NCBI RefSeq assembly: GCF_004345725.1
Contig: NZ_SLXG01000001.1
Span: 186,001-250,000 of the forward strand
Direction of reading: 5' to 3'
From: Crenobacter luteus
GTDB taxonomy: Bacteria > Pseudomonadota > Gammaproteobacteria > Burkholderiales > Chromobacteriaceae
DNA: 64,000 nt
The position numbers were made by a program, and so were the translations under genes. This document shows positions 1-64,000 of the stretch, in pieces. The notes under the pieces are model-generated. The model worked only from the letters and a program-made list of their open reading frames with translations. It made no database searches and was not told where the DNA came from. Numbering within the stretch: the first letter of the stretch is position 1; each line of letters opens with the position of its first letter.

Positions 1-810
1 CGCGTCACCTTCATGGCCTCGACCGAAGGCGGCGTCGAGATCGAGAAGGTCGCCGAGGAAACCCCGGAAAAGATCCTGAAGGTCACCGTCGACCCGCTGG
101 TCGGCATGCAGCCGTGCCAGGCGCGCGAAGTCGCCTTCGCGCTGGGCCTGAAGGGCGACCAGATCAAGCAGTTCACCCAGCTGATGCTGGGCGCCTATGA
201 CGCCTTCATCGAGAACGACTTCGCGCTGTTCGAGATCAACCCGCTGGCCGTGCGCGGCGACGGTTCGCTCGCCTGCGTCGACGCCAAGATCGGCATCGAC
301 TCCAACGCGCTGTACCGCCTGCCGCAAATCGCCGCGCTGCGCGACAAGTCGCAGGAAAACGAGCGCGAGCTGAAGGCGTCGGAATTCGACCTCAACTACG
401 TGGCGCTCGAAGGCAATATCGGCTGCATGGTGAACGGCGCGGGTCTCGCGATGGCCACCATGGACATCATCAAGCTGTACGGCGGCCAGCCGGCCAACTT
501 CCTCGACGTCGGCGGCGGCGCGACCAAGGAGCGCGTGATCGAAGCGTTCAAGCTGATCCTGGCCGACCCGAGCGTCGAAGCCGTGCTGATCAACATCTTC
601 GGCGGCATCGTCCGCTGCGACATGATCGCCGAGGCGATCATCGCCGCCGTCAAGGAAGTGAACGTGACCGTGCCGGTGGTGGTGCGTCTGGAAGGCAACA
701 ACGCCGAACTGGGTGCCCAGCTGCTGAACGAATCCGGTCTGCAACTGACCTCCGCCGAAGGCCTGGCCGACGCCGCCCAGAAGGTGGTCGCGTCCCTGGC
801 CCGCGCCTGA
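1..810 (+). CDS. sucC: Succinyl-CoA synthetase beta subunit (3' part)
   Basis: C-terminal 269 residues of the ADP/GDP-forming succinyl-CoA ligase beta subunit of the TCA cycle, which with SucD interconverts succinyl-CoA and succinate with substrate-level phosphorylation. The reading frame is open from base 1, so the 5' end (about 120 residues compared with the 388-aa E. coli protein) lies outside the window; the ATG at 13 is internal. Family hallmarks seen are [29 protein letters not shown] and [10 protein letters not shown], the last two building the ligase-CoA domain that meets the alpha subunit. sucD begins 31 bp downstream in the same direction, the usual sucCD operon. Confidence 0.97.
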
Positions 811-841
811 TCCCGCCCCGCACTCACAGGAGCCTCGAACA

Positions 842-1729
842 ATGAGCGTACTCGTTAACAAAGACACCAAGGTGCTGGTGCAGGGTTTCACCGGCAAGAA
901 CGGCACCTTCCACTCCGAACAAGCGCTGGCCTACGGCACCAAGGTGGTCGGCGGCGTGACCCCGGGCAAGGGCGGCAGCCTGCACCTGGGCAAGCCGGTG
1001 TTCAACACCATGAAGGAAGCCGTGCGCGAAACCGGCGCCGACGCGTCGGTCATCTATGTGCCGGCCCCGTTCGTGCTGGATTCCATCGTCGAAGCCGTCG
1101 ACTCCGGCGTGAGCCTGATCGTCGTGATCACCGAAGGCGTGCCGACCCTCGACATGCTGAAGGCCAAGCGCTACATCGAGACCACCGGCGGCGTGCGCCT
1201 GATCGGCCCGAACTGCCCCGGCATCATCACCCCGGGCGAGTGCAAGATCGGCATCATGCCGGGTCACATCCACCTGCCGGGCAAGGTCGGCATCGTGTCG
1301 CGTTCCGGCACGCTGACCTACGAAGCCGTCGCGCAGACCACCAAGCTGGGTCTGGGTCAGTCGACCTGCATCGGCATCGGCGGCGACCCGATCCCGGGCA
1401 CCAGCCACATCGACGCGCTCAAGCTGTTCCAGGACGATCCGGACACCGAGTCGATCATCATGATCGGCGAGATCGGCGGTTCGGCCGAGGAAGAAGCGGC
1501 CGAGTTCGCCAAGGACTACGTGACCAAGCCGATCGTCGGCTACATCGCCGGCGTGACCGCGCCGAAGGGCAAGCGCATGGGCCACGCCGGTGCGATCATC
1601 TCCGGCGGCAAGGGCACGGCCGAAGAAAAGTTCGCCGCTTTCGAGCGTGCCGGCATCGCCTACACCCGCAGCCCGGCCGAACTCGGCTCGACGCTGCAGG
1701 CTCTGCTCAAAGAAAAGGGCATGCTGTAA
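842..1729 (+). CDS. sucD: Succinyl-CoA synthetase alpha subunit
   Basis: Alpha subunit (295 aa, full family length) carrying the CoA-binding Rossmann domain (residues about 1-130, with [11 protein letters not shown] and [11 protein letters not shown]) and the ligase domain with the phosphohistidine motif [10 protein letters not shown]. The histidine that is transiently phosphorylated is about residue 248. The start at 842 follows a purine-rich AGGAG ribosome site. It is the second gene of the sucCD operon and is followed by a strong intrinsic terminator, so the operon ends here. Confidence 0.98.
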
Positions 1730-1761
1730 AACCGCGCCCCGGTCCCATCCGGCCAAGACGA

Positions 1762-1787
1762 CGCCCCGCGCATGCGGGGCGTTTTTT
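1762..1787 (+). terminator. Rho-independent terminator of sucCD
   Basis: Eight-base GC stem CGCCCCGC / GCGGGGCG with a four-base loop followed by six T residues, 32 bp after the sucD stop codon. Confidence 0.9.
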
Positions 1788-1827
1788 ATGCGCGCCGTTC
1801 CCGGCGTGGAAAGGCGCGCGGGCGGGG

Positions 1828-1847
1828 CTCGGCCAAGGTTGGCCGAG
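1828..1847. repeat. Inverted pair of the TTGGCCGAG word
   Basis: CTCGGCCAA and TTGGCCGAG are separated by two bases, giving a near-perfect 20-bp palindrome between sucD and the convergent activator gene, whose stop codon lies just inside its right end. There is no T-run, so it is not a classical terminator by itself. It is one of several paired copies of the window-wide 9-mer. Confidence 0.85.
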
Positions 1848-1848
1848 G

Positions 1849-3732
1849 CTAGCGGCCGTTCTTGCGCAGCCGCCGGTACAGCGTGCTGCGGCTGATGCCG
1901 AGCGCGCGCGCCGCGGCGCTGGCGTTGCCGCCGAAGCGGGCGAGCAGCTGGGCGGTCGCGTCGTCCGGCTCTTGCGCGCCCGCCTCGCGCAGCCCCATGT
2001 CCTCGCGCAGCGTCTCGGGCAGGTGCTCGGGGCCGAGCAGGGTGCCGTCGTCGACCAGCGCCAGCAGCGTGCGCAGCAGGTTGTCCAGCTCGCGCAGATT
2101 GCCCGGCCACGGGTAGCGACGGATCGCGGCGGCCAGCTCGGGCGCCAGCGCGATGCCGCGCCGCGCCGCCCCTTGCGCGTCCAGCAGGCGCTGCGCGATC
2201 GCCGCGACGTCGCCGCGCGTGCGCAAGGGCGGCAGGCGCAGCGGGTAATGGCCGAGGCGGAAGTAGAGGTCGGCGCGGAAGGCGCCTTCGTCTACCATGC
2301 GGCGCAGGTCGCGGTGCGTCGCGCACACCAGCCGCACGTCGACGCGCTGCGGCTGGCCGCCGCCCAGCGGCGTGACCACCCGTTCCTGCAACGCGCGCAA
2401 CAGCCGCGCCTGCAGCGTCAGCGGCATGTCGCCGATCTCGTCGAGGAACAGCACGCCGCCGTGCGCCTCGCGCAGCCGGCCGCGGCTGCCCTGGCGGCGC
2501 GCGCCGGTGAAGGCGCCTTCCTCGTAGCCGAACAGTTCCGCCTCGACGAGGCCGTCGGGAATCGCCGCGCAGTTGACCGCGACGAAGGGCGCGTGGCGGC
2601 GCGAGCTGGCGGCGTGCAGCGCGCGCGCGAAGCGGTCCTTGCCGGTGCCGGTCTCGCCCAGCACCAGCACCGGGATGTCGGCTTCCAGCAGCTTGCGCGC
2701 GGTCTCGAGCAGCGCCGGCGGCAGGCCGGCGACGTCGGCCTCGGCCGCTTCGGGGGCGGGGGCTTTGGCCGGGGGCGACGACGTTGGCCGAGCCTGTTGC
2801 GGCGCCGGGGGCGGCGCAGTGGCGGGGCGCGCCGGCGAGAGCAGGCGGGCCGAGAGCGGGCGTCCCGCGGCGGGAGCGAGCAGGGCGACGCCGTGGCCGG
2901 CGCGCGATTGCCAGTGATCGAGCGTCTCGCCGAACAGCTCGGTAAAGCGCGCGCGGCCGACCGCGCCCCAGCCCCGCGCCAGCAGCGACAGCGCGGCGCG
3001 GTCGGCGCCGATCAGCGTCTCGTCGTCGCCGAAGGCCAGCCGCGCGGCGCGCGGCGTCGCCAGCTGCGCCGGGTCAGGATGCAGCAGCAGCACGCGCGCG
3101 CCCTGCGCGTGCGCGTCGAACAGCCGCCGCTCGATCAGCCGCGCGGTGGCGTCGACCGCCGCCGTCTCGTCCGGGCCGAGCTTGCGCGGCGCGCCGGACA
3201 CGTCGAGCACGCCGACCGGCCGGCCGGTCGGGTCGAGCAGCGGGCTGGCGGTGCACGACAGCAGCCGGTTGCATTCCAGGTAGTGTTCGCCGCCGCGCAC
3301 CCGTACCGTCTCGGCCAACGTCAGCGCGGTGCCGATGGCGTTGGTGCCGCGCACGCCCTCGCCCCAGTCCATGCCGGGCGTCAGCGCGACGCGCTCGGCC
3401 TTGTCGAGGAAGCCGGCGTTGCCCATCTCGTCGAGGATCAGGCCGTCGCGGTCGGCCAGCACCACCACGTGGCCGCCGTCGACCACCTGCTCGAACAGCG
3501 TTTCGACGTAGGGGCGCGCCACGGCCAGCCAGTCGGCGTTGGCGTCGCGCCGTTCGGCGAGCGCCGCGTCGCTGAGCCGCTCGTGCCGCCGGCCCGAGAC
3601 GGGCAGGCCGAGGCCGAGGCAGCGTTGCCAGGAATGCAGGATGGAGGAGGGCAGCGCGTCTTGCGGCAGGGCCTCGCCGTCGAAGAAGCGGCGGCGGGCC
3701 TCGGACAGCGGCAGGGCGAAGGGACGGTTCAT
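1849..3732 (-). CDS. AcoR-like sigma-54-dependent transcriptional activator
   Basis: Enhancer-binding protein of about 627 aa. The N-terminal half resembles the GAF-containing sensory region of AcoR-type activators, then comes a Pro/Ala-rich linker. The AAA+ domain has Walker A GETGTGKDRFARALH, the sigma-54-contact loop GAFTGA and FLDEIGDMP. The C-terminus has a Fis-type helix-turn-helix (SAAARALGISRSTLYRRL). I chose the ATG at 3732; an in-frame GTG at 3777 would add 15 residues but would run over the palindromes at 3755-3786 that look like its operator. It diverges from aldB, whose -24/-12 promoter makes this protein its likely activator. Relatives control acetoin, ethanol or aldehyde catabolism; the inducer here is unknown. 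Confidence 0.88.
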   Translation of the reverse strand: MNRPFALPLSEARRRFFDGEALPQDALPSSILHSWQRCLGLGLPVSGRRHERLSDAALAERRDANADWLAVARPYVETLFEQVVDGGHVVVLADRDGLILDEMGNAGFLDKAERVALTPGMDWGEGVRGTNAIGTALTLAETVRVRGGEHYLECNRLLSCTASPLLDPTGRPVGVLDVSGAPRKLGPDETAAVDATARLIERRLFDAHAQGARVLLLHPDPAQLATPRAARLAFGDDETLIGADRAALSLLARGWGAVGRARFTELFGETLDHWQSRAGHGVALLAPAAGRPLSARLLSPARPATAPPPAPQQARPTSSPPAKAPAPEAAEADVAGLPPALLETARKLLEADIPVLVLGETGTGKDRFARALHAASSRRHAPFVAVNCAAIPDGLVEAELFGYEEGAFTGARRQGSRGRLREAHGGVLFLDEIGDMPLTLQARLLRALQERVVTPLGGGQPQRVDVRLVCATHRDLRRMVDEGAFRADLYFRLGHYPLRLPPLRTRGDVAAIAQRLLDAQGAARRGIALAPELAAAIRRYPWPGNLRELDNLLRTLLALVDDGTLLGPEHLPETLREDMGLREAGAQEPDDATAQLLARFGGNASAAARALGISRSTLYRRLRKNGR

Positions 3733-3754
3733 GCGCGTGTTCCGGCTGTGCCGA

Positions 3755-3786
3755 CTGTCGCGCGACAGCTGTGTCACGGCGCGACA
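3755..3786. promoter_or_regulatory. Palindromic operator, likely for the AcoR-like activator
   Basis: Perfect 14-bp palindrome CTGTCGCGCGACAG at 3755-3768, then a looser repeat with TGTGTC and a second GCGCGACAG at 3778-3786. It lies about 160 bp upstream of the sigma-54 promoter of aldB, a suitable distance for an enhancer-binding site. Assignment to the neighbouring activator is inference. Confidence 0.5.
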
Positions 3787-3942
3787 GTGCGGACGGGGTC
3801 GATGCGTCGATTATGGCCGCGCCGGAGCGTCCGGCAAACGGCGCCTGGCGGGCGAAGTCTGCTGCGATGCAAAAATCGTCGGTAGGCGAACAAGCGATTT
3901 CGTGTGCGCTCACGCTGCTGCGCCGCAAGATGGGCCGTGCGC

Positions 3943-3958
3943 TGGCACGATCCGTGCA
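3943..3958 (+). promoter_or_regulatory. Sigma-54 (-24/-12) promoter of aldB
   Basis: TGGCACGATCCGTGCA matches the consensus TGGCAC-N5-TTGCW with one mismatch (GTGC for TTGC). The GG and GC elements have the correct spacing. It is 70 bp upstream of the aldB start codon and lies next to a sigma-54 activator gene. Confidence 0.75.
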
Positions 3959-4027
3959 CTGTGGTAAACAGGTTCCGGCGCGGCGTCGCCGGGCGATCAA
4001 CCCCACTTGCGCACCAGGAGACACGCC

Positions 4028-5548
<1,521 letters not shown>

Positions 5549-5626
5549 TCCCGCACCCGTCGGCCGGGCATTCCTCCCGCCCGGTCGCGCTGTCCGCCAT
5601 CGCTCGTCGATGGTGATTCCGGCTTT

Positions 5627-5653
5627 GGACCTCCCGCGGGAGGTCCTTTTTTT
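5627..5653 (+). terminator. Terminator of aldB
   Basis: Perfect inverted repeat GGACCTCCCGCGGGAGGTCC followed by seven T residues, about 80 bp after the aldB stop. Confidence 0.9.
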
Positions 5654-5725
5654 CTGCGCGCGAGCCGCGCCGCGGGTATCCGGCCCGGCGTTGGCGGCGC
5701 AGCGGAGGCGAGGCCGGAGAGAGGC

Positions 5726-6229
5726 TCAGCCCAGGTGCGGCGCGAGCGCCCGCCAGGCGGCGAGCTTGGCTGCGAAGGCCATCGTGTGAGCGGGGCTGGT
5801 CGACGGCAGCGCGTAGACGGCGAGGCCCTCCGGCAGCAAGGGTTGGCCGAGCCGAGCCGCGGTCGCGCCGTTGAAGGAGACCGCCTCGAGGCGCGGCAGC
5901 GTGGCGATCAGCTCGGCCAAGGGGTTGGCCGAGGCGTCCTTGATGTGCGCGTCCAGGCTGCCGCGGCGGCGCGCGCGGCCGACCACGTCCCACAGCGCGA
6001 CGCGGTGCGAAACGAGCGCGGCCAGACGCTCCGGGTAGGCGCGCGCGACGAGGTCCTCGCCGGTCAGCGCCGCCATGATGGGCCAGAAGGCGTTGCGCGG
6101 GTGGGCGTAGTACTGCGCGGCGGCGAGCGACGCCTCGCCGGGCAGGCTGCCGAGGATCAGCAGCCGCGCGTCGGGGCGGGCCACCGGCGGCAGCCCTTCG
6201 CGGACGGGATGGGAGTCGGGCGGGGTCAT
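5726..6229 (-). CDS. DNA-deoxyinosine glycosylase-like protein (uracil-DNA glycosylase superfamily)
   Basis: 167-aa protein of the uracil-DNA glycosylase fold, closest to the hypoxanthine-DNA glycosylase (family 6) branch. Family features are GSLPGEASLAAAQYYAHPRN near residues 28-47 followed by AFWPIM, and the C-terminal LPSTSPAH. The expected role is excision of hypoxanthine left by adenine deamination. It lies 46 bp downstream of dctD on the same strand, so it may share its transcript. An inverted pair of the 9-mer (5912-5933) sits inside the gene and is translated as SAN then LAE. Substrate preference is inferred from family only. Confidence 0.8.
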   Translation of the reverse strand: MTPPDSHPVREGLPPVARPDARLLILGSLPGEASLAAAQYYAHPRNAFWPIMAALTGEDLVARAYPERLAALVSHRVALWDVVGRARRRGSLDAHIKDASANPLAELIATLPRLEAVSFNGATAARLGQPLLPEGLAVYALPSTSPAHTMAFAAKLAAWRALAPHLG

Positions 6230-6275
6230 GGTGGGACGATGATAACGCGGCGGCGGACGAGCCCGCCGGCGGCGT

Positions 6276-7587
<1,312 letters not shown>

Positions 7588-7598
<11 letters not shown>

Positions 7599-9432
7599 GG
7601 GTGAGAGTCTCCTTGGCGGCCGGCAGCGTCAGCGTGAAGCAGGCGCCGCCGTCCGGGTGGTTGTCGGCGGCAAGCGTGCCGCCGAAGTCGCCGACGATGC
7701 CGGCCGACAGCGTCAGCCCCAGCCCCAGGCCCTGGCCGACCGGTTTGGTGGTGAAGAAGGGCTCGAACAGCCGCGCGCGCACGTCGTCGGGCAGGCCGGG
7801 GCCGTTGTCGCGCACCGACAGCGACACCGTGTCGCCGTCGCGCCACGCGCGGACCTCGACGCGCGGCGCGTCGAGGCCGGCGACCGCGTCGAGCGCGTTG
7901 CCGATCAGGTTGACCAGCACCTGCTCGAGCCGGTTCGCGTCGCAGGCGACGGTCAGCGACGGGTCGAGCTCGCGCACCAGCTCGGGCTTGAGGCCCTTGA
8001 GGCGCGGCTCGAGCAGGAACAGCGTGGTCTCGAGCGCGCCCCCGAGCACGGCGACGCTGTGTCCGCCGCCGTTCTTGCGCGCGAACGACTTGAGCGCGCC
8101 GGTGATGCGGCCCATGCGCTCGACCAGCTGGTTGATGGTGGTGAGGTTGGCCGAGGCGGTCGCCAGGTCGCCGCGCGCGAGGAATTTCTGCGTATTGCCC
8201 GACAGCGTGCGCAAGGCCGCCAGCGGCTGGTTCAGTTCGTGCGCGATGCCGGTCGACATCTGGCCGATCACCGCGAGCTTGCCGGCCTGCAACAGGTCGT
8301 CCTGCGTCTTCCTCAGGTTGGCCTCGGCGCGGATGCGCTCGGCGACCTCGGCCTGCAATTGCCGGTTGGCGGCCGACAGGTCGGCGGTGCGCTCGATCAC
8401 CTTGCGTTCGAGTTCGTCGTTGGCGGCCTCGAGCGCGGCGCGCGCGGCCAGCCGCTCGGCGATGCGGCGGCGGCGGCTGTTGAGCGCGACCGCGACGCTG
8501 AGCGCGAGCGCCGCCAGCGTGCCGGCGAGCAGCGCGCCGCCCTGCGCGGCGCGCGCCACCTCGGCGGTCGGCGACAGCAGCGTCAGCCGCCACGGCGTGC
8601 CCGGCTGGGCCAGCGTCTGCGCCAGCAGCGGCGGGCTGCCTTCCAGCCGGACCAGCGCTTCGCCGCCGGTCAGCACTTCGAGCGTCGTCATCTCGATCTG
8701 CCGCAGCGGTGCGAGGTTGTACTGGCGCGTCCGCGCGAAGCGCGCGCGCTCGGCCGCGGAGAGCGGCTTGAGCGCCGACAGCCGCCAGGTCGGGTTCGAC
8801 GCGAGGATGACCACGTCGTTCTCGTCGGCGAGCAGGACGCGCGAGTTGGCATCCTGCCAGTTGACCTCGAGCGCCTCGAGTCCGACCTTGACCACGGCGA
8901 CGCCGATCGGGTTGCGGCGGTTGCCGATCGGCGCCGACAGGTAGTAGCCGGCCTCGCCGCGCGTGGTGCCCACGCCGTAGAAGTGGCCGCTGTTGCCGGC
9001 GATCGCCTGGCGGAAGTAGGGACGGTAGCCGAGCTGCTCGCCCAGATAGCTGTCGGTGCGCTGCCAGTTGCTGGTCGAGAGCACGCGGCCCTGTCGGTCG
9101 AGCACGTAGATCGCGCGGGTGCCGGCGCGCTCGTTCAGCGCCGCGAGGTAGAGGTTGGCCGAGGCGACGCGCGCCGCGTCGTCACCCGGCGCGAACAGCG
9201 CGCCGACGCGGTCGTCCAGCCCCAAGAGGCCCGGCAGGTAGTCGTAGCGCGCCAGTTCGCTGGCCAGCGTCTGGCTGTAGAGCCGCAACTGCTGCTGGCC
9301 GCGCTCGCCCTGACGCTCGAGCGCGGCGACGCGGCTGGCGTGGTGGCCGGCCCAGGCGGCGGCACAGACCAGCGCCGCGGCGGCGAGGACGGTGACGGGG
9401 CGGCGGGACGGGGGGCGCACGGGTCGGTTCAT
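7588..9432 (-). CDS. dctB: C4-dicarboxylate sensor histidine kinase
   Basis: Membrane histidine kinase of about 614 aa. A transmembrane helix near residues 14-30 is followed by a periplasmic double-PAS (Cache-like) sensor with the DctB-type segment LGYRPYFRQAIAG, a second helix (LLAGTLAALALSVAVAL), a coiled coil, the H-box GIAHELNQPLAALRTLSG, N-box NLIGNALDAV and G-box region DNGPGLP with GLGLGLTLS. An in-frame ATG at 9504 would begin within the paired 9-mer repeat upstream, so I prefer the ATG at 9432. It phosphorylates DctD and lies between dctA and dctD in one gene string. Confidence 0.92.
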
Positions 9433-9488
9433 GGCGAGGACGGGGTTCACGGTCGGCAAGCTTCCCGGCTTGTTTCTACCACAAAAGG

Positions 9489-9517
9489 CTCGGCCAACCC
9501 GCATGAGGTTGGCCGAG
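9489..9517. repeat. Inverted pair of the TTGGCCGAG word between dctA and dctB
   Basis: CTCGGCCAA (9489-9497) and TTGGCCGAG (9509-9517) with an 11-base loop, forming a stem in the 132-bp dctA-dctB gap. No T-run follows, so it may moderate read-through or only be a paired copy of the dispersed motif. Confidence 0.8.
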
Positions 9518-9564
9518 GATGGGGCGCTGCCGCCGCGGCGCGAGGGCCGGCGGCGGCGCAGGAC

Positions 9565-10872
9565 TTACTTGGCGGCGTAGGCCGGTTCCGGCTTGGCCGC
9601 TTCCGGCAGTTCGACGTCGATCACGTCGTCGTCGTCGCGCGGCGCGCCGATCGCCCCCTCGCTCTTGGCGACCACGGTGGTGGCGATCGCGTTGCCCAGC
9701 ACGTTGGTCACGGTGCGGCCCATGTCGAGCACGTGGTCGACGCCGAGGATCAAGAGGATGCCGGCCTCGGGCAGGCCGAACATCGGCAGCACGGCGGCGA
9801 CCACCACCAGCGAGGCGCGCGGCACGCCGGCGATGCCCTTGGAGGTCACCAGCAGCACCAGCAGCATGGTGATCTGCTGGCTCAGCGTCAGCTCGATGCC
9901 GTAGACCTGCGCGATGAACAACGCGGCGAACGAAGTGTACATGATCGAGCCGTCGAGGTTGAACGAGTAGCCCAAGGGCAGCACGAAGCCGGAGATGCGT
10001 TCCTTGACGCCGAACTTGCCCAGTTGCTCGATCACCTTCGGATAGGCCGATTCGCTGCTGGCGGTCGCGAAGCCCAGGAGCAGCGGCGCGCGCAGCTGGC
10101 CGATCAGGCGGAACACGTCACCCTTGAGGAAGACGAAGCCGCCGGCGATCAGCGCCAGCCACAACAACGCCAGCGACAGGTACATGCTGCCCAGCAGCTT
10201 CGCGTACACCACCAGCACGCCGAGGCCCTGCTTGGTGATTACCGCGGCGATGGCGGCGAACACGCCGACCGGGGCGAACAGCATCACGTAGCCGGTCACC
10301 TTCAGCATCACGTGCGCCAGGCCGTCGATCGCGGCCAGCACCGGCTTGCCCGGGCCATCCTTGAGCGCGCCCAGCGCGAAGCCGAAGAACATCGAGAACA
10401 CCACGATCTGCAGGATCTCGTTGCCCGCCATCGCCTCGGCGAAGCTCTTCGGGATCATGTGGGTGATGAAGTCCTTCAGGTTCAGCGCGCCGGTCTTCAG
10501 TTCGGTCGTCGCGCCCGCGTCCGGCAGCGGCAGGTTCAGGCCGACGCCCGGCGTCAGCACGTTGGCCATCACGAGGCCGATCAGCAGCGAGGTGATCGAC
10601 GCGATGAGGAACCAGCCCATCGCCTTCATCGTGATGCGGCCGACCGAGCGGCTGTCGTCCATGCCGGCGATGCCGGCGACCAGCGTCGCGAACACCAGCG
10701 GCGCGATGATCATCTTGATCATCCGCAGGAACACGTCGGTGAAGATCGAGAAGTAGCCGGCGATCGTCTGGGCCGCCTCGGGGCCGTCGGCCAGATGGTG
10801 GGCGAGGCTGCCGACGGCGATGCCGGCGAGCATCGCGACGCCGATGGCGGTGGTGAGCTTGTTCAGTTTCAT
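9565..10872 (-). CDS. dctA: C4-dicarboxylate:cation symporter
   Basis: Inner-membrane secondary transporter of the DAACS/SLC1 family (435 aa) that takes up succinate, fumarate, malate and related acids with cations. Many hydrophobic segments are visible. Signature parts are SSESAYPKVIEQLGKFG, the substrate-site motif GYSFNLDGS, GIAGVPRAS and the C-terminal VDHVLDMGRTVTNVLGN. I placed the start at 10872 (MKLNKLTTAIG), preceded by CCAGGAG; the open frame extends further upstream without support. It is first in the dctA-dctB-dctD string and has a -24/-12 promoter. Confidence 0.94.
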   Translation of the reverse strand: MKLNKLTTAIGVAMLAGIAVGSLAHHLADGPEAAQTIAGYFSIFTDVFLRMIKMIIAPLVFATLVAGIAGMDDSRSVGRITMKAMGWFLIASITSLLIGLVMANVLTPGVGLNLPLPDAGATTELKTGALNLKDFITHMIPKSFAEAMAGNEILQIVVFSMFFGFALGALKDGPGKPVLAAIDGLAHVMLKVTGYVMLFAPVGVFAAIAAVITKQGLGVLVVYAKLLGSMYLSLALLWLALIAGGFVFLKGDVFRLIGQLRAPLLLGFATASSESAYPKVIEQLGKFGVKERISGFVLPLGYSFNLDGSIMYTSFAALFIAQVYGIELTLSQQITMLLVLLVTSKGIAGVPRASLVVVAAVLPMFGLPEAGILLILGVDHVLDMGRTVTNVLGNAIATTVVAKSEGAIGAPRDDDDVIDVELPEAAKPEPAYAAK

Positions 10873-11019
10873 GCGTTTCTCCTGGACCCCGCCGCGCTCG
10901 GCGGGGCAAGCGTTTGTGCCGTGTAGAGGACGCGCGGCCGGGGCGCGTGCTTTTCTCGGTCGGACATCGCGCGATGCCGCCGGTCGGGCGCTCCGGGCCG
11001 TCTCGTCGTCTTCTGCTAA

Positions 11020-11035
11020 TGCACAAGGCGTGCCA
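11020..11035 (-). promoter_or_regulatory. Sigma-54 (-24/-12) promoter of dctA
   Basis: On the minus strand TGGCACGCCTTGTGCA fits TGGCAC-N5-TTGCW with the same single mismatch as the aldB promoter. It predicts a leader of about 135 nt before dctA. Just upstream is the inverted repeat CTTTGC-N4-GCAAAG (11037-11052), a possible activator or accessory site, though very close to the promoter for a DctD enhancer. Confidence 0.75.
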
Positions 11036-11127
11036 GCTTTGCAGGCGCAAAGGGCATCGAAAACGTCAATGAAAACAGGGCGATGTCGTGCGCATGGCGG
11101 CGCGGCGTTCGGTTGGCCGAACGGGCG

Positions 11128-11155
11128 AAAAAAAACCGTCCGGAAATCCGGACGG
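11128..11155 (-). terminator. Terminator of the LysR-type gene
   Basis: Perfect eight-base stem CCGTCCGG-N4-CCGGACGG followed on the minus strand by eight T residues, directly after the LysR gene. Confidence 0.88.
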
Positions 11156-11162
11156 CGGGGCT

Positions 11163-12080
11163 TCAGTCGCCGGTGTGGCTGTGCTCGTCGTCCTCGGCGG
11201 GGGCGAGCATTTCGCGCGTGATGTCGATCCACGCGCGGGTCGCGTGCGACAGGTAGGTATCGCGTCGCCAGATCAGGCCGAGGTGCCAGACCAGCTCGGC
11301 GTCGTTCAGCGGCACGATGTCGAACAGCGAGCGGTCGATACGACGCGTGATCCGCTCGGGCAGCAGCGCGACGCCGAGCCGCGCGGCGACCAGCGCGACG
11401 ATGAAGTCCCAGTGGCCGCTGCGCTCGGCGACCTTCATCGTCAGGCCGTCGCGCCGGTAGGCGTCGGCCACGCGGTGCGACAGCGTGAAGTCCTCGGGGT
11501 AGAGGATCAAGGGCTCGTCGGCGATGTCGGTCAGCGCGACGCTCGCGAGCCCCTTCCAGCGCGAGCCGGACGGCGCGACCAGGCACAGCCGGTCGGACAC
11601 GAAGCCGAAGTGGTCGAACACCGTCTCGTCGACCGGCAGCACCGCGACGCCGATCTCGAGCTGGCCCGAGCGCACCGCGTTCTCGACCGCGGTCGCGCCG
11701 TCCTCCATCAGCTTGAGCTCGACCTTGGGGTAGCGCGCGTGGAAGGCGCTGACCACCGGCGCGAAAAAGATCGCGCCTATCATCGGCGGCACGCCGACCA
11801 CCAGCTCGCCGCGCTCGAGCGCGGTCAGGTCGGCCAACTCGTTGTTCAGCCGCTGCATCGCGGCGAGCACGTCCTGGCCGCGCTCGAAGGCGACGCGGCC
11901 GGCGTCGGTCAGCCGGAAGCTCCGGCCTTCGCGGATCAGCAGCGGCATGCCCAGCTCGTCCTCGAGCTGGCGCACCATCTTGCTGATGGTCGGCTGGGTG
12001 ACGAACAGCGCCTCGGCGGCGCGGGTGAAGCTCTGGCGCCTCACCACCTCGGTGAAATAGCGTAATCCGCGGATGTCCAT
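11163..12080 (-). CDS. LysR-family regulator, probably CidR-like
   Basis: Typical 305-aa LysR regulator with an N-terminal winged HTH (RYFTEVVRRQSFTRAAEALF then TQPTISKMVRQLE) and a C-terminal periplasmic-binding-like effector domain. It is divergently placed from a small unknown gene and the cidA/lrgA-lrgB pair. In other bacteria a LysR protein (CidR) next to cidAB activates it in response to acetate or pyruvate overflow, so that role is inferred from context. The AT-rich intergenic DNA holds TTTAATTCATTTTA repeats that could be its sites. One 8-base copy of the dispersed word lies at 11830. Confidence 0.85.
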   Translation of the reverse strand: MDIRGLRYFTEVVRRQSFTRAAEALFVTQPTISKMVRQLEDELGMPLLIREGRSFRLTDAGRVAFERGQDVLAAMQRLNNELADLTALERGELVVGVPPMIGAIFFAPVVSAFHARYPKVELKLMEDGATAVENAVRSGQLEIGVAVLPVDETVFDHFGFVSDRLCLVAPSGSRWKGLASVALTDIADEPLILYPEDFTLSHRVADAYRRDGLTMKVAERSGHWDFIVALVAARLGVALLPERITRRIDRSLFDIVPLNDAELVWHLGLIWRRDTYLSHATRAWIDITREMLAPAEDDEHSHTGD

Positions 12081-12111
12081 TTTGATTCCATTTTAGAATG
12101 TTTCAAATTAT

Positions 12112-12160
12112 TTTAATTCATTTTATTCATTCAAAGGGAAGCCATATACTCCACTCAACG
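12112..12160 (+). promoter_or_regulatory. Promoter copy 1 (before the 65-aa gene)
   Basis: AT-rich block TTTAATTCATTTTA starting at 12112, then a -10-like TATACT at 12145-12150 and ACTCA. No good -35 is present, which suggests an activated promoter. It aligns without gaps to a second block at 12382-12430 (about 34 of 49 positions by my count). An AATTA-TTT-TAATT inverted repeat overlaps its start. Confidence 0.6.
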
Positions 12161-12188
12161 AATGCAAGTGATTGAAAAGGAGATGAAT

Positions 12189-12386
12189 ATGAAATTCGCA
12201 GCCACCCTGGCGCTGAAGTCGCCGCAAGCCGTTTTTGCCAAGCCCGAGACCGCGGCCAAGAAGAAAGAAGTGTTCAACGACGGCCTGCTGATGCCGTTCT
12301 ACGCCGCGATGTCGGCGCCGAAGCAGAATAAGGCCGAGTCGGCCTCGCGTAAATATTCGATGTTTGCATGGTATCCGTTCCTTTAA
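12189..12386 (+). CDS. Small protein of unknown function (65 aa)
   Basis: Short basic protein beginning MKFAATLALKSPQAVF, with a KKK stretch and an aromatic end (SMFAWYPFL). I do not recognise the family and see no signal peptide or membrane helix. The start at 12189 sits six bases after AAAAGGAG, a strong ribosome site; in-frame ATGs at 12183 and upstream are less well placed. It has its own promoter block, near-duplicate of the one before cidA, so it is probably co-regulated with the holin-like pair by the divergent LysR protein. Real expression is supported by the ribosome site and promoter, not by homology. Confidence 0.6.
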   Translation: MKFAATLALKSPQAVFAKPETAAKKKEVFNDGLLMPFYAAMSAPKQNKAESASRKYSMFAWYPFL

Positions 12387-12430
12387 TTCATTTTAAGAAT
12401 TAAAAACGGCCACCTATACTCGACTCAGTC
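12382..12430 (+). promoter_or_regulatory. Promoter copy 2 (before cidA/lrgA)
   Basis: TTTAATTCATTTTA followed at the same distance as in copy 1 by TATACT (12415-12420) and ACTCA. It contains the perfect inverted repeat TTAATTC-N7-GAATTAA at 12383-12403, which is T-N11-A-like and could bind the LysR regulator. The cidA start codon is 42 bp after the -10. Confidence 0.6.
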
Positions 12431-12461
12431 GATCGCGCCGCCACCTGCCAAGGAAACGATC

Positions 12462-12878
12462 ATGACCCGCGCAGCACGCCAACACGCCCAACCGGTCCTC
12501 CGCATCGCGGGCCAGGTCGCGCTGCTGTCGGCGGTCTGGTGGGCGGCGACGCAACTGAGCCTGCACGTCGTGCCGGCGGTGCCGGGTGGCGTGCTCGGCA
12601 TGGCGGTGGTGCTGATCGGCCTGATCAAGGGCTGGCTGCCGCTCGACCTGTTCAAGAGCGGCGCGCGCTGGCTGTTGGCCGAGATGCTGCTGTTCTTCAT
12701 CCCGGTGGTGGTCGCGGTGGTGCAGTACCCCGAGCTGATCGTCAGCGCCGGCGCCAAGATCCTGCTGGTGATCGTGGTCTCGACCGGCATCGTGATGACG
12801 GCCACCTCGCTGACGGTGGACGGCTTCTACCGCCTCGAATTGGCGCTCAAGCGCCGCCAGCGCGCGAGGGGGGTGTGA
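12462..12878 (+). CDS. cidA: CidA/LrgA family holin-like protein
   Basis: 138-aa membrane protein with four predicted hydrophobic segments and the family motif PGGVLGMAVVLIGLIKG (residues about 41-57), plus the basic tail LALKRRQRARGV. CidA/LrgA proteins form oligomers in the inner membrane and act with LrgB/CidB in overflow-metabolite transport and control of lysis. The ATG follows AAGGAAACGATC. It overlaps the next gene by one base (TGATG). The name cidA rather than lrgA follows from the adjacent LysR regulator and is not certain. One copy of the 9-mer (12675) gives LLAEM. Confidence 0.88.
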   Translation: MTRAARQHAQPVLRIAGQVALLSAVWWAATQLSLHVVPAVPGGVLGMAVVLIGLIKGWLPLDLFKSGARWLLAEMLLFFIPVVVAVVQYPELIVSAGAKILLVIVVSTGIVMTATSLTVDGFYRLELALKRRQRARGV

Positions 12879-13564
12879 TGGGCAACGAATTCGTCGCGCT
12901 GGCCTGCTTCGCGCTGACCGTCGCGCTCTATCTGGCGAGCAAGCGGCTGAACGCCCGCCTCGGGACCTGGTGGAGCTCGCCGATGATCGTCGTGCCGCTG
13001 ACGCTGATCGCCGTGCTGGTCGGCGCGCGCATCCCGTACGACACCTATTTCCACGACACGCGCTGGCTGACCTGGCTGCTCGGCCCGGCGACCGTCGCCT
13101 TCGCGGTGCCGATCTACGAGCACCGCGCGCTGATCCGCCGCCACTGGCTGTCGCTCGCCTCGGGCGTGCTGGTCGGTATGCCGGTCGCCGTCGTCAGCTC
13201 GATCTGGCTGGCGCGCGAGCTGGGCCTGCCGCAGCTGTTGCAGAACACGCTGGCGACCCGTTCGGTCAGCACGCCGTTCGCGCTGGCGGCGGCGCCGAGC
13301 TTCGGCGGGCAGCCCGAACTGGCTGCGGTGTTCGTCGTGCTGACCGGCGTGTGCGGCATGCTGATCGGCGAGGCGATGCTGGCGGTGCTGCCGGTGCGTT
13401 CCCGGCTGGCCAAGGGCGCGCTGTTCGGCGCCGCGGCGCACGGCGTCGGCACCGCCAAGGCGCGCGAGATCGGCGCCGAGGAGGGCGTGGTCGCCAGCCT
13501 GACGATGATGTTCGGCGGCCTCGCCACGGTGCTCGCCGCACCGCTGGTCGCCGGCTACGTGTAG
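12878..13564 (+). CDS. lrgB: LrgB/CidB family membrane protein
   Basis: 228-aa multi-pass inner-membrane protein of the LrgB family, partner of the preceding CidA/LrgA protein. Family segments visible are RSVSTPFALAAAPSFGG and AAAHGVGTAKAREIG. The ATG at 12878 overlaps the upstream stop codon, indicating translational coupling. Members have been linked to pyruvate or glycolate export and to programmed lysis; the substrate here is not shown by sequence. Confidence 0.92.
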   Translation: MGNEFVALACFALTVALYLASKRLNARLGTWWSSPMIVVPLTLIAVLVGARIPYDTYFHDTRWLTWLLGPATVAFAVPIYEHRALIRRHWLSLASGVLVGMPVAVVSSIWLARELGLPQLLQNTLATRSVSTPFALAAAPSFGGQPELAAVFVVLTGVCGMLIGEAMLAVLPVRSRLAKGALFGAAAHGVGTAKAREIGAEEGVVASLTMMFGGLATVLAAPLVAGYV

Positions 13565-13643
13565 ATTTCCCAGGGCCGCCGGTCCCCAACCGGCATGTTT
13601 CTGCAGTTTTCTCCTCTGTGCATGGTGTTGCATACATGCTTTG

Positions 13644-13671
13644 GGGCCGGCCTCGTCGCCGGCCCATTTTT
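13644..13671 (+). terminator. Terminator of cidA-lrgB
   Basis: Stem GGGCCGG / CCGGCCC with an eight-base loop followed by A and five T residues. Confidence 0.8.
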
Positions 13672-13718
13672 CTTTCCGCGCCCGTTCCACGGCGCGCGCC
13701 TCGCGCGTCGCGGGCACG

Positions 13719-13741
13719 AAAAAGCCCGGCCGGGGCCGGGC
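13719..13741 (-). terminator. Terminator of the OmpA-like lipoprotein gene
   Basis: On the minus strand GCCCGGCC-CC-GGCCGGGC is followed by TTTTT, 30 bp after the stop codon. It faces the plus-strand terminator of lrgB. Confidence 0.85.
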
Positions 13742-13770
13742 GCGACGGATGGTGTCTGGACGAGCGGGCG

Positions 13771-14424
13771 TCAGGTTTTCGGCGTGATGTTGATCTCGAC
13801 GCGGCGGTTCTTCGCGCGGCCCTCGGCGGTGGTGTTGCTCGCCACCGGCTGGTTCGGGCCGAAGCCGACGGTGCGGATGCGCGCGGCGGCGACGCCCTGG
13901 CCCTGCAGGTAGTTGCCGACCGACGACGCGCGGCGTTCGGACAGCGCCTGGTTCAGTTGCAGCGTGCCGGTGCTGTCGGTGTGGCCGGCCACGGTGATGC
14001 TGGTGTCGGTGTACTGCGCGAGCACGCGGCCGACGTCGTCCAGCGTCTTGCGCACGTCCGGGCGCAGCTCGGCGCTGTTGAGCGCGAAGGTGATGTTGTC
14101 GGGCATCACCAGCTTGATCTGGTCGCCGTCGCGGCTGACCTGGACCTGGCTGCCGGCCAGCTTCTCGCGCAGCAGCTTTTCCTGGTGGTCCATGTAGGCG
14201 CCGACGCCGGCGCCGACCACGCCGCAGCCGAGCGCGGCGTTGCGCGCGCCCTTGCCGCCGTGGGTCAGCGCGCCGACGATGCCGCAGGTCGCGGCGGCGC
14301 CCAGGCCGTACATGGCGGTCTTGCTCATTTCCTGCTGACCGGTCTGCGGGTTGGTCGTGCAGGCGCTGGCGGCCAGCGCCGCCGCGAGCGCGGCGACGGT
14401 GGCGAACTTGAAGCGTTGGGCCAT
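13771..14424 (-). CDS. YiaD-like OmpA-domain lipoprotein
   Basis: 217-aa outer-membrane lipoprotein. The signal peptide ends in the lipobox LAASAC (lipidated Cys about residue 22), followed by TTNPQTGQQE as in YiaD-type proteins. Residues about 37-75 form a glycine-zipper-like segment. The C-terminal OmpA domain has the peptidoglycan-binding motif GHTDSTGTLQLNQALSERRA and ends in NRRVEI. It probably tethers the outer membrane to peptidoglycan. The start at 14424 has AAGGAA upstream. It is transcribed alone, with its own terminator. Confidence 0.9.
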   Translation of the reverse strand: MAQRFKFATVAALAAALAASACTTNPQTGQQEMSKTAMYGLGAAATCGIVGALTHGGKGARNAALGCGVVGAGVGAYMDHQEKLLREKLAGSQVQVSRDGDQIKLVMPDNITFALNSAELRPDVRKTLDDVGRVLAQYTDTSITVAGHTDSTGTLQLNQALSERRASSVGNYLQGQGVAAARIRTVGFGPNQPVASNTTAEGRAKNRRVEINITPKT

Positions 14425-14657
14425 AACGGGTTCCTTCTTGTCGGTTAGGGTCGGTCTGGGGGGCGGGGCCAGGCTGGAGCGGGCCGCCCGTGCCGACATG
14501 GTAGCGGCATGATCGTCGCTGTTATCAAGATAACGATTAATCTTTGTGAATCAAAGCGCGTAGTACCGGCCCGGTCAGCCATTGCAAATGACTCGGCCGG
14601 CGCGCGGGGCGGTGGCGCGCCGCGTGCTAGAATGCCCGCCGTTTCGAGGAGTCCGTC

Positions 14658-15320
14658 TTGTTCAGCCTGCTTGCCCGCACCGCGCATTTCATCGTGATCG
14701 ACAAGGCGCCGGGCGTCGGTTTCCACCGCGAGGACGACGCGCCGGCGCTGATCGACGCCGTGCGCGACGCCTTGGCCGAGCCGGCGCTGTGGCCGGTGCA
14801 CCGGCTCGACAAGCCGACCTCCGGCCTGATGCTGTTCGCTCGCTCCGAGGCGGCCGCGCGCGCCTTGTCCGACGCGCTGGCCGGGCACCGCCTGCGCAAG
14901 TTCTATCTGGCGCTGTCCGACCGCGCGCCGGCCAAGAAGCAGGGCTGGGTCAAGGGCGACATGGTCAAGGCGCGCGGCGGCGCGTGGCGTCTGGCGCACA
15001 GCGCCGACAAGCCGGCCATCACCCGTTTTTTGTCGTTCTCGCTGGCGCCGCGCCGCCGGCTGTTCCTCCTGGCGCCGTTCACCGGCCGCACCCACCAGCT
15101 GCGCGTCGCGATGAAGAGCGTGTCGGCGCCGATTCTCGGCGACGCGCTGTACGGCGGCACCGCCGCCGATCGCGTCTACCTGCACGCCTACGCGCTGTCG
15201 TTCGACCTGTTCGGCGAGTCGTACGCCTTCGTCTGCCCGCCGAGCGTCGGCGCCGAGTTCCTGACGCCCGAATGCGCGGCAAGCTTGGCCGAGCTCGGCC
15301 AACCCTGGGCGCTACTGTAA
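14658..15320 (+). CDS. RluA-family pseudouridine synthase
   Basis: 220-aa RNA pseudouridine synthase without an S4 domain. The catalytic motif HRLDKPTSGLMLFAR places the active Asp at about residue 51, and the fold continues with RKFYLAL, PFTGRTHQLRVAM and GDALYGG. The exact uridine target (rRNA or tRNA) cannot be read from sequence; it resembles the short single-domain RluA-like branch. Translation appears to start at a TTG (14658) with GAGGAG seven bases upstream. Two copies of the 9-mer meet at the 3' end to make an 18-bp palindrome encoding LAELGQ. Confidence 0.85.
   Translation: MFSLLARTAHFIVIDKAPGVGFHREDDAPALIDAVRDALAEPALWPVHRLDKPTSGLMLFARSEAAARALSDALAGHRLRKFYLALSDRAPAKKQGWVKGDMVKARGGAWRLAHSADKPAITRFLSFSLAPRRRLFLLAPFTGRTHQLRVAMKSVSAPILGDALYGGTAADRVYLHAYALSFDLFGESYAFVCPPSVGAEFLTPECAASLAELGQPWALL
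15285..15302. repeat. Perfect palindrome of two abutting 9-mers
   Basis: TTGGCCGAGCTCGGCCAA, with no spacer, within the last codons of the pseudouridine synthase gene. It shows the paired arrangement of the dispersed word inside coding sequence. Confidence 0.9.
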
Positions 15321-15376
15321 GCGCGCCGCGCGCGTCCCTCTTGTGCCGGCGGCCGCAAAGCCCTAGCCTGTAAAAA

Positions 15377-15400
15377 GGGGCGCGCGTCTGCGCCCCGTTT
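15377..15400 (+). terminator. Weak terminator after the pseudouridine synthase
   Basis: GGGGCG-N8-CGCCCC followed by GTTT. The stem is good but the T-run is short. Confidence 0.5.
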
Positions 15401-15422
15401 GCCAACCCACCGGACACGCAGC

Positions 15423-15518
15423 ATGATCGCTTCCCACCTGCGGACCGGCTCGCCCGGTCTGCCACAAAGCTGGTACACCCTCGACGTCGTTCTCGCCGAC
15501 GACTTCCCGCGCGTCTGA
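15423..15518 (+). CDS. tnaC: TnaC-type tryptophanase leader peptide (31 aa)
   Basis: Small open frame beginning MIASHLRTG, ending 107 bp before tnaA. Its C-terminal part [16 protein letters not shown] matches E. coli TnaC position for position at the key residues. Trp17, Asp21, Asp26 and Pro29 have the spacing of TnaC Trp12, Asp16, Asp21 and Pro24, and an aromatic residue follows the Trp in both. In E. coli tryptophan stalls the ribosome at Pro24, masking a Rho entry site so that tnaA is transcribed. Here two residues (Arg-Val) follow the proline before TGA. The ribosome site is weak. The role is inferred from residue pattern and position. Confidence 0.8.
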
Positions 15519-15625
15519 ATCACGCGGCACTCCGCCGCCCGTCTCCATCCTTATCGAACACCGATCGCCGGCCGCATCCATCGCGCGCCACGGGCGCGTC
15601 CGCGCGTGCCGGCAGGAGCACGACC
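15519..15625 (+). promoter_or_regulatory. Leader spacer with C-rich, G-poor stretch (possible rut site)
   Basis: The spacer between tnaC and tnaA begins with a cytosine-rich stretch (for example CTCCGCCGCCCGTCTCCATC), suited to Rho loading, and has no intrinsic terminator. This fits TnaC/Rho control. The tnaA ribosome site GGCAGGAG lies at its end. Confidence 0.45.
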
Positions 15626-17014
15626 ATGACCCGACGCATTCCCGAGCCGTTCCGCATCAAGATGGTGGAACCGATCCGTCAGACGAGCCACGACGAGCGC
15701 CTGGCGGCGCTGGCGGCCGCCGGCTGGAACCCCTTCCTGTTGCGCGCCGACGACGTCTACATCGACCTTCTGACCGACAGCGGCACCGGCGCGATGAGCG
15801 ACGCCCAATGGGGCGCGCTGTTGACCGGCGACGAGGCCTACGCCGGCAGCCGCAACTTCTACCAGCTGGTCGACGCAGTGCGCGACGTCACCGGCTATCC
15901 GCACGTGATCCCGACCCACCAGGGGCGCGGCGCCGAGCAGATCCTGTTCCCCGAGCTCGTCAAGCGGGTGAAGGGGGACGGGCAGCCGGTGTTCCTGTCC
16001 AACTACCATTTCGATACCACCAAGGCGCACGTCGAGCTCGCCGGCGCGCGCGCGATCAATCTGTTGACGCCGGCGGCGCTCGACACGACGACGCCCCACC
16101 CGTGGAAGGGCAACGTCGACCTCGAAGGCCTGGCCGGCGCGCTCGAGACGCACGGCAAGAACGTCGCGGCGCTGATCCTGACCGTCACCTGCAACAGCGC
16201 CGGCGGCCAGCCGGTATCGCTGGAGAACCTGCAGCGCGCCAGCGCGCTGGCAAAAAAGCACGGCGTGCCGGTGGTGATCGACGCCGCGCGCTTCGCCGAG
16301 AACGCCTGGTTCATCAAACAGCGCGAGCCGGCCTGGCGCGACGCCACGTTGGCCGAGATCGTGCGCGCGCAGTTCGCCTGCGGCGACATGTTCACCATGT
16401 CGGCCAAGAAGGACGGCCTCGTCAACATCGGCGGCCTGTGCGCCTTCAAGGGCGACGAGGAGCTGTTCCGCGCGGTGCAGGTGCGCTGCGTGCCGATGGA
16501 AGGCTTCGTCACCTATGGGGGCCTGGCCGGCCGCGACATGGCGGCGCTGGCGGTGGGGCTGAGGGAAGGGCTCGACGAGGATTATCTGGCCTACCGGATC
16601 GGCCAGGTCGCCTACCTCGGCCAAAGGTTGGCCGACGGCGGTGTGCCGATCCAGACGCCGACCGGCGGCCACGCGGTGTTCGTCGACGCGAAAAAGCTGC
16701 TGCCGCACATTCCGCCCGAGCAGTTCCCGGCGCACGCGCTGGCGTGCGAGCTGTATCTGGAAGGCGGGGTGAGGGCGGTCGAGATCGGCTCGTTGCTGTT
16801 GGGGCGCAATCCGCAGTCCGGCGCGCAGGAGCCATCGCCGTTCGAACTGATGCGGCTGACCATCCCGCGCCGCGTCTATACCAACGACCATATGGACTAC
16901 GTCGCCGACTGCCTGATCGCGGTCAAGGAGCGCGCGGCCACGGTGCGCGGGCTGGCCTTCGACTACGAGCCGCCGGTGCTGCGCCACTTCACCGCGCGGC
17001 TGAAGCCGGCGTGA
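15626..17014 (+). CDS. tnaA: Tryptophanase (tryptophan indole-lyase)
   Basis: PLP-dependent beta-eliminating lyase of 462 aa that splits tryptophan to indole, pyruvate and ammonia. It is closer to TnaA than to tyrosine phenol-lyase, with [40 protein letters not shown] and [13 protein letters not shown]. The PLP lysine is in FTMSAKKDG (Lys261/262). A TnaC-like leader upstream supports the tryptophanase call. No tnaB permease follows; a terminator closes the unit. Copies of the 9-mer occur at 16349 and 16616, the second paired with an 8-base partner. Confidence 0.92.
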
Positions 17015-17034
17015 GCCTGTCCGCGCACGAAAAG

Positions 17035-17060
17035 AACGGGGCCGACGGCCCCGTTTTTTT
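17035..17060 (+). terminator. Terminator of tnaA
   Basis: AACGGGGCC-GAC-GGCCCCGTT followed by five or more T residues. The A-rich left side may let it also act on the opposing lipoprotein transcript. Confidence 0.88.
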
Positions 17061-17069
17061 CGCCCCGGC

Positions 17070-17498
17070 TCAGCGCGGCAGGGCGGTGACGACGACGTCG
17101 GGGTGCGGCGGCGGGTCGGCTGCGGGGGCGGCGAGCGCGCGCTCGCCGATCATGCGCAGTTCGCCGTCGACGAAGACGCGCGCGTCGAGCGCGTAACGGC
17201 CGTCGCCTTGCAGCGCTGCCCGGTCGTAGCACAGCGAGAAGCGGACCGGGAAGGCGCGCGGCGATTCGACGATCTGCTCGGCCAACACCGTCGACGGCGC
17301 GCCGGCGCGGCCGACGTCGAGCAGACGCACGCTGACATGGCTGCCGGCGGCGAGCGGCGCCGACGGGTCGGCCGGCAGCACGCGGCCTTCGAGCGTGCGC
17401 GGCGTATAAACCGGTTGGCCGAGGCCGGCGCAGGCGGAGAGGACGACGCAGCTCAGGAGCGCGAGCGCGCCGCGGCGGGGCAGGCGGGGGCGGGTCAT
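17070..17498 (-). CDS. YscW/YbaY-family lipoprotein
   Basis: 142-aa predicted lipoprotein with signal peptide and lipobox LSAC (Cys about residue 23). The body resembles the YscW/YbaY type domain: a beta-rich unit with VSVRLLDVGRAGAPSTVLAEQ, PVRFSLCYDRAAL and YALDARVFVDGELRMIGE. Family members act as pilotin-like or envelope lipoproteins; the partner is unknown here. It starts 4 bp after the ccoH stop codon on the same strand, so it is probably the last gene of the cbb3 operon. 9-mer copies lie at 17277 and 17415. Confidence 0.78.
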   Translation of the reverse strand: MTRPRLPRRGALALLSCVVLSACAGLGQPVYTPRTLEGRVLPADPSAPLAAGSHVSVRLLDVGRAGAPSTVLAEQIVESPRAFPVRFSLCYDRAALQGDGRYALDARVFVDGELRMIGERALAAPAADPPPHPDVVVTALPR

Positions 17499-17502
17499 GG
17501 AC

Positions 17503-18048
17503 TCAGCGTTTGGCGTCGCTGGCCGGCAGCATCGGGTCGAGGTGCGCGACGGGCCCGGCCTTGGGTTTCCACTCTCCCTGGATGCGCCAGCCGGCGGCCG
17601 GGTCCTCGAGCCGCACGTACCAGTGCTCGGCCGCGGCGATCTTGACCGGGCTTTCGTAAACGCCCGGGGCGATGCGGCGGGCGATGACGGTCGCGTCGCG
17701 TTCCGACAGCGTCGGGTGCAAGAGCCGTAGCGTCAGCGCATCGGGCAGCGCCAGCGTCGGCGCGCTGCCCTTGACCATCAGCCGCACGGTGCGCAGGTCG
17801 GGCGCGAACAGCGCCTGCGCCTCCAGCCCGAGCGCAGCGGCCTTCTCGTCGCGCTTGAGCTGCAGGTTGATTTCCTTGCCGGCCTTGTAATAGTCGTCGA
17901 CCACCAGTGCGTCGTCGGTGTCGGCGGCGAGCTTGAAGGTGTAGACGCCGGCGATCACGACGGCGACCGGGCCGAGGGCCAGCAACCACGGCCACGGTTC
18001 CTTGTACCAGGGGCGCCTGGCGTGCTTGTCCTGCTGCATGCTGCTCAT
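17503..18048 (-). CDS. ccoH: FixH/CcoH family protein
   Basis: 181-aa single-pass membrane protein with a transmembrane helix near residues 21-42 after the typical PWYKEPWPW, followed by LAADTDDALVVDDYYKAGK. FixH/CcoH associates with assembling cbb3 cytochrome oxidase and is needed for its maturation. The ATG at 18048 overlaps the ccoG stop codon (ATGA), so the genes are coupled. Position after ccoNOQP-ccoG is the usual order. Confidence 0.9.
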   Translation of the reverse strand: MSSMQQDKHARRPWYKEPWPWLLALGPVAVVIAGVYTFKLAADTDDALVVDDYYKAGKEINLQLKRDEKAAALGLEAQALFAPDLRTVRLMVKGSAPTLALPDALTLRLLHPTLSERDATVIARRIAPGVYESPVKIAAAEHWYVRLEDPAAGWRIQGEWKPKAGPVAHLDPMLPASDAKR

Positions 18049-19493
18049 TCTCCGATGAAACTGGATTTCTCCTCGACCACCTTGGACGGGTCGTCGAGCG
18101 ATTCGATGACGAAATGGATCTCGTGGCTGCCGCGCGTCGCGTACTGCGGGTCGGCCTGCACGCGCACGCCGACCGTCTCGTTCATGCCGCCGGCGACGGT
18201 GATCTGCGGCGTGTCGGTCGACAGCTTGATGCCGGGCAGCCCTTTCACTGAGAGACGGAAGCGCTGGCTTTGTTCCGAGGTGTTGATGATCTTCAGGCTG
18301 TAGCCGTTCTCGAGCCAGCCGTCGTCGGTTTCGCGCACCAGCGACGCGCGGTCGCGCAGCACGTCGACCTTGAACGGCTGGCGCAGCGCGAAGGAGCCGA
18401 CCGACGCGGCGATCACCGCGATCAGCACCAGCGTGTAGAGCACCACGCGCGGACGCTTGAGCCGCGAGACGATCTGGCTTTCCGGGTAGACGCCCTTGAG
18501 CGCGTTCTCGGTCGTGTAGCGGATCAGACCGCGAGGATAGCCCATCTTGTCCATCACGTCGTCGCAGGCATCGATGCAGGCGGCGCAGCCGATGCACTCG
18601 ATCTGCAGGCCGTTGCGGATGTCGATGCCGGTCGGGCAGACCTGCACGCACAGCGTGCAGTCGACGCAGTCGCCCAGCCCCGCCTCGCGCGGCTTGGTGC
18701 CCTTCTTGCGCGAGCCGCGCGGCTCGCCGCGCGCCTCGTCGTAGGAAATGATCAGCGTGTCGGCGTCGAACATCACGCTCTGGAAGCGCGCGTACGGGCA
18801 CATGTACTTGCACATCTGCTCGCGCAGGAAGCCGGCGAACAGGTAGGTGAAGCCGGCGTAGAAGAAGATCCAGAACGTCTCCCACGGGCCGAAGCCGAAG
18901 CTCGGGATGGCGGCGACCAGTTCGCGGATCGGCGTGAAGTAGCCGACCAGCGTGAAGCCGGTGACGAGCGAGAAGGCGATCATCAGCGCGTGCTTGGTGG
19001 TCTTGATGCGCAGCTTGGCGAGGCTCATCGGCGCCTTGTCGAGCTTGATGCGCTTGTTGCGGTCGCCCTCGACCCAGGCTTCGATCCACAGCATGATCTC
19101 GGTGTAGACCGTCTGCGGACAGGAGTAGCCGCACCACAGCCGGCCGGCGACGGTGGTCCACGCGAACAGGCCGAAGGCGCAGCACATCAAGAGGGCGGCG
19201 AGGTAGACGAAGTCCTGCGGCCAGATGGTCAGGCCGAACAGGAAGAACTTGCGGTTGACGAGGTCGAACAGCACCGCCTGGCGGCCGTTCCAGGTCAGCC
19301 ACGGCAGCGCGAAGTAGACGAGCTGGGTACCGAGCACGAACAGCACGCGCCAGTTGTTGAACACGCCCTTGACGGCGCGCGGATAGACTTTCTTGTGCGC
19401 CTCGTAGAGCGCGACGGTTTCGCCGGCCGCGGGCTTGTGGCCCGGAGCGGTGCGTTCGACCTTGATCGGGATGTCTTTGAGCGAGTCGGACAT
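18045..19493 (-). CDS. ccoG: CcoG/FixG/RdxA ferredoxin-like membrane protein
   Basis: 482-aa polyferredoxin with several membrane helices, two 4Fe-4S cluster motifs (CVDCTLCVQVCP and CIGCAACIDAC, about residues 270-310) and upstream cysteine motifs CGYSCPQ and CKYMCPYARFQ. The C-terminal Ig-like domain is present. CcoG reduces copper for delivery to the cbb3 oxidase. The start at 19493 (MSDSLKDIP) follows AGGGAATCCTC. It is separated from ccoP by a hairpin at about 19600. Confidence 0.93.
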   Translation of the reverse strand: MSDSLKDIPIKVERTAPGHKPAAGETVALYEAHKKVYPRAVKGVFNNWRVLFVLGTQLVYFALPWLTWNGRQAVLFDLVNRKFFLFGLTIWPQDFVYLAALLMCCAFGLFAWTTVAGRLWCGYSCPQTVYTEIMLWIEAWVEGDRNKRIKLDKAPMSLAKLRIKTTKHALMIAFSLVTGFTLVGYFTPIRELVAAIPSFGFGPWETFWIFFYAGFTYLFAGFLREQMCKYMCPYARFQSVMFDADTLIISYDEARGEPRGSRKKGTKPREAGLGDCVDCTLCVQVCPTGIDIRNGLQIECIGCAACIDACDDVMDKMGYPRGLIRYTTENALKGVYPESQIVSRLKRPRVVLYTLVLIAVIAASVGSFALRQPFKVDVLRDRASLVRETDDGWLENGYSLKIINTSEQSQRFRLSVKGLPGIKLSTDTPQITVAGGMNETVGVRVQADPQYATRGSHEIHFVIESLDDPSKVVEEKSSFIGE

Positions 19494-19596
19494 GAGGATT
19501 CCCTGGAGAGATGGTTCCGGACAGGCCGCCGTTGCCGTCCGGCCTGTCCGCAAGCATCGCGGTTTCATTTTATCAAATTGTAAAGTGTAGGGAGAT

Positions 19597-19630
19597 AAGC
19601 AAACTGCCCGCATCGCTGCGGGCAGTTTGA
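19597..19630 (-). terminator. Hairpin after ccoP, possible partial terminator
   Basis: ACTGCCCGC-N6-GCGGGCAGT on the minus strand followed by TTGCTTAT, an imperfect T-run. It could lower ccoGH expression relative to ccoNOQP. Confidence 0.55.
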
Positions 19631-19643
19631 TCTGGCTCAAGGA

Positions 19644-20564
19644 TTACTGAGCCTTGGGATTGTTGGACAGACCCCAGACGTAGGCGGTCAGCAGGTGGAC
19701 CTTGCCGTCGCCGAGGAAGTCTTTCCAGGCCGGCATCTGGTTGTTGCGGCCGTTGGTGACGGTCTCGATGATGGTTTTCTCGGTGCCGCCGTACAGCCAG
19801 ACGTTGTCGGTCAGGTTCGGCGCGCCGACGCCCTGGTTGCCCTTGCCGTCCGGACCGTGGCAGGCCGCGCAGACCGCCTTGAAGGTCTCGGTGCCGCGCT
19901 GCGCGCGGTCGGCGTCGTGCTTCTTGCCCGACAGCGACATCACGTAGTGGGCGACGTCCTTGACCTTCTCCTCGCCGAAGGCGGCGCCGAACGGCGGCAT
20001 CTGGCCGTGGCGACCGGCCTCGATCGTGGTCTTGATGGTGGCCGGGTCGCCGCCGTACAGCCAGTCGTTGTCGGTCAGGTTCGGGAAACCCTTGGCGCCG
20101 CGCGCGTCCGCGCCGTGGCACTGCACACAGTAGGTCTGGAACAGGCGCTTGCCCATTTCCTGCGCCTTCGGATCGGCGGCGACCGCCTTGACGTCCTGCT
20201 TCAGGAACTGGTCGTACAGCGGCTGGAACTTCGCCTCGGCGTCGTTGCGCTCCTTGGTGTACTGGCCGACCGAGCTCCAGCCGAACAGGCCCTGGAACTT
20301 GCCCAGACCCGGGTAGAGCGCCAGGTAGCCGGCGCCGAAGGCCAGCGTGATGTAGAACATCCACATCCACCAGCGCGGCAGCGGGTTGTTGTACTCGACC
20401 AGGTCGCCGTCCCACACGTGGCCGGTGATGTCGACCTTCTCGCCGCCCTGCTTGGGCGCCACCGCCTTGCCCTGGCTGAACAGCAGGTAGCCGAGGCCGA
20501 CCACGCCGGCGATCACGATCACGGAGATGTAGACACTCCAGAAATCACTTACAAAATCACTCAT
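19644..20564 (-). CDS. ccoP: cbb3 cytochrome c oxidase subunit III (diheme)
   Basis: 306-aa membrane-anchored diheme cytochrome c. Two N-terminal hydrophobic segments are followed by two c-type heme sites, CVQCH (about residue 135) and CAACH (about residue 223), in duplicated domains each containing NLTDN and WLYGG. It passes electrons to CcoO and CcoN. Its ATG overlaps the end of ccoQ by four bases. Confidence 0.96.
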   Translation of the reverse strand: MSDFVSDFWSVYISVIVIAGVVGLGYLLFSQGKAVAPKQGGEKVDITGHVWDGDLVEYNNPLPRWWMWMFYITLAFGAGYLALYPGLGKFQGLFGWSSVGQYTKERNDAEAKFQPLYDQFLKQDVKAVAADPKAQEMGKRLFQTYCVQCHGADARGAKGFPNLTDNDWLYGGDPATIKTTIEAGRHGQMPPFGAAFGEEKVKDVAHYVMSLSGKKHDADRAQRGTETFKAVCAACHGPDGKGNQGVGAPNLTDNVWLYGGTEKTIIETVTNGRNNQMPAWKDFLGDGKVHLLTAYVWGLSNNPKAQ

Positions 20565-20749
20565 TCTTTCGCTCCGTTGGCTGCTGCGCGGAATTGGGCC
20601 GCCTCGTCCTCGTCGCCGAGGAAGGGCAGGTTGGCCGCCTCGTCGTAACGGGTCTTGGCACGTTTGCTGTAGGCACCGATCAGGATCACGGCGAAGCTGA
20701 CGAGGCAGAACACCGTGAACGCCGAGTGCCCGTAACTGGACCAGTCCAT
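20561..20749 (-). CDS. ccoQ: cbb3 oxidase subunit CcoQ
   Basis: 62-aa single-helix protein (hydrophobic segment about residues 8-26) with a charged C-terminal tail, placed between ccoO and ccoP as usual. CcoQ stabilises the assembled complex. It starts 4 bp after the ccoO stop and overlaps ccoP (ATGA). Confidence 0.9.
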   Translation of the reverse strand: MDWSSYGHSAFTVFCLVSFAVILIGAYSKRAKTRYDEAANLPFLGDEDEAAQFRAAANGAKE

Positions 20750-20753
20750 AGGC

Positions 20754-21368
20754 TTAGCGCACGTTCTTCAGCGCAAGGCCGAGGCCCTGCAGGTAGGCGA
20801 TGATCGCGTCCATTTCCGACTTGCCCTCGACCTCGGCCTTGGCCTCGGCGATTTCCTTGTCGGTATAGGGGACGCCCACTTTGCGCAGCGCTTCCATGTG
20901 TTTCGGAATCGCATCGGCGTCGACCAGGTTGCGCGCCAGCCACGGGAAGCTCGGCATGTTGGACTCGGGCACCACGTCGCGCGGGTTGATCAGGTGCACG
21001 CGGTGCCATTCGTCGGAGTAGCGGCCGCCGACGCGCGCCAGGTCCGGACCGGTGCGCTTCGAGCCCCACAGGAAGGGGTGGTCGTACACCGACTCGCCGG
21101 CGACCGAGTAGTGGCCGTAGCGTTCGGTTTCGGAACGGAACGGGCGGATCATCTGCGAGTGGCAGTTGAAGCAGCCTTCGCGCTGGTAGACGTCGCGGCC
21201 GGCCAGCTGCAGCGCGGTGAAGGGCTTGACGCCCGCCACCGGCTCGGTGGTCGACTTCTGGAACATCAGCGGCACGATTTCGACGAGGCCGGCAAAGCTG
21301 ATCACGATCAGCGTGAACACGATCAGGTAGCCGACGCGTTCTTCGATCAGTTTCTGGATCTTTTCCAT
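20754..21368 (-). CDS. ccoO: cbb3 oxidase subunit II (monoheme)
   Basis: 204-aa membrane-anchored cytochrome c with an N-terminal helix (about residues 13-33) and one heme-c site CFNCH at about residue 66, in the context [32 protein letters not shown] and NMPSFPWL are typical. Located 21 bp downstream of ccoN. Confidence 0.97.
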
Positions 21369-21389
21369 CTTGTTCTTTCGACCTTCCGT

Positions 21390-22814
21390 TTAGTGCGCGT
21401 GAGCGGAGACCGCCGGGATCTTGGCGTCGACAGCACGACCGACGAACACGGTGCGGTAGGTGTTGTAGGCCATCAGGAACATGCCGGTCAGGTAGAACGC
21501 GCCGCCCAGGAAGCGGACGAAGTGGTACGGGTAGGTGGCTTTCACGACCTCGGCGAAGGCGTAGGTCAGCGTACCGTCCGGGTTCAGCGCGCGCCACATC
21601 AGGCCCTGCATCACGCCCGAGATCCACAGCGCGGCGATGTAGAGCACGACGCCGATGGTGGCGAGCCAGAAGTGCGCCTCGATCAGCTTGACGCTGTACA
21701 TTTCCTCGCGGCCCCACAGGCGCGGGATCAGGTAGTAGAGCGAACCCATGGTGATGAAGCCCACCCAGCCCAGCGCGCCGGAGTGCACGTGGCCGATGGT
21801 CCAGTCGGTGTAGTGGGACAGCGCGTTGACGGTCTTGATCGCCATCATCGGGCCTTCGAAGGTCGACATGCCGTAGAACGACAGCGACACGACGAGGAAC
21901 TTCAGGATCGGGTCGGTGCGCAGCTTATGCCAGGCGCCCGACAGGGTCATGATGCCGTTGATCATGCCACCCCAGCTCGGCGCCAGCAGGATCAGCGAGA
22001 ACACCATGCCGAGCGACTGGGTCCAGTCCGGCAGCGCGGTGTAGTGCAGGTGGTGCGGACCCGCCCACATATAGGTGAAGATCAGCGCCCAGAAGTGCAC
22101 CACCGACAGGCGGTAGGAGTACACCGGACGGCCGGCCTGCTTCGGCACGAAGTAGTACATCATGCCGAGGAAGGCGGCGGTCAGGAAGAAGCCCACGGCG
22201 TTGTGGCCGTACCACCACTGCACCATCGCGTCGACGGCGCCGGCGTAGATCGAGTAGGACTTCATGAAGCCGGCCGGGACGGCCAGGTTGTTGACGATGT
22301 GCAAGAGCGCGACGGTCAGGATGAAGGCGCCGTAGAACCAGTTCGCGACGTAGATGTGCTTGATCTTGCGCTTCGCGATCGTGCCGAAGAACACGTAGGC
22401 GTAGGCGACCCACACCAGCGCGATCAGGATGTCGATCGGCCACTCGAGCTCGGCGTATTCCTTGCTCTGCGTGTAGCCCAGCGGCAGGGTAATGGCCGCG
22501 GCGACGATCACCGCCTGCCAGCCCCAGAAGGTGAAGGCGGCCAGCTTGTCGGAGATCAGGCGCACATTACACGTGCGCTGCACGACGTAGTACGAGGTGG
22601 CGAACAGGCCGCAGCCGCCGAAGGCGAAGATCACGGCGTTGGTGTGCAGCGGGCGCAGGCGGCCGAAGTGGAACCACGGACCGAGGTTCAGGTCGGGCCA
22701 AACCAGCTGGGCCGCGATCACGACCCCCATCAGCATGCCGACAATGCCCCAGACTACGGTCATTACGGCAAACTGGCGCACCACCTTATAGTTATAAGTG
22801 GATTGCGTTTCCAT
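21390..22814 (-). CDS. ccoN: cbb3 oxidase catalytic subunit I
   Basis: 474-aa, twelve-helix heme-copper oxidase subunit holding heme b and the heme b3-CuB centre; high-affinity terminal oxidase for low oxygen. Characteristic histidine motifs include [12 protein letters not shown] and [13 protein letters not shown], and [20 protein letters not shown] is a family signature. First gene of ccoNOQP-ccoGH. The codons contain no exact copy of the dispersed 9-mer, as for the whole 17.5-23.5 kb stretch. Confidence 0.98.
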
Positions 22815-23165
22815 TTAAGGTTTCTCCAAGGTTGCAAACTAGAACGTGGTAAACCGTGCGGCTTGATTCCTGACGGGCTGTCCCCATATCCCTTGTCACG
22901 CGGATCAAGACCGTTTATTGCGGTGCGGGCGAGGCGCGCCAAGCGACCGTCTGACCGCTTGCACGCGCGAGGATTCCCCTGCGTCTGGCGGGCTTTTGGA
23001 AACGGTTTTCAGCATCCGCAAGGCGCACCCGCCCCGTCGATGTCAACACGCCATTCTAAAGCAATCGCCCCCCCGGGGCCAGACGCAGGCCGGTCTGGAC
23101 CGCCCAGGGTTTCATTCCGTTACACGGCGTTTGGCGCGCAATGCCGGATGTTCCCGGCGTAACGA
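22815..23165 (-). other. Long leader upstream of ccoN
   Basis: Between ccoN and its predicted FNR-type promoter lie about 350 bases with no open frame I can support. A degenerate FNR-like half-palindrome (TTGAT-CCGC-GTGAC, minus strand, 22895-22908) is present. It lacks a properly spaced -10, so I do not call a second promoter. Confidence 0.4.
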
Positions 23166-23206
23166 ATTGTATTGTCATCGCCCGCTGCCCCATTGATCTT
23201 GGTCAA
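23166..23206 (-). promoter_or_regulatory. FNR/ANR-type promoter for ccoNOQP
   Basis: TTGATCTTGGTCAA (23193-23206) matches the FNR consensus TTGAT-N4-ATCAA with one mismatch. On the minus strand a -10-like TACAAT (23171-23166) lies 31 bp from the site centre, the spacing of class II FNR promoters. This predicts oxygen-limited transcription starting near 23159. The same box is 73 bp upstream of the divergent M61 peptidase gene and might affect it too. Confidence 0.65.
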
Positions 23207-23278
23207 AGGGGGCTCGCGGGTGTCATTCCGGGGCGCGACGGGTGCTAGAATCGCGCTTTTCTCGCCGGGGACCCTCAG

Positions 23279-25063
23279 ATGACCGCGACCGTGCGCTACG
23301 CCCTTCGACCGCTGCGACCCGAAGCCCACCTGTTCGAGGCGACCGTCACCGTCGACGCGCCCGACCCGGCCGGCCAGCGCTTCACGCTGCCGGCGTGGAT
23401 TCCCGGCAGCTACCTGATCCGCGACTTCGCGCGCCAGATCGTCGCGATCCGCGCCGAGTCGGGCGGCCGCCCGGTGGCGCTCACCCAGCTGTCCAAGCAC
23501 GAATGGTTGGCCGAGCCGTGCAGGAAGGCGCTGACGGTGACGGTCGAGGTCTACGCCTACGACCTGTCTGTGCGCGGCGCCTACCTCGACACCGCTCGCG
23601 GCTTTTTCAACGGCACCAGCGTGTTCCTGCGCGTCGAGGGGCAGGAAGGGCGGCCGTGCTCGGTCGATATCCTGCCGCCCGACGGCAAGGCTTACGCCGA
23701 CTGGTGCGTCGCGACCAGTCTGACCCCGCTCGATGTCAGGAAGAAGACCGGCTTCGGCCGGTATGGCGCCGCCGACTACGACGAGCTGATCGACCACCCG
23801 GTCGAGCTGGGCGAATTCGAACGGGTGACGTTCAAGGCCTGCGGCGTGCCGCACGAGATCGTCGTCTCGGGCCGCCACAAGGGCGACCTCAAGCGCCTCG
23901 CGCGCGACGCCCGGAAAATCTGCGAGTACCAGATACGGCTGTTCGGCGAGCCGGCGCCGTTCGCGCGCTACGTGTTCCTGCTCTACGTCGGCGGCGACAT
24001 CTACGGCGGACTCGAACACCGCGCGTCGACCGCGCTGGTCGCCAGCCGCGACGACCTGCCGGCCAAGGGCGACAAGGGGATTTCCGACGGCTACCTGCAA
24101 CTGTTGGGCCTCTTCAGCCACGAATACTTCCACAGCTGGAACGTCAAGCGCATCAAGCCGGCGGCGTTCGCGCCCTACGATTTGTCCGCCGAGAACTACA
24201 CCCGCCTGTTGTGGGCCTTCGAGGGCGTGACCTCGTATTACGACGACCTGACGCTGGTGCGCGCCGGCCTGATCGATGCGGAGCGCTACCTCGCGCTGCT
24301 GGCGAAAACGATCACCGCGGTCGAGCGCGGCGCCGGCCGCCACAGGCAGACGCTCGAGGAGTCGAGCTTCACCGCGTGGAACAAGTACTACCGCCAGGAC
24401 GAGAACAGCCCGAACGCGATCGTCAGCTACTACGCCAAGGGCGCGCTCGCCGCGCTGGCGCTCGATTTGACGATACGCGAACGCACGGGCGGCGCGCGCA
24501 GCCTCGACGACGTGATGCGCGCCTTGTGGGCCAAGTGGCTGGCCGACGGCAAAGGCTTGGCCGAGGACGAGTGGGAGCGCGTCGCGACCGAGGTCGCCGG
24601 CGTCGAGCTGGCGGACTTCTTCGCCGCCGCCTTGCGCTCGACCGCCGATCTGCCGCTGGCCGAGCTCTTGAAGGCGCAGGGCGTGTCGCTCGTTTTCGAC
24701 GCGGCCGCGTCGGCGTCCGACAAGGGCGGGCTCGCCGGCTCGGCCAAGGTCGGCGCGCCGCGCGCGGTGCTCGGCGCGCGCACCGCGGCCGACCCGGCCG
24801 GCGTCAGGCTCACCCACGTGCTCGACGGCGGCGCCGCGCAGGCGGCGGGCCTTGCGGGCGGCGACGTGCTGGTCGCGATCGACCGCCTGAAGGCCGCCGA
24901 CGTCGACCGTCAGCTCGCCCGCTTCGAACCCGGCGACACGGTGACCGTTCACTATTTCCGCCGCGACGAGCTGTCCAGCGCCAAGTTGGTGCTGGGCGCC
25001 GCGCCGCGGGACACCGCGCGTCTGGCCCTGAGCGGCGACGCGCGCTGGCTGCAGCACCCCTGA
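23279..25063 (+). CDS. M61-family glycyl aminopeptidase with PDZ domain
   Basis: 594-aa zinc peptidase of family M61. The catalytic motif [11 protein letters not shown] lies at about residues 280-290, with the downstream glutamate in [13 protein letters not shown]. The N-terminal beta domain carries [15 protein letters not shown], a family signature. A PDZ domain occupies about 510-590 ([22 protein letters not shown]). No signal peptide is evident, so it is probably cytoplasmic. It lies 28 bp before pepN and may be co-transcribed with it. Two in-frame 9-mers (23507, 24557) read LAE; a third copy at 24739 reads SAK. Confidence 0.9.
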
Positions 25064-25091
25064 TTTCTTCGGCCCGAACAAGAGAGACACC

Positions 25092-27728
25092 ATGGCCACG
25101 CCACAGATCAAATACCGCAAGGACTACACGCCGCCGGCGTTCCAGATCGACAAGGTCGACCTCACTTTCGACATCCGCGACACGCTGACCACCGTCAGGT
25201 CGCGCCTGGTGGTACGGCGCAACGGCGGCGAGGCGGCCGACCTGCTGCTCGACGGCAGCGCGACGCTCAAGTCGGTGACGCTCGACGGCGAAAGGTTGGC
25301 CGAGCCGCGCTACCGGGTCGACGCCGACGCCGAGACGCTGACCATCGTCGACGCGCCGGACGGCTTCATCCTCGAGATCGAGACCGAGGTCGAGCCGGCG
25401 GCCAACACCAGCCTGATGGGGCTGTACGCCTCGGGCGGCAACCTGTTCACGCAGTGCGAGCCCGAGGGCTTTCGCAAGATCACCTACTACCTCGACCGCC
25501 CGGACGTGATGTCCAAGTTCACCACCACGCTGATCGCAGACAAGCAGGCCTACCCGGTGCTGCTGTCCAACGGCAACAAGGTCGGCGAGGGCATGCTCGA
25601 CAGGAAGCGCCACTGGGTCAAGTGGGTCGACCCGTACAAGAAGCCGTCCTACCTGTTCGCGCTGGTGGCCGGCAAGCTGGTCGCGCTGCGCGACCGCTTC
25701 GTCACCGCCGGCGGGCGCGAGGTGAAGCTCGAGGTGTGGACCGAGGCGTCCGACCAGGACAAGGTCGCGCACGCGATGGCGTCCTTGAAGCGCGCGATGA
25801 AGTGGGACGAGGAGCGCTTCGGCCTCGAGTACGACCTCGACACCTATATGATCGTCGCGGTCGGCGACTTCAATATGGGCGCGATGGAGAACAAGGGCCT
25901 CAACATTTTCAACACCAAGTACGTGCTCGCGCGCCAGGATACCGCGACCGACTTCGACTTCGAGGCGGTCGAGGCGGTGATCGGCCACGAGTACTTCCAC
26001 AACTGGACCGGCAACCGCGTCACCTGCCGCGACTGGTTCCAGTTGAGCCTCAAGGAAGGCCTGACGGTGTTCCGCGACCAGGAATTCACCGCCGACCAGA
26101 CCAGCCGCGCGGTCAAGCGCATCGACGACGTGCGCTCGCTGCGCGCGATGCAGTTCCCGGAGGACGCCGGCCCGACCGCGCACCCGATCCGCCCGGACAG
26201 CTACATCGAGATGAACAACTTCTACACCATGACGGTGTACGAGAAGGGCGCCGAAGTGGTGCGCATGTACCAGACCCTGCTCGGCCGCGACGGCTTCAGG
26301 AAGGGCATGGACCTGTACTTCCGCCGCCACGACGGCCAGGCGGTCACCTGCGACGACTTCCGCGCCGCGATGGCCGACGCCAACGGCGTGAATCTCGACC
26401 AGTTCGCGCTGTGGTACAGCCAGGCTGGCACGCCGCATCTGGCGGTCGAGGGCGCTTACGACGAGGCGGCGCAGACCTACACGCTGACCGTGCGGCAAAG
26501 CTGCCCGGCGACGCCGGGGCAGGCGGAGAAGGCGCCGTTCCACATCCCGTTCGCGGTCGGTCTGGTCGGCCCGGACGGCATCGACCTGCCGCTGACGCTC
26601 GAAGGCGAAGCCGCGGCGTCGTCGGGGGCGACGACGCGCGTGCTCGACGTGACCTTGGCCGAGCAGCGCTTCGTGTTCACCGGCGTGGCGGCGCGCCCGG
26701 TGCCGTCGCTGCTGCGCGACTTCTCGGCGCCGGTGACGCTCGACTTCGCCTATAGCGACGAGGAGCTCGCCTTCCTGATGGCGAACGACGCCGACCCGTT
26801 CGCGCGCTGGGAGGCCGGGCAGACGCTGGCGCGTCGCGTGCTGGTCGCGCGCGTCGCCGACGACGCGGCCGGCCGGCCGTGGCAGGGGCCGGGCGCGCTG
26901 GCCGACTGTTTCGCCGCCGTGCTCGCCGACCACGCGATCGACCCGGCGTTCAAGGCGCTGATGCTGACGCTGCCGTCCGAGGCGGAGTTGTTCGAATTGG
27001 CCGACGACGTCGACCCGGCGCGCCTTTCGCGCGTGCGCGAGCGGCTGTTGGCCGAGCTGGCGCAGACCTTGCGCGGCGCCTGGCACGAAACCTTCGACCT
27101 GAACCGCACCCACGACTACCGTCCGCAGGACGCCGGCCGCCGCGCGCTCAAGAACCTCGCGCTGGCGATGCTGGCGCGGCTGCCGGACGACTGGCCGCTC
27201 GACGCGGTGCGCGAGCAGTTCGAGGGCGCCGACAATATGACCGACCAGATCGGCGCGCTCGAGGCGGTCAAGCACCGCGACAGCGAAGTGCGTACCGACT
27301 GTCTGATCGACTTTGCCGAACGCTGGGCCGACGAGGCGCTGGTGATGGACAAGTACTTCGCGCTGATCGCCAGCAGCCGGCTGCCGTGCACGCTCGAGCA
27401 TGTGCAGGCGGCGATGGCGCACCCGGCGTTCTCGATCAAGAACCCGAACAAGGCGCGCGCGCTGATCGGCGCCTTCACGCGCAACCTCGACGCCTTCCAC
27501 GCCGAGGACGGCGCCGGCTACGCCTTCGTCGCCGACCGTGTGCTCGAAATCGACGCCTTCAACCCGCAGGTCGCCAGCCGTCTGGTGCAGGCCTTCAACC
27601 GCTGGCGGAAGCTCGAGGCGGGGCGGCGCGCGCGGATGAAGGCCGAGCTCGAACGCATCCTCGCCGCACCCGGCCTGTCGCGCGACGTGTACGAGATCGT
27701 CTCGAAGAACCTCGCCGAGCCGGTGTAA
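25092..27728 (+). CDS. pepN: Aminopeptidase N (M1 family)
   Basis: 878-aa cytoplasmic zinc aminopeptidase of the proteobacterial PepN type, degrading peptides from the N-terminus. Seen are the exopeptidase motif [12 protein letters not shown] (about 263), the zinc motif [11 protein letters not shown] (about 299) with the third ligand in [13 protein letters not shown], and the C-terminal helical domain ending [17 protein letters not shown]. Full family length. Three exact 9-mers lie in frame as LAE with TTG leucine. Confidence 0.96.
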
Positions 27729-27763
27729 GTCCCGTGCCGGGCGCTGGCGGGCCCGGCCAAGCT

Positions 27764-27797
27764 CGACGCGCCCCGCTTGCCGGGGCGCGTCGTTTTG
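27764..27797 (+). terminator. Terminator of pepN
   Basis: GACGCGCCCCG-N5-CGGGGCGCGTC followed by GTTTT, 36 bp after the pepN stop. Confidence 0.8.
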
Positions 27798-27812
27798 TCA
27801 TCACGGAACCCT

Positions 27813-28694
27813 ATGAAACGACATCTCGGCAGCCTCGGCCTGCTCGTCGGCCTGTGGCTGGTGTGGAGTTACGCGTGGAGCGTCTCCAAGCTCGCCTTGC
27901 CGTACATCGGCCCGTTCGACCTGGCGATGTACCGCACGCTGTTCGGCGTGCTCGGTCTGGGCGCGCTGCTGGTCGCGACCGGCAGGCGCCTTGCGCCGAC
28001 GCCGTTCTGGCCGACCTTCTGGCTCGGGGCGACGCAGACCGCCGGCTTCACCGCGCTGACCAACTTCGCGCTGGTGAGCGGCGGCGCCGGCAAGGTGTCG
28101 GTGCTCGCGTACACGATGCCGTTCTGGACGCTGATCCTCGCGCGCGTCTTCCTCGACGAGCGGCTCGGCCGCGCGCAGTGGGCGAGCGTCGCGCTCGCCT
28201 TCGCCGGCCTGATGGCCGTCGTCGAGCCGTGGCATCTGGAGCTCGCGCGCCTAGCCGAGTGGCTGGCCATCGCCGCGGGTCTGGTGTGGGCAAGCTCGGC
28301 GATCATCGCCAAGACGCTGCGCCGCCATCACCGCGTCGACGTGATGGCGCTGACCTTCTGGCAGATGTTCTGGGGCTTCTGGCCGCTGCTGGCGATCGCG
28401 CTGGCGATGGGCGAGCCGCCGCCCTCGTGGGGCTGGGAGCTGGGCGCGGCGCTGCTGTACCTGGGGCCGCTGGCCAACAGCCTCGGCTGGCTGATCTGGA
28501 TGGTGCTGCTCGGCCGCCTGTCGGCCGGCGCCACCGGGCTCGGCGCGCTGGTGGTGCCGGCCTTGTCGGTCGGCATCGCCGCCTTGCAGTTCGGCGAGAT
28601 CCCGAGCGCGGCCGAGTCGGCGGGCATGGCGCTGATCGCGCTGTCGCTCGGCCTCTTGTGTGCGGTGACGCTGCGGCGTCCGAAGGCGGGGTGA
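27813..28694 (+). CDS. EamA-family (DMT superfamily) transporter
   Basis: 293-aa inner-membrane protein with about ten hydrophobic segments in two EamA repeats (about 10-140 and 150-290). It begins MKRHLGSLGLLVGLWLVW at the ATG at 27813, which has only a modest ribosome site. Such permeases export metabolites or amino acids; the substrate cannot be inferred. It stands alone between terminators. Confidence 0.82.
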   Translation: MKRHLGSLGLLVGLWLVWSYAWSVSKLALPYIGPFDLAMYRTLFGVLGLGALLVATGRRLAPTPFWPTFWLGATQTAGFTALTNFALVSGGAGKVSVLAYTMPFWTLILARVFLDERLGRAQWASVALAFAGLMAVVEPWHLELARLAEWLAIAAGLVWASSAIIAKTLRRHHRVDVMALTFWQMFWGFWPLLAIALAMGEPPPSWGWELGAALLYLGPLANSLGWLIWMVLLGRLSAGATGLGALVVPALSVGIAALQFGEIPSAAESAGMALIALSLGLLCAVTLRRPKAG

Positions 28695-28698
28695 GCAG

Positions 28699-28732
28699 GG
28701 TTGGCCGAGCCGCTGTCGGGGCTCGGCCAACC
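28699..28732. repeat. Inverted pair of the 9-mer after the EamA gene
   Basis: GGTTGGCCGAG and CTCGGCCAACC with a 12-base loop: an 11-bp perfect stem just after the stop codon. Stems of this kind act as terminator parts for uptake sequences in Neisseria and Haemophilus; here no T-run follows. Confidence 0.85.
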
Positions 28733-28748
28733 TTGGTGCAGGAACAAG

Positions 28749-28772
28749 AAAGGGGCCGCATGCGGCCCCTTT
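28749..28772. terminator. Bidirectional terminator between EamA gene and allR
   Basis: Perfect palindrome AAAGGGGCCGCA / TGCGGCCCCTTT, serving both convergent genes. Confidence 0.8.
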
Positions 28773-28796
28773 GCTTTGGCTGGCGTCGTGCGGCGC

Positions 28797-29657
28797 TCAG
28801 CGCTTCGGGTAGCCGGGGCGCGAGATGCCGCTGAAGGCCTGCGTGATGTCCTGTGCGGCCTGCACGACCAGCGAACCGAGGTGCACGACGCGCTCGTCCG
28901 GGATGCGCGACTTCGGGCCGGACACCGAGATCGCCGCGAACGGCTCGTTGTACTCGTTGTAGATGCAGGCGGCGACGCAGCGCAGGCCGATGGCGTGCTC
29001 CTCGTCGTCGAAGGAGAAACCCTGGCGACGGATGCGGGCGATCTCTTCCTTGAGCTTGGCCGGCGTGTTGATCGTGCTGTGCGTGTACTGCACCAGACCG
29101 GTCTTGCGCAGCACCTCGTTGACCTCGTCGTCGGACAACGTCGCGATGAAGGCCTTGCCGGCGCCCGAGGCGTGCAGCGGCATGCGGTTCCCGATCGGCG
29201 CGAGCATGCGCATCATCTCGCGGCATTCGACCTGGCCGATCAGCACCGCGAGGCCCTCCTCGCGGTCGAGCACGGTCAGGTTGGCGGTTTCGCCGGCGGC
29301 GTCGACCAGGCGGCGCATGATCGGGTGCGCGATGGTGATCAGCTCGCGGCTGTCGAGGAAGGCGCTGCCGACGGTGAAGGCGCGCACGCCGATGGTCCAC
29401 AGGCCGAGGTCGCCGACCTGCTGCACGAAGCCGGCCTGCTGCATCGTCGTCAGCAGCCGGTGCGTCGTCGAGTTGGGCAGGCCGACCTGCAAGGCCAGGT
29501 CGGTCAGCGACACGCCGCTGACCGACTCGGCGATGCGCTCGAGCAACATCAGGCCGCGCGTCAGCGACTGCACCTGTCCGGTGCTGCTGCCGCCGCTGTC
29601 GGGGGTCTTGGCGCGCGTTCCGCCGCGCTTGTCTAGGGTGCTGCTGCCGATGGCCAT
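28797..29657 (-). CDS. allR: IclR-family repressor, AllR-like
   Basis: 286-aa IclR regulator with an N-terminal winged HTH (about residues 25-85, VGLPNSTTHRLLTTM) and a C-terminal effector domain. VLIGQVECREMMRMLAPIG, LHASGAGKA and DDEEHAIGLRCVA closely follow E. coli AllR, which releases DNA on binding glyoxylate. I chose ATG 29657 because AAGGA lies six bases before it; in-frame ATGs at 29705 and 29765 are less well supported. It is divergent from gcl, and TGGAA/TTCCA palindromes lie between them. Confidence 0.85.
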   Translation of the reverse strand: MAIGSSTLDKRGGTRAKTPDSGGSSTGQVQSLTRGLMLLERIAESVSGVSLTDLALQVGLPNSTTHRLLTTMQQAGFVQQVGDLGLWTIGVRAFTVGSAFLDSRELITIAHPIMRRLVDAAGETANLTVLDREEGLAVLIGQVECREMMRMLAPIGNRMPLHASGAGKAFIATLSDDEVNEVLRKTGLVQYTHSTINTPAKLKEEIARIRRQGFSFDDEEHAIGLRCVAACIYNEYNEPFAAISVSGPKSRIPDERVVHLGSLVVQAAQDITQAFSGISRPGYPKR

Positions 29658-29698
29658 GCCGAATCCTTCAATCCCATCTTGTTTCGTTGCGAACCGGT

Positions 29699-29712
29699 TT
29701 TCCATTTGGAAA
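29699..29712. promoter_or_regulatory. Possible AllR operator near its own gene
   Basis: TTTCCATTTGGAAA, extended by AACCGGTTT on the left and AACCGGTTT on the right to a longer imperfect palindrome. It lies 42 bp before the allR start codon, suggesting autoregulation. Confidence 0.5.
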
Positions 29713-29876
29713 CCGGTTTCGATTGTTCCCATGTCTTCGTGGCGACAAGTATACCATGTCGCCATTGATGCACCGCGCTAAGCGACTTGTCAATTCGAAA
29801 AAATATGCTTGAAATGAAGCTGTTGCACGATTGGCGACCGTGCGGCGGCACGGCGCGCCGACCTTATCAAGAAAAA

Positions 29877-29891
29877 TGGAATCTATTTCCA
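29877..29891 (+). promoter_or_regulatory. Possible AllR operator before gcl
   Basis: Palindrome TGGAA-TCTAT-TTCCA eight bases upstream of the gcl -35 element, well placed for repression. Confidence 0.55.
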
Positions 29892-29898
29892 AAAAATA

Positions 29899-29927
29899 TT
29901 GACAGCCTGTCGGCCATCGGCGATAGT
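29899..29927 (+). promoter_or_regulatory. Sigma-70-type promoter of gcl
   Basis: TTGACA (29899-29904), 17-bp spacer, GATAGT (29922-29927). The gcl start codon is 68 bp downstream. Confidence 0.7.
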
Positions 29928-29994
29928 GCGCGAAACGGGACCGGGCCTTGGCCGTCCGCTTCCGCCAGCAGATTCAAGAGTGAGGAGACACACC

Positions 29995-31740
29995 ATGGCA
30001 AAAATGACCGCCGTTGAAGCAGCCGTCCACGTGCTGCTGAAGGAAGGCGTCGATACCGCGTTCGGCGTGCCGGGCGCAGCGATCAACCCGTTCTACTCCG
30101 CGCTGCGCAAAGTCGGCGGCGTGAGCCACGTCCTGGCGCGCCACGTCGAGGGCGCTTCGCACATGGCCGAGGGTTACACCCGCGCCAAGGCCGGCAACGT
30201 CGGCCTGTGTATCGGCACCTCGGGCCCGGCCGGCACCGACATGATCACCGGTCTGTACTCGGCCCAGGCCGACTCGATCCCGATCCTGTGCATCACCGGC
30301 CAGGCGCCGCGTGCCCGTCTGCACAAGGAAGACTTCCAGGCCGTCGACATCGAGTCGATCGCCAAGCCGGTGACCAAGTGGGCCGTGACCGTGCGCGAGC
30401 CGGCGCAGGTGCCGCGCGCGTTCCAGCAAGCCTTCCACCTGATGCGTTCCGGCCGCCCGGGCCCGGTGCTGATCGACCTGCCGTTCGACGTGCAGGTTGC
30501 CGAGATCGACTTCGATCCGGACACCTACGAGCCGCTGCCGCTGCACAAGCCGGCCGCGACCCGTGCCCAGGTCGAAAAGGCGCTGTCGATGCTGGTCGAA
30601 GCCGACCGTCCGCTGATTGTCTCCGGCGGCGGCGTGATCAACGCCGACGCGGCCGACCTGCTGCAAGAATTCGCCGAGATCGTCAACGTGCCGGTGATCC
30701 CGACCCTGATGGGCTGGGGCACCATTCCGGACGACCACCCGCTGATGGCCGGCATGGTCGGTCTGCAGACCTCGCACCGTTACGGCAACGCCACCATGCT
30801 GGCGTCCGACTTCGTGATCGGTATCGGCAACCGCTGGGCCAACCGTCACACCGGTTCGGTGGAAACCTTCACCAAGGGCCGCAAGTTCGTCCACGTCGAC
30901 ATCGAGCCGACCCAGATCGGCCGCGTGTTCGGCCCGGACTACGGCATCGTCTCCGACGCCAAGGCGGCGCTGCAGCTGTTCGTCGAAGTGGCGAAAGAGT
31001 GGAAGGCCGCCGGCAAGCTCAAGAACACCGAGGGCTGGGTCGCCGAGTGCCAGCAGCGCAAGGCCACCATGCACCGCAAGTCGGACTTCGACAACGTGCC
31101 GGTCAAGCCGCAGCGCGTGTACCAGGAAATGAACGCCTTCTTCGGCAAGGACGTGACCTACGTGACGACCATCGGTCTGTCGCAGATCGCCGCGGCCCAG
31201 TTCCTGCACGTGTACGGCCCGCGCCACTGGATCAACTGCGGCCAGGCCGGCCCGCTGGGCTGGACCATCCCGGCCGCGATCGGCGTGAAGACCGCCAATC
31301 CGGACGCCGACGTCGTCGCGATCTCGGGTGACTACGACTTCCAGTTCATGATCGAAGAACTGGCCGTCGCCGCGCAGTTCAAGAAGCCGTACATCCACGT
31401 GCTGGTGAACAACGCCTACCTGGGCCTGATCCGTCAGTCGCAGCGCATGTTCGAGATGGACTACTGCGTGCAGCTGTCGTTCGAGAACATCAACTCGCCG
31501 GAGCTGGGCGTGTACGGCGTCGACCACGTCAAAGTGGCCGAGGGCCTGGGCGTGAAGGCGATCCGCGTCACCAATCCGGACGACATCCAGCCGGCCTTCG
31601 CCCGCGCCCGCGAGCTGATGGCCGAGTTCCAGGTGCCGGTCGTGGTCGAGATCATCCTCGAGCGCGTGACCAACATCGCCATGGGTACAGAGATCGACAA
31701 AGTGACCGAGTTCGAGGAAATCCTCGACCTGCCGGCCTGA
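29995..31740 (+). CDS. gcl: Glyoxylate carboligase
   Basis: 581-aa thiamine-diphosphate enzyme joining two glyoxylates to tartronate semialdehyde plus CO2. The otherwise conserved catalytic glutamate of this superfamily is replaced by Val51 (in [15 protein letters not shown]), the hallmark of Gcl. The ThDP/Mg motif region [18 protein letters not shown] is present. Start at 29995 after GAGGAG. First gene of gcl-hyi-glxR-ttuD, consuming glyoxylate from allantoin breakdown. Confidence 0.97.
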
Positions 31741-31749
31741 TCGACCCGA

Positions 31750-31784
31750 GCCCGGACCGCTCCAGCCAGTGGTCCGGGCGTTTT
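31750..31784 (+). terminator. Intercistronic hairpin-T structure between gcl and hyi
   Basis: GCCCGGACC-N12-GGTCCGGGC followed by GTTTT. It has terminator form but lies inside the operon, so it probably reduces downstream transcription or protects gcl mRNA. Confidence 0.65.
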
Positions 31785-31813
31785 ACCGATATCGAAAACC
31801 AGGAGGGACCGAC

Positions 31814-32593
31814 GTGCCTAAGTTTGCCGCCAACCTGACCATGCTGTTCAACGAGGTGGACTTCCTGTCGCGCTTCGAAGCCGCCGCCCAAGCCGGCTTC
31901 AAGGGCGTGGAGTACCTCTTCCCCTACGATTTCGACAAGAACCAGTTGGCCGAGCTGCTCGACAAGCACGGCCTGAAACAGGTTCTGCACAACCTGCCGG
32001 CCGGCAACTGGGCCGGCGGCGAGCGCGGCATCGCCTGCCTGCCGGACCGCGTGAGCGAGTTCCAGGACGGCGTCGGCCGTGCCATCGACTACGCCAAGAC
32101 CCTCGGCTGCACCCAGCTGAACGTGCTGGCCGGCATCGCGCCGCAGGGCGTCGACGCCGACACCGTGCGCGACACCTTCGTGAACAACATCAAGTTCGCC
32201 GCCGACAAACTCGAAGCCGAAGGCATCAAGCTGTTGATCGAGGCGATCAACACCTTCGACATCCCGGGCTTCTACGTGTCGGGCACCCAGCAGACGCTGG
32301 ACCTGATCGCCGCCTCGGGCAGCCAGAACATCTTCGTCCAGTACGACATCTACCACATGCAGCGCATGGAAGGTGAGCTGGCCAACACGATCAAGGCCAA
32401 GCTGCCGCAGATCGCGCACATCCAGCTGGCCGACAACCCGGGCCGCAACGAGCCGGGCACCGGCGAGATCAACTACCCGTTCCTGTTCTCGTTCCTCGAC
32501 GAGATCGGCTACGACGGCTGGATCGGCTGCGAGTACAAGCCGAAGACCACCACCGTGGAAGGCCTCGGCTGGGCCAAGTCCTACCTCGGCTAA
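31814..32593 (+). CDS. hyi: Hydroxypyruvate isomerase
   Basis: 259-aa TIM-barrel protein (AP endonuclease 2/xylose isomerase-like family) interconverting hydroxypyruvate and tartronate semialdehyde. It begins with a GTG at 31814 after AGGAGGG; MPKFAANLTMLFNEV and LLIEAINTFDIPGFY are typical of Hyi. Length matches E. coli Hyi (258). 9-mer copy at 31946 reads LAE. Confidence 0.95.
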   Translation: MPKFAANLTMLFNEVDFLSRFEAAAQAGFKGVEYLFPYDFDKNQLAELLDKHGLKQVLHNLPAGNWAGGERGIACLPDRVSEFQDGVGRAIDYAKTLGCTQLNVLAGIAPQGVDADTVRDTFVNNIKFAADKLEAEGIKLLIEAINTFDIPGFYVSGTQQTLDLIAASGSQNIFVQYDIYHMQRMEGELANTIKAKLPQIAHIQLADNPGRNEPGTGEINYPFLFSFLDEIGYDGWIGCEYKPKTTTVEGLGWAKSYLG

Positions 32594-32628
32594 GCACGAC
32601 TCACAACAAACGAATTAGGAGACTAGGC

Positions 32629-33516
32629 ATGAAAATCGGTTTTATCGGCCTCGGTATCATGGGCGCCCCGATGGCGGGCCATCTGGTTGACGGCGGCCAC
32701 GAGCTGTTCGTGAACACCATCGGCGAAGTGCCGGCCTTCCTGCAGGAAAAAGGCGTGAAGGCGCTGGCTTCGGGCAAGGAAGTGGCCCAGGCTGCCGAGG
32801 TGATCATCACCATGGTGCCGGACACCCCGGACGTGGCCAAGGTGCTGTTCGGCGAGAACGGCGTCGCCGAAGGCCTGTCCGCCGGCAAGATCGTCGTCGA
32901 CATGTCGTCCATCTCGCCGGTCGAGACCAAGGAATTCGCCAAGAAGGTCGAAGCGCTCGGCTGCCAGTACGTCGACGCTCCGGTGTCCGGTGGCGAAGTC
33001 GGCGCGAAAGCCGCCACGCTGTCGATCATGTGCGGCGGCCCGGAAGCGGCCTTCGACAAGGTGCTGCCGATCCTGCAACTGATGGGCAAGAACATCACCC
33101 GCGTCGGCGAGAACGGCGACGGCCAGACCGCCAAGGTCGCCAACCAGATGATCGTCGCGCTGACCATCGAAGCGGTCGGCGAAGCGCTGCTGTTCGCGTC
33201 CAAGCTGGGCGCCGACCCGGCCAAGGTTCGTCAGGCTCTTCTGGGTGGCTTCGCCTCGTCGAAGATCCTCGAAGTGCACGGCGAGCGCATGTACAAGCGC
33301 ACCTTCAACCCGGGCTTCCGCATCGCGCTGCACCAGAAGGACCTGAACCTGGCGCTGTCCAACGCGCAGAAGCTGGGTCTGGCGCTGCCGGCGACCGCGC
33401 TGTGCCAGCAGCTGTTCAACACCTGCGTGGCCAACGGCGGCGCGGCGTGGGACCACAGCGCCCTGGTGCGTGCCCTGGAAGTGATGGGCAACTACGAGAT
33501 CCCGGCCCAGGAATAA
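32629..33516 (+). CDS. glxR: Tartronate semialdehyde reductase
   Basis: 295-aa beta-hydroxyacid dehydrogenase reducing tartronate semialdehyde to D-glycerate. N-terminal NAD(P) motif GFIGLGIMGAPMAGHL, substrate motif DAPVSGGEVGA (about 120) and catalytic lysine in GQTAKVANQ (about 171). AGGAG precedes the ATG. Third gene of the glyoxylate operon. Confidence 0.96.
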   Translation: MKIGFIGLGIMGAPMAGHLVDGGHELFVNTIGEVPAFLQEKGVKALASGKEVAQAAEVIITMVPDTPDVAKVLFGENGVAEGLSAGKIVVDMSSISPVETKEFAKKVEALGCQYVDAPVSGGEVGAKAATLSIMCGGPEAAFDKVLPILQLMGKNITRVGENGDGQTAKVANQMIVALTIEAVGEALLFASKLGADPAKVRQALLGGFASSKILEVHGERMYKRTFNPGFRIALHQKDLNLALSNAQKLGLALPATALCQQLFNTCVANGGAAWDHSALVRALEVMGNYEIPAQE

Positions 33517-33542
33517 TCTGGCCTGATCGCCTGATCTGACAG

Positions 33543-33580
33543 AAAGTCGCCTGGGCCCCGTCGGGGTCGGGCGACTTTGT
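33543..33580 (+). terminator. Intercistronic hairpin between glxR and ttuD
   Basis: AAAGTCGCC ... GGCGACTTT with an inner CCCCG-T-CGGGG stem, followed by GTTTATT. Probably a partial terminator within the operon. Confidence 0.6.
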
Positions 33581-33630
33581 TTATTTACGGGGACGGCGAC
33601 GCCGCCCCGCCAAGAAAAACTGGAGGAGAC

Positions 33631-34923
33631 ATGTCGAACGCCCACGTTCCGGCCAACCCGGCCGAGGCGCGCGCCTTCCTGCGCGGCCTGTTCGACGCCG
33701 CGGTCAAGGCCGCGCTGCCGTACGACACCCTGGCGCAGTACCTGCCCGAACCGCCCAAGGGCCGCACCGTGGTGATCGGCGCCGGCAAGGGCGCCGCGTC
33801 GATGGCGCAGGCGCTGGAGCAGCACTGGCAGGGCCCGCTCGAGGGCATGGTGATCACCCGTTACGCGCACGACCTGCCGACCAAGCACATTCGCGTGGTA
33901 CAGGCCTCGCACCCGGTGCCGGACGCCGCCGGCGAGAAGGCCGCGCTCGAGGTGCTCGAGTCGGTCAAGGGCCTGACCGAGGACGACCTGGTGATCTGCC
34001 TGATCTCCGGCGGCGGCTCGGCCTTGCTGTCGCTGCCGGTGCCCGGCATCACGCTGGACGAGAAGCGCGCCGTCAACAAGGCGCTACTGAAATCGGGCGC
34101 GCAGATCTCGGAGATGAACTGCGTGCGCAAGCACCTGTCGGCGATCAAGGGCGGCCAGCTGGCCGCCGCCTGCTACCCGGCGCGCGTGGTGACGCTGATG
34201 ATCTCCGACGTGCCGGGAGACGACCCGTCGGTGATCGCCTCCGGCCCGACCGTGCCGGACCCGTCCACCTTCGCGCAGGCGCGCGAGGTGATCGCCAAGT
34301 ACGGCATCGAGCTGCCGGCGTCGGTGAAGGCCTACCTCGAGGCGGGCCAGAACGAGACCCCGAAGCCGGGTGATCCGCGTCTGGCGCGTTGCGAAGGCCA
34401 CATCATCTCGACCCCGCAGCACGCGCTGCAGGCGGCCGCCCGCCTCGCGCGCGAGCACGGCGTGACGCCGATCGTGCTGGGCGACACCATCGAGGGCGAA
34501 TCGCGCGACGTGGCGCTGGTGCACGCCGGCATCGTGCGCCAGATCGTCGGCTTCGACGAGCCGGCGGCCAAGCCGTGCGTGATCATCTCCGGCGGCGAAA
34601 CCACCGTCACCGTGCGCGGCAACGGCCGCGGCGGCCGCTGCGCCGAGTTCCTGTTGCAGCTGACCATCGCGCTGGAAGGTCAGGCGGGCGTGTACGCGCT
34701 GGCGTGCGACACCGACGGCATCGACGGCTCGGAAGACAACGCCGGTTGCATCACCGCGCCGGACACGCTGGCGCGCGCGGAGGCGATCGGCGAATCGGCC
34801 AAGGCGCGTCTGGCGAACAACGACGCCTACACCTTCTTCCAGGCGCTCGACGACCTGATCGTCACCGGCCCGACTCGCACCAACGTCAACGACTTCCGCG
34901 CCATCCTGGTGCTGCCGAACTGA
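33631..34923 (+). CDS. ttuD: Glycerate kinase, MOFRL (GckA/TtuD) type
   Basis: 430-aa kinase phosphorylating D-glycerate, most likely to 2-phosphoglycerate. It belongs to the GckA/TtuD family (older annotations say hydroxypyruvate reductase). Conserved parts are GAGKGAASMAQALE, CLISGGGSALL, ISDVPGDDPSVIASGPT and the C-terminal MOFRL segment with CDTDGIDGSEDNAG. Start at 33631 after GGAGGAG. It feeds glycolysis just above pyruvate kinase, whose gene converges on it. Confidence 0.92.
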   Translation: MSNAHVPANPAEARAFLRGLFDAAVKAALPYDTLAQYLPEPPKGRTVVIGAGKGAASMAQALEQHWQGPLEGMVITRYAHDLPTKHIRVVQASHPVPDAAGEKAALEVLESVKGLTEDDLVICLISGGGSALLSLPVPGITLDEKRAVNKALLKSGAQISEMNCVRKHLSAIKGGQLAAACYPARVVTLMISDVPGDDPSVIASGPTVPDPSTFAQAREVIAKYGIELPASVKAYLEAGQNETPKPGDPRLARCEGHIISTPQHALQAAARLAREHGVTPIVLGDTIEGESRDVALVHAGIVRQIVGFDEPAAKPCVIISGGETTVTVRGNGRGGRCAEFLLQLTIALEGQAGVYALACDTDGIDGSEDNAGCITAPDTLARAEAIGESAKARLANNDAYTFFQALDDLIVTGPTRTNVNDFRAILVLPN

Positions 34924-34977
34924 GTCGTCGACAGTCTGAAATTCAAGCGCATCCGAATCGTGCTTGATTTGTTGTTG

Positions 34978-35001
34978 CCCCGGCTTCGGCCGGGGTTTTT
35001 T
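34978..35001 (+). terminator. Terminator of the gcl operon
   Basis: CCCCGGC-TTCG-GCCGGGG followed by six T residues. Confidence 0.92.
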
Positions 35002-35038
35002 CTTGCGCGTAGCGCGTGCGGCTCCGTCCGGGCGGAGC

Positions 35039-35071
35039 TTGGCCGAGGCGAAGGCCTGCTGGCTCGGCCAA
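35039..35071. repeat. Inverted pair of the 9-mer between ttuD and pyk
   Basis: TTGGCCGAG (35039-35047) and CTCGGCCAA (35063-35071) with a 15-base loop, between two facing terminators. Confidence 0.8.
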
Positions 35072-35095
35072 CTTCGGCGCAGGGGAGGGCGGGCA

Positions 35096-35122
35096 CAAAA
35101 AAGGGCGGGGAAGCCCCCGCCC
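35096..35122 (-). terminator. Terminator of pyk
   Basis: On the minus strand GGGCGGGG-type stem (35103-35110 with 35114-35122) followed by TTTTTT. Confidence 0.85.
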
Positions 35123-35147
35123 GAAGCGCGCTTATCCGGTGCGCCGC

Positions 35148-36578
35148 TTATTGCTGCAGTTCGCCGACGCGGACGATCAGCATGTTGTTGGTCGCGCCCG
35201 GCTTGCCCATCTGTTCGCCGACGGTCATCAGCACCAGGTCGCCCTTCTCGACCGCGCCGGCGTCGAGCAGCGCCCGCTCGGCCTGCGCCAGCGCCGCCTC
35301 GCGGGTGGTGGCGATCGCGTCGGTCTTCATCGGGAACACGTCGCGGAACACGCTGACCTTGCGGCGGGTGGTTTCTTCCGGGGTCACCGCGTAGATCGGC
35401 ACGCCGGAGTCGACGCGGCTCATCCACAGCGCGGTCGAGCCGGACTGGGTCAGCGCGGCGATCGCCTTGACCTTGATGTGCTGCGCGGTAAACAGCGTCG
35501 CCATCGCGATCGACTGGTCGACCTGGTGCTGTTCGCGGTTCAACAGCTCGATGTCGAAGGAGTTCGCGTACGACTGCTCGGCGGCCACGCACACGCGCGC
35601 CATCGCCTCGACGGTCTCGACCGGGTACTCGCCGGCGGCGGTCTCGGCCGACAGCATCACCGCGTCGGTGCCATCGAGCACGGCGTTGGCGACGTCGGAC
35701 ACCTCGGCGCGGGTCGGCACCGGGCTGCTGATCATCGATTCCATCATCTGGGTCGCGGTGATCACGAACTTGTTGCGCTCGCGTGCCATGCGGATCATCC
35801 GTTTTTGCAGCGCCGGCACCGCGGCGTCGCCGACTTCGACCGCCAGGTCGCCGCGGGCGACCATGATGCCGTCGGTGGCGTCGAGGATTTCCTCGAGCTT
35901 GTCGATCGCCTCGCAGCGTTCGATCTTGGCGACCAGGAGAGCGTGGCCGCCGGCGGCCTTGACCAGCTCGCGCGCCTCGTTCATGTCGGCGGCGTTCTTC
36001 GGGAAGGAGACGGCGATGTAGTCGGCTTGCAGCGCGACTGCGGTCTTCAGGTCTTCCTTGTCCTTGTCGGTCAGCGCCGGGGCGGACAGGCCGCCGCCTT
36101 GCTGGTTGATGCCCTTGTTGTTCGACAGCTTGCCGCCGACGCGCACGGTGGTGAAGATCTTGGCGCCTTCGACGCGGTCGACGTCGAGCACGATCTTGCC
36201 GTCGTCCAAGAGCAGCACGGCGCCGGCGGCGACGTCGTTCGGCAGGTCCTTGTAGTCGAGGCCGACGGTGTCCTGGTTGCCCAGCTCGCATTCGGCGTCG
36301 AGCACGAAGGTCGCGCCCTTGACGAGCATGATCGAACCGTCGGCGAACTTGCCGACGCGGATTTTCGGGCCCTGCAGGTCGGCGAGGATGCCGACGCAGG
36401 TGCCGACGTTGTCGGCCGCCTGGCGGATCATCTGCGCACGGCCGATGTGGTCTTCGGGCTTGCCGTGCGAGAAGTTGAGGCGGGCGACGTTGACGCCCGC
36501 GGCGATCATCTGCTGCAGCGTCTCCAGGTTGTTGCTGGCCGGACCGAGCGTCGCGACGATCTTGGTGCCTCTGAACAT
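35148..36578 (-). CDS. pyk: Pyruvate kinase
   Basis: 476-aa glycolytic enzyme making pyruvate and ATP from phosphoenolpyruvate. N-terminal TKIVATLGPAS and RLNFSHGKPEDH, active-site signature VAKIERCEAIDKLEEIL and MVARGDLAVEVG are clear. ATG 36578 (MFRGTKIV) is preferred; an ATG 15 bases upstream would add five residues. In pseudomonads a pyk gene follows gcl-hyi-glxR-ttuD in one operon; here it has been kept next door but inverted. Confidence 0.96.
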   Translation of the reverse strand: MFRGTKIVATLGPASNNLETLQQMIAAGVNVARLNFSHGKPEDHIGRAQMIRQAADNVGTCVGILADLQGPKIRVGKFADGSIMLVKGATFVLDAECELGNQDTVGLDYKDLPNDVAAGAVLLLDDGKIVLDVDRVEGAKIFTTVRVGGKLSNNKGINQQGGGLSAPALTDKDKEDLKTAVALQADYIAVSFPKNAADMNEARELVKAAGGHALLVAKIERCEAIDKLEEILDATDGIMVARGDLAVEVGDAAVPALQKRMIRMARERNKFVITATQMMESMISSPVPTRAEVSDVANAVLDGTDAVMLSAETAAGEYPVETVEAMARVCVAAEQSYANSFDIELLNREQHQVDQSIAMATLFTAQHIKVKAIAALTQSGSTALWMSRVDSGVPIYAVTPEETTRRKVSVFRDVFPMKTDAIATTREAALAQAERALLDAGAVEKGDLVLMTVGEQMGKPGATNNMLIVRVGELQQ

Positions 36579-36604
36579 GCTCTCTGTCTCCATCTGGTGG
36601 TTGT

Positions 36605-36632
36605 GAAAAAGCCGGCTTGCGCCGGCTTTTCT
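36605..36632 (-). terminator. Terminator of puuD
   Basis: GCCGGC-N4-GCCGGC stem, on the minus strand followed by TTTTTC; directly after the puuD stop codon. Confidence 0.85.
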
Positions 36633-36638
36633 TAGGGG

Positions 36639-37892
36639 TTACTTCGCGCCTGCGCTGACCCACTGATCGACCAGAGCGCGCTCTTCGTCGGTCATTTGGG
36701 TCATGTTGCCGAGCGGCATGTACTTCGACTTCACCGCGGTGTTGATGCGGGCCGCGTTGGCGCGCACCACGCTTTCCTGGTCGAGCACGAGGCCGGCCGG
36801 CGCGGCGGCGAAGCCGGGCTGGGTCGGCTTGGCGGCGTGGCAGGCCACGCAGCGCTTTTCCATCACGTCGTGGATCGCGTCGTAGCTGACGCCGGCGGCG
36901 ACGGCGGCGGCCGGGGCCGAGCCGTCAGCGCTGGCGGCCGGGGCGGCTTCGGCGACCGGCGCCGATTCGAGCGCCCGCTGCGGCGCGCCGACGAACAGCG
37001 CGGCGACGATCACGGCGGTGCCGGCGGCCGGCAGCGCGTACAGCTTCTTGCCGGCGTGCATCAGCACGAAGAACTGACGGATCAGCGCGCCCGACACGAT
37101 GATCAGCGACATGATCAGCCAGGCCTGCTCGTGGCTGTAGGTGAACGCGTAGTGGTTGCTGATCATCAGGAACACGACCGGCAGCGTGAAGTAGGTGTTG
37201 TGCACCGAGCGCTGCTTGCCGCGCTTGCCGTCCAGCGGGTTCGGCGCGCGGCCGGCCTTGATGTCGTTGAACATGCGGCGCTGGCCCGGGATGATCCAGA
37301 AGAACACGTTGGCCGACATACACGTCGCCATCACGGCGCCGGTGATCAGGAAGGCGGCGCGGCCCTGGAAGATGTGGCTGGTCGCGTAGGCGACGGCGAT
37401 CACCATCACGGCCACGGCGATCGACAGCACGCCGTCGCGGTTCATGGTCGGGCTGATCAGGCGGCACAGCGCGTCGTAGACCACCCAGCCGCCGACCAGG
37501 AAGGCCACGGCGATGGCGGAAGCGGCGGCGCCGGACAGCTCCATCTTGGCCGGGTCGACCAGGTAGATGCTGGCGTTGGCCAGGTAGAGCAGCGCGAACA
37601 GCGCGAAGCCGGACAGCCAGGTCGTGTACGACTTCCAGTACGACCAGTGCACGTCGTCGTTCAGTTCGAACGGCGGGTTGGTCAGGTATTTCTGGCTGTG
37701 GTAGAAGCCGCCGCCGTGCACGGCGAACATCTCGCCGAACACGCCGCGTTTGATCGAGGGCTCGTCGGTCGGTTTCTTCAGGCCGTTGTCGAGCATCACG
37801 AAGTAGATCGATTCACCGATCCACGAGATGGCGGCGATCACGTGCAACCAGCGCAAGAGCAGGTTGGCCCAGTCAAGCAGGTAGTTTTCCAT
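36639..37892 (-). CDS. puuD: Membrane urate hydroxylase with C-terminal cytochrome c
   Basis: 417-aa PuuD-type urate oxidase. About eight membrane helices (from residue 10) form the urate hydroxylase domain with WLHVIAAISWIGESIYFV. After an Ala/Pro-rich linker (about 300-330) comes a cytochrome c domain with heme motif CVACH at 348-352 and a Met in YMPLGNM. It oxidises urate to 5-hydroxyisourate and passes electrons to cytochrome rather than to oxygen directly. uraH, for the next step, lies just upstream on the same strand. Confidence 0.93.
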   Translation of the reverse strand: MENYLLDWANLLLRWLHVIAAISWIGESIYFVMLDNGLKKPTDEPSIKRGVFGEMFAVHGGGFYHSQKYLTNPPFELNDDVHWSYWKSYTTWLSGFALFALLYLANASIYLVDPAKMELSGAAASAIAVAFLVGGWVVYDALCRLISPTMNRDGVLSIAVAVMVIAVAYATSHIFQGRAAFLITGAVMATCMSANVFFWIIPGQRRMFNDIKAGRAPNPLDGKRGKQRSVHNTYFTLPVVFLMISNHYAFTYSHEQAWLIMSLIIVSGALIRQFFVLMHAGKKLYALPAAGTAVIVAALFVGAPQRALESAPVAEAAPAASADGSAPAAAVAAGVSYDAIHDVMEKRCVACHAAKPTQPGFAAAPAGLVLDQESVVRANAARINTAVKSKYMPLGNMTQMTDEERALVDQWVSAGAK

Positions 37893-37940
37893 TAGATCAT
37901 GTCTCCAGTTATCGCGTCACACGTCGAGCGCGTGTGTTGA

Positions 37941-38294
37941 TCAGCTGCCGCGGTAGGTCGAGTAGGTCCACGGCGTCACGACCAGCGGCACGTGGTAGTG
38001 CTCGGTCGGGTTGCTGATGCCGAAGCGCAACACCACCACGTCGACGAAGCGCGGTTCGGGCAGGTTGACGCCCTTGCGGCCGAAGTATTCGCCGACATGG
38101 AACTGGATTTCATAAACGCCGGCGGTCAGCGCGTCGCCTTCGAGCAGCGGCTGGTCGACGCGGCCGTCGCTGTTGGTCCGGCTTTCGGCGACCTGGGTGC
38201 GCACCTCGTTCTCGACGCGGAACACCTTGACGGCGACCTCGGCGGCGGGTTTGCCATGCATCGTGTCAAGCACGTGGGTAGTCAGTTTTCCCAT
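37941..38294 (-). CDS. uraH: 5-hydroxyisourate hydrolase (transthyretin-like)
   Basis: 117-aa enzyme hydrolysing 5-hydroxyisourate to OHCU. It begins LTTHVLDTMHGKPA and ends in the diagnostic tetrapeptide YRGS. Conserved active-site groups include the N-terminal His in THVLD and the PTEHYHVPLV segment. It is first of uraH-puuD and is divergent from a GntR regulator gene. Confidence 0.96.
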   Translation of the reverse strand: MGKLTTHVLDTMHGKPAAEVAVKVFRVENEVRTQVAESRTNSDGRVDQPLLEGDALTAGVYEIQFHVGEYFGRKGVNLPEPRFVDVVVLRFGISNPTEHYHVPLVVTPWTYSTYRGS

Positions 38295-38363
38295 GAGGTT
38301 CTCTCCTCTTATTGAATATTTAATCTTTGCCCTGTTGCAGCTTCGTTGCGCGGAGCAAAAATT

Positions 38364-38415
38364 GTCAACAATTTGTGTTGACGATATTCGCTCGCGGCTC
38401 CAATAATTGTCAACA
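38364..38415. promoter_or_regulatory. GTCAACA operator repeats between uraH and the GntR gene
   Basis: Perfect inverted repeat GTCAACA-N5-TGTTGAC at 38364-38382 and a further GTCAACA at 38409-38415; both copies sit in ATTGTCAACAA. These are plausible sites of the adjacent GntR regulator controlling the divergent uraH-puuD and gntR-puuE units. Confidence 0.6.
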
Positions 38416-38464
38416 AAATTTTGGAAACAATTCCCGCATCTCGGAAATTTAGTGAGACCAAACG

Positions 38465-39220
38465 ATGACGCCCACTGAAGCGCCAGCGGTGTCCGGTATC
38501 CGGCCCGAAAAGTCCGTTTGGGACAGTCAAGTCCTCGATGGCGAACCTCTGAACGAGGTCGACCGTATCTATGCGGAAATTCTCGACGCGGTCATCGACC
38601 AGCGTCTGCTGCCCGGCGTGAAACTGACCGAGGCGGTGCTGTGCGACGTGTTCCACTGCTCGCGCGGCATGGTGCGCGCCGCGCTCGCCAAGCTCGCCCA
38701 CGACGAGATCGTCGAGATCCAGCCCAACCGCGGCGCCTTCGTCGCCACGCCCGACGTCAAGGAGACGCACGACATCTTCGAGGCGCGTCGCATGGTCGAG
38801 GGCGCCATCCTCAAGAAGCTGATGGGCATGCCCGACCTCGAGTCGCGTCTGGCCTCGCTGAGCAGCCTGGTCGACGAGGAGCGCGCCGCCTTCGCCAACG
38901 GCGACCGCAGCGCCTGGATCCGCCTGTCCAACCATTTTCACGTCAAGCTCGCGCAGTTGGCCGAAAACGCGGTGCTGACCGACCTGATGCGCGGGCTCAC
39001 GAGCCGCACCTCGCTGATCATCGCGCTCTACGACGTGCCCGGCCGTAGCGCCTGCTCCTTCGACGAGCACGACGTGATCCTCGACTGCCTGGCCCGCCGC
39101 GACCTCGACGCCGCGCTGGCGGCGATGCACCACCATCTGCAGGACTGCGAGCAGCGCCTGCGCCTGAGCGACGAGGAAATCCAATCCGACTTGAGGGCGG
39201 TTTTCACCTTCAAACGTTAA
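38465..39220 (+). CDS. GntR/FadR-family regulator of urate or allantoin catabolism
   Basis: 251-aa regulator with an N-terminal GntR winged HTH (about residues 35-95, GVKLTEAVLCDVFHCSRGMVRAAL... in part) and a C-terminal FCD ligand-binding domain with the histidine-rich end AALAAMHHHLQDCEQRL. Start codon ATG at 38465 with a weak ribosome site. It is 19 bp before puuE and divergent from uraH. GntR proteins such as HpxS serve purine pathways elsewhere; the effector here is unknown. Confidence 0.85.
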   Translation: MTPTEAPAVSGIRPEKSVWDSQVLDGEPLNEVDRIYAEILDAVIDQRLLPGVKLTEAVLCDVFHCSRGMVRAALAKLAHDEIVEIQPNRGAFVATPDVKETHDIFEARRMVEGAILKKLMGMPDLESRLASLSSLVDEERAAFANGDRSAWIRLSNHFHVKLAQLAENAVLTDLMRGLTSRTSLIIALYDVPGRSACSFDEHDVILDCLARRDLDAALAAMHHHLQDCEQRLRLSDEEIQSDLRAVFTFKR

Positions 39221-39239
39221 AACGACACCCGGAGGAAAC

Positions 39240-40172
39240 ATGTCTGCCAACTATCCGCGCGACCTGATCGGTTACGGTCGCAACATTCCGAAGGCCAACT
39301 GGCCGGGCAACGCGCGCGTCGCGCTGCAATTCGTCCTCAACTACGAGGAGGGCGGCGAGAACTGCGTGCTGCACGGCGACAAGGCGTCCGAGCAGTTCCT
39401 GTCCGAAATCGTCGGTGCGGCCGCCTACGAGGCGCGCCACATGTCGATGGAAAGCATCTACGAATACGGTTCGCGCGCCGGCGTCTGGCGCATCCTCAAC
39501 GAATTCGAACGCCGCGGCTGGCCGCTGACCATCTTCGGCGTGGCGACCGCGCTGGCCCGTCACCCGGAAGTGGCCAAGGCGTTCGTCGACGGCGGCCACG
39601 AGATCGCCTGCCACGGTCTGAAGTGGATCCACTACCAGAATATCGACAAGGAAACCGAGCGCCAGCACATGAAGGAAGCGATGCAGATCATCAAGGATCT
39701 GCTCGGCGTGACGCCGCAGGGCTGGTACACCGGCCGCGACAGCCCGAACACCCGCCAGCTGGTGGTCGAACACGGCGGCTTCGCCTACGACGCCGACTAC
39801 TACGGCGACGACCTGCCGTTCTGGACCGAGGTCGAGCTGTCCGACGGCTCGAAGAAGCCGCACCTGGTGGTGCCGTACACCCTCGATTCCAACGATATGC
39901 GCTTTGCCACGCCGCAGGGCTTCAACACCGGCGAGCACTTCTACCAGTACCTGAAGGACGCCTTCGACGTGCTGTACGCCGAAGGCGCCGAGACGCCGAA
40001 GATGCTGTCGATCGGCATGCACTGCCGCCTGCTCGGCCGCCCGGGTCGCTTCGCCGCGTTCAAGCGCTTCCTCGACTACGTGGCCAGCCACGACCAGGTC
40101 TGGATCGCCCGTCGCATCGACATCGCCAAGCACTGGGCCGAACACCACCCCTACCAGCCCAAAGGAGAATAA
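39240..40172 (+). CDS. puuE: Allantoinase, PuuE (polysaccharide-deacetylase-like) type
   Basis: 310-aa cofactor-light allantoinase of the NodB/polysaccharide-deacetylase fold hydrolysing allantoin to allantoate. PRDLIGYGRNIPKANWPGNA, MESIYEYGSRAGVWRIL and EIACHGLKWIHYQ are characteristic. GGAGG precedes the ATG. uraD begins 4 bp after its stop codon. Confidence 0.95.
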   Translation: MSANYPRDLIGYGRNIPKANWPGNARVALQFVLNYEEGGENCVLHGDKASEQFLSEIVGAAAYEARHMSMESIYEYGSRAGVWRILNEFERRGWPLTIFGVATALARHPEVAKAFVDGGHEIACHGLKWIHYQNIDKETERQHMKEAMQIIKDLLGVTPQGWYTGRDSPNTRQLVVEHGGFAYDADYYGDDLPFWTEVELSDGSKKPHLVVPYTLDSNDMRFATPQGFNTGEHFYQYLKDAFDVLYAEGAETPKMLSIGMHCRLLGRPGRFAAFKRFLDYVASHDQVWIARRIDIAKHWAEHHPYQPKGE

Positions 40173-40176
40173 GACC

Positions 40177-40695
40177 ATGAGCAAAACGATCAGCCTGACC
40201 GAACTGAACGGTCTGCCGGTTGCCGATTTCGTCAACGTGCTGGGCGGCATCTTCGAGCACTCGCCGTGGGTGCCGGAGGCCGTGGCGTCGCAGCGCCCGT
40301 TCACCAGCGTCGAGGGGCTGCACAACGCGATGATCGCCGCGATCGAGAACGCCGGCGTCGACGCGCAGCTGAAACTGATCCGCGCCCACCCGGAGCTGGC
40401 CGGCAAGGCCGCGGTGCGCGGCGAGCTGACCGAGGAGTCGACCAACGAGCAGGCCGGCGCCGGCCTCGACAAGTGCTCGCCGGAAGAATTCGAGAAGCTG
40501 ACCCGCCTGAACGCCGAGTACAACGCCAAGTTCGGCTTCCCGTTCATCCTCGCGGTGCGCGGCTACGACCGCCACGGCATCATCCGCGAGTTCGAGCGTC
40601 GCGTCGGCCTGAACGCCGAACAAGAGCGTGCGGAAAGCCTGTCGCAGATCTACAAGATCGGCGGCTTCCGCCTGCACGACCTGATCAAGATCTGA
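40177..40695 (+). CDS. uraD: OHCU decarboxylase
   Basis: 172-aa enzyme decarboxylating 2-oxo-4-hydroxy-4-carboxy-5-ureidoimidazoline to S-allantoin. The catalytic His is in LIRAHPELAGKAA (about residue 69), and FPFILAVRGYDRHGII is conserved. The order uraH, uraD, puuE therefore covers urate to allantoate together with puuD. Confidence 0.95.
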   Translation: MSKTISLTELNGLPVADFVNVLGGIFEHSPWVPEAVASQRPFTSVEGLHNAMIAAIENAGVDAQLKLIRAHPELAGKAAVRGELTEESTNEQAGAGLDKCSPEEFEKLTRLNAEYNAKFGFPFILAVRGYDRHGIIREFERRVGLNAEQERAESLSQIYKIGGFRLHDLIKI

Positions 40696-40724
40696 TCGCC
40701 TTCCTCGGCCAGGCCCGACGAGGG

Positions 40725-40733
40725 TTGGCCGAG
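40725..40733 (+). repeat. 9-mer copy in the uraD-alc gap with degenerate partner
   Basis: GGGTTGGCCGAGCC follows CCTCGGCCAGGCCC (40704-40717), an imperfect inverted pair after uraD. Confidence 0.6.
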
Positions 40734-40767
40734 CCTCTCGCCCCAATAACCTATTCAGGAGAAGACA

Positions 40768-41811
40768 ATGGCTGCACCCAATGCACCGGTCGGTACCATC
40801 ATCAACGCGCGTCCTGCCGAGTCGGTGCCGGAATTCGCCACCCGTTACACCAACCTGGCCCACGAAGACTTCGGCGCCAAGGTGCTGTTCTGCACCGACG
40901 AATGGTTCGCCGCCGCCTCGCGCATGCTGCAGGCGTCCGAGCCGGTGTTCATCGTCGGCAAGTTCGACGACCACGGCAAATGGATGGACGGCTGGGAAAC
41001 CCGTCGCCGCCGCAACGGTGGCCACGACTTCGCGATCGTGAAGCTGGGTCTGCCGGGCGTGATCAAGGGCTTCGACATCGAGACCAGCCACTTCACCGGC
41101 AACTTCCCGCCGGCCGCGTCGATCGAGGCCTGCTATAGCGAAACCGACCCGACCGAAGACACCGTCTGGACCGAAGTGGTCGCCACCACCTCGCTGAACG
41201 GCGACTCGCACCACTTCATCGAGATCTCGGACGAGCGTCCGTGGACCCACCTGCGTCTGCACATCTACCCGGACGGCGGCGTCGCCCGCTTCCGCGTCTA
41301 CGGTCTGCCCAAGTGCGACTGGGACAAGAAGGACGCCAACGAGCTGATCGAAGTGTCGGCGCTGGAAAACGGCGGCCGTGTGGTGGCGTTCAACAACGCC
41401 CACTTCGGCGTGCCGTTCCGCCTGATCATGCCGGGCCGCGGCGTCAACATGGGCGACGGCTGGGAAACCCGTCGCCGTCGCGAGCCGGGCAACGACTGGT
41501 GCATCGTCGAGCTGGGCCACGCCGCGACCGTCGAGAAGATCGAAGTCGACACCGCCCACTTCAAGGGCAACTACCCGGACCGCGTGTCGATCCAGGCCGC
41601 CTACGTGACCAACAGCACCGACCAGTCGATCGTGACCCAGGCGATGTTCTGGGACACCCTGCTGCCGGAGCAGAAGACCGAGATGGACAAGCAGCACTAC
41701 TACGGCGCCGAGCAGATCCGCGACATCGGCCCGGTCACCCATGTGCGCCTGAACATCTTCCCGGACGGCGGCGTCAGCCGTCTGCGCATCTGGGGCAAGC
41801 TGGCCAAGTAA
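40768..41811 (+). CDS. alc: Allantoicase
   Basis: 347-aa enzyme converting allantoate to ureidoglycolate and urea. It is built of two homologous allantoicase domains, visible as a repeated GWETRRRR motif (about residues 74 and 231), each followed by an SHF or AHF segment and a glycan-binding-like beta fold. AGGAG precedes the ATG. It is part of the puuE-uraD-alc-allA run. Confidence 0.96.
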
Positions 41812-41841
41812 GCGGCCGGATCGCTCGATAGCGAGATGAAC

Positions 41842-41870
41842 AGCCCCGTCCGGTTCGCCGGACGGGGCTT
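41842..41870 (+). terminator. Hairpin between alc and allA
   Basis: AGCCCCGTCCGG-TTCG-CCGGACGGGGCT followed by only TT. A very stable stem; probably a processing or attenuation signal inside the operon. Confidence 0.6.
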
Positions 41871-41894
41871 TAGCCAGAAAAACGAGGAGACAAC

Positions 41895-42407
41895 ATGACT
41901 ACCCTGACACTCGAACTGCTGACCAAGGAAGCGTTCGCCCCCTTCGGCGACGTGATCCAGATCGACGGCAGCGAATGGTTCCCGATCAACAACGGCACCA
42001 CCAAGCGCTACCACAACCTCGGCCGCGTCGAAGTGACCGGCGAGGGCGGTCTGCCCATCATCAGCATGTGCCGCGGCGACGCCTTCCAGCTGCCGGTGGA
42101 AGTGAAGATGCTCGAGCGCCACCCGCTGGGCAGCCAGGCCTTCATCCCGTCGAGCGGCGCGCCGTTCATCGTCGTGGTGGCCCCGAACGGCGCCGACGAC
42201 AAGCCGGACGAGAGCCAGCTCAAGGGCTTCATCGTGCGCGGCGACCAGGGTGTGAACTACCACCGCGGCACCTGGCACCATCCGCTGGTCACGCTGGGCT
42301 GCGAGGGCGACTTCATCGTCGTCGACCGCGGCGGTCCGGGCCACAACTGCGACGAGGTGCAACTGTCGCAGGTTTATCTCATCGAGTCCGCGCCGGCGCT
42401 CGCTTGA
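41895..42407 (+). CDS. allA: Ureidoglycolate lyase
   Basis: 170-aa cupin-like enzyme splitting ureidoglycolate into glyoxylate and urea. EAFAPFGDVIQ at the start, LERHPLGSQAFIP and NYHRGTWHHPL are family signatures. It completes allantoin breakdown and supplies glyoxylate to Gcl. GAGGAG precedes the ATG. Confidence 0.94.
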   Translation: MTTLTLELLTKEAFAPFGDVIQIDGSEWFPINNGTTKRYHNLGRVEVTGEGGLPIISMCRGDAFQLPVEVKMLERHPLGSQAFIPSSGAPFIVVVAPNGADDKPDESQLKGFIVRGDQGVNYHRGTWHHPLVTLGCEGDFIVVDRGGPGHNCDEVQLSQVYLIESAPALA

Positions 42408-42440
42408 GCACTTAGCCAGTGCATCGCCCCCTCGCTTCGG

Positions 42441-42446
42441 TATAAT
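42441..42446 (+). promoter_or_regulatory. -10 element before the purine permease gene
   Basis: Perfect TATAAT about 113 bp upstream of the permease start; the -35 region is poor, so an activator may be needed. Confidence 0.4.
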
Positions 42447-42558
42447 CTCTTCTTTGGAAGGGAAATAAACGACCTTAATATCACTCGGCGTCGCCGGTCA
42501 CCCGCAGTCCGACCGGCCGGCAAGGCTCGACAAGAAGCCGCCGCGCCAGGGGAGAAGA

Positions 42559-43902
42559 ATGGAAGAGACTCAGGCTGTCCACCCGGTGGACGAGGTGCTG
42601 CCGCTGGGGCCGCTGTTCGTCTACGGCCTGCAGCACGTGCTGGTGATGTACGCCGGTGCCGTCGCGGTGCCGCTGATCCTCGGCACCGCGCTCGATCTGC
42701 CGCACGAGTACCTGGTGTTCCTGATCAACGCGGACCTGTTCGCGTGCGGGATCGCCACCATCATCCAGGCGGTGGGGGTCGGGCGCTTCGGCTGCCGGCT
42801 GCCGCTGGTGCAGGGCTGCACCTTCGCCGCGGTGACGCCGATGATCCTGATCGGCAAGGACTACGGCCTGACCGGCATCTACGGCGCGGTGATCGCCTCT
42901 GGCATCTTCACGATGCTGGCGAGCCCGTTCATCGCCAAGCTGCTGCGTTTCTTCCCCAAGGTGGTGATGGGGTCGATCATCACGCTGATCGGCTTGTCCA
43001 TCATGCCGGTCGCGGTAGGCTGGCTGGGCGGGGGACACCCGTCCATGCCCGGCTTCGGCGCGATGAGTTCGCTGGCGATCGGCATGTTCACGCTGCTGGT
43101 CATCCTGCTGGTCTACCGGCTCGCGCACGGTTTCTTCCGGAATATCGCGATCCTGACCGGCCTGGTGGTCGGTACCGTGGTCGCCTCGCTGTTCGGCATG
43201 ACCGACTTCCAGCCGGTGGGGCACACGGCCTGGCTGGGGCTGCCTATCCCGATGTACTTCGGCTTGCCGGAGTTCTACGTCGTGCCGTGCGTGATCCTGT
43301 CGCTGGTCATGGTGGTGACCATGATCGAGACCATGTCCGACATGCTCGCGATCGGCCAGATGGTCGAAAAACCGGTCGATCAGGAAACGCTCAGGCGCGG
43401 CCTGTTGGCCGACGGCTTGTCGACGACGCTGGGCGGGGTATTCAATACCTTTCCGTACACGGCGTTCGCGCAGAATGTCGGTTTGATCGGGGTGACGGGG
43501 GCCAAGAGCCGCTTCATCGTGGCCATGGCCGGCGTGATCCTGATATCGTTGGGCCTGTTCCCCAAGCTGGCCGGCGTGGTCGCCTCGGTGCCGAAACCGG
43601 TGCTCGGCGGCGCCGGGATCGTGATGTTCGGCATGGTGGCGGCCGCCGGTATCCGTACCCTGGGTGAGGTCGAATACCGCGGCAACAGCAACGGCATGGT
43701 GGTGGCGCTGGCCCTCGGGATCGGGATGATGCCGGTGCTCGTGCCGTCGATTTTCAGCCGTTTCCCGGAGCTGGCGAATATTTTTTTGCACAGTGGCATC
43801 ACGATGGGTACGCTGGTAGCCATCGTGGCCAACCTGTGTCTCAATAAACTTCAGAGCAATGATGAAGCAATGGAAAATGTGTCGGCATCAGAGCACGCCT
43901 GA
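42559..43902 (+). CDS. NCS2-family purine (xanthine/urate) permease
   Basis: 447-aa inner-membrane symporter of the nucleobase-ascorbate (NCS2) family with about 14 hydrophobic segments. Family motifs are LQHVLVMYAGAVAVPLI, GTKYG-like LIGKDYGLTGIYGA and the QN-type motif FAQNVGLIGVTGAKSR. It resembles xanthine/urate transporters (XanP, UacT). Substrate is inferred from its place between the urate pathway genes and xdhABC. Start at 42559 after a GGGGAGAAG site. Confidence 0.88.
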   Translation: MEETQAVHPVDEVLPLGPLFVYGLQHVLVMYAGAVAVPLILGTALDLPHEYLVFLINADLFACGIATIIQAVGVGRFGCRLPLVQGCTFAAVTPMILIGKDYGLTGIYGAVIASGIFTMLASPFIAKLLRFFPKVVMGSIITLIGLSIMPVAVGWLGGGHPSMPGFGAMSSLAIGMFTLLVILLVYRLAHGFFRNIAILTGLVVGTVVASLFGMTDFQPVGHTAWLGLPIPMYFGLPEFYVVPCVILSLVMVVTMIETMSDMLAIGQMVEKPVDQETLRRGLLADGLSTTLGGVFNTFPYTAFAQNVGLIGVTGAKSRFIVAMAGVILISLGLFPKLAGVVASVPKPVLGGAGIVMFGMVAAAGIRTLGEVEYRGNSNGMVVALALGIGMMPVLVPSIFSRFPELANIFLHSGITMGTLVAIVANLCLNKLQSNDEAMENVSASEHA

Positions 43903-43969
43903 CTTTTTTCCGGATTTGACGTCGGTCGCGCCCATCGGGTCGGCTGGCGACGCATAAGAGGAGAAGAAA

Positions 43970-45427
43970 ATGGGAAACCGAAGAACTGTCCGGTTCTTGT
44001 TGAACGGTGAGTTGCGCGAAGTGGTTCCGACCTCGCCGACCCAGAGCTTGTTGAACTATCTTCGCGAGGAAGAGCGCGCCACCGGGACCAAGGAAGGGTG
44101 TGCCGAGGGCGACTGTGGCGCGTGTACCGTCACCGAAGCCGAACTGACCGAAACCGGCGAGGTTCGCTTCCGTGCGATCAACGCGTGCATCCGCTTCCTG
44201 CCGACTTTCGACGGCCGTGCGATCTGGACCGTCGAAGGCATTGCCAACCCGGACGGCTCCCTCCATCCGGCCCAGCAGGCGATGATCGACAACCACGGCT
44301 CGCAGTGTGGTTTCTGCACCCCGGGCTTCGTGATGTCGATGTACACCATGTACCAGAACGGCGAAACCAAACCGAGCCGCGAGCGCGTGCTCGATTGCCT
44401 GTCTGGCAACCTGTGTCGTTGTACGGGCTATCGTCCCATTGTTGAGGCCGCCATGAAAATGGGTGATTACCCTGAGGCCAGGACTTGCGGCGATACCCTG
44501 GCCGAACGCCTGAAGGCGATCCGCCCCGAGGGTACGCTTGAGGTCGAGACCGCGGCGGGCAACCGTTACTATGCGCCGGCCACGGTCGAGGAGCTGGCCG
44601 CGCTGTACGAGGCCAACCCGGACGCGGTGATCCTCGCCGGCGGCACCGACGTCGGCCTGTGGGTGACCAAGCACCTGATGGACCTCAAGACCGTCATCTA
44701 TATCGGCGGCATCCAGGAGCTCAAGAAGATCGAGCAGCGCGACGGCGCGATCGAAATCGGCGCGGCCGTGCTCTTGAACGATGCCTTCCCGGTCGTCGTC
44801 GAGCAGTATCCGGAGATGGAAGAGCTGTGGAAGCGCTTCTCGTCGACCCCGATCCGCAATTCGGGCACCTTCGTCGGCAACCTGGCCAACGGCTCGCCGA
44901 TCGGCGACAACCCGCCACCGATGATCGCCGTCGGCGCGCGCGTCGTGCTGCGCAAGGGCGACCGTCGCCGGGAAATGCCCCTCGAAGACCTATACTTGGC
45001 CTACCGCAAGCAGGCCCGCGACGCCGGCGAATTCGTCGAGAGCGTGCGCGTGCCGCTGCGCCGCGAGTCGGTGAAGTTTGCCGTCTACAAACTGTCCAAA
45101 CGCTACGACCAGGACATCTCGGCCGTCTGCGCCGCGTTTGCGCTCGACATCGAGAACGGTCGCGTGAAGGACGCGCGCATCGCCTACGGCGGTATGGCCG
45201 CCACCCCGAAGCGCGCCAGCCACGCCGAAGCCGCCCTGAACGGCGCATCCTGGGACGAGGCCAGCGTACAGAAAGCGATGTCCGCGATGGAGCAGGACTA
45301 CCAGCCGATGACCGACATGCGCGCGACCAGCGAGTACCGCATGACCACGGCCAAGAACCTGGTCTACCGTTTCTTCGTGGAAACGACCAGCGGGCAAGAG
45401 CTCAGCCTGTACGCCGCCAACAACTAA
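43970..45427 (+). CDS. xdhA: Xanthine dehydrogenase small subunit (2Fe-2S/FAD)
   Basis: 485-aa subunit. N-terminal 2Fe-2S clusters are formed by CAEGDCGAC (about 44-52) and by CGFCTPGF plus CRCTGYRP (about 113-152). The FAD domain follows with NSGTFVGNLANGSPIGDNPP. It passes electrons from the Mo site to NAD. GAGGAG precedes the ATG. First gene of xdhABC. Confidence 0.96.
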   Translation: MGNRRTVRFLLNGELREVVPTSPTQSLLNYLREEERATGTKEGCAEGDCGACTVTEAELTETGEVRFRAINACIRFLPTFDGRAIWTVEGIANPDGSLHPAQQAMIDNHGSQCGFCTPGFVMSMYTMYQNGETKPSRERVLDCLSGNLCRCTGYRPIVEAAMKMGDYPEARTCGDTLAERLKAIRPEGTLEVETAAGNRYYAPATVEELAALYEANPDAVILAGGTDVGLWVTKHLMDLKTVIYIGGIQELKKIEQRDGAIEIGAAVLLNDAFPVVVEQYPEMEELWKRFSSTPIRNSGTFVGNLANGSPIGDNPPPMIAVGARVVLRKGDRRREMPLEDLYLAYRKQARDAGEFVESVRVPLRRESVKFAVYKLSKRYDQDISAVCAAFALDIENGRVKDARIAYGGMAATPKRASHAEAALNGASWDEASVQKAMSAMEQDYQPMTDMRATSEYRMTTAKNLVYRFFVETTSGQELSLYAANN

Positions 45428-45445
45428 GGGATGAGAGGAAAGACC

Positions 45446-47779
45446 ATGCAACAGCAACATCGCACCGTCGGTCAGTCGCTCAAGCACGAAAGTGCCCACC
45501 TGCACGTGAGCGGCAAGGCCAACTACACCGACGACATTCCGCAGCGTGAAGGCACGCTGCACGCCGCCATCGGCATCTCGACCCGCGCGCACGCCAAGAT
45601 CAAGGCCATGGACCTGTCGGCGGTGAAGGCCGCCGAGGGCGTGATCGCCGTGATCACCCTTGACGACGTGCCGGGCGACAAGTACCTCGGCCCCTTCCTG
45701 CACGACGAGCCGATCTTCGCCGACGAGGAAGTGCTGTACTACGGCCAGCCGGTGTTCGCCGTGGCCGCCACCAGCCACGACCTCGCGCGTCGCGCCGCCA
45801 AGCTCGCCAAGATCGAATACGAAGACCTGCCGGCGATCCTGACCGCGCAGGCCGCCGCCGAGGCGAAAGCCTACGTGCTGCCGCCGGTGCACATCAAGCG
45901 CGGCAACGTCGAGGAGAAGCTCGCCAACGCCAAGCACCGCGTGACCGGCGTATTCGACCTGGGCGGCCAGGAGCAGTTCTACCTGGAAGGCCAGATCGCC
46001 TACGCGCTGCCGGGCGAAGACGGCGACATGCACGTCTACACCTCGACCCAGCACCCGTCCGAGATGCAGTTCATGGTCGCGCACGCGCTCGGCCAACATG
46101 TGCATACCGTGAAGGCCGAGTGCCGTCGCATGGGGGGCGGCTTCGGCGGCAAGGAAACCCAGTCGTGGGTGTTCGCCGTGATCGCCGCCTTGCTCGCGCG
46201 CAAGACCGGCAAGCCGGTCAAGCTGCGCGCCGACCGCGACGACGACATGATGATCACCGGCAAGCGTCACGACTTCCAGATCCTGTACGACATCGCGCAC
46301 GACGATGACGGTCGCATTCAGGGTCTGAAGATCGAGTACCGCCTGCGCTGCGGCTTTTCGGCCGACCTGTCCGGCCCGGTCGGCGACCGCGCGATCTTCC
46401 ACACCGACAACGCCTACTATCTGGACGAGTTCGACATCCTGTCGATCCGCGGCAAGACCAACACCCAGTCGAACACCGCCTTCCGCGGCTTCGGCGGCCC
46501 GCAGGGCATCATCGCGATCGAGTACATGATCGACACGATCGCGCGCAAGCTCGGCAAGGATCCGCTCGACGTCCGCAAGATCAACTTCTACGGCAAGACC
46601 GACCGCAACGTCACCCCGTACCAGATGACGGTGGAAGACAACGTGATCCACGAGCTGGTCGCCGAGCTCGAGGAGACGTCGGAATACCGCAAGCGCCGCC
46701 AGGAAGTGAACGAGTTCAACGCCAAGAACAAGATCCTGAAGAAGGGCCTGGCGCTGGTGCCGGTCAAGTTCGGCATCTCGTTCACCGCGACCCAGTTCAA
46801 CCAGGCCGGCGCGCTGTTGCACGTCTACACCGACGGTTCGGTGATGATCAACCACGGCGGCACCGAAATGGGCCAGGGCCTGAACACCAAGGTGGCGCAA
46901 GTCGTCGCCGAGGAGTTGGGCCTGTCGATCGACCGCGTGCGCGTGTCGGCGACCGACACCTCGAAGGTGCCGAACACTTCGGCGACCGCCGCGTCGACCG
47001 GTACCGACCTGAACGGCAAGGCCGCACAGGACGCGTGCGTGAAGGTCAAGGAAAAGCTGGCCGCCTTCGCCGCCGAGCGCTACGGCTGCAAACCGGAGGA
47101 AGTGCGCTTTGCCGACAACCACGTGTACGCCGGCAACGAGAAGATCGCTTTCGAGGAGTTCGTCAAGATCGCCTACACCGCGCGCGTGCCGCTGTGGTCG
47201 TCGGGCTTCTACCGCACGCCGAAGATCCACTACGACTTCAAGACGCTGACCGGTCGTCCGTTCTTCTACTTCGCCTACGGCGCCTCGGTGTCCGAGGTGA
47301 TCATCGACACGCTGACCGGCGAGAGCCGCCTGCTGCGCGCCGACGTGCTGCACGACGTCGGTAGCTCGCTGAACCCGGCGATCGACATCGGCCAGGTCGA
47401 GGGCGGCTTCATTCAGGGCGCCGGCTGGCTGACCACCGAGGAGCTGTGGTGGAACAAGGACGGCAAGCTGATGACGCACGCGCCGTCGACCTACAAGATC
47501 CCGTCGGTGTCCGACGTGCCGGCGCAGTTCAACACGCGCCTGTACGCCAACAGCAACAAGGAAGACTCGATCTACCACTCGAAGGCCGTCGGCGAGCCGC
47601 CGCTGCCCTTGGGCATGTCGGTGTTCCTCGCGCTGCGCGACGCGGTCGCCGCGGTCGACGACAGCGGCCGCGCCGTGCCGCCGCTGATGGCGCCGGCCAC
47701 CGCCGAGGCGATCCTGAAGGCGGTCGAGGCGGTCAAGGCCGCCAAGAAGGCCGAAGCGGTCGAAGCCGAGACGGTATGA
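45446..47779 (+). CDS. xdhB: Xanthine dehydrogenase large (molybdopterin) subunit
   Basis: 777-aa Mo-cofactor subunit oxidising hypoxanthine and xanthine to urate. Seen: RRMGGGFGGKETQ, NTAFRGFGGPQG, GGTEMGQGLNTK and the catalytic-Glu segment AVGEPPLPLG near residue 715. The ATG at 45446 has GAGAGGAAAG upstream. It overlaps xdhC by four bases (ATGA). One 9-mer copy at 46088 reads LGQ. Confidence 0.96.
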   Translation: MQQQHRTVGQSLKHESAHLHVSGKANYTDDIPQREGTLHAAIGISTRAHAKIKAMDLSAVKAAEGVIAVITLDDVPGDKYLGPFLHDEPIFADEEVLYYGQPVFAVAATSHDLARRAAKLAKIEYEDLPAILTAQAAAEAKAYVLPPVHIKRGNVEEKLANAKHRVTGVFDLGGQEQFYLEGQIAYALPGEDGDMHVYTSTQHPSEMQFMVAHALGQHVHTVKAECRRMGGGFGGKETQSWVFAVIAALLARKTGKPVKLRADRDDDMMITGKRHDFQILYDIAHDDDGRIQGLKIEYRLRCGFSADLSGPVGDRAIFHTDNAYYLDEFDILSIRGKTNTQSNTAFRGFGGPQGIIAIEYMIDTIARKLGKDPLDVRKINFYGKTDRNVTPYQMTVEDNVIHELVAELEETSEYRKRRQEVNEFNAKNKILKKGLALVPVKFGISFTATQFNQAGALLHVYTDGSVMINHGGTEMGQGLNTKVAQVVAEELGLSIDRVRVSATDTSKVPNTSATAASTGTDLNGKAAQDACVKVKEKLAAFAAERYGCKPEEVRFADNHVYAGNEKIAFEEFVKIAYTARVPLWSSGFYRTPKIHYDFKTLTGRPFFYFAYGASVSEVIIDTLTGESRLLRADVLHDVGSSLNPAIDIGQVEGGFIQGAGWLTTEELWWNKDGKLMTHAPSTYKIPSVSDVPAQFNTRLYANSNKEDSIYHSKAVGEPPLPLGMSVFLALRDAVAAVDDSGRAVPPLMAPATAEAILKAVEAVKAAKKAEAVEAETV

Positions 47780-48762
47780 CCTTCGCGGTCCGCAACGGCG
47801 CCAACTGGCTCGAGGCACTGCGCGCGGCGCGCGCAGCGTCGCAGCCGGCCGCGCTGATCACCGTGACGCGCGCCGACGGCTCCGCCCCGCGCGAAGCCGG
47901 CGCGCGCATGGCGGTCGGACCCGACTGGCAGGCCGACACCATCGGCGGCGGCACGCTCGAGTTCCGCGCGATCGACGCGGCGCGCGAGCTGTTCGCCGCC
48001 GGCGCAGCGCGCCGCGCGACGCTGCGCATGCCGCTCGGTGCCAGTCTCGGCCAGTGCTGCGGCGGCGTGGTGTTCCTCGCGATCGAGCGCATCGACGCCG
48101 ACGACGACGCGTGGTTGGCCGAGGCTGCCCGCGCGTCGGCCGACGGCGAGGTGCGCGTGCGCCACGTGCCGCTGTCCGATCCCTCGGCCAAGGTCACGCT
48201 GACCGCGCCGCAAGGCGAGGCCGGCCAGACGCGGCTGGAGAAGGAAGGCGACGCCGAGTGGCTGCTCGACGTGCTGTTGCCGTCGACGATGCAGGTGGTG
48301 CTGTTCGGCGCCGGCCACGTCGGCCGCGCGCTGGCGAGCCTGCTGGGCACGCTGCCGTGCAAGGTCACCTGGCTGGACGCGCGCGACGACATGTTCCCCG
48401 ACGCGGTGGCGGACAACATCGTCACCGAGGTCGGCGACGACGGCGACGTGGCGCGTCAGCCGGCCGGTGCCTACTGGCTGATCCTGACGCACAACCACGC
48501 GCTGGACTTCGACATCGTCGAGAAGGTGCTCAAGCGCGGCGACGCGGCCTACGTCGGCCTGATCGGCTCCAAGAGCAAGCGGGCGAACTTCACCCGCCGG
48601 CTCGAGGCGCGCGGCGTCGGCCGCGAGCGCGTGGCCGCCGAGCTGACCTGTCCGATCGGCATCGCGGGCATCGCGGGCAAGGAGCCGCCGGTGATCGCGG
48701 TGTCGGTGGTCGCCGAGCTGCTGCAGTTGCACGAAGCCCGATTGCGCGCCCTGCGCGACTGA
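47776..48762 (+). CDS. xdhC: Xanthine dehydrogenase maturation protein XdhC
   Basis: 328-aa chaperone that binds the molybdenum cofactor, promotes its sulfuration and inserts it into XdhB. The N-terminal XdhC/CoxI domain has GSAPREAGARMAV and GQCCGGVVFL; the C-terminal Rossmann domain has VVLFGAGHVGRAL and AYVGLIGSKSKR. It is coupled to xdhB by overlap. 9-mers at 48115 and 48183 read LAE and SAK. Confidence 0.94.
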   Translation: MTFAVRNGANWLEALRAARAASQPAALITVTRADGSAPREAGARMAVGPDWQADTIGGGTLEFRAIDAARELFAAGAARRATLRMPLGASLGQCCGGVVFLAIERIDADDDAWLAEAARASADGEVRVRHVPLSDPSAKVTLTAPQGEAGQTRLEKEGDAEWLLDVLLPSTMQVVLFGAGHVGRALASLLGTLPCKVTWLDARDDMFPDAVADNIVTEVGDDGDVARQPAGAYWLILTHNHALDFDIVEKVLKRGDAAYVGLIGSKSKRANFTRRLEARGVGRERVAAELTCPIGIAGIAGKEPPVIAVSVVAELLQLHEARLRALRD

Positions 48763-48773
48763 TCTACCCTAGG

Positions 48774-48799
48774 CGGGCCGGTTTTGCCGGCCCGTTTTC
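48774..48799 (+). terminator. Terminator of xdhABC
   Basis: CGGGCCGG / CCGGCCCG with a five-base loop followed by TTTT. Confidence 0.85.
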
Positions 48800-48981
48800 T
48801 TTTGCAGTTCCGGCCTGGATCGTAGGGGGTCCGCCAGGTCGCGATACAAGGCCCCCTGCGCCGGTACGCGCTTCAGTCCGTTGGAGGTCTTTCGACCGTT
48901 TTACCAAGGTCGCCAGACGGATGCGAAGCCGCGCCACGGGTGCGGGCGACGTCATGCCGTGTGGCGAAGATGGAGTCAGCC

Positions 48982-50349
48982 ATGCCCCGTACCCTGATCA
49001 AGCATATCCACACCCTCGTCACCATGGACGACGCGCGCCGCGAACTGGCGGACGCCGCGCTGCTTCTCCAAGACAACCGCATCGTCCGCGTCGGCACCAG
49101 CGCCGAGCTCGCCGACGAGCCGGCCGACGAAATCGTCGACCTGACCGACCACCTGGTGCTGCCGGGTTTCGTCAACACCCACCACCACATGTACCAGTCG
49201 CTGACGCGTGTCGTGCCGGCCGCGCAGGACTGCGAGCTGTTCGACTGGCTGAAAGCCCTGTACCCGATCTGGGCGGGCCTGACGCCGGAGATGATCCGCG
49301 TCTCGACCCAGACCGCGATGGCCGAACTGATCCTGTCCGGCTGCACCACCGCGAGCGACCACCTGTACATCTACCCGAACGGCTGCCAGCTCGACGACGC
49401 GATCGAGGCGGCGACCGAGATCGGCATGCGCTTCCACGCCAGCCGCGGCGCGATGAGCCTGGGCGAGAGCAAGGGCGGCCTGCCACCCGATGCCGTGGTC
49501 GAGAACGAGGACGACATCCTCCGCGACGCGCGCCGGCTGATCGAGACCTACCACGACGCCGGCCGCTACGCGATGACGCGCGTCGTGGTCGCGCCGTGCT
49601 CGCCGTTCTCGGTGACCACCGACCTGATGCGCGAGGCGGCGCACCTGGCGCGCGCCTACGGCGTGTCGCTGCACACCCACCTGGCCGAGAACTACAAGGA
49701 CATCGATTTCAGCCGCGAGGTGTTCGGCATGACGCCGACCGAGTACGTCGAGGACCTCGGCTGGGTAGGCCACGACGTGTGGCACGCGCACTGCGTGCAG
49801 CTCGACAAGGACGGCATCGACCTGTTCGCGCGCACCGGCACCGGCGTCGCGCACTGCCCGTGCTCGAACATGCGGCTGGCCTCGGGCATCGCGCCGATCC
49901 GCGGCATGCTCGACGCCGGCGTCAAGGTCGGCATCGGCGTCGACGGCAGCGCGTCGAACGACGGCGGCCACATGCTCAACGAGGTGCGCCAGGCCATGCT
50001 GTTGCAGCGCGTCGGCCGCATCGACCCGGCGGCGCTGAGCGCGCGCGAGGCGATCGAGATGGCGACGCGCGGCGGCGCGGCGGTGCTCAACCGCGACGAC
50101 ATCGGCCAGCTCGCGCCGGGCTTCGCCGCCGACTTCATCGCCTTCGACCTCAACGAACTCGACTTCGCCGGCGGCTGGCACGACCCGGTCGCGGCGCTGT
50201 TGTTCTGCGCGTCGACCAAGGTCAACTGGAGCTTCATCAACGGCCGCGCGGTGGTGCGCGACGGCGAGCTGACCACGGTGCCGTTGCGCAACCTCGTCAA
50301 GCACCACAACCTGTTGGCGCGCCAACTGGTGAACGGCGAAGCGCGTTAA
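48982..50349 (+). CDS. Amidohydrolase, 8-oxoguanine/guanine deaminase-like
   Basis: 455-aa amidohydrolase-superfamily metalloenzyme with zinc ligands in NTHHHMYQS, HTHLAEN and the HAHC segment and catalytic Asp in GIGVDGSASNDGGHM. The sequence is of the 8-oxoguanine deaminase/AtzB-like branch rather than classical GuaD. It would deaminate 8-oxoguanine to urate, or a related purine, which fits the cluster. ATG 48982 has GGAG upstream; an in-frame ATG at 48970 is possible. Substrate is inferred. Confidence 0.85.
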   Translation: MPRTLIKHIHTLVTMDDARRELADAALLLQDNRIVRVGTSAELADEPADEIVDLTDHLVLPGFVNTHHHMYQSLTRVVPAAQDCELFDWLKALYPIWAGLTPEMIRVSTQTAMAELILSGCTTASDHLYIYPNGCQLDDAIEAATEIGMRFHASRGAMSLGESKGGLPPDAVVENEDDILRDARRLIETYHDAGRYAMTRVVVAPCSPFSVTTDLMREAAHLARAYGVSLHTHLAENYKDIDFSREVFGMTPTEYVEDLGWVGHDVWHAHCVQLDKDGIDLFARTGTGVAHCPCSNMRLASGIAPIRGMLDAGVKVGIGVDGSASNDGGHMLNEVRQAMLLQRVGRIDPAALSAREAIEMATRGGAAVLNRDDIGQLAPGFAADFIAFDLNELDFAGGWHDPVAALLFCASTKVNWSFINGRAVVRDGELTTVPLRNLVKHHNLLARQLVNGEAR

Positions 50350-50358
50350 GCGCAAAGG

Positions 50359-50378
50359 CTCGGCCAACGTTGGCCGAG
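50359..50378. repeat. Perfect 20-bp palindrome of paired 9-mers
   Basis: CTCGGCCAACGTTGGCCGAG directly after the deaminase stop codon, before the real terminator. Confidence 0.92.
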
Positions 50379-50383
50379 GCAGA

Positions 50384-50424
50384 CACGGCCGGCAGGGGGG
50401 GGCGCCTCCCCGCCGGCCGTTTTG
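50384..50424 (+). terminator. Terminator after the deaminase gene
   Basis: ACGGCCGGC ... GCCGGCCGT stem with an 18-base loop that itself pairs partly, followed by TTTG. Confidence 0.65.
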
Positions 50425-50521
50425 CCCGGGGCGCGTGTGATAAGATGAACGTTAAAACCATGCAATCTGCGGCAAGGCGCGACAACGCTGGGCCGCGCAA
50501 CAAGACAAAGGCAAGAGATCG

Positions 50522-51622
50522 ATGTCAGGCAATACTTTTGGCTTGCTGTTCACCGTGACCTCGTTCGGCGAGAGCCACGGCCCGGCCATCGGCTGCGTGG
50601 TGGACGGCTGTCCGCCCGGGCTTTCCATCGACGAGGCCTACATCCAGGCCGAGCTCGACCGTCGCAAACCGGGCACCAGCCGCCACGTCACCCAGCGCCG
50701 CGAGCCGGATACCGTCGAGATCCTGTCCGGCGTGTTCGAGGGCAAGACCACCGGCACGCCGATAGCGCTGCTGATCCGCAACACCGACCAGCGCAGCAAA
50801 GATTACGGCAACATCGCCGACACCTTCCGCCCGGGCCACGCCGACTACACCTACTGGCACAAGTACGGCATCCGCGACTACCGCGGCGGCGGACGTTCCT
50901 CGGCGCGCGAGACCGCGGTGCGCGTCGCCGCCGGCGCGATCGCCAAGAAATGGTTGGCCGAGCAGTACGGCATCGTGATCCGCGGCCACATGACGCAGAT
51001 CGGCGAGAAGCCTATCCCGTTCGCGCGCTGGGAAGACGTGCCGACCAACCCGTTCTTCGCCGCCGACAACAGCGTGGTCGACGAGCTGGAAGCGTATATG
51101 GACAGCGTGCGCAAGAGCCTCGACTCGGTCGGCGCCAGGCTGCGCGTGGTCGCCGAGAACGTGCCGGTCGGCTGGGGCGAGCCGGTGTTCGACCGCCTCG
51201 ACGCCGATATCGCCTACGCGATGATGAGCATCAACGCGGTCAAGGGCGTCGAGATCGGCGCCGGCTTCGAATCGGTCGCCCAGCGCGGTTCGGTGCACGG
51301 CGACGAGCTGACCCCGGAAGGCTTCGCCAGCAACCACGCCGGCGGCATTCTCGGCGGCATCTCGACCGGCCAGGACATCGAGGTCTCGATCGCGATCAAG
51401 CCGACCTCGAGCATCGCCACGCCGCGCCGCTCGATCGACAAGGCCGGCCAAGCGGTCACGATGGAAACCCACGGCCGCCACGACCCGTGCGTCGGCATCC
51501 GCGCCACGCCGATCGCCGAGGCGATGCTGGCGCTGACGCTGATGGACCACGCGCTGCGCCACCGCGCGCAATGCGGCGACGTGGTGGTCAGCACGCCGCG
51601 TATCCCGGGCCGCATCGGCTGA
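50522..51622 (+). CDS. aroC: Chorismate synthase
   Basis: 366-aa FMN-dependent enzyme making chorismate from EPSP, last step of the shikimate pathway. N-terminal [31 protein letters not shown] (about 120) and [11 protein letters not shown] are the family signatures. Full length; begins at 50522. 9-mer at 50954 reads LAE. Confidence 0.97.
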
Positions 51623-51672
51623 GCGGGGCGGTGCCGCGGCCCCGATCCCGATTTTTTGCAGAACGACCGACC

Positions 51673-53085
51673 ATGTTCAAAAGCCTGATCGAAGGCTTCG
51701 CCGGCCGAAAGCCGCGCGAGGAGGAGGGCGCCGCGCCGGTCGCCGCCGCGACCGAGCCGCCGCGAATGGCAGTACGGGCGCCCGAGACGGATGCCGGACC
51801 GATCGAGCTGCCGCCGACGCTGGGCTTTGTCGCGCACCAGCCGGTGCTGGACCGCCAGCAGCGTGCCGTCGCCTACCTGTTCGCCGCCCGCGACGAGCGC
51901 GGCGCCGCCGGCACGCCGGCGCGGCGGCGCGAGTTCGACGCCCTGCTGCTGTCCACGCTCGCGAAAATGGGCGTGTACCGGCTGCTCGACTACCGGCGCG
52001 CCTTCATCCAGATCTCGCTCGATTCGCTGGATCTGCCCGAACTGGCAACCTTGCCGGCGCGCAGCGTGCTGCTGCTCGTCGAGCCCGGCTGCGAGCCGCT
52101 GGACGACGGCGACCTGGCGCGGCTCGAGGCGCTCAAGGCGGGTGGTCTGCGCCTGGCGCTCGCGCCGGCGCGCTTCGACGACAGCGTCGTGACGGCGGCG
52201 CGCCGCGAGCGGCTGTTCGCGCTGGCCGACGTGATGGTGCTGGACTTCGCCGCCTCGGCCAACCGCGTGCTGGCGCCGCTGCTCGACCAGCTGCCGCGCC
52301 GCTACCCGAAGGCGCGCTGGTTTGCGCGCAACGTCGGCACGGCGGAGGACATGGAGCTGTGCCTGCACGGGCCGGCGGCGCAGCGCTTCGCGCTGTTCCA
52401 CGGCGTTTACCTGGCCGGTGGGCGCTCGATGCCGACCGGCAAGGTTGACAGCGGCCAGGCGCGCGTGCTCGAGATCATGCGGCTGTTGCGCTGCAACGCC
52501 GAAGCGCACGAAATCGAGGCGCAGTTCAAGCTCGACTCGCTGCTGCTGTTCAAGCTGCTGCGCTTCGTCAACGCGCCGGTCAACGGACTGAGCCGCAAGG
52601 TGATGAGTATCGAGGAGAGCCTGCTGCTGCTCGGGCGCGAACGCCTGTTCAAGTGGATGTCGCTCTTGCTGTTCACCGCGCGCCGCGACGACGTCTCTTC
52701 CCCGGGCCTGCTGGAAAAGTCGCTGATCCGCGCCGCCTTCATGGAGCGGCTGGGCGACTATCGCGGCAGCCGGCTCGAGGCCGAGCACCTGTTCCTGACC
52801 GGCATGTTCTCGCTGCTGGCGGCGCTCTTGAACGTACCGTTGGCCGATGCGCTCGAACCGCTCGACTTGCCGGCGCCGGTCGCAGACGCGCTGCTGGCGC
52901 AAAAAGGCCTGTTCGCGCCTTACTTCCAGCTGGCCGTCGCCTGCGAGCAGAACGACCCGGCGCGCGTCACCCGCCTGGTCGCGCTGCTGAAGCTGGACCT
53001 CGACCTCGTCAACCGCTTCTACACCGAGGCCGTGCTGTGGACGCAGCAGGTGTTGCGGGAGGAGGAGCCCGTTCCGGCGGAGTGA
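51673..53085 (+). CDS. Degenerate EAL-HDOD signalling protein (YuxH-like)
   Basis: 470-aa protein in which an EAL-like region (about residues 45-250) precedes an HDOD domain (about 255-450, with AEAHEIEAQFKLDSLLLFKLL and SLIRAAFMERLG). The catalytic EAL motif is missing: the matching segment is ...QQRAVAYLFAARDERGA, so cyclic-di-GMP hydrolysis is unlikely. Such proteins are regulators in motility or surface behaviour. It follows aroC by 50 bp. 9-mer at 52254. Confidence 0.82.
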   Translation: MFKSLIEGFAGRKPREEEGAAPVAAATEPPRMAVRAPETDAGPIELPPTLGFVAHQPVLDRQQRAVAYLFAARDERGAAGTPARRREFDALLLSTLAKMGVYRLLDYRRAFIQISLDSLDLPELATLPARSVLLLVEPGCEPLDDGDLARLEALKAGGLRLALAPARFDDSVVTAARRERLFALADVMVLDFAASANRVLAPLLDQLPRRYPKARWFARNVGTAEDMELCLHGPAAQRFALFHGVYLAGGRSMPTGKVDSGQARVLEIMRLLRCNAEAHEIEAQFKLDSLLLFKLLRFVNAPVNGLSRKVMSIEESLLLLGRERLFKWMSLLLFTARRDDVSSPGLLEKSLIRAAFMERLGDYRGSRLEAEHLFLTGMFSLLAALLNVPLADALEPLDLPAPVADALLAQKGLFAPYFQLAVACEQNDPARVTRLVALLKLDLDLVNRFYTEAVLWTQQVLREEEPVPAE

Positions 53086-53146
53086 GGGCCGGGGCATAGG
53101 GGCGTTACAGGCGCCAGCCCCGGCATTTGACGGGACTTGAAGGAGG

Positions 53147-53178
53147 GAAGCGGAACCGATCATCGGCGCCGCTTTTCT
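53147..53178 (+). terminator. Terminator of the HDOD gene
   Basis: AAGCGG ... CCGCTT with inner CCGAT-C-ATCGG, followed by TTTCTTG. It ends 13 bp before the insertion sequence. Confidence 0.7.
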
Positions 53179-53218
53179 TGTTTCCAGGGAGTGACCTGAG
53201 TCGGGATTTTGTAGCCAC

Positions 53219-53969
53219 TCAGGCAGTGAGTCGGTTGTCGATAGTAGCCGAATCCAGCCAGGCTCGACGGACCGTGGCCGGAAGTTGATAGCGGTGGGCG
53301 CTGTGTGGTCGGCGCTCGTTGTAGAACTGCCGCCAGCATTCGATGAGCCCCTTGGCCTCGGCGCGGCTGCGAAACCATTCGCGATTCAGCAATTCGGCGC
53401 GTAGCTTGCCGTTGAAACTTTCGATGAAACCGTTTTGCCCCGGACTGCCGGACGCAATGAAGGCGGGTCCAAGCGCCGCATCGCGCAGCCAGCGCATGAC
53501 CTTGGCGGCAGTGAACTCCGCACCATTGTCCGATCGAACGTAGGCAGGCTTGCCGTACCGCCGCATGAGGCGCGACAACGTCAGGATGACGTCTTGCGAG
53601 CGCAGACTGGCGCCACCTCGATAGCCAGGCATTCGCGGGTGTATTCGTCGATCACGCATAACATCTTCAATGCCCGGCCATCGACCAACTGGTCATGGAC
53701 GAAGTCATAGCTCCAGACCGAGTTGGGCTGCGTGGCGCCCGGCAGGCGAATATCGCTGCCGCAACGTCGCCGGCGTGGCCGCCGCTTCGGGATGCCGAGT
53801 TTCAACGCTCGCCACATCCGCCGTACTCGCGATTCACTCAGCGCCAGCCAGGCCGCCATCCGGCGATAGCCAAAGCGTGGTACCTCCGACGATGCCGCAA
53901 GCAGCCGTTCACCCAAGTGTCGATCCTTCTCCGGCTGCTTGAGCTCGTAGGCCGCTACCCGGCGACTGA
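53219..53969 (-). pseudogene. IS3-family transposase OrfB, 3' part (frameshifted)
   Basis: DDE integrase-type transposase fragment. The upstream part reads LKQPEKDRHLGERLLAASSE ... [15 protein letters not shown] and [16 protein letters not shown] (to about 53612). The rest, [20 protein letters not shown] ... [20 protein letters not shown], continues in the -1 frame to 53219. Joining the two needs one extra base near 53610, so a single-base deletion is likely. The 5' part of this gene lies beyond the inserted IS5 element (54837-54924). Confidence 0.8.
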
Positions 53970-54833
53970 GAGTCGCTAACAAAACCTCCTTGATGCTGAG
54001 CACGCGAGGCCCCATCTGGTCGGCATGAAGCGAAGTGTCGTCAGCCAGAAACTGTGGAAATCGTTGCAACCGTTGCTGCCCAGCACGCCCCGTTCACGAC
54101 GGGGCGGGCGTCCCCGCCTGGATGACCGGGCGGCGCTGAACGGCATCCTGTTCGTGCTCACCACCGGGATCCCGTGGGAGGACCTACCGCAAGAACTGGG
54201 CTTCGGCAGCGGCATGACCTGCTGGCGACGCCTGCGCGACAGGCAAGCCCAAGGCGTCTGGGACCGCCTGCATCTGGCGCTGTTGACCCAACTGCGGCAA
54301 TGCGACCAGATCGACTGGAGCCGGGCCTGCATCGACGGAGCGAGTGTCGCCAGCCCCCGGGGGGCGCGGAAACCGGCCGCAACCCCACCGATCGCGGCAA
54401 GCTCGGTAGCAAGCGACACCTGATCGTCGACCGCCGTGGCGTGCCACTGGCGCTGAGCGTGACGGGCGCCAATCGCCACGATTCGATAGCCTTCGAGACC
54501 TTGGTGGACGCCATTCCGGCCGTTCCCGGCCTGCCGGGACGACCCCGGCAGCGACCGCACAAATTGCACGCCGACAAGGGCTACGACTTCCGCCGCTGTC
54601 GCGAGCACCTCAAACGTCGCGGCATCATGGCGCGCATTGCCCGTCGCGGCGTGGAAAGCGGCGAGCGGCTGGGGCGCCATCGCTGGGTGGTCGAGCGCAC
54701 GCACGCCTGGTTGGCCGGCTTCGGCAAGCTGCGCATCCGCTTCGAAAGACGGCTGGACACGCATTACGCCTTGCTCAAGCTGGCTTGTGCCTTGATCTGC
54801 TTACGCTTTATCGACCGGTTTTGTTAGCGACTC
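53970..54833 (+). mobile_element. IS5-family element (IS427/IS1031-like), 864 bp
   Basis: Perfect 16-bp terminal inverted repeats GAGTCGCTAACAAAAC (53970-53985) and GTTTTGTTAGCGACTC (54818-54833). A 3-bp direct repeat TGA flanks both ends (53967-53969, 54834-54836), matching the TNA targets of this group. It is inserted in orfB of the IS3 element, so it arrived later. The perfect repeats suggest a recent insertion. Confidence 0.9.
54025..54827 (+). CDS. IS5-family transposase, two frames joined by -1 frameshift
   Basis: First frame 54025-54423 encodes the N-terminal part (KLWKSLQPLLPSTPRSRRGG ... WEDLPQELGFGSGMTCWRRL and CIDGASV with the first catalytic Asp). The second frame, entered by a -1 shift at the CCCCCGGGGGG run near 54355-54364, gives GGAETGRNPTDRGKLGSKRH, HADKGYD (second Asp) and WVVERTHAW (Glu), ending at 54827. 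Two-frame organisation is usual in the IS427 group; a simple disabling mutation is the alternative. Confidence 0.8.
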
Positions 54834-54924
54834 TGAGCCCCAGGTAACGACATGCCTTGCGTTGCGACAGACCCCGCCGAGTCAGGACTTCCAGCGCTTC
54901 GCGCCGGCCCGTCGGGGTGCTCAT
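54834..54924 (-). pseudogene. IS3-family transposase OrfB, 5' part
   Basis: Reads MSTPTGRREALEVLTRRGLS, then QRKACRYLGLR, and is cut by the IS5 insertion. Its ATG overlaps the orfA stop codon within AAAAAAATGA. Confidence 0.75.
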
Positions 54925-55196
54925 TTTTTTCGGCTGAATTCCTTCAAGCCGTGAGTTACCAGCAACTGCTCGGCCAGCAGCCGCTTGAGCCGCTCGTTCT
55001 CCGACTCCAGTTCCTTGAGTCGCCGTGCCTCGGCCACATCCATGCCGCCGAACTTGTTGCGCCAGCGGTAGAACGTCTGTTCCGTGATGTTGTGACGCTG
55101 ACACAGATCCTTTGTCGACGCCTCCCGGCTTTCGGCTTCCCGCAGGATGCGGATGATCTGTTCGTCGGTAAATCGCTTTTTCATCGAGTTCTCCAT
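54921..55196 (-). CDS. IS3-family OrfA (helix-turn-helix and leucine zipper)
   Basis: 91-aa DNA-binding protein. Residues about 5-50 form an HTH (RFTDEQIIRILREAES and KDLCQRHNITEQTFYRWRNK), followed by a coiled coil LKELESENERLKRLLAEQ. The run of seven A residues before TGA (54930-54924) is a typical -1 frameshift site that would fuse OrfA to OrfB. Since orfB is broken twice, the element should be unable to move by itself. Confidence 0.85.
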   Translation of the reverse strand: MENSMKKRFTDEQIIRILREAESREASTKDLCQRHNITEQTFYRWRNKFGGMDVAEARRLKELESENERLKRLLAEQLLVTHGLKEFSRKK

Positions 55197-55252
55197 GCTC
55201 CAAGGATACGAGAGCTCACTTGCAGAATGGCTACACGATTCGACTCAGGTCA

Positions 55253-55311
55253 GCAGCTTATGCTGGCAAAAGTCGCAACTTATGGTGTCAAAGTCGCAGC
55301 TTATGTTGTCA
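55253..55311 (-). repeat. Three tandem ~21-bp repeats, possible remnant IS end
   Basis: On the minus strand the unit is about CATAAGCTGCGACTTTGACAC, seen three times with changes (CATAAG-C/T-TGC core) and starting TGACAACATAAG. Multiple short repeats at a terminus starting TGA or TGT resemble IS21-family ends. The IS3 element adjoins it exactly. I see no other part of such an element. Confidence 0.5.
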
Positions 55312-55348
55312 CTCACAGCGCCGATTCCCGCTGGCGGTGTGCCAGGCT

Positions 55349-58189
55349 TCAGCCGCAGGCGCCGATATGGCCGCAGGCGGTGCAGAATTCGCAACCATCC
55401 TTCCTGATCAGCGCGCGGTGGCCGCATTCGGGGCAGGCCTTGCCGGCCAGCGCCGCGGGCCGCTCGGGTTGGCCGAACAGTTCGCCCTGTTCGGGCGCGA
55501 GTACCCCCATGTCCTCGACCGGGTAGCCCGCTTCGGTCAACAGGCCGAGCATCGCGTAGCGGTGGATCAACAGCCGCGCCAGGTAGGCGACCGTCGACGG
55601 CCAGCTCTGCGACTTCTCGCCGCCGGGCACGCGCGCGAAGAAGTCGCCCTGCGGCTCGGCCCAGTTCAACAGCTTGCGCAGTTTCAGCCCTATCCACGCC
55701 GGGTCGATCACCCGCATGTCGAGCGACAGCAGCTTGCACAGCCCGTCGAGCTCGCGCGGGTAGGCGCCGGCCAGCCACATCGCGTACGGGCGGCGGCCGC
55801 CGCCGGGCATCGTCAATTCCTTCACGAACAGCACGAAGTCGTCGCCGGTCTGCGCGTTGGCGATGTCGACCGTCCAGCTCAGCGTGCCGTCCGGGCCGGA
55901 CTTGGGTTCCTGGCGCGCGATCAGCGCGTCCAGCACCGGGGTCGGTTCGTCCTGTGCCGCCTCGAGCGCGCCGAGCGCGGCGACGCGGTGGCGCACGACG
56001 CGGCCGAGCGCGGCGGCGGCGCTGGCGGCGTACTGCTCTTGACCGGCGAGTTCGAGCCGGTAGCGCCGGTCGCCGGCGGTGCGCGCGAGCGCGTCGAGCT
56101 TCATCGCCAGCCAGCCGCGGTCGCGGCAGCGCATGTCCATCGACAGCGTCTTGGCAATCGCGCCGAGGCCGCGCGCCTGTTCGCTGCCGTTGACCCAGCA
56201 TTCGAACGGGTAGGCGCGCTCCTCGTCGACGTGGCCGACCACCACGGCGAAGCCGCCGTCGTCGCCCTCGACCATATAGGTCCACGATGGGTTGCCGTCG
56301 GGCAGCTGCGGCCGGTGCGGCCACTTGAGGCTGGCGAGCGTCGGACTCGGCGCGCTCTTGAGCGCGAGACGCCGGTCCGCTCCCGACGCGGCCGCGAGGT
56401 TGGCCGAGGCGCCGTCTGCGGCCGCCGGCAGCGACAGCACCGCGCCGAGCACCGTGTTCGGCCGGTAGGTGGTGATGCCCTTGAGGCCGGCGCGCCAGGC
56501 TTCCAGATAGAGCGCCTCGAAGTCGTCGAAGGGGTAGTCGGCCGGCACGTTCACCGTCTTGGAGATCGCGGTGTCGATATAGGGCGCGACGGCGGCGGCC
56601 ATCCGCATATGGTCGAGCGCGCTCATTTCCAGCGCCGAGACGAAGGCCGGCGGCAAGGGCGCGTCGGGGCCGAACAGGTGGCGGAACAGCCGCCAGGCGT
56701 GGTCCTCGACCTGGTATTCCTGCTGGCCGCCGTCGGGCAGCCGCTTCTTCCTCGTGTAGTGCCACGAGAACGCCGGTTCGATGCCGTTGCTCGCGTTGTC
56801 GGCGAAGGCGAGCGAGATGGTGCCGGTCGGCGCGATCGACAGCAGGTGCGAGTTGCGGATGCCGTGCTGGCGGATGCGCGCCCGGATCGCCTCGGGCAGC
56901 CGGCTCGCGCAGTGCGGCGCGGCCAGGTAGGGCTCGGCGTCGAACAGCGGGAAGGGGCCTTTTTCGATCGCCAGCTCGACCGACGCGTCGTAGGCGGCGT
57001 TCCGCATCGCCTCGGCCAAGCTCGCCGCCATCGCGCGGCCGGCGTCGCTGTCGTAGCGCAGGTTCAGCAAAATCAGCGCGTCGCCCAGTCCGGTGAAGCC
57101 GAGCCCGATGCGGCGCTTGGCGGCGGCTTCAAACGCCTGCTCGGGCAGCGGCCAGACGGTGGCGTCGAGTACGTTGTCGAGCATCCGCACCGCGACGCGC
57201 ACCGTGGCGTCGAAAGCGGCGAAGTCGAAGTTGGCCGAGGCGGAAAACGGTGCGCGCACGAAGCGGGTCAGGTCGATCGAGCCGAGGTCGCAGCAGCCGT
57301 AGTCGGGCAGCGGCTGCTCGCCGCACGGGTTGGTCGACGCGATCGTTTCGCAGTAGGACAGGTTGTTGTCGGCGTTGATGCGGTCGAGGAAGAGCACGCC
57401 CGGTTCGGCGTGGTCGTAGGTCGAGCGCATCACCTGATGCCACAGCGCGCGCGCCGGCACGCGCCGGTACAGCCAGCGGCCGTCGGCCAGCCGGGTCGCG
57501 TCGGGGAACAGCGCCGCGTCCGGCTCGGCGGCGTGGACGAGCGGCCAGTCGGCGTCGGCCTCGACCGCGCGCATGAAGGCGTCGGACACGCCGATCGAGA
57601 TATTGAAGTTGGACAGCGCGCCGCGGTCCTTGGCGTGGATGAATTCCTCGATGTCCGGGTGGTCGACGTCGAGCACGCCCATCTGCGCGCCGCGCCGCGC
57701 GCCGGCCGATTCGACCGTCTCGCAGCTGGCGTCGAACACCTGCATATAGGACACCGGGCCGCTGGCGCGGCTGTGCGTGCTGGCCACGCGCGCGCCGCGC
57801 GGCCGGATCGCGCTGAAGTTGTAGCCGACGCCGCCGCCGCGCCGCATAGTCTCGGCCGCCTGCTGCAGCGCCGGGTAGATGCCGGGCTTGCCGGCCACCG
57901 TCTGGCTGATCGAGTCGCCGACCGGCTGCACGAAACAGTTGATCAGCGTCGCCGCCAGCGCGGTGCCAGCCGCCGAGTTGATGCGGCCGCCGGGGATGAA
58001 GCCGGCCTGCTGCGCGGCGAAGAACGCGTCCTCGTGCGCGGCCGGCTCGGCCTCGACCGCGGCGAGCGCGCGTGCGACGCGCCGCCTGACCGCGTCGGCG
58101 TCGGCCTCGTCGCCCTTGGCGTACTTTTCGCGCAGCACGTCGCGGCTGATCGGCTGTTCGGGCAGCGCGGGGCGCGGGTCGGCTTTCAT
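55349..58189 (-). CDS. nrdJ: Adenosylcobalamin-dependent (class II) ribonucleotide reductase
   Basis: 946-aa enzyme reducing ribonucleotides with a coenzyme B12 radical, usable with or without oxygen. Visible are the active-site cysteine in [23 protein letters not shown], the cysteine motif [14 protein letters not shown] and [15 protein letters not shown]. Two TSCPD-type domains (about 620-700 and 765-850) are copies of each other. The tail [18 protein letters not shown]...CGHIGACG supplies redox cysteines. Start at 58189 with GGGAGAAG upstream. It follows the DUF748 gene by 41 bp. The insertion sequences end 38-97 bp beyond its stop, probably removing its native terminator. Confidence 0.93.
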
Positions 58190-58230
58190 GCGCTTCTCCC
58201 TGGTGTCGGCGGGGGTGGAGGGTGCTGCCG

Positions 58231-61200
58231 TCACGGCGCGGCGGCCGGGGCTGGCTTGGCCGAGGCGGCCTGCGCCGGCGCGGCGAGCAGCGCGTCGAGC
58301 TTGACGACGAGCGGCACGCCCTCGGCATCGGCCTTGACCGTCTGCGGCTCGGCCAGCGTCACGCGCGCCTTGAGCGCCGCGTTGCGGCCGACCAGCGCCT
58401 GGTAGGCCGCCTCGCCGCGCGCGCGCGCCAGCGCCTGCAGCGCGGCGGCGTCGACCTTCTGCGCGGCGACGATCTCGTCGCGCAGCCGCGCGTAGCGTTC
58501 GCGGTTGTCCGGCGTGGCGACCAGCCGCGCCGTCAGCTTGATCAGGCCGACCTCGCGCCCGTAAACCTGCTTGACCGCGGCCTGGATGCGCTCGTCGTCG
58601 AGGTCGGGCAGCGGCAGCGGCAGGTCGGGCGCGATCTTCAGACCGGCGGCCGTGAGGATCGCGCGGTCGGCGCGCGCGCGCGCCAGTTCCTTCGTCTCGC
58701 GGCCGACGTCGACGCCGCCGGCGAGACTGACGGTCACGCGCGGCCGCTTTTCGAGCACCTGCGCGAGTTTGTCGAGCTTCTCGCGCTCCGGCGGCGCGAT
58801 GCCTGCCTCGCCGGGCGCGAAGTTGATCGCGTCGAAGCCTTCGCCGCCGAACAGCGCCGACAGCGCGCGGAACGGCGAGCTGACGACCTTGACGATCACG
58901 TTCCGGATCGCCTGCCACACCAGGTGGCCGTAGCTGAACTTCGGTTCGTCGAGGCTGCCCTCGATCGGCAGGTTGACGTCGATGATGCCGTCGCTGTCCT
59001 CGAGCAGCGCGACCGCCAGCCGCAAGGGCAGCGGCGTCACGTTCGGGTCGTGCACCTCGTCGCCGAGCTTGATCGAGTTGATCAGCACGCGGTTCTCGCC
59101 CTTGAGCTGGCGGTTGACCAGCAGGTAGCGCAGGTCGGTCGACAGCCGGCCGTCGTCGATACGCCAGCCGGCGAAGGTCATCGAGTACGGGTTCAGGCTG
59201 TTGATCGGGATATTGCGGAAGGCCAGCGTGATGTCGGTGTCGTCGGTCGGCGACAGGGGGGCGAGCGTGCCGCGCACGCGGGCGTCGCCGTAACGGTCGA
59301 CGGCGCCGTCGAGCGTGACGGTGCCGCGCCGGCCCGGCTGCGTCGACAGGCCGTTGACCGTGCCCTTGAGGCCGTGGATGCGCGTCGCGAAGCTCGGCCG
59401 CATGCCGAGGTCGGCGAAGTCGAGCTCGCTTGCGCGCACGACGACGCTTCTGACGTTGACCGTCGGCAGCGCCGGTGCCGGCGCCGGCCGGGCGCACCAC
59501 GGCGCGTCCGCGGCGATGGCGTCGCTGGCCTGCGGCGGCGTGGGCGGCGCCTTGGCGCCGAACAGCCGCGCGACGTTGAGCTGGCGCTTCTCGTCGAGGA
59601 TCAGCCGTGCCTGAGCGCCGTCGAGCCTGAGCTCGGCGACGTCGACCGCGAGGCGGGTGCCGCCGGAGGCGCGGATCCCCGAGGCGACCAGCTCGCGCCA
59701 GGCGATCAGCGGGCGGCGGTCGCCCGGTTCGAGCAGCACCAGACGCGACACGCGCGCGCCGCCGCGGGCCTGCCAGCGGCCGTCGGCGACGCGCACGTCG
59801 AGGTCGGCGCCGAGCGTGCCGCCGGAGAGCCTGAGCGGCGTGCCGGACAGCGCGTACGGCGCAAAGGGCGCGAGTGGCAGGCCGGCGAGCGTCAGATGTG
59901 CGTCGAGCGCGCCGCCGGGTGCGACGTCGAGCCGCGCGTTGGCGCGGCCACTGGCGGCGCGGCCGGACAACTCGACCGCCAGCGCGCCGTTGTCGCGCGC
60001 GCGGCCGCGCCCGGCGATGTCGTCGATCACCACTTCGACCGGGCGCGCGACGGCGGCGTCGCGCCAGGCGACGCGGCCCTGCGCGACCTCGACCTCGGGC
60101 GGGACCACCGTCCAGGCCGGGCCGGCGGCCGGTTTCGCCGGCGCGGCGCGGCGCGCCGGCGCGAAGGCGTCGGCGAGCGCGACGCGGCCGTGTTTGTCGC
60201 GCGCGACGTCGAGCCGCGGACCGGTCAGCTTCAGCGTTCCCAGCTCGACGCGGCGTGCGCCGGCGTCGACGCGCGCGTTGTCGAGCCGCGCGTCGAGCAG
60301 CGTCGCGAGTTCGCGGCCGCCGGCGTCTTCGACGCGGTTGTCGGCCAGGTGCACGGCGAGGCGCGACAGTTGCGGCGCGCGGCCGGCCTCGAGCGACAGC
60401 GCGAAGCCGGCCTCGGCCAACGTCCCCGTATAACGCAGCGGCCGCGCGAAGCTCGCGTCGGCGAACGACAGCCTGACCCGTTCGAGCGCGAGTTGCGCGA
60501 GGTTCACGCTCCACGGCGCGGCGGGTGTCGCCGGAGCTGCGGGGGCCGGGCGGGACGGCGGGATCATCGCCTGCCAGTCGAGCGCGCCGTCGGCGGCGCG
60601 CTGCGCGGCGAGCGAGCCGTCGCTCAGGCGCACGCGGCGGATGTCGATGCGGCGCTGCTCGAGGTCGAAGCCGTCGCCGTCGACGGTCAGCGCGCGCAGC
60701 GTCAGCCGGCTCGGACTTTGCGGCGCCGACAGCGCAAGGCCTGTCAGCGAGGCGGAGAACGGCGCGGCCGTCAGCGTCACGCGCGGGCCGGTCAGCGCGA
60801 AGCGGTAGTCGGCGCGCAGCGACAGCGCGCCGGCCGGCGACTGCAGCGTCGCCACCTCGCGCAGCGCCGGTGCGAGGCGCGCCAGCGGCAAGCCGGACAG
60901 TTCGACGCGGCCGCGCGAGCTCAGCGGCTGCAGCGTCAGCGCGCCGCGCCAGGCGAGCTTGCCGCCGCCGTCGACGTCGGCGGCAAGCCGGTAGCCGCCT
61001 TCGACCGGCAGCGTCGACAGCTCGGTGAGCACCAGGTTCAGCGGCGCGAGCCGCCACGGCGGCACGTCGGGCGTGGTCTCGTCGACCACGGTGAAGCGGC
61101 CGTCCTTGAGTTCGAGCCGGTCGACGACGATCTTCGGCAGTTCGGCGTTTTGCTTGGCCGGCGCCTTGCCGGCGAGGTCGGCGGCAAGCTGCGCCCAGTT

Positions 61201-61596
61201 CCACCGCTCCTGCCGGTCGCGGTAGAGCTGCGTTTCCGGCGCGACCAGCGTCAGCGTCGCCGCGTGGTAGCGGCCGATCAGCAGCGAGGTCGGCTCGGCG
61301 TCCAGCACGATCGAGGCGGCCTTGAACAGCACGCGGCCGTCGCGGTCGCGGAAGTTCACGTCGCCGACGGTCAGCGTCATGCTCCACGGCGACAGCGAGA
61401 CCTCGCCGAGCGTCAGCGTGCGGCCGTGTTCGGCGGCCCAGTCGGCGGCGGCGCGGCGGATCCAGTCGGGGGCGAGACGGGCGGCCAGGCCGAGCGCGGC
61501 AAGCCAGGCGAGCAGGACGGCGGCGAGCGCGACGGGCCAGCGCCGGCGGCGGCGCGCGCGCGCCGCGGCGGGGGCGGAGGACGGGGTGTCGTTCAT
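58231..61596 (-). CDS. DUF748/AsmA-like envelope protein
   Basis: Very large protein (1121 aa) with one N-terminal membrane anchor ([20 protein letters not shown], about 22-41) and a long repetitive beta-rich body in the periplasm. The central region around [20 protein letters not shown] and [20 protein letters not shown] is the DUF748/AsmA_2 signature. The C-terminal part (about 1000-1060, ERPRV-like [15 protein letters not shown]) resembles the end of such proteins. AsmA-like proteins are linked to lipid transport between membranes; this is inferred. Start at 61596; an ATG at 61671 is less likely. Confidence 0.83.
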
Positions 61597-61692
61597 CGAG
61601 AGGGGCTTCGGGCTATCATTGAGGGTTTCTAGCCGAACTATAGCGCGCGCGCCGGGCCGAGCCGGCCGCATGCCGCGCGCAATTCATCCGAC

Positions 61693-62862
61693 ATGACCGA
61701 TTCTACCCGCCCGGCCGAGCGCTGGGACCTGTTCTGCACCGTGATCGACAATTTCGGCGATATCGGCGTCGCCTGGCGGCTGGCGCGCCAGCTGGTCGCC
61801 GAGCACGGCGTCGCGCTCCGGCTGTGGGTCGACGACTTCGCCAGCTTCGCGCGCATCGAGCCGCGGCTCGACGCGGCGGCCGACGCGCAGACCGTCGCCG
61901 GCGTCGAGATCCGCCGCTGGACGCCGGGCTCGGCCAACCTTGACGCCGACGTCGCGCCGGGGCGCGTGGTGATCGAGGCCTTCGGTTGCCGGCTGCCGGA
62001 CGGCTTCCTCGCCGCGATGGCGGCGTGCGCGCCGCGTCCGGTGTGGCTGAACCTCGAATACCTGTCGGCCGAGGACTGGGTCGACGGCTGCCACGGCATG
62101 GCCTCGCCGCATCCGCGCCTGCCGTTGACGCAGTACTTCTACTTTCCCGGTTTCACCGCGCAAAGCGGCGGCCTGATCGGCGAGCGCGACCTGTCCATGC
62201 GGCGCGACGCCTTCCTCGCCGACGCGGCCGGACTGGCCGCCTACTGGGCGTCGCTGGGGCTCTCGGCGCGCGCGCCGGGCGAGACGCGCGTCAGCGTGTT
62301 CAGCTACGAGACGCCGGCGCTGGCCAGCCTCGTCGAGGCGTGGAGCGCGTCCGGTGCGCCGGTGACCGCGCTGGTGCCCGAGGGGCGCGCGCTGGCCGAG
62401 CTGTCGCGCGTGCTCGGCCAGGCTTTGGCCGCCGGCGACAAGGCGACGCGCGGCGCGCTGACGGTCGTCGCGCTGCCGATGACCGACCAGGACGGCTACG
62501 ACCGCTTGTTGTGGGCATGCGACGTCAACATCGTGCGCGGCGAGGATTCTTTCCTGCGCGCGCAATGGGCGGCGCGCCCCTTCCTGTGGCACATCTACCG
62601 CCAGGACGACGGCGTGCACCTCGACAAGCTCGACGCCTTCCTCGCCCGCTACACGCAAGGGTTGGCCGAGCCGGCGGCCGAGGCGCTCGTCGCCTTCAGC
62701 CGCGCGTTCAACCGCGACGAAGCGGTGTCCGACGCGTGGCGCGCGCTCGAAAAACAGCGCGACGCGCTGGCGCGCCACGCGCGCGACTGGGCCGCCCGAC
62801 AGGCCGCGATGGGCGATCTTGCCGCCCGGCTGGTGCAATTCGTGGAAAACCGGCTAAAATAG
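61693..62862 (+). CDS. earP: EF-P arginine-32 rhamnosyltransferase
   Basis: 389-aa glycosyltransferase (GT104) that adds rhamnose from dTDP-rhamnose to Arg32 of elongation factor P. The N-terminal FCTVIDNFGDIGVAWRLARQ has the catalytic Asp pair; the C-terminal nucleotide-sugar site includes NIVRGEDSFLRAQWA. efp follows 57 bp downstream and carries Arg32. 9-mers at 61929 and 62662. Confidence 0.96.
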   Translation: MTDSTRPAERWDLFCTVIDNFGDIGVAWRLARQLVAEHGVALRLWVDDFASFARIEPRLDAAADAQTVAGVEIRRWTPGSANLDADVAPGRVVIEAFGCRLPDGFLAAMAACAPRPVWLNLEYLSAEDWVDGCHGMASPHPRLPLTQYFYFPGFTAQSGGLIGERDLSMRRDAFLADAAGLAAYWASLGLSARAPGETRVSVFSYETPALASLVEAWSASGAPVTALVPEGRALAELSRVLGQALAAGDKATRGALTVVALPMTDQDGYDRLLWACDVNIVRGEDSFLRAQWAARPFLWHIYRQDDGVHLDKLDAFLARYTQGLAEPAAEALVAFSRAFNRDEAVSDAWRALEKQRDALARHARDWAARQAAMGDLAARLVQFVENRLK

Positions 62863-62919
62863 CCCGTTTTTTCGGAAAACCTTTTCCGATTCCAATCAAG
62901 ACCTTAGGATTTTGACGCA

Positions 62920-63483
62920 ATGAAAACCGCACAGGAACTCCGCGCCGGCAACGTGTTCATGCTGGGTAACGACCCGATGGTCGTCCAGAAGGCCGAATTC
63001 AGCAAATCGGGCCGCAACTCGTCCGTCGTGAAGATGAAGATGAAGAACCTCTTGACCGGCAGCGCCTCCGAAGCCGTGTACAAGGCCGACGAGAAGTTCG
63101 ACGTCGTGGTGCTCGATCGCAAGGAATGCACCTATTCCTACTTCGCCGACCCGATGTACGTGTTCATGGACGCCGAGTTCAACCAGTACGAAGTCGAAGC
63201 CGAGAACATGGGCGACGCGCTGAACTACCTGATCGACGGCATGGAAGACATCTGCGAGGTGACCTTCTACAACGGCAAGGCGATCTCGGTCGAACTGCCG
63301 ACCACCGTCGTGCGCGAAGTCGAATACACCGAGCCGGCCGTCAAGGGCGACACCTCGGGCAAGGTGATGAAGCCGGCCCGTCTGAAGGGCGCTTCCCTCG
63401 AAATCTCGGTGGCCGCCTTCGTCGAAATCGGCGACCGCATCGAGATCGACACCCGTACCGGCGAATTCAAGAAGCGCGCCTGA
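62920..63483 (+). CDS. efp: Elongation factor P (Arg32 type)
   Basis: 187-aa translation factor that relieves ribosome stalling at polyproline. KOW-like N-terminal domain, then two OB domains. The loop at KSGRNSS has Arg at position 32, the substrate residue of EarP, not the lysine used by EpmA. Its translation is near the TnaC and Pro-rich proteins only by location. Confidence 0.97.
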
Positions 63484-63506
63484 GCGTTTTTGGCCGCGTC
63501 ACAAGG

Positions 63507-63532
63507 GCGACCCTCCGGGGTCGCTTTTTTTT
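63507..63532 (+). terminator. Terminator of earP-efp
   Basis: GCGACC-N6-GGTCGC followed by eight T residues. Confidence 0.88.
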
Positions 63533-63558
63533 GACCGGGTGGCCGGTGGCGAGCGGCG

Positions 63559-63591
63559 AAAAAAAAACCGGATCGCGGGTGAACGATCCGG
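63559..63591 (-). terminator. Minus-strand terminator before efp
   Basis: CCGGATCG-N8-CGATCCGG, on the minus strand followed by nine T residues. It is 245 bp past the response regulator gene, so the transcript it ends would run through the structured RNA region, or it ends read-through. Confidence 0.75.
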
Positions 63592-63650
63592 GTGTGGTCG
63601 GCGCGCGCGGGGCTTGCCGACCGAGTGCTGCGTTTCGACGCAGGAGGAGT

Positions 63651-63770
63651 AAAAACGGGACGACAGACTGTCCACGGCAACGGGCGATCAGAGCACCGCC
63701 CGCGCGGTTACCGGTGGAGCACTCACCGGCGGCCGCGCCTTGTGTTGCGCTGCAATGTTAAGTCGTCCCG
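63651..63770 (-). ncRNA. Candidate structured RNA (about 120 nt)
   Basis: On the minus strand CGGGACGAC (63770-63762) pairs with GTCGTCCCG (63664-63656), followed by TTTTT. Inside are a CCGGTG/CACCGG hairpin enclosed by GCGCGG/CCGCGC, and a CGGGCG/CGCCCG hairpin. No open reading frame is supported. The nested stems ending in a terminator look like a small RNA or a 3'-UTR-derived RNA. I do not recognise the family. Confidence 0.5.
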
Positions 63771-63786
63771 CCTGGCGCCTCCTATT

Positions 63787-63819
63787 GGGACTCACCCTTG
63801 CGGGCTGGCCCGCAAGTCC
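63787..63819 (-). other. Stable hairpin downstream of the response regulator
   Basis: GGGACT...CTTGCGGG-CTGG-CCCGCAAG...TCC stem, without a T-run, 16 bp after the stop codon. It may be part of the structured RNA or an mRNA-stabilising end. Confidence 0.45.
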
Positions 63820-63834
63820 TTGATCGGCAAGGGC

Positions 63835-64000
63835 TCAGCCGGCGTCGCGACTGCGGTGGGCGACCACGGCCTGTACCAGGTCGGCGATCGAGCGGGCTCC
63901 CATCTTGTCCATCATCTTGCCGCGGTGCGCCTCGACGGTCTTGATGCTGATGCCCATCTCGTCGGCGATCACCTTGTTCATCTTGCCCTCGATGACCTTT
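63835..64000 (-). CDS. LuxR/FixJ-type response regulator (C-terminal fragment)
   Basis: Last 54 residues of a LuxR-type HTH protein: VIEGKMNKVIADEMGISIKT, then VEAHRGKMMDKMGARSIADL. The frame continues past the window edge, so the receiver domain is not seen. The motif closely follows FixJ/TodT-type regulators (GKMNKVIADEMGISIKTVE). Its partner kinase and targets are unknown. Confidence 0.85.
   Translation of the reverse strand, partial: KVIEGKMNKVIADEMGISIKTVEAHRGKMMDKMGARSIADLVQAVVAHRSRDAG

Follow-up and report, generated by a model that had tools for sequence, protein, structure and literature searches.

A probable TnaC leader peptide before tnaA in Crenobacter luteus and its family, and possible anti-Shine-Dalgarno pairing in many TnaC operons

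The short open reading frame directly 5' of tnaA, on the same strand, in the 64,000-nt stretch of Crenobacter luteus DNA analyzed here (the window) is very probably this organism's TnaC, and a tryptophan-dependent halt of the ribosome at P29/R30 would shield the spacer that follows from Rho and allow tnaA to be transcribed. A TnaC-type leader had been proposed at this place in the first-pass annotation, and the proposal is supported by family-wide conservation, by a match to TIGR02616 and by the ribosomal residues involved in sensing. We regard the leader as an ordinary but well-supported TnaC, reportable for its conservation across the family and its elongation-type tail; the part that could surprise specialists is a covarying anti-Shine-Dalgarno segment across TnaC operons. 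The genome is 2.86 Mb in 57 contigs and holds a single tryptophanase match, the tnaA of the window, which a 107-nt spacer separates from the leader (Table 1).

Table 1. Features of the tnaC-tnaA region of Crenobacter luteus, in window positions
Feature	Position	Strand	Basis or remark
RluA-like pseudouridine synthase gene	14658-15320		Upstream of tnaC; TIGR01621
Candidate promoter of the tnaC-tnaA transcript, TTGTGC-17-TAGCCT	15341-15369	+	Same hexamers and 17-nt spacing in congener L082
GC hairpin 3' of the candidate promoter and 5' of the leader	15377-15396	+	Inverted-repeat scan (there minus strand, T tail)
tnaC-type leader ORF	15423-15518	+	ATG at 15423; 31 codons and stop TGA (15516-15518)
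Trp17 codon	15471-15473	+	Equals E. coli Trp12; invariant, 44/44 distinct family sequences
Asp21 codon	15483-15485	+	Equals E. coli Asp16; invariant, 44/44
Leu24 codon	15492-15494	+	Equals E. coli Ile19; invariant, 44/44
Asp27-Phe28-Pro29	15501-15509	+	Each 44/44; Pro29 (E. coli Pro24) would occupy the P site on arrest
Two-codon tail Arg30-Val31	15510-15515	+	Arg30 is the predicted A-site codon; R 38/44, H 6/44
C-rich, G-poor stretch, candidate Rho loading region	15514-15591	+	Composition
tnaA Shine-Dalgarno AGGAG	15614-15618	+	7 nt 5' of ATG
tnaA, tryptophanase, 462 aa	15626-17014	+	NF009709, 712.6 bits (cut-off 285)

Conservation in close relatives had been set beforehand as the refutation check, and the C-terminal half of the leader is kept at every one of the 49 close tnaA loci in Chromobacteriaceae. 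A close tnaA is held by 49 of the 61 genomes of the family; leader and gene co-occur in these 49 and are both missing from the same 12. A profile (A1) of 30 leaders, the window's included and 16 of them drawn from the 49 family loci, finds exactly one leader in each tnaA genome (49/49, E 2.7e-12 to 2.8e-8). At E≤0.01 it picks up no other in the family, neither in the 12 genomes without a close tnaA nor before genes other than tnaA. This also holds for G039 and G028, which have second tnaA-like copies, and in G041 a second, 49%-identical tnaA-like gene (L130) stands without a leader. Among 94 genomes of the class, matches to the profile other than the window's leader were at E 0.004 or weaker (≤19.2 bits) and were taken as chance. 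The pattern W...D....D..P no more than four residues from a stop arose in none of 20,000 dinucleotide shuffles of 15321-15625.

The first-pass annotation had matched W17, D21, D26 and P29 to W12, D16, D21 and P24 of E. coli TnaC, and the spacing is indeed identical in the E. coli sequence read from NC_000913 (MNILHICVTSKWFNIDNKIVDHRP). W17, D21 and P29 are conserved in this register. That D26 also lines up with E. coli D21 is coincidental, because position 26 varies among Y, D, F, N and C in the family; the invariant acidic residue near the C-terminus is D27. Over 44 distinct C-terminal sequences, W17, D21, L24, D27, F28 and P29 do not vary, and P29 is followed by R in 38 and by H in six. L24, the counterpart of E. 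coli I19, had been overlooked. Together W17, D21, L24 and P29 give the leader pattern, in which Trp and Asp lie four residues apart, with a hydrophobic residue at +7 and Pro at +12. Entropy at the first, second and third codon positions of the 44 sequences is 0.46, 0.37 and 0.98 bits, and therefore the leader evolves as a coding sequence. Two residues after the proline, also noted at the outset, are present as Arg30-Val31, and 48 of the 49 family leaders have a tail of this length (L084 has five). The leader of L128 has no ATG where one is expected and would need GTG or TTG.

Against NCBIfam, the frame matches a single model at E≤1, TIGR02616 (tnaC_leader), and P29 falls on the final position of this model. 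Its score of 15.4 bits lies under the curated cut-off of 23.55, and E. coli TnaC reaches 44.3 bits. We read the shortfall as a sign of a narrow model, because profile A1, which has the window's sequence among its 30, finds the locus at E 5e-12; the cut-off serves annotation and does not define the family. TIGR02616 matches 23 of the 30 A1 members, the window's included, and Pfam Tna_leader just two at E≤5. Judged by its sequence, the leader adds to the TnaC family a member which current models overlook.

The host ribosome appears equipped for this function. Bases 746, 752, 2058, 2059, 2585 and 2609 of the Crenobacter luteus 23S rRNA are those of E. coli (U746, A752, A2058, A2059, U2585 and U2609), only 749, 754 and 2606 differ among 35 compared positions, and the RAKGR stretch of uL22, aligned by eye, is kept with the equivalent of E. 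coli Lys90. As far as these residues can tell, the tryptophan-sensing pocket is intact. When free tryptophan is high, W17, D21 and L24 of the nascent peptide, together with the tunnel wall, would bind one tryptophan, and the ribosome would halt once P29 has reached the P site, the A site then being occupied by the R30 codon. Transfer of the peptide to Arg-tRNA would then be blocked, as in Proteus vulgaris at Lys-33, and not release at the stop codon as in E. coli. The halted ribosome would keep the C-rich spacer closed to Rho, and transcription would continue into tnaA. At low tryptophan, by contrast, translation of the leader would run to completion, the spacer would lie bare and Rho would end the transcript.

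The spacer suits such a role. It had been described as C-rich and G-poor, and over its 107 nt plus the ATG the fractions are indeed 0.44 for C and 0.28 for G. Its richest 78-nt stretch starts at 15514, contains 36 C and 16 G, and is equalled or exceeded by only 115 of the 127,846 such stretches on both strands of the window (99.9th percentile); C minus G is 20 here and 12 in the E. coli tnaC-tnaA stretch. Going by base composition alone, we favor a Rho-type switch at this locus with modest confidence.

The candidate promoter is absent from the output of a promoter scan, and the motif TA[AG][CT]CT lies 30-80 nt ahead of the leader's start codon in 23 of at most 49 family loci, against two, none and none in three more distal stretches. 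The single site which the scan did return was rejected, because its -10 element overlaps the leader ATG and the transcript would begin within the leader. The hairpin at 15377-15396 is a candidate for either the terminator of the upstream gene or the 5' end of the leader transcript; congener L082 has a different hairpin at this place, followed by ATTTTCC. The leader's own Shine-Dalgarno looks weak (CCACCGGACACGCAGC 5' of the ATG). After tnaA, a hairpin with a run of T lies at 17038-17060, and the transcript probably ends there. A search of 15200-15700 against Rfam gave nothing beyond one chance lncRNA match. As for the pseudouridine synthase gene upstream, in E. coli pseudouridine 746 touches Trp12 of TnaC, according to the accessible part of PMC8429421. 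A relative of this RluA-family gene precedes tnaA in L082, L090, L006 and L007 (about 2 kb away in the last two), that is, in four of 129 loci, many with short flanks, and the proximity is therefore probably chance synteny.

To place the leader in a wider context, we took the best 80 of 592 tnaA loci from named genomes by likeness to the TnaA of the window. A motif scan found a TnaC-type ORF in 58 of them, including further betaproteobacteria, Aeromonas, enterics, Photobacterium, Shewanella, Vibrio and Pseudovibrio. The scan was negative in 22, three of which (L008, L017 and L069) have little or no upstream DNA; loci without a leader in this set include clostridial and other distant ones as well as Mesorhizobium, Variovorax, Sedimenticola, Luteibacter, Legionella and Vibrio ouci. 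A motif scan of up to 450 nt of upstream DNA detected no leader at any of 37 more distant tnaA-like genes (L136-L172), nearly all from one family, where the match of L136 lacks the first 43 residues; these genes therefore could not serve as an additional test set. Of 107 loci with the leader motif, 99 were left after eight from species of Chromobacteriaceae had been dropped (L002, L003, L004, L006, L007, L010, L011 and L063); with E. coli added, 12 of 100 were dropped for want of the proline, which leaves 88 loci in 40 clusters.

The tail of two residues is usual among these proline-type leaders. Two residues follow the proline in 70 of the 88 loci, one in ten, five in four, four in three and none in one (E. 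coli); by cluster, the numbers are 30 with two, four with one, four with five, one with four and one with none, in a sample that leans toward kin of Crenobacter luteus. Close kin of E. coli are unsampled because the 80 loci were chosen by likeness to the window's TnaA, and for the same reason the frequency of the E. coli form cannot be judged from these counts. In Proteus vulgaris, arrest occurs during elongation at the Lys33 codon, as stated in the available portion of PMC3902921, and together with the two-codon tail this leads us to predict elongation arrest, not a release block, as the likely form in Chromobacteriaceae. It suggests too that the stop-codon arrest of E. coli is not the usual form.

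Some further loci of the wider set stand out. Nine Vibrio leaders (L035, L039-L041, L044, L047, L048, L050 and L051) keep W-x3-D-x2-L and have Lys at the place of Pro24 (WYNLDYCLSLLSK); in those inspected, one for each cluster and with approximate stop codons, the best complement to the tnaA Shine-Dalgarno starts near +16 to +24, and arrest would accordingly fall a few codons later. In L020, L027 and L037 (two Parendozoicomonas and one Halioglobus MAG), W-x3-D is kept, Leu or Phe takes the place of the proline, and the leaders end exactly two residues past it. Photobacterium alginatilyticum P03D4 has two tnaA-like genes (L079 and L032), and the scan detected a leader only before L032. The Pseudovibrio (alphaproteobacterial) loci L054-L056 have a TnaC-type leader about 342 nt 5' of tnaA, and this leader-tnaA unit may have been acquired by horizontal transfer.

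The same loci raise the possibility of a second layer of control. In many TnaC operons, that of E. coli included, a segment at about +7 to +18 seems to pair and covary with the Shine-Dalgarno region of tnaA, a reading we hold to be somewhat better than even. Positions are numbered from the start of the proline codon, and the segment comprises the codons of the tail, the stop codon and the beginning of the spacer. The spacers of the 49 family loci fold with a mean z of -2.16 (42 below -1), and the bases just past the leader stop repeatedly pair with the tnaA Shine-Dalgarno; the 8-mer at offset 0 pairs with the last 14 nt before tnaA at a mean of -7.3 kcal/mol, against -2.0 to -4.4 at other offsets. 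True pairing was separated from a mere pyrimidine tract by comparing cognate with cross-cluster pairs. The first such test, on the first 30 nt of the spacer, was not significant (0.44), and six shorter segment sizes in the family gave 0.008, 0.014, 0.042, 0.070, 0.153 and 0.236. Anchored at the stop codon, with 49 clusters, no derangement out of 3000 was as good as the cognate pairing in five of six settings, and one was in the sixth; the values over the six settings were 0 to 0.0053 outside the family (31 clusters) and 0.007 to 0.24 within it (18). With this anchor, cognate pairs gain most over cross-cluster pairs at offsets 0-1 (48 clusters, with 400 derangements at each offset).

Anchored at the proline, the advantage of cognate pairs peaks at +10 and +11 (-1.84 and -1.87 kcal/mol; 40 clusters, 300 derangements each), drops to between -0.1 and -0.3 kcal/mol at +23 to +31, and shows smaller unexplained rises of -0.6 to -0.8 kcal/mol at +35 to +39 and +46. 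In five settings z is -7.3 to -7.8, with 0 of 20,000 derangements as good in each. Letter-shuffled segments give z of -1.2 to -3.3, and therefore base composition explains part of the signal. The 18 family clusters alone give 7 of 20,000, the 22 clusters outside the family (E. coli included) 0 of 20,000, and the ten clusters whose tail is not two residues long 1 of 4000. These figures should be read with the sampling in mind: the proline anchor was picked after E. coli and long-tailed leaders had been inspected, the loci outside the family had no part in the initial idea but influenced the choice of anchor, and clusters were hand-drawn from genus labels and sequence likeness, with statistics that ignore kinship between them.

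In most cases the pairing site tracks the proline rather than the stop. CCUUC at +12 to +16 pairs with GAAGG in E. coli (tail 0), pairing starts from +9 or +10 in the tail-1 leaders of Phytobacter and Morganella, and the helix starts between +7 and +14 in tail-2 leaders. Of the four tail-5 leaders, L032 (Photobacterium) and L052 have the site within the coding tail, where GUCCUCG of L052 pairs with CGAGGAC. In L057, CUUGAUCCUGUUU, stop codon included, pairs with AAAUAGGAUCAAG, and in L096 UGAUGCUCC pairs with GGAGCAUCA.

The leading edge of a ribosome halted at the proline would cover this segment. After six of the 88 loci and three of the 40 clusters without a recognizable Shine-Dalgarno had been dropped, opening the tnaA Shine-Dalgarno costs 5.31 kcal/mol when the RNA is free, 2.90 when it is masked up to +16 and 5.16 when masks are put elsewhere (37 clusters). 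Relief reaches at least 1.4 kcal/mol in 23 of the 37 clusters, and in three with masks elsewhere. With only the footprint masked, in three constructs with none or more of the flanking sequence (81 loci in 36 clusters, E. coli being left out as well), relief of at least 1.4 kcal/mol is seen in 22, 24 and 22 of the 36 clusters. As sequence evidence, the covariation thus suggests translational control of the erm or SecM kind besides Rho. For many TnaC operons other than that of the window, the case for an anti-Shine-Dalgarno masked by the halted ribosome is no weaker than the case for the Rho step. In its most general form, in which TnaC operons, that of E. coli included, are both translational switches and Rho attenuators with a co-evolved anti-Shine-Dalgarno, elongation arrest is common and the stop-codon arrest of E. 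coli is a special case, this is a view toward which we lean only slightly.

The pairing does not extend to all operons. The gain is below 1.4 kcal/mol in 14 of the 37 clusters, among them the family clusters g1, g3a, g3b, g3d, g5, g6 and g7b; no clear pairing is seen in Yersinia, Pseudovibrio, Photorhabdus and several metagenomic loci; and the clusters of tail-5 Prodigiosinella, tail-5 L084 and tail-4 Pseudovibrio do not fit the proline-anchored pairing. This suggests that an anti-Shine-Dalgarno would be a property of many, not all, TnaC operons.

These results bear on the strongest alternative for the locus of the window, namely that +7 to +18 closes the tnaA Shine-Dalgarno there and that the arrested ribosome frees tnaA for translation. 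The cognate advantage across the 40 clusters speaks for it, and we have raised our estimate for the window because masking the footprint lowers the cost for congener L082 in the two longer of its three constructs (from 6.1 to 2.8 and from 6.1 to 2.7 kcal/mol; the shortest goes from 2.8 to 5.0). However, at the window's own locus (L001) the footprint mask changes the cost from 5.2 to 6.6, from 5.8 to 5.5 and from 6.0 to 5.9 kcal/mol in the three constructs, a gain of at most 0.3; the best partner of the tnaA Shine-Dalgarno lies at +61, the best 8-mer within +5 to +13 ranks 12th of 90, and relief appears only when everything upstream is masked (5.8 to 3.3 kcal/mol). The clusters with little gain, the hand-drawn clustering and the outcome of the 30-nt test weigh against it too, and we consider a translational switch unlikely here. 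Because the footprint mask brings this Shine-Dalgarno almost no relief, the Rho-type switch is kept as the likelier one for Crenobacter luteus.

The remaining alternatives concern the signal or the frame itself. An arrest peptide descended from TnaC could now respond to another ligand, as might be thought from F28 in place of E. coli R23 and from the N-terminal half of the leader, which, as the first-pass annotation had stated, has no visible similarity to E. coli TnaC; the retained Trp, Asp and ribosomal pocket and the linked gene, still a tryptophanase, make this very improbable. Attenuation of the trpL kind through charging of tRNA-Trp would fit a leader with a Trp codon before a tryptophan gene. 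Yet there is a single Trp codon, no role would be left for the Asp, Leu, Phe and Pro conserved after it, and a scan of the + strand detected no intrinsic terminator in the leader-tnaA interval, so that we give this reading hardly any weight. A chance ORF has no point in its favor against the family-wide conservation and the shuffles, and can practically be dismissed.

If the leader acts as proposed, tryptophan sensing by a nascent peptide would extend to all 49 of the 61 Chromobacteriaceae genomes that have a close tnaA, with D27 and F28, not D26, named as residues invariant in the family. The 2008 work of Cruz-Vera and Yanofsky is reportedly what others cite for TnaC conservation. Among the literature results listed, no paper dealt with TnaC in Chromobacteriaceae or described a tnaA Shine-Dalgarno concealed by the last part of tnaC, which is weak evidence as few subscription journals were covered. 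Erm leaders provide a precedent for such a switch, in that an arrested ribosome frees a hidden Shine-Dalgarno. The same is described for SecM in the accessible part of PMC3130931. The nearest published finding comes from the part of PMC7186457 available: in E. coli, ribosomal protein L4 binds the spacer between tnaC and tnaA, changes the structure of this spacer and reduces translation of TnaA, and therefore the spacer can act on translation. If the pairing is true, a textbook operon of Rho attenuation may hold a second, translational switch.

Compared with known systems, the leader resembles E. coli TnaC (TIGR02616, PF08053) in its site before tnaA, in W-x3-D-x2-[IL]-x4-P in register, in the C-rich spacer and in the pocket of the host ribosome. 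It differs in its length of 31 residues instead of 24, in DDFP instead of DHRP, in its two codons after the proline, in its score under the TIGR02616 cut-off and in the lack of a tnaB beside tnaA, the one match of the genome to the tryptophan permease model PF03222 being on another contig. F28 occupies the place of E. coli R23; Phe at this position, invariant in Chromobacteriaceae, is common among homologues and sensitizing in E. coli, as far as the portion of PMC8429421 at hand goes. With Proteus vulgaris TnaC, as described in the text available for it, the leader shares the two residues beyond the proline and hence the predicted elongation arrest on a sense codon in the A site, but the A-site residue is Arg or His in Chromobacteriaceae and the motif is DFP, not FFP (the leaders of the Proteus relatives L060 and L062 end in FFPEK and FFPKK). 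Finally, many TnaC operons would be like SecM-secA and Erm in that a halted ribosome exposes the Shine-Dalgarno of the next gene; unlike those systems, the signal of TnaC is free tryptophan, and such a switch is unsupported at the Crenobacter luteus locus.
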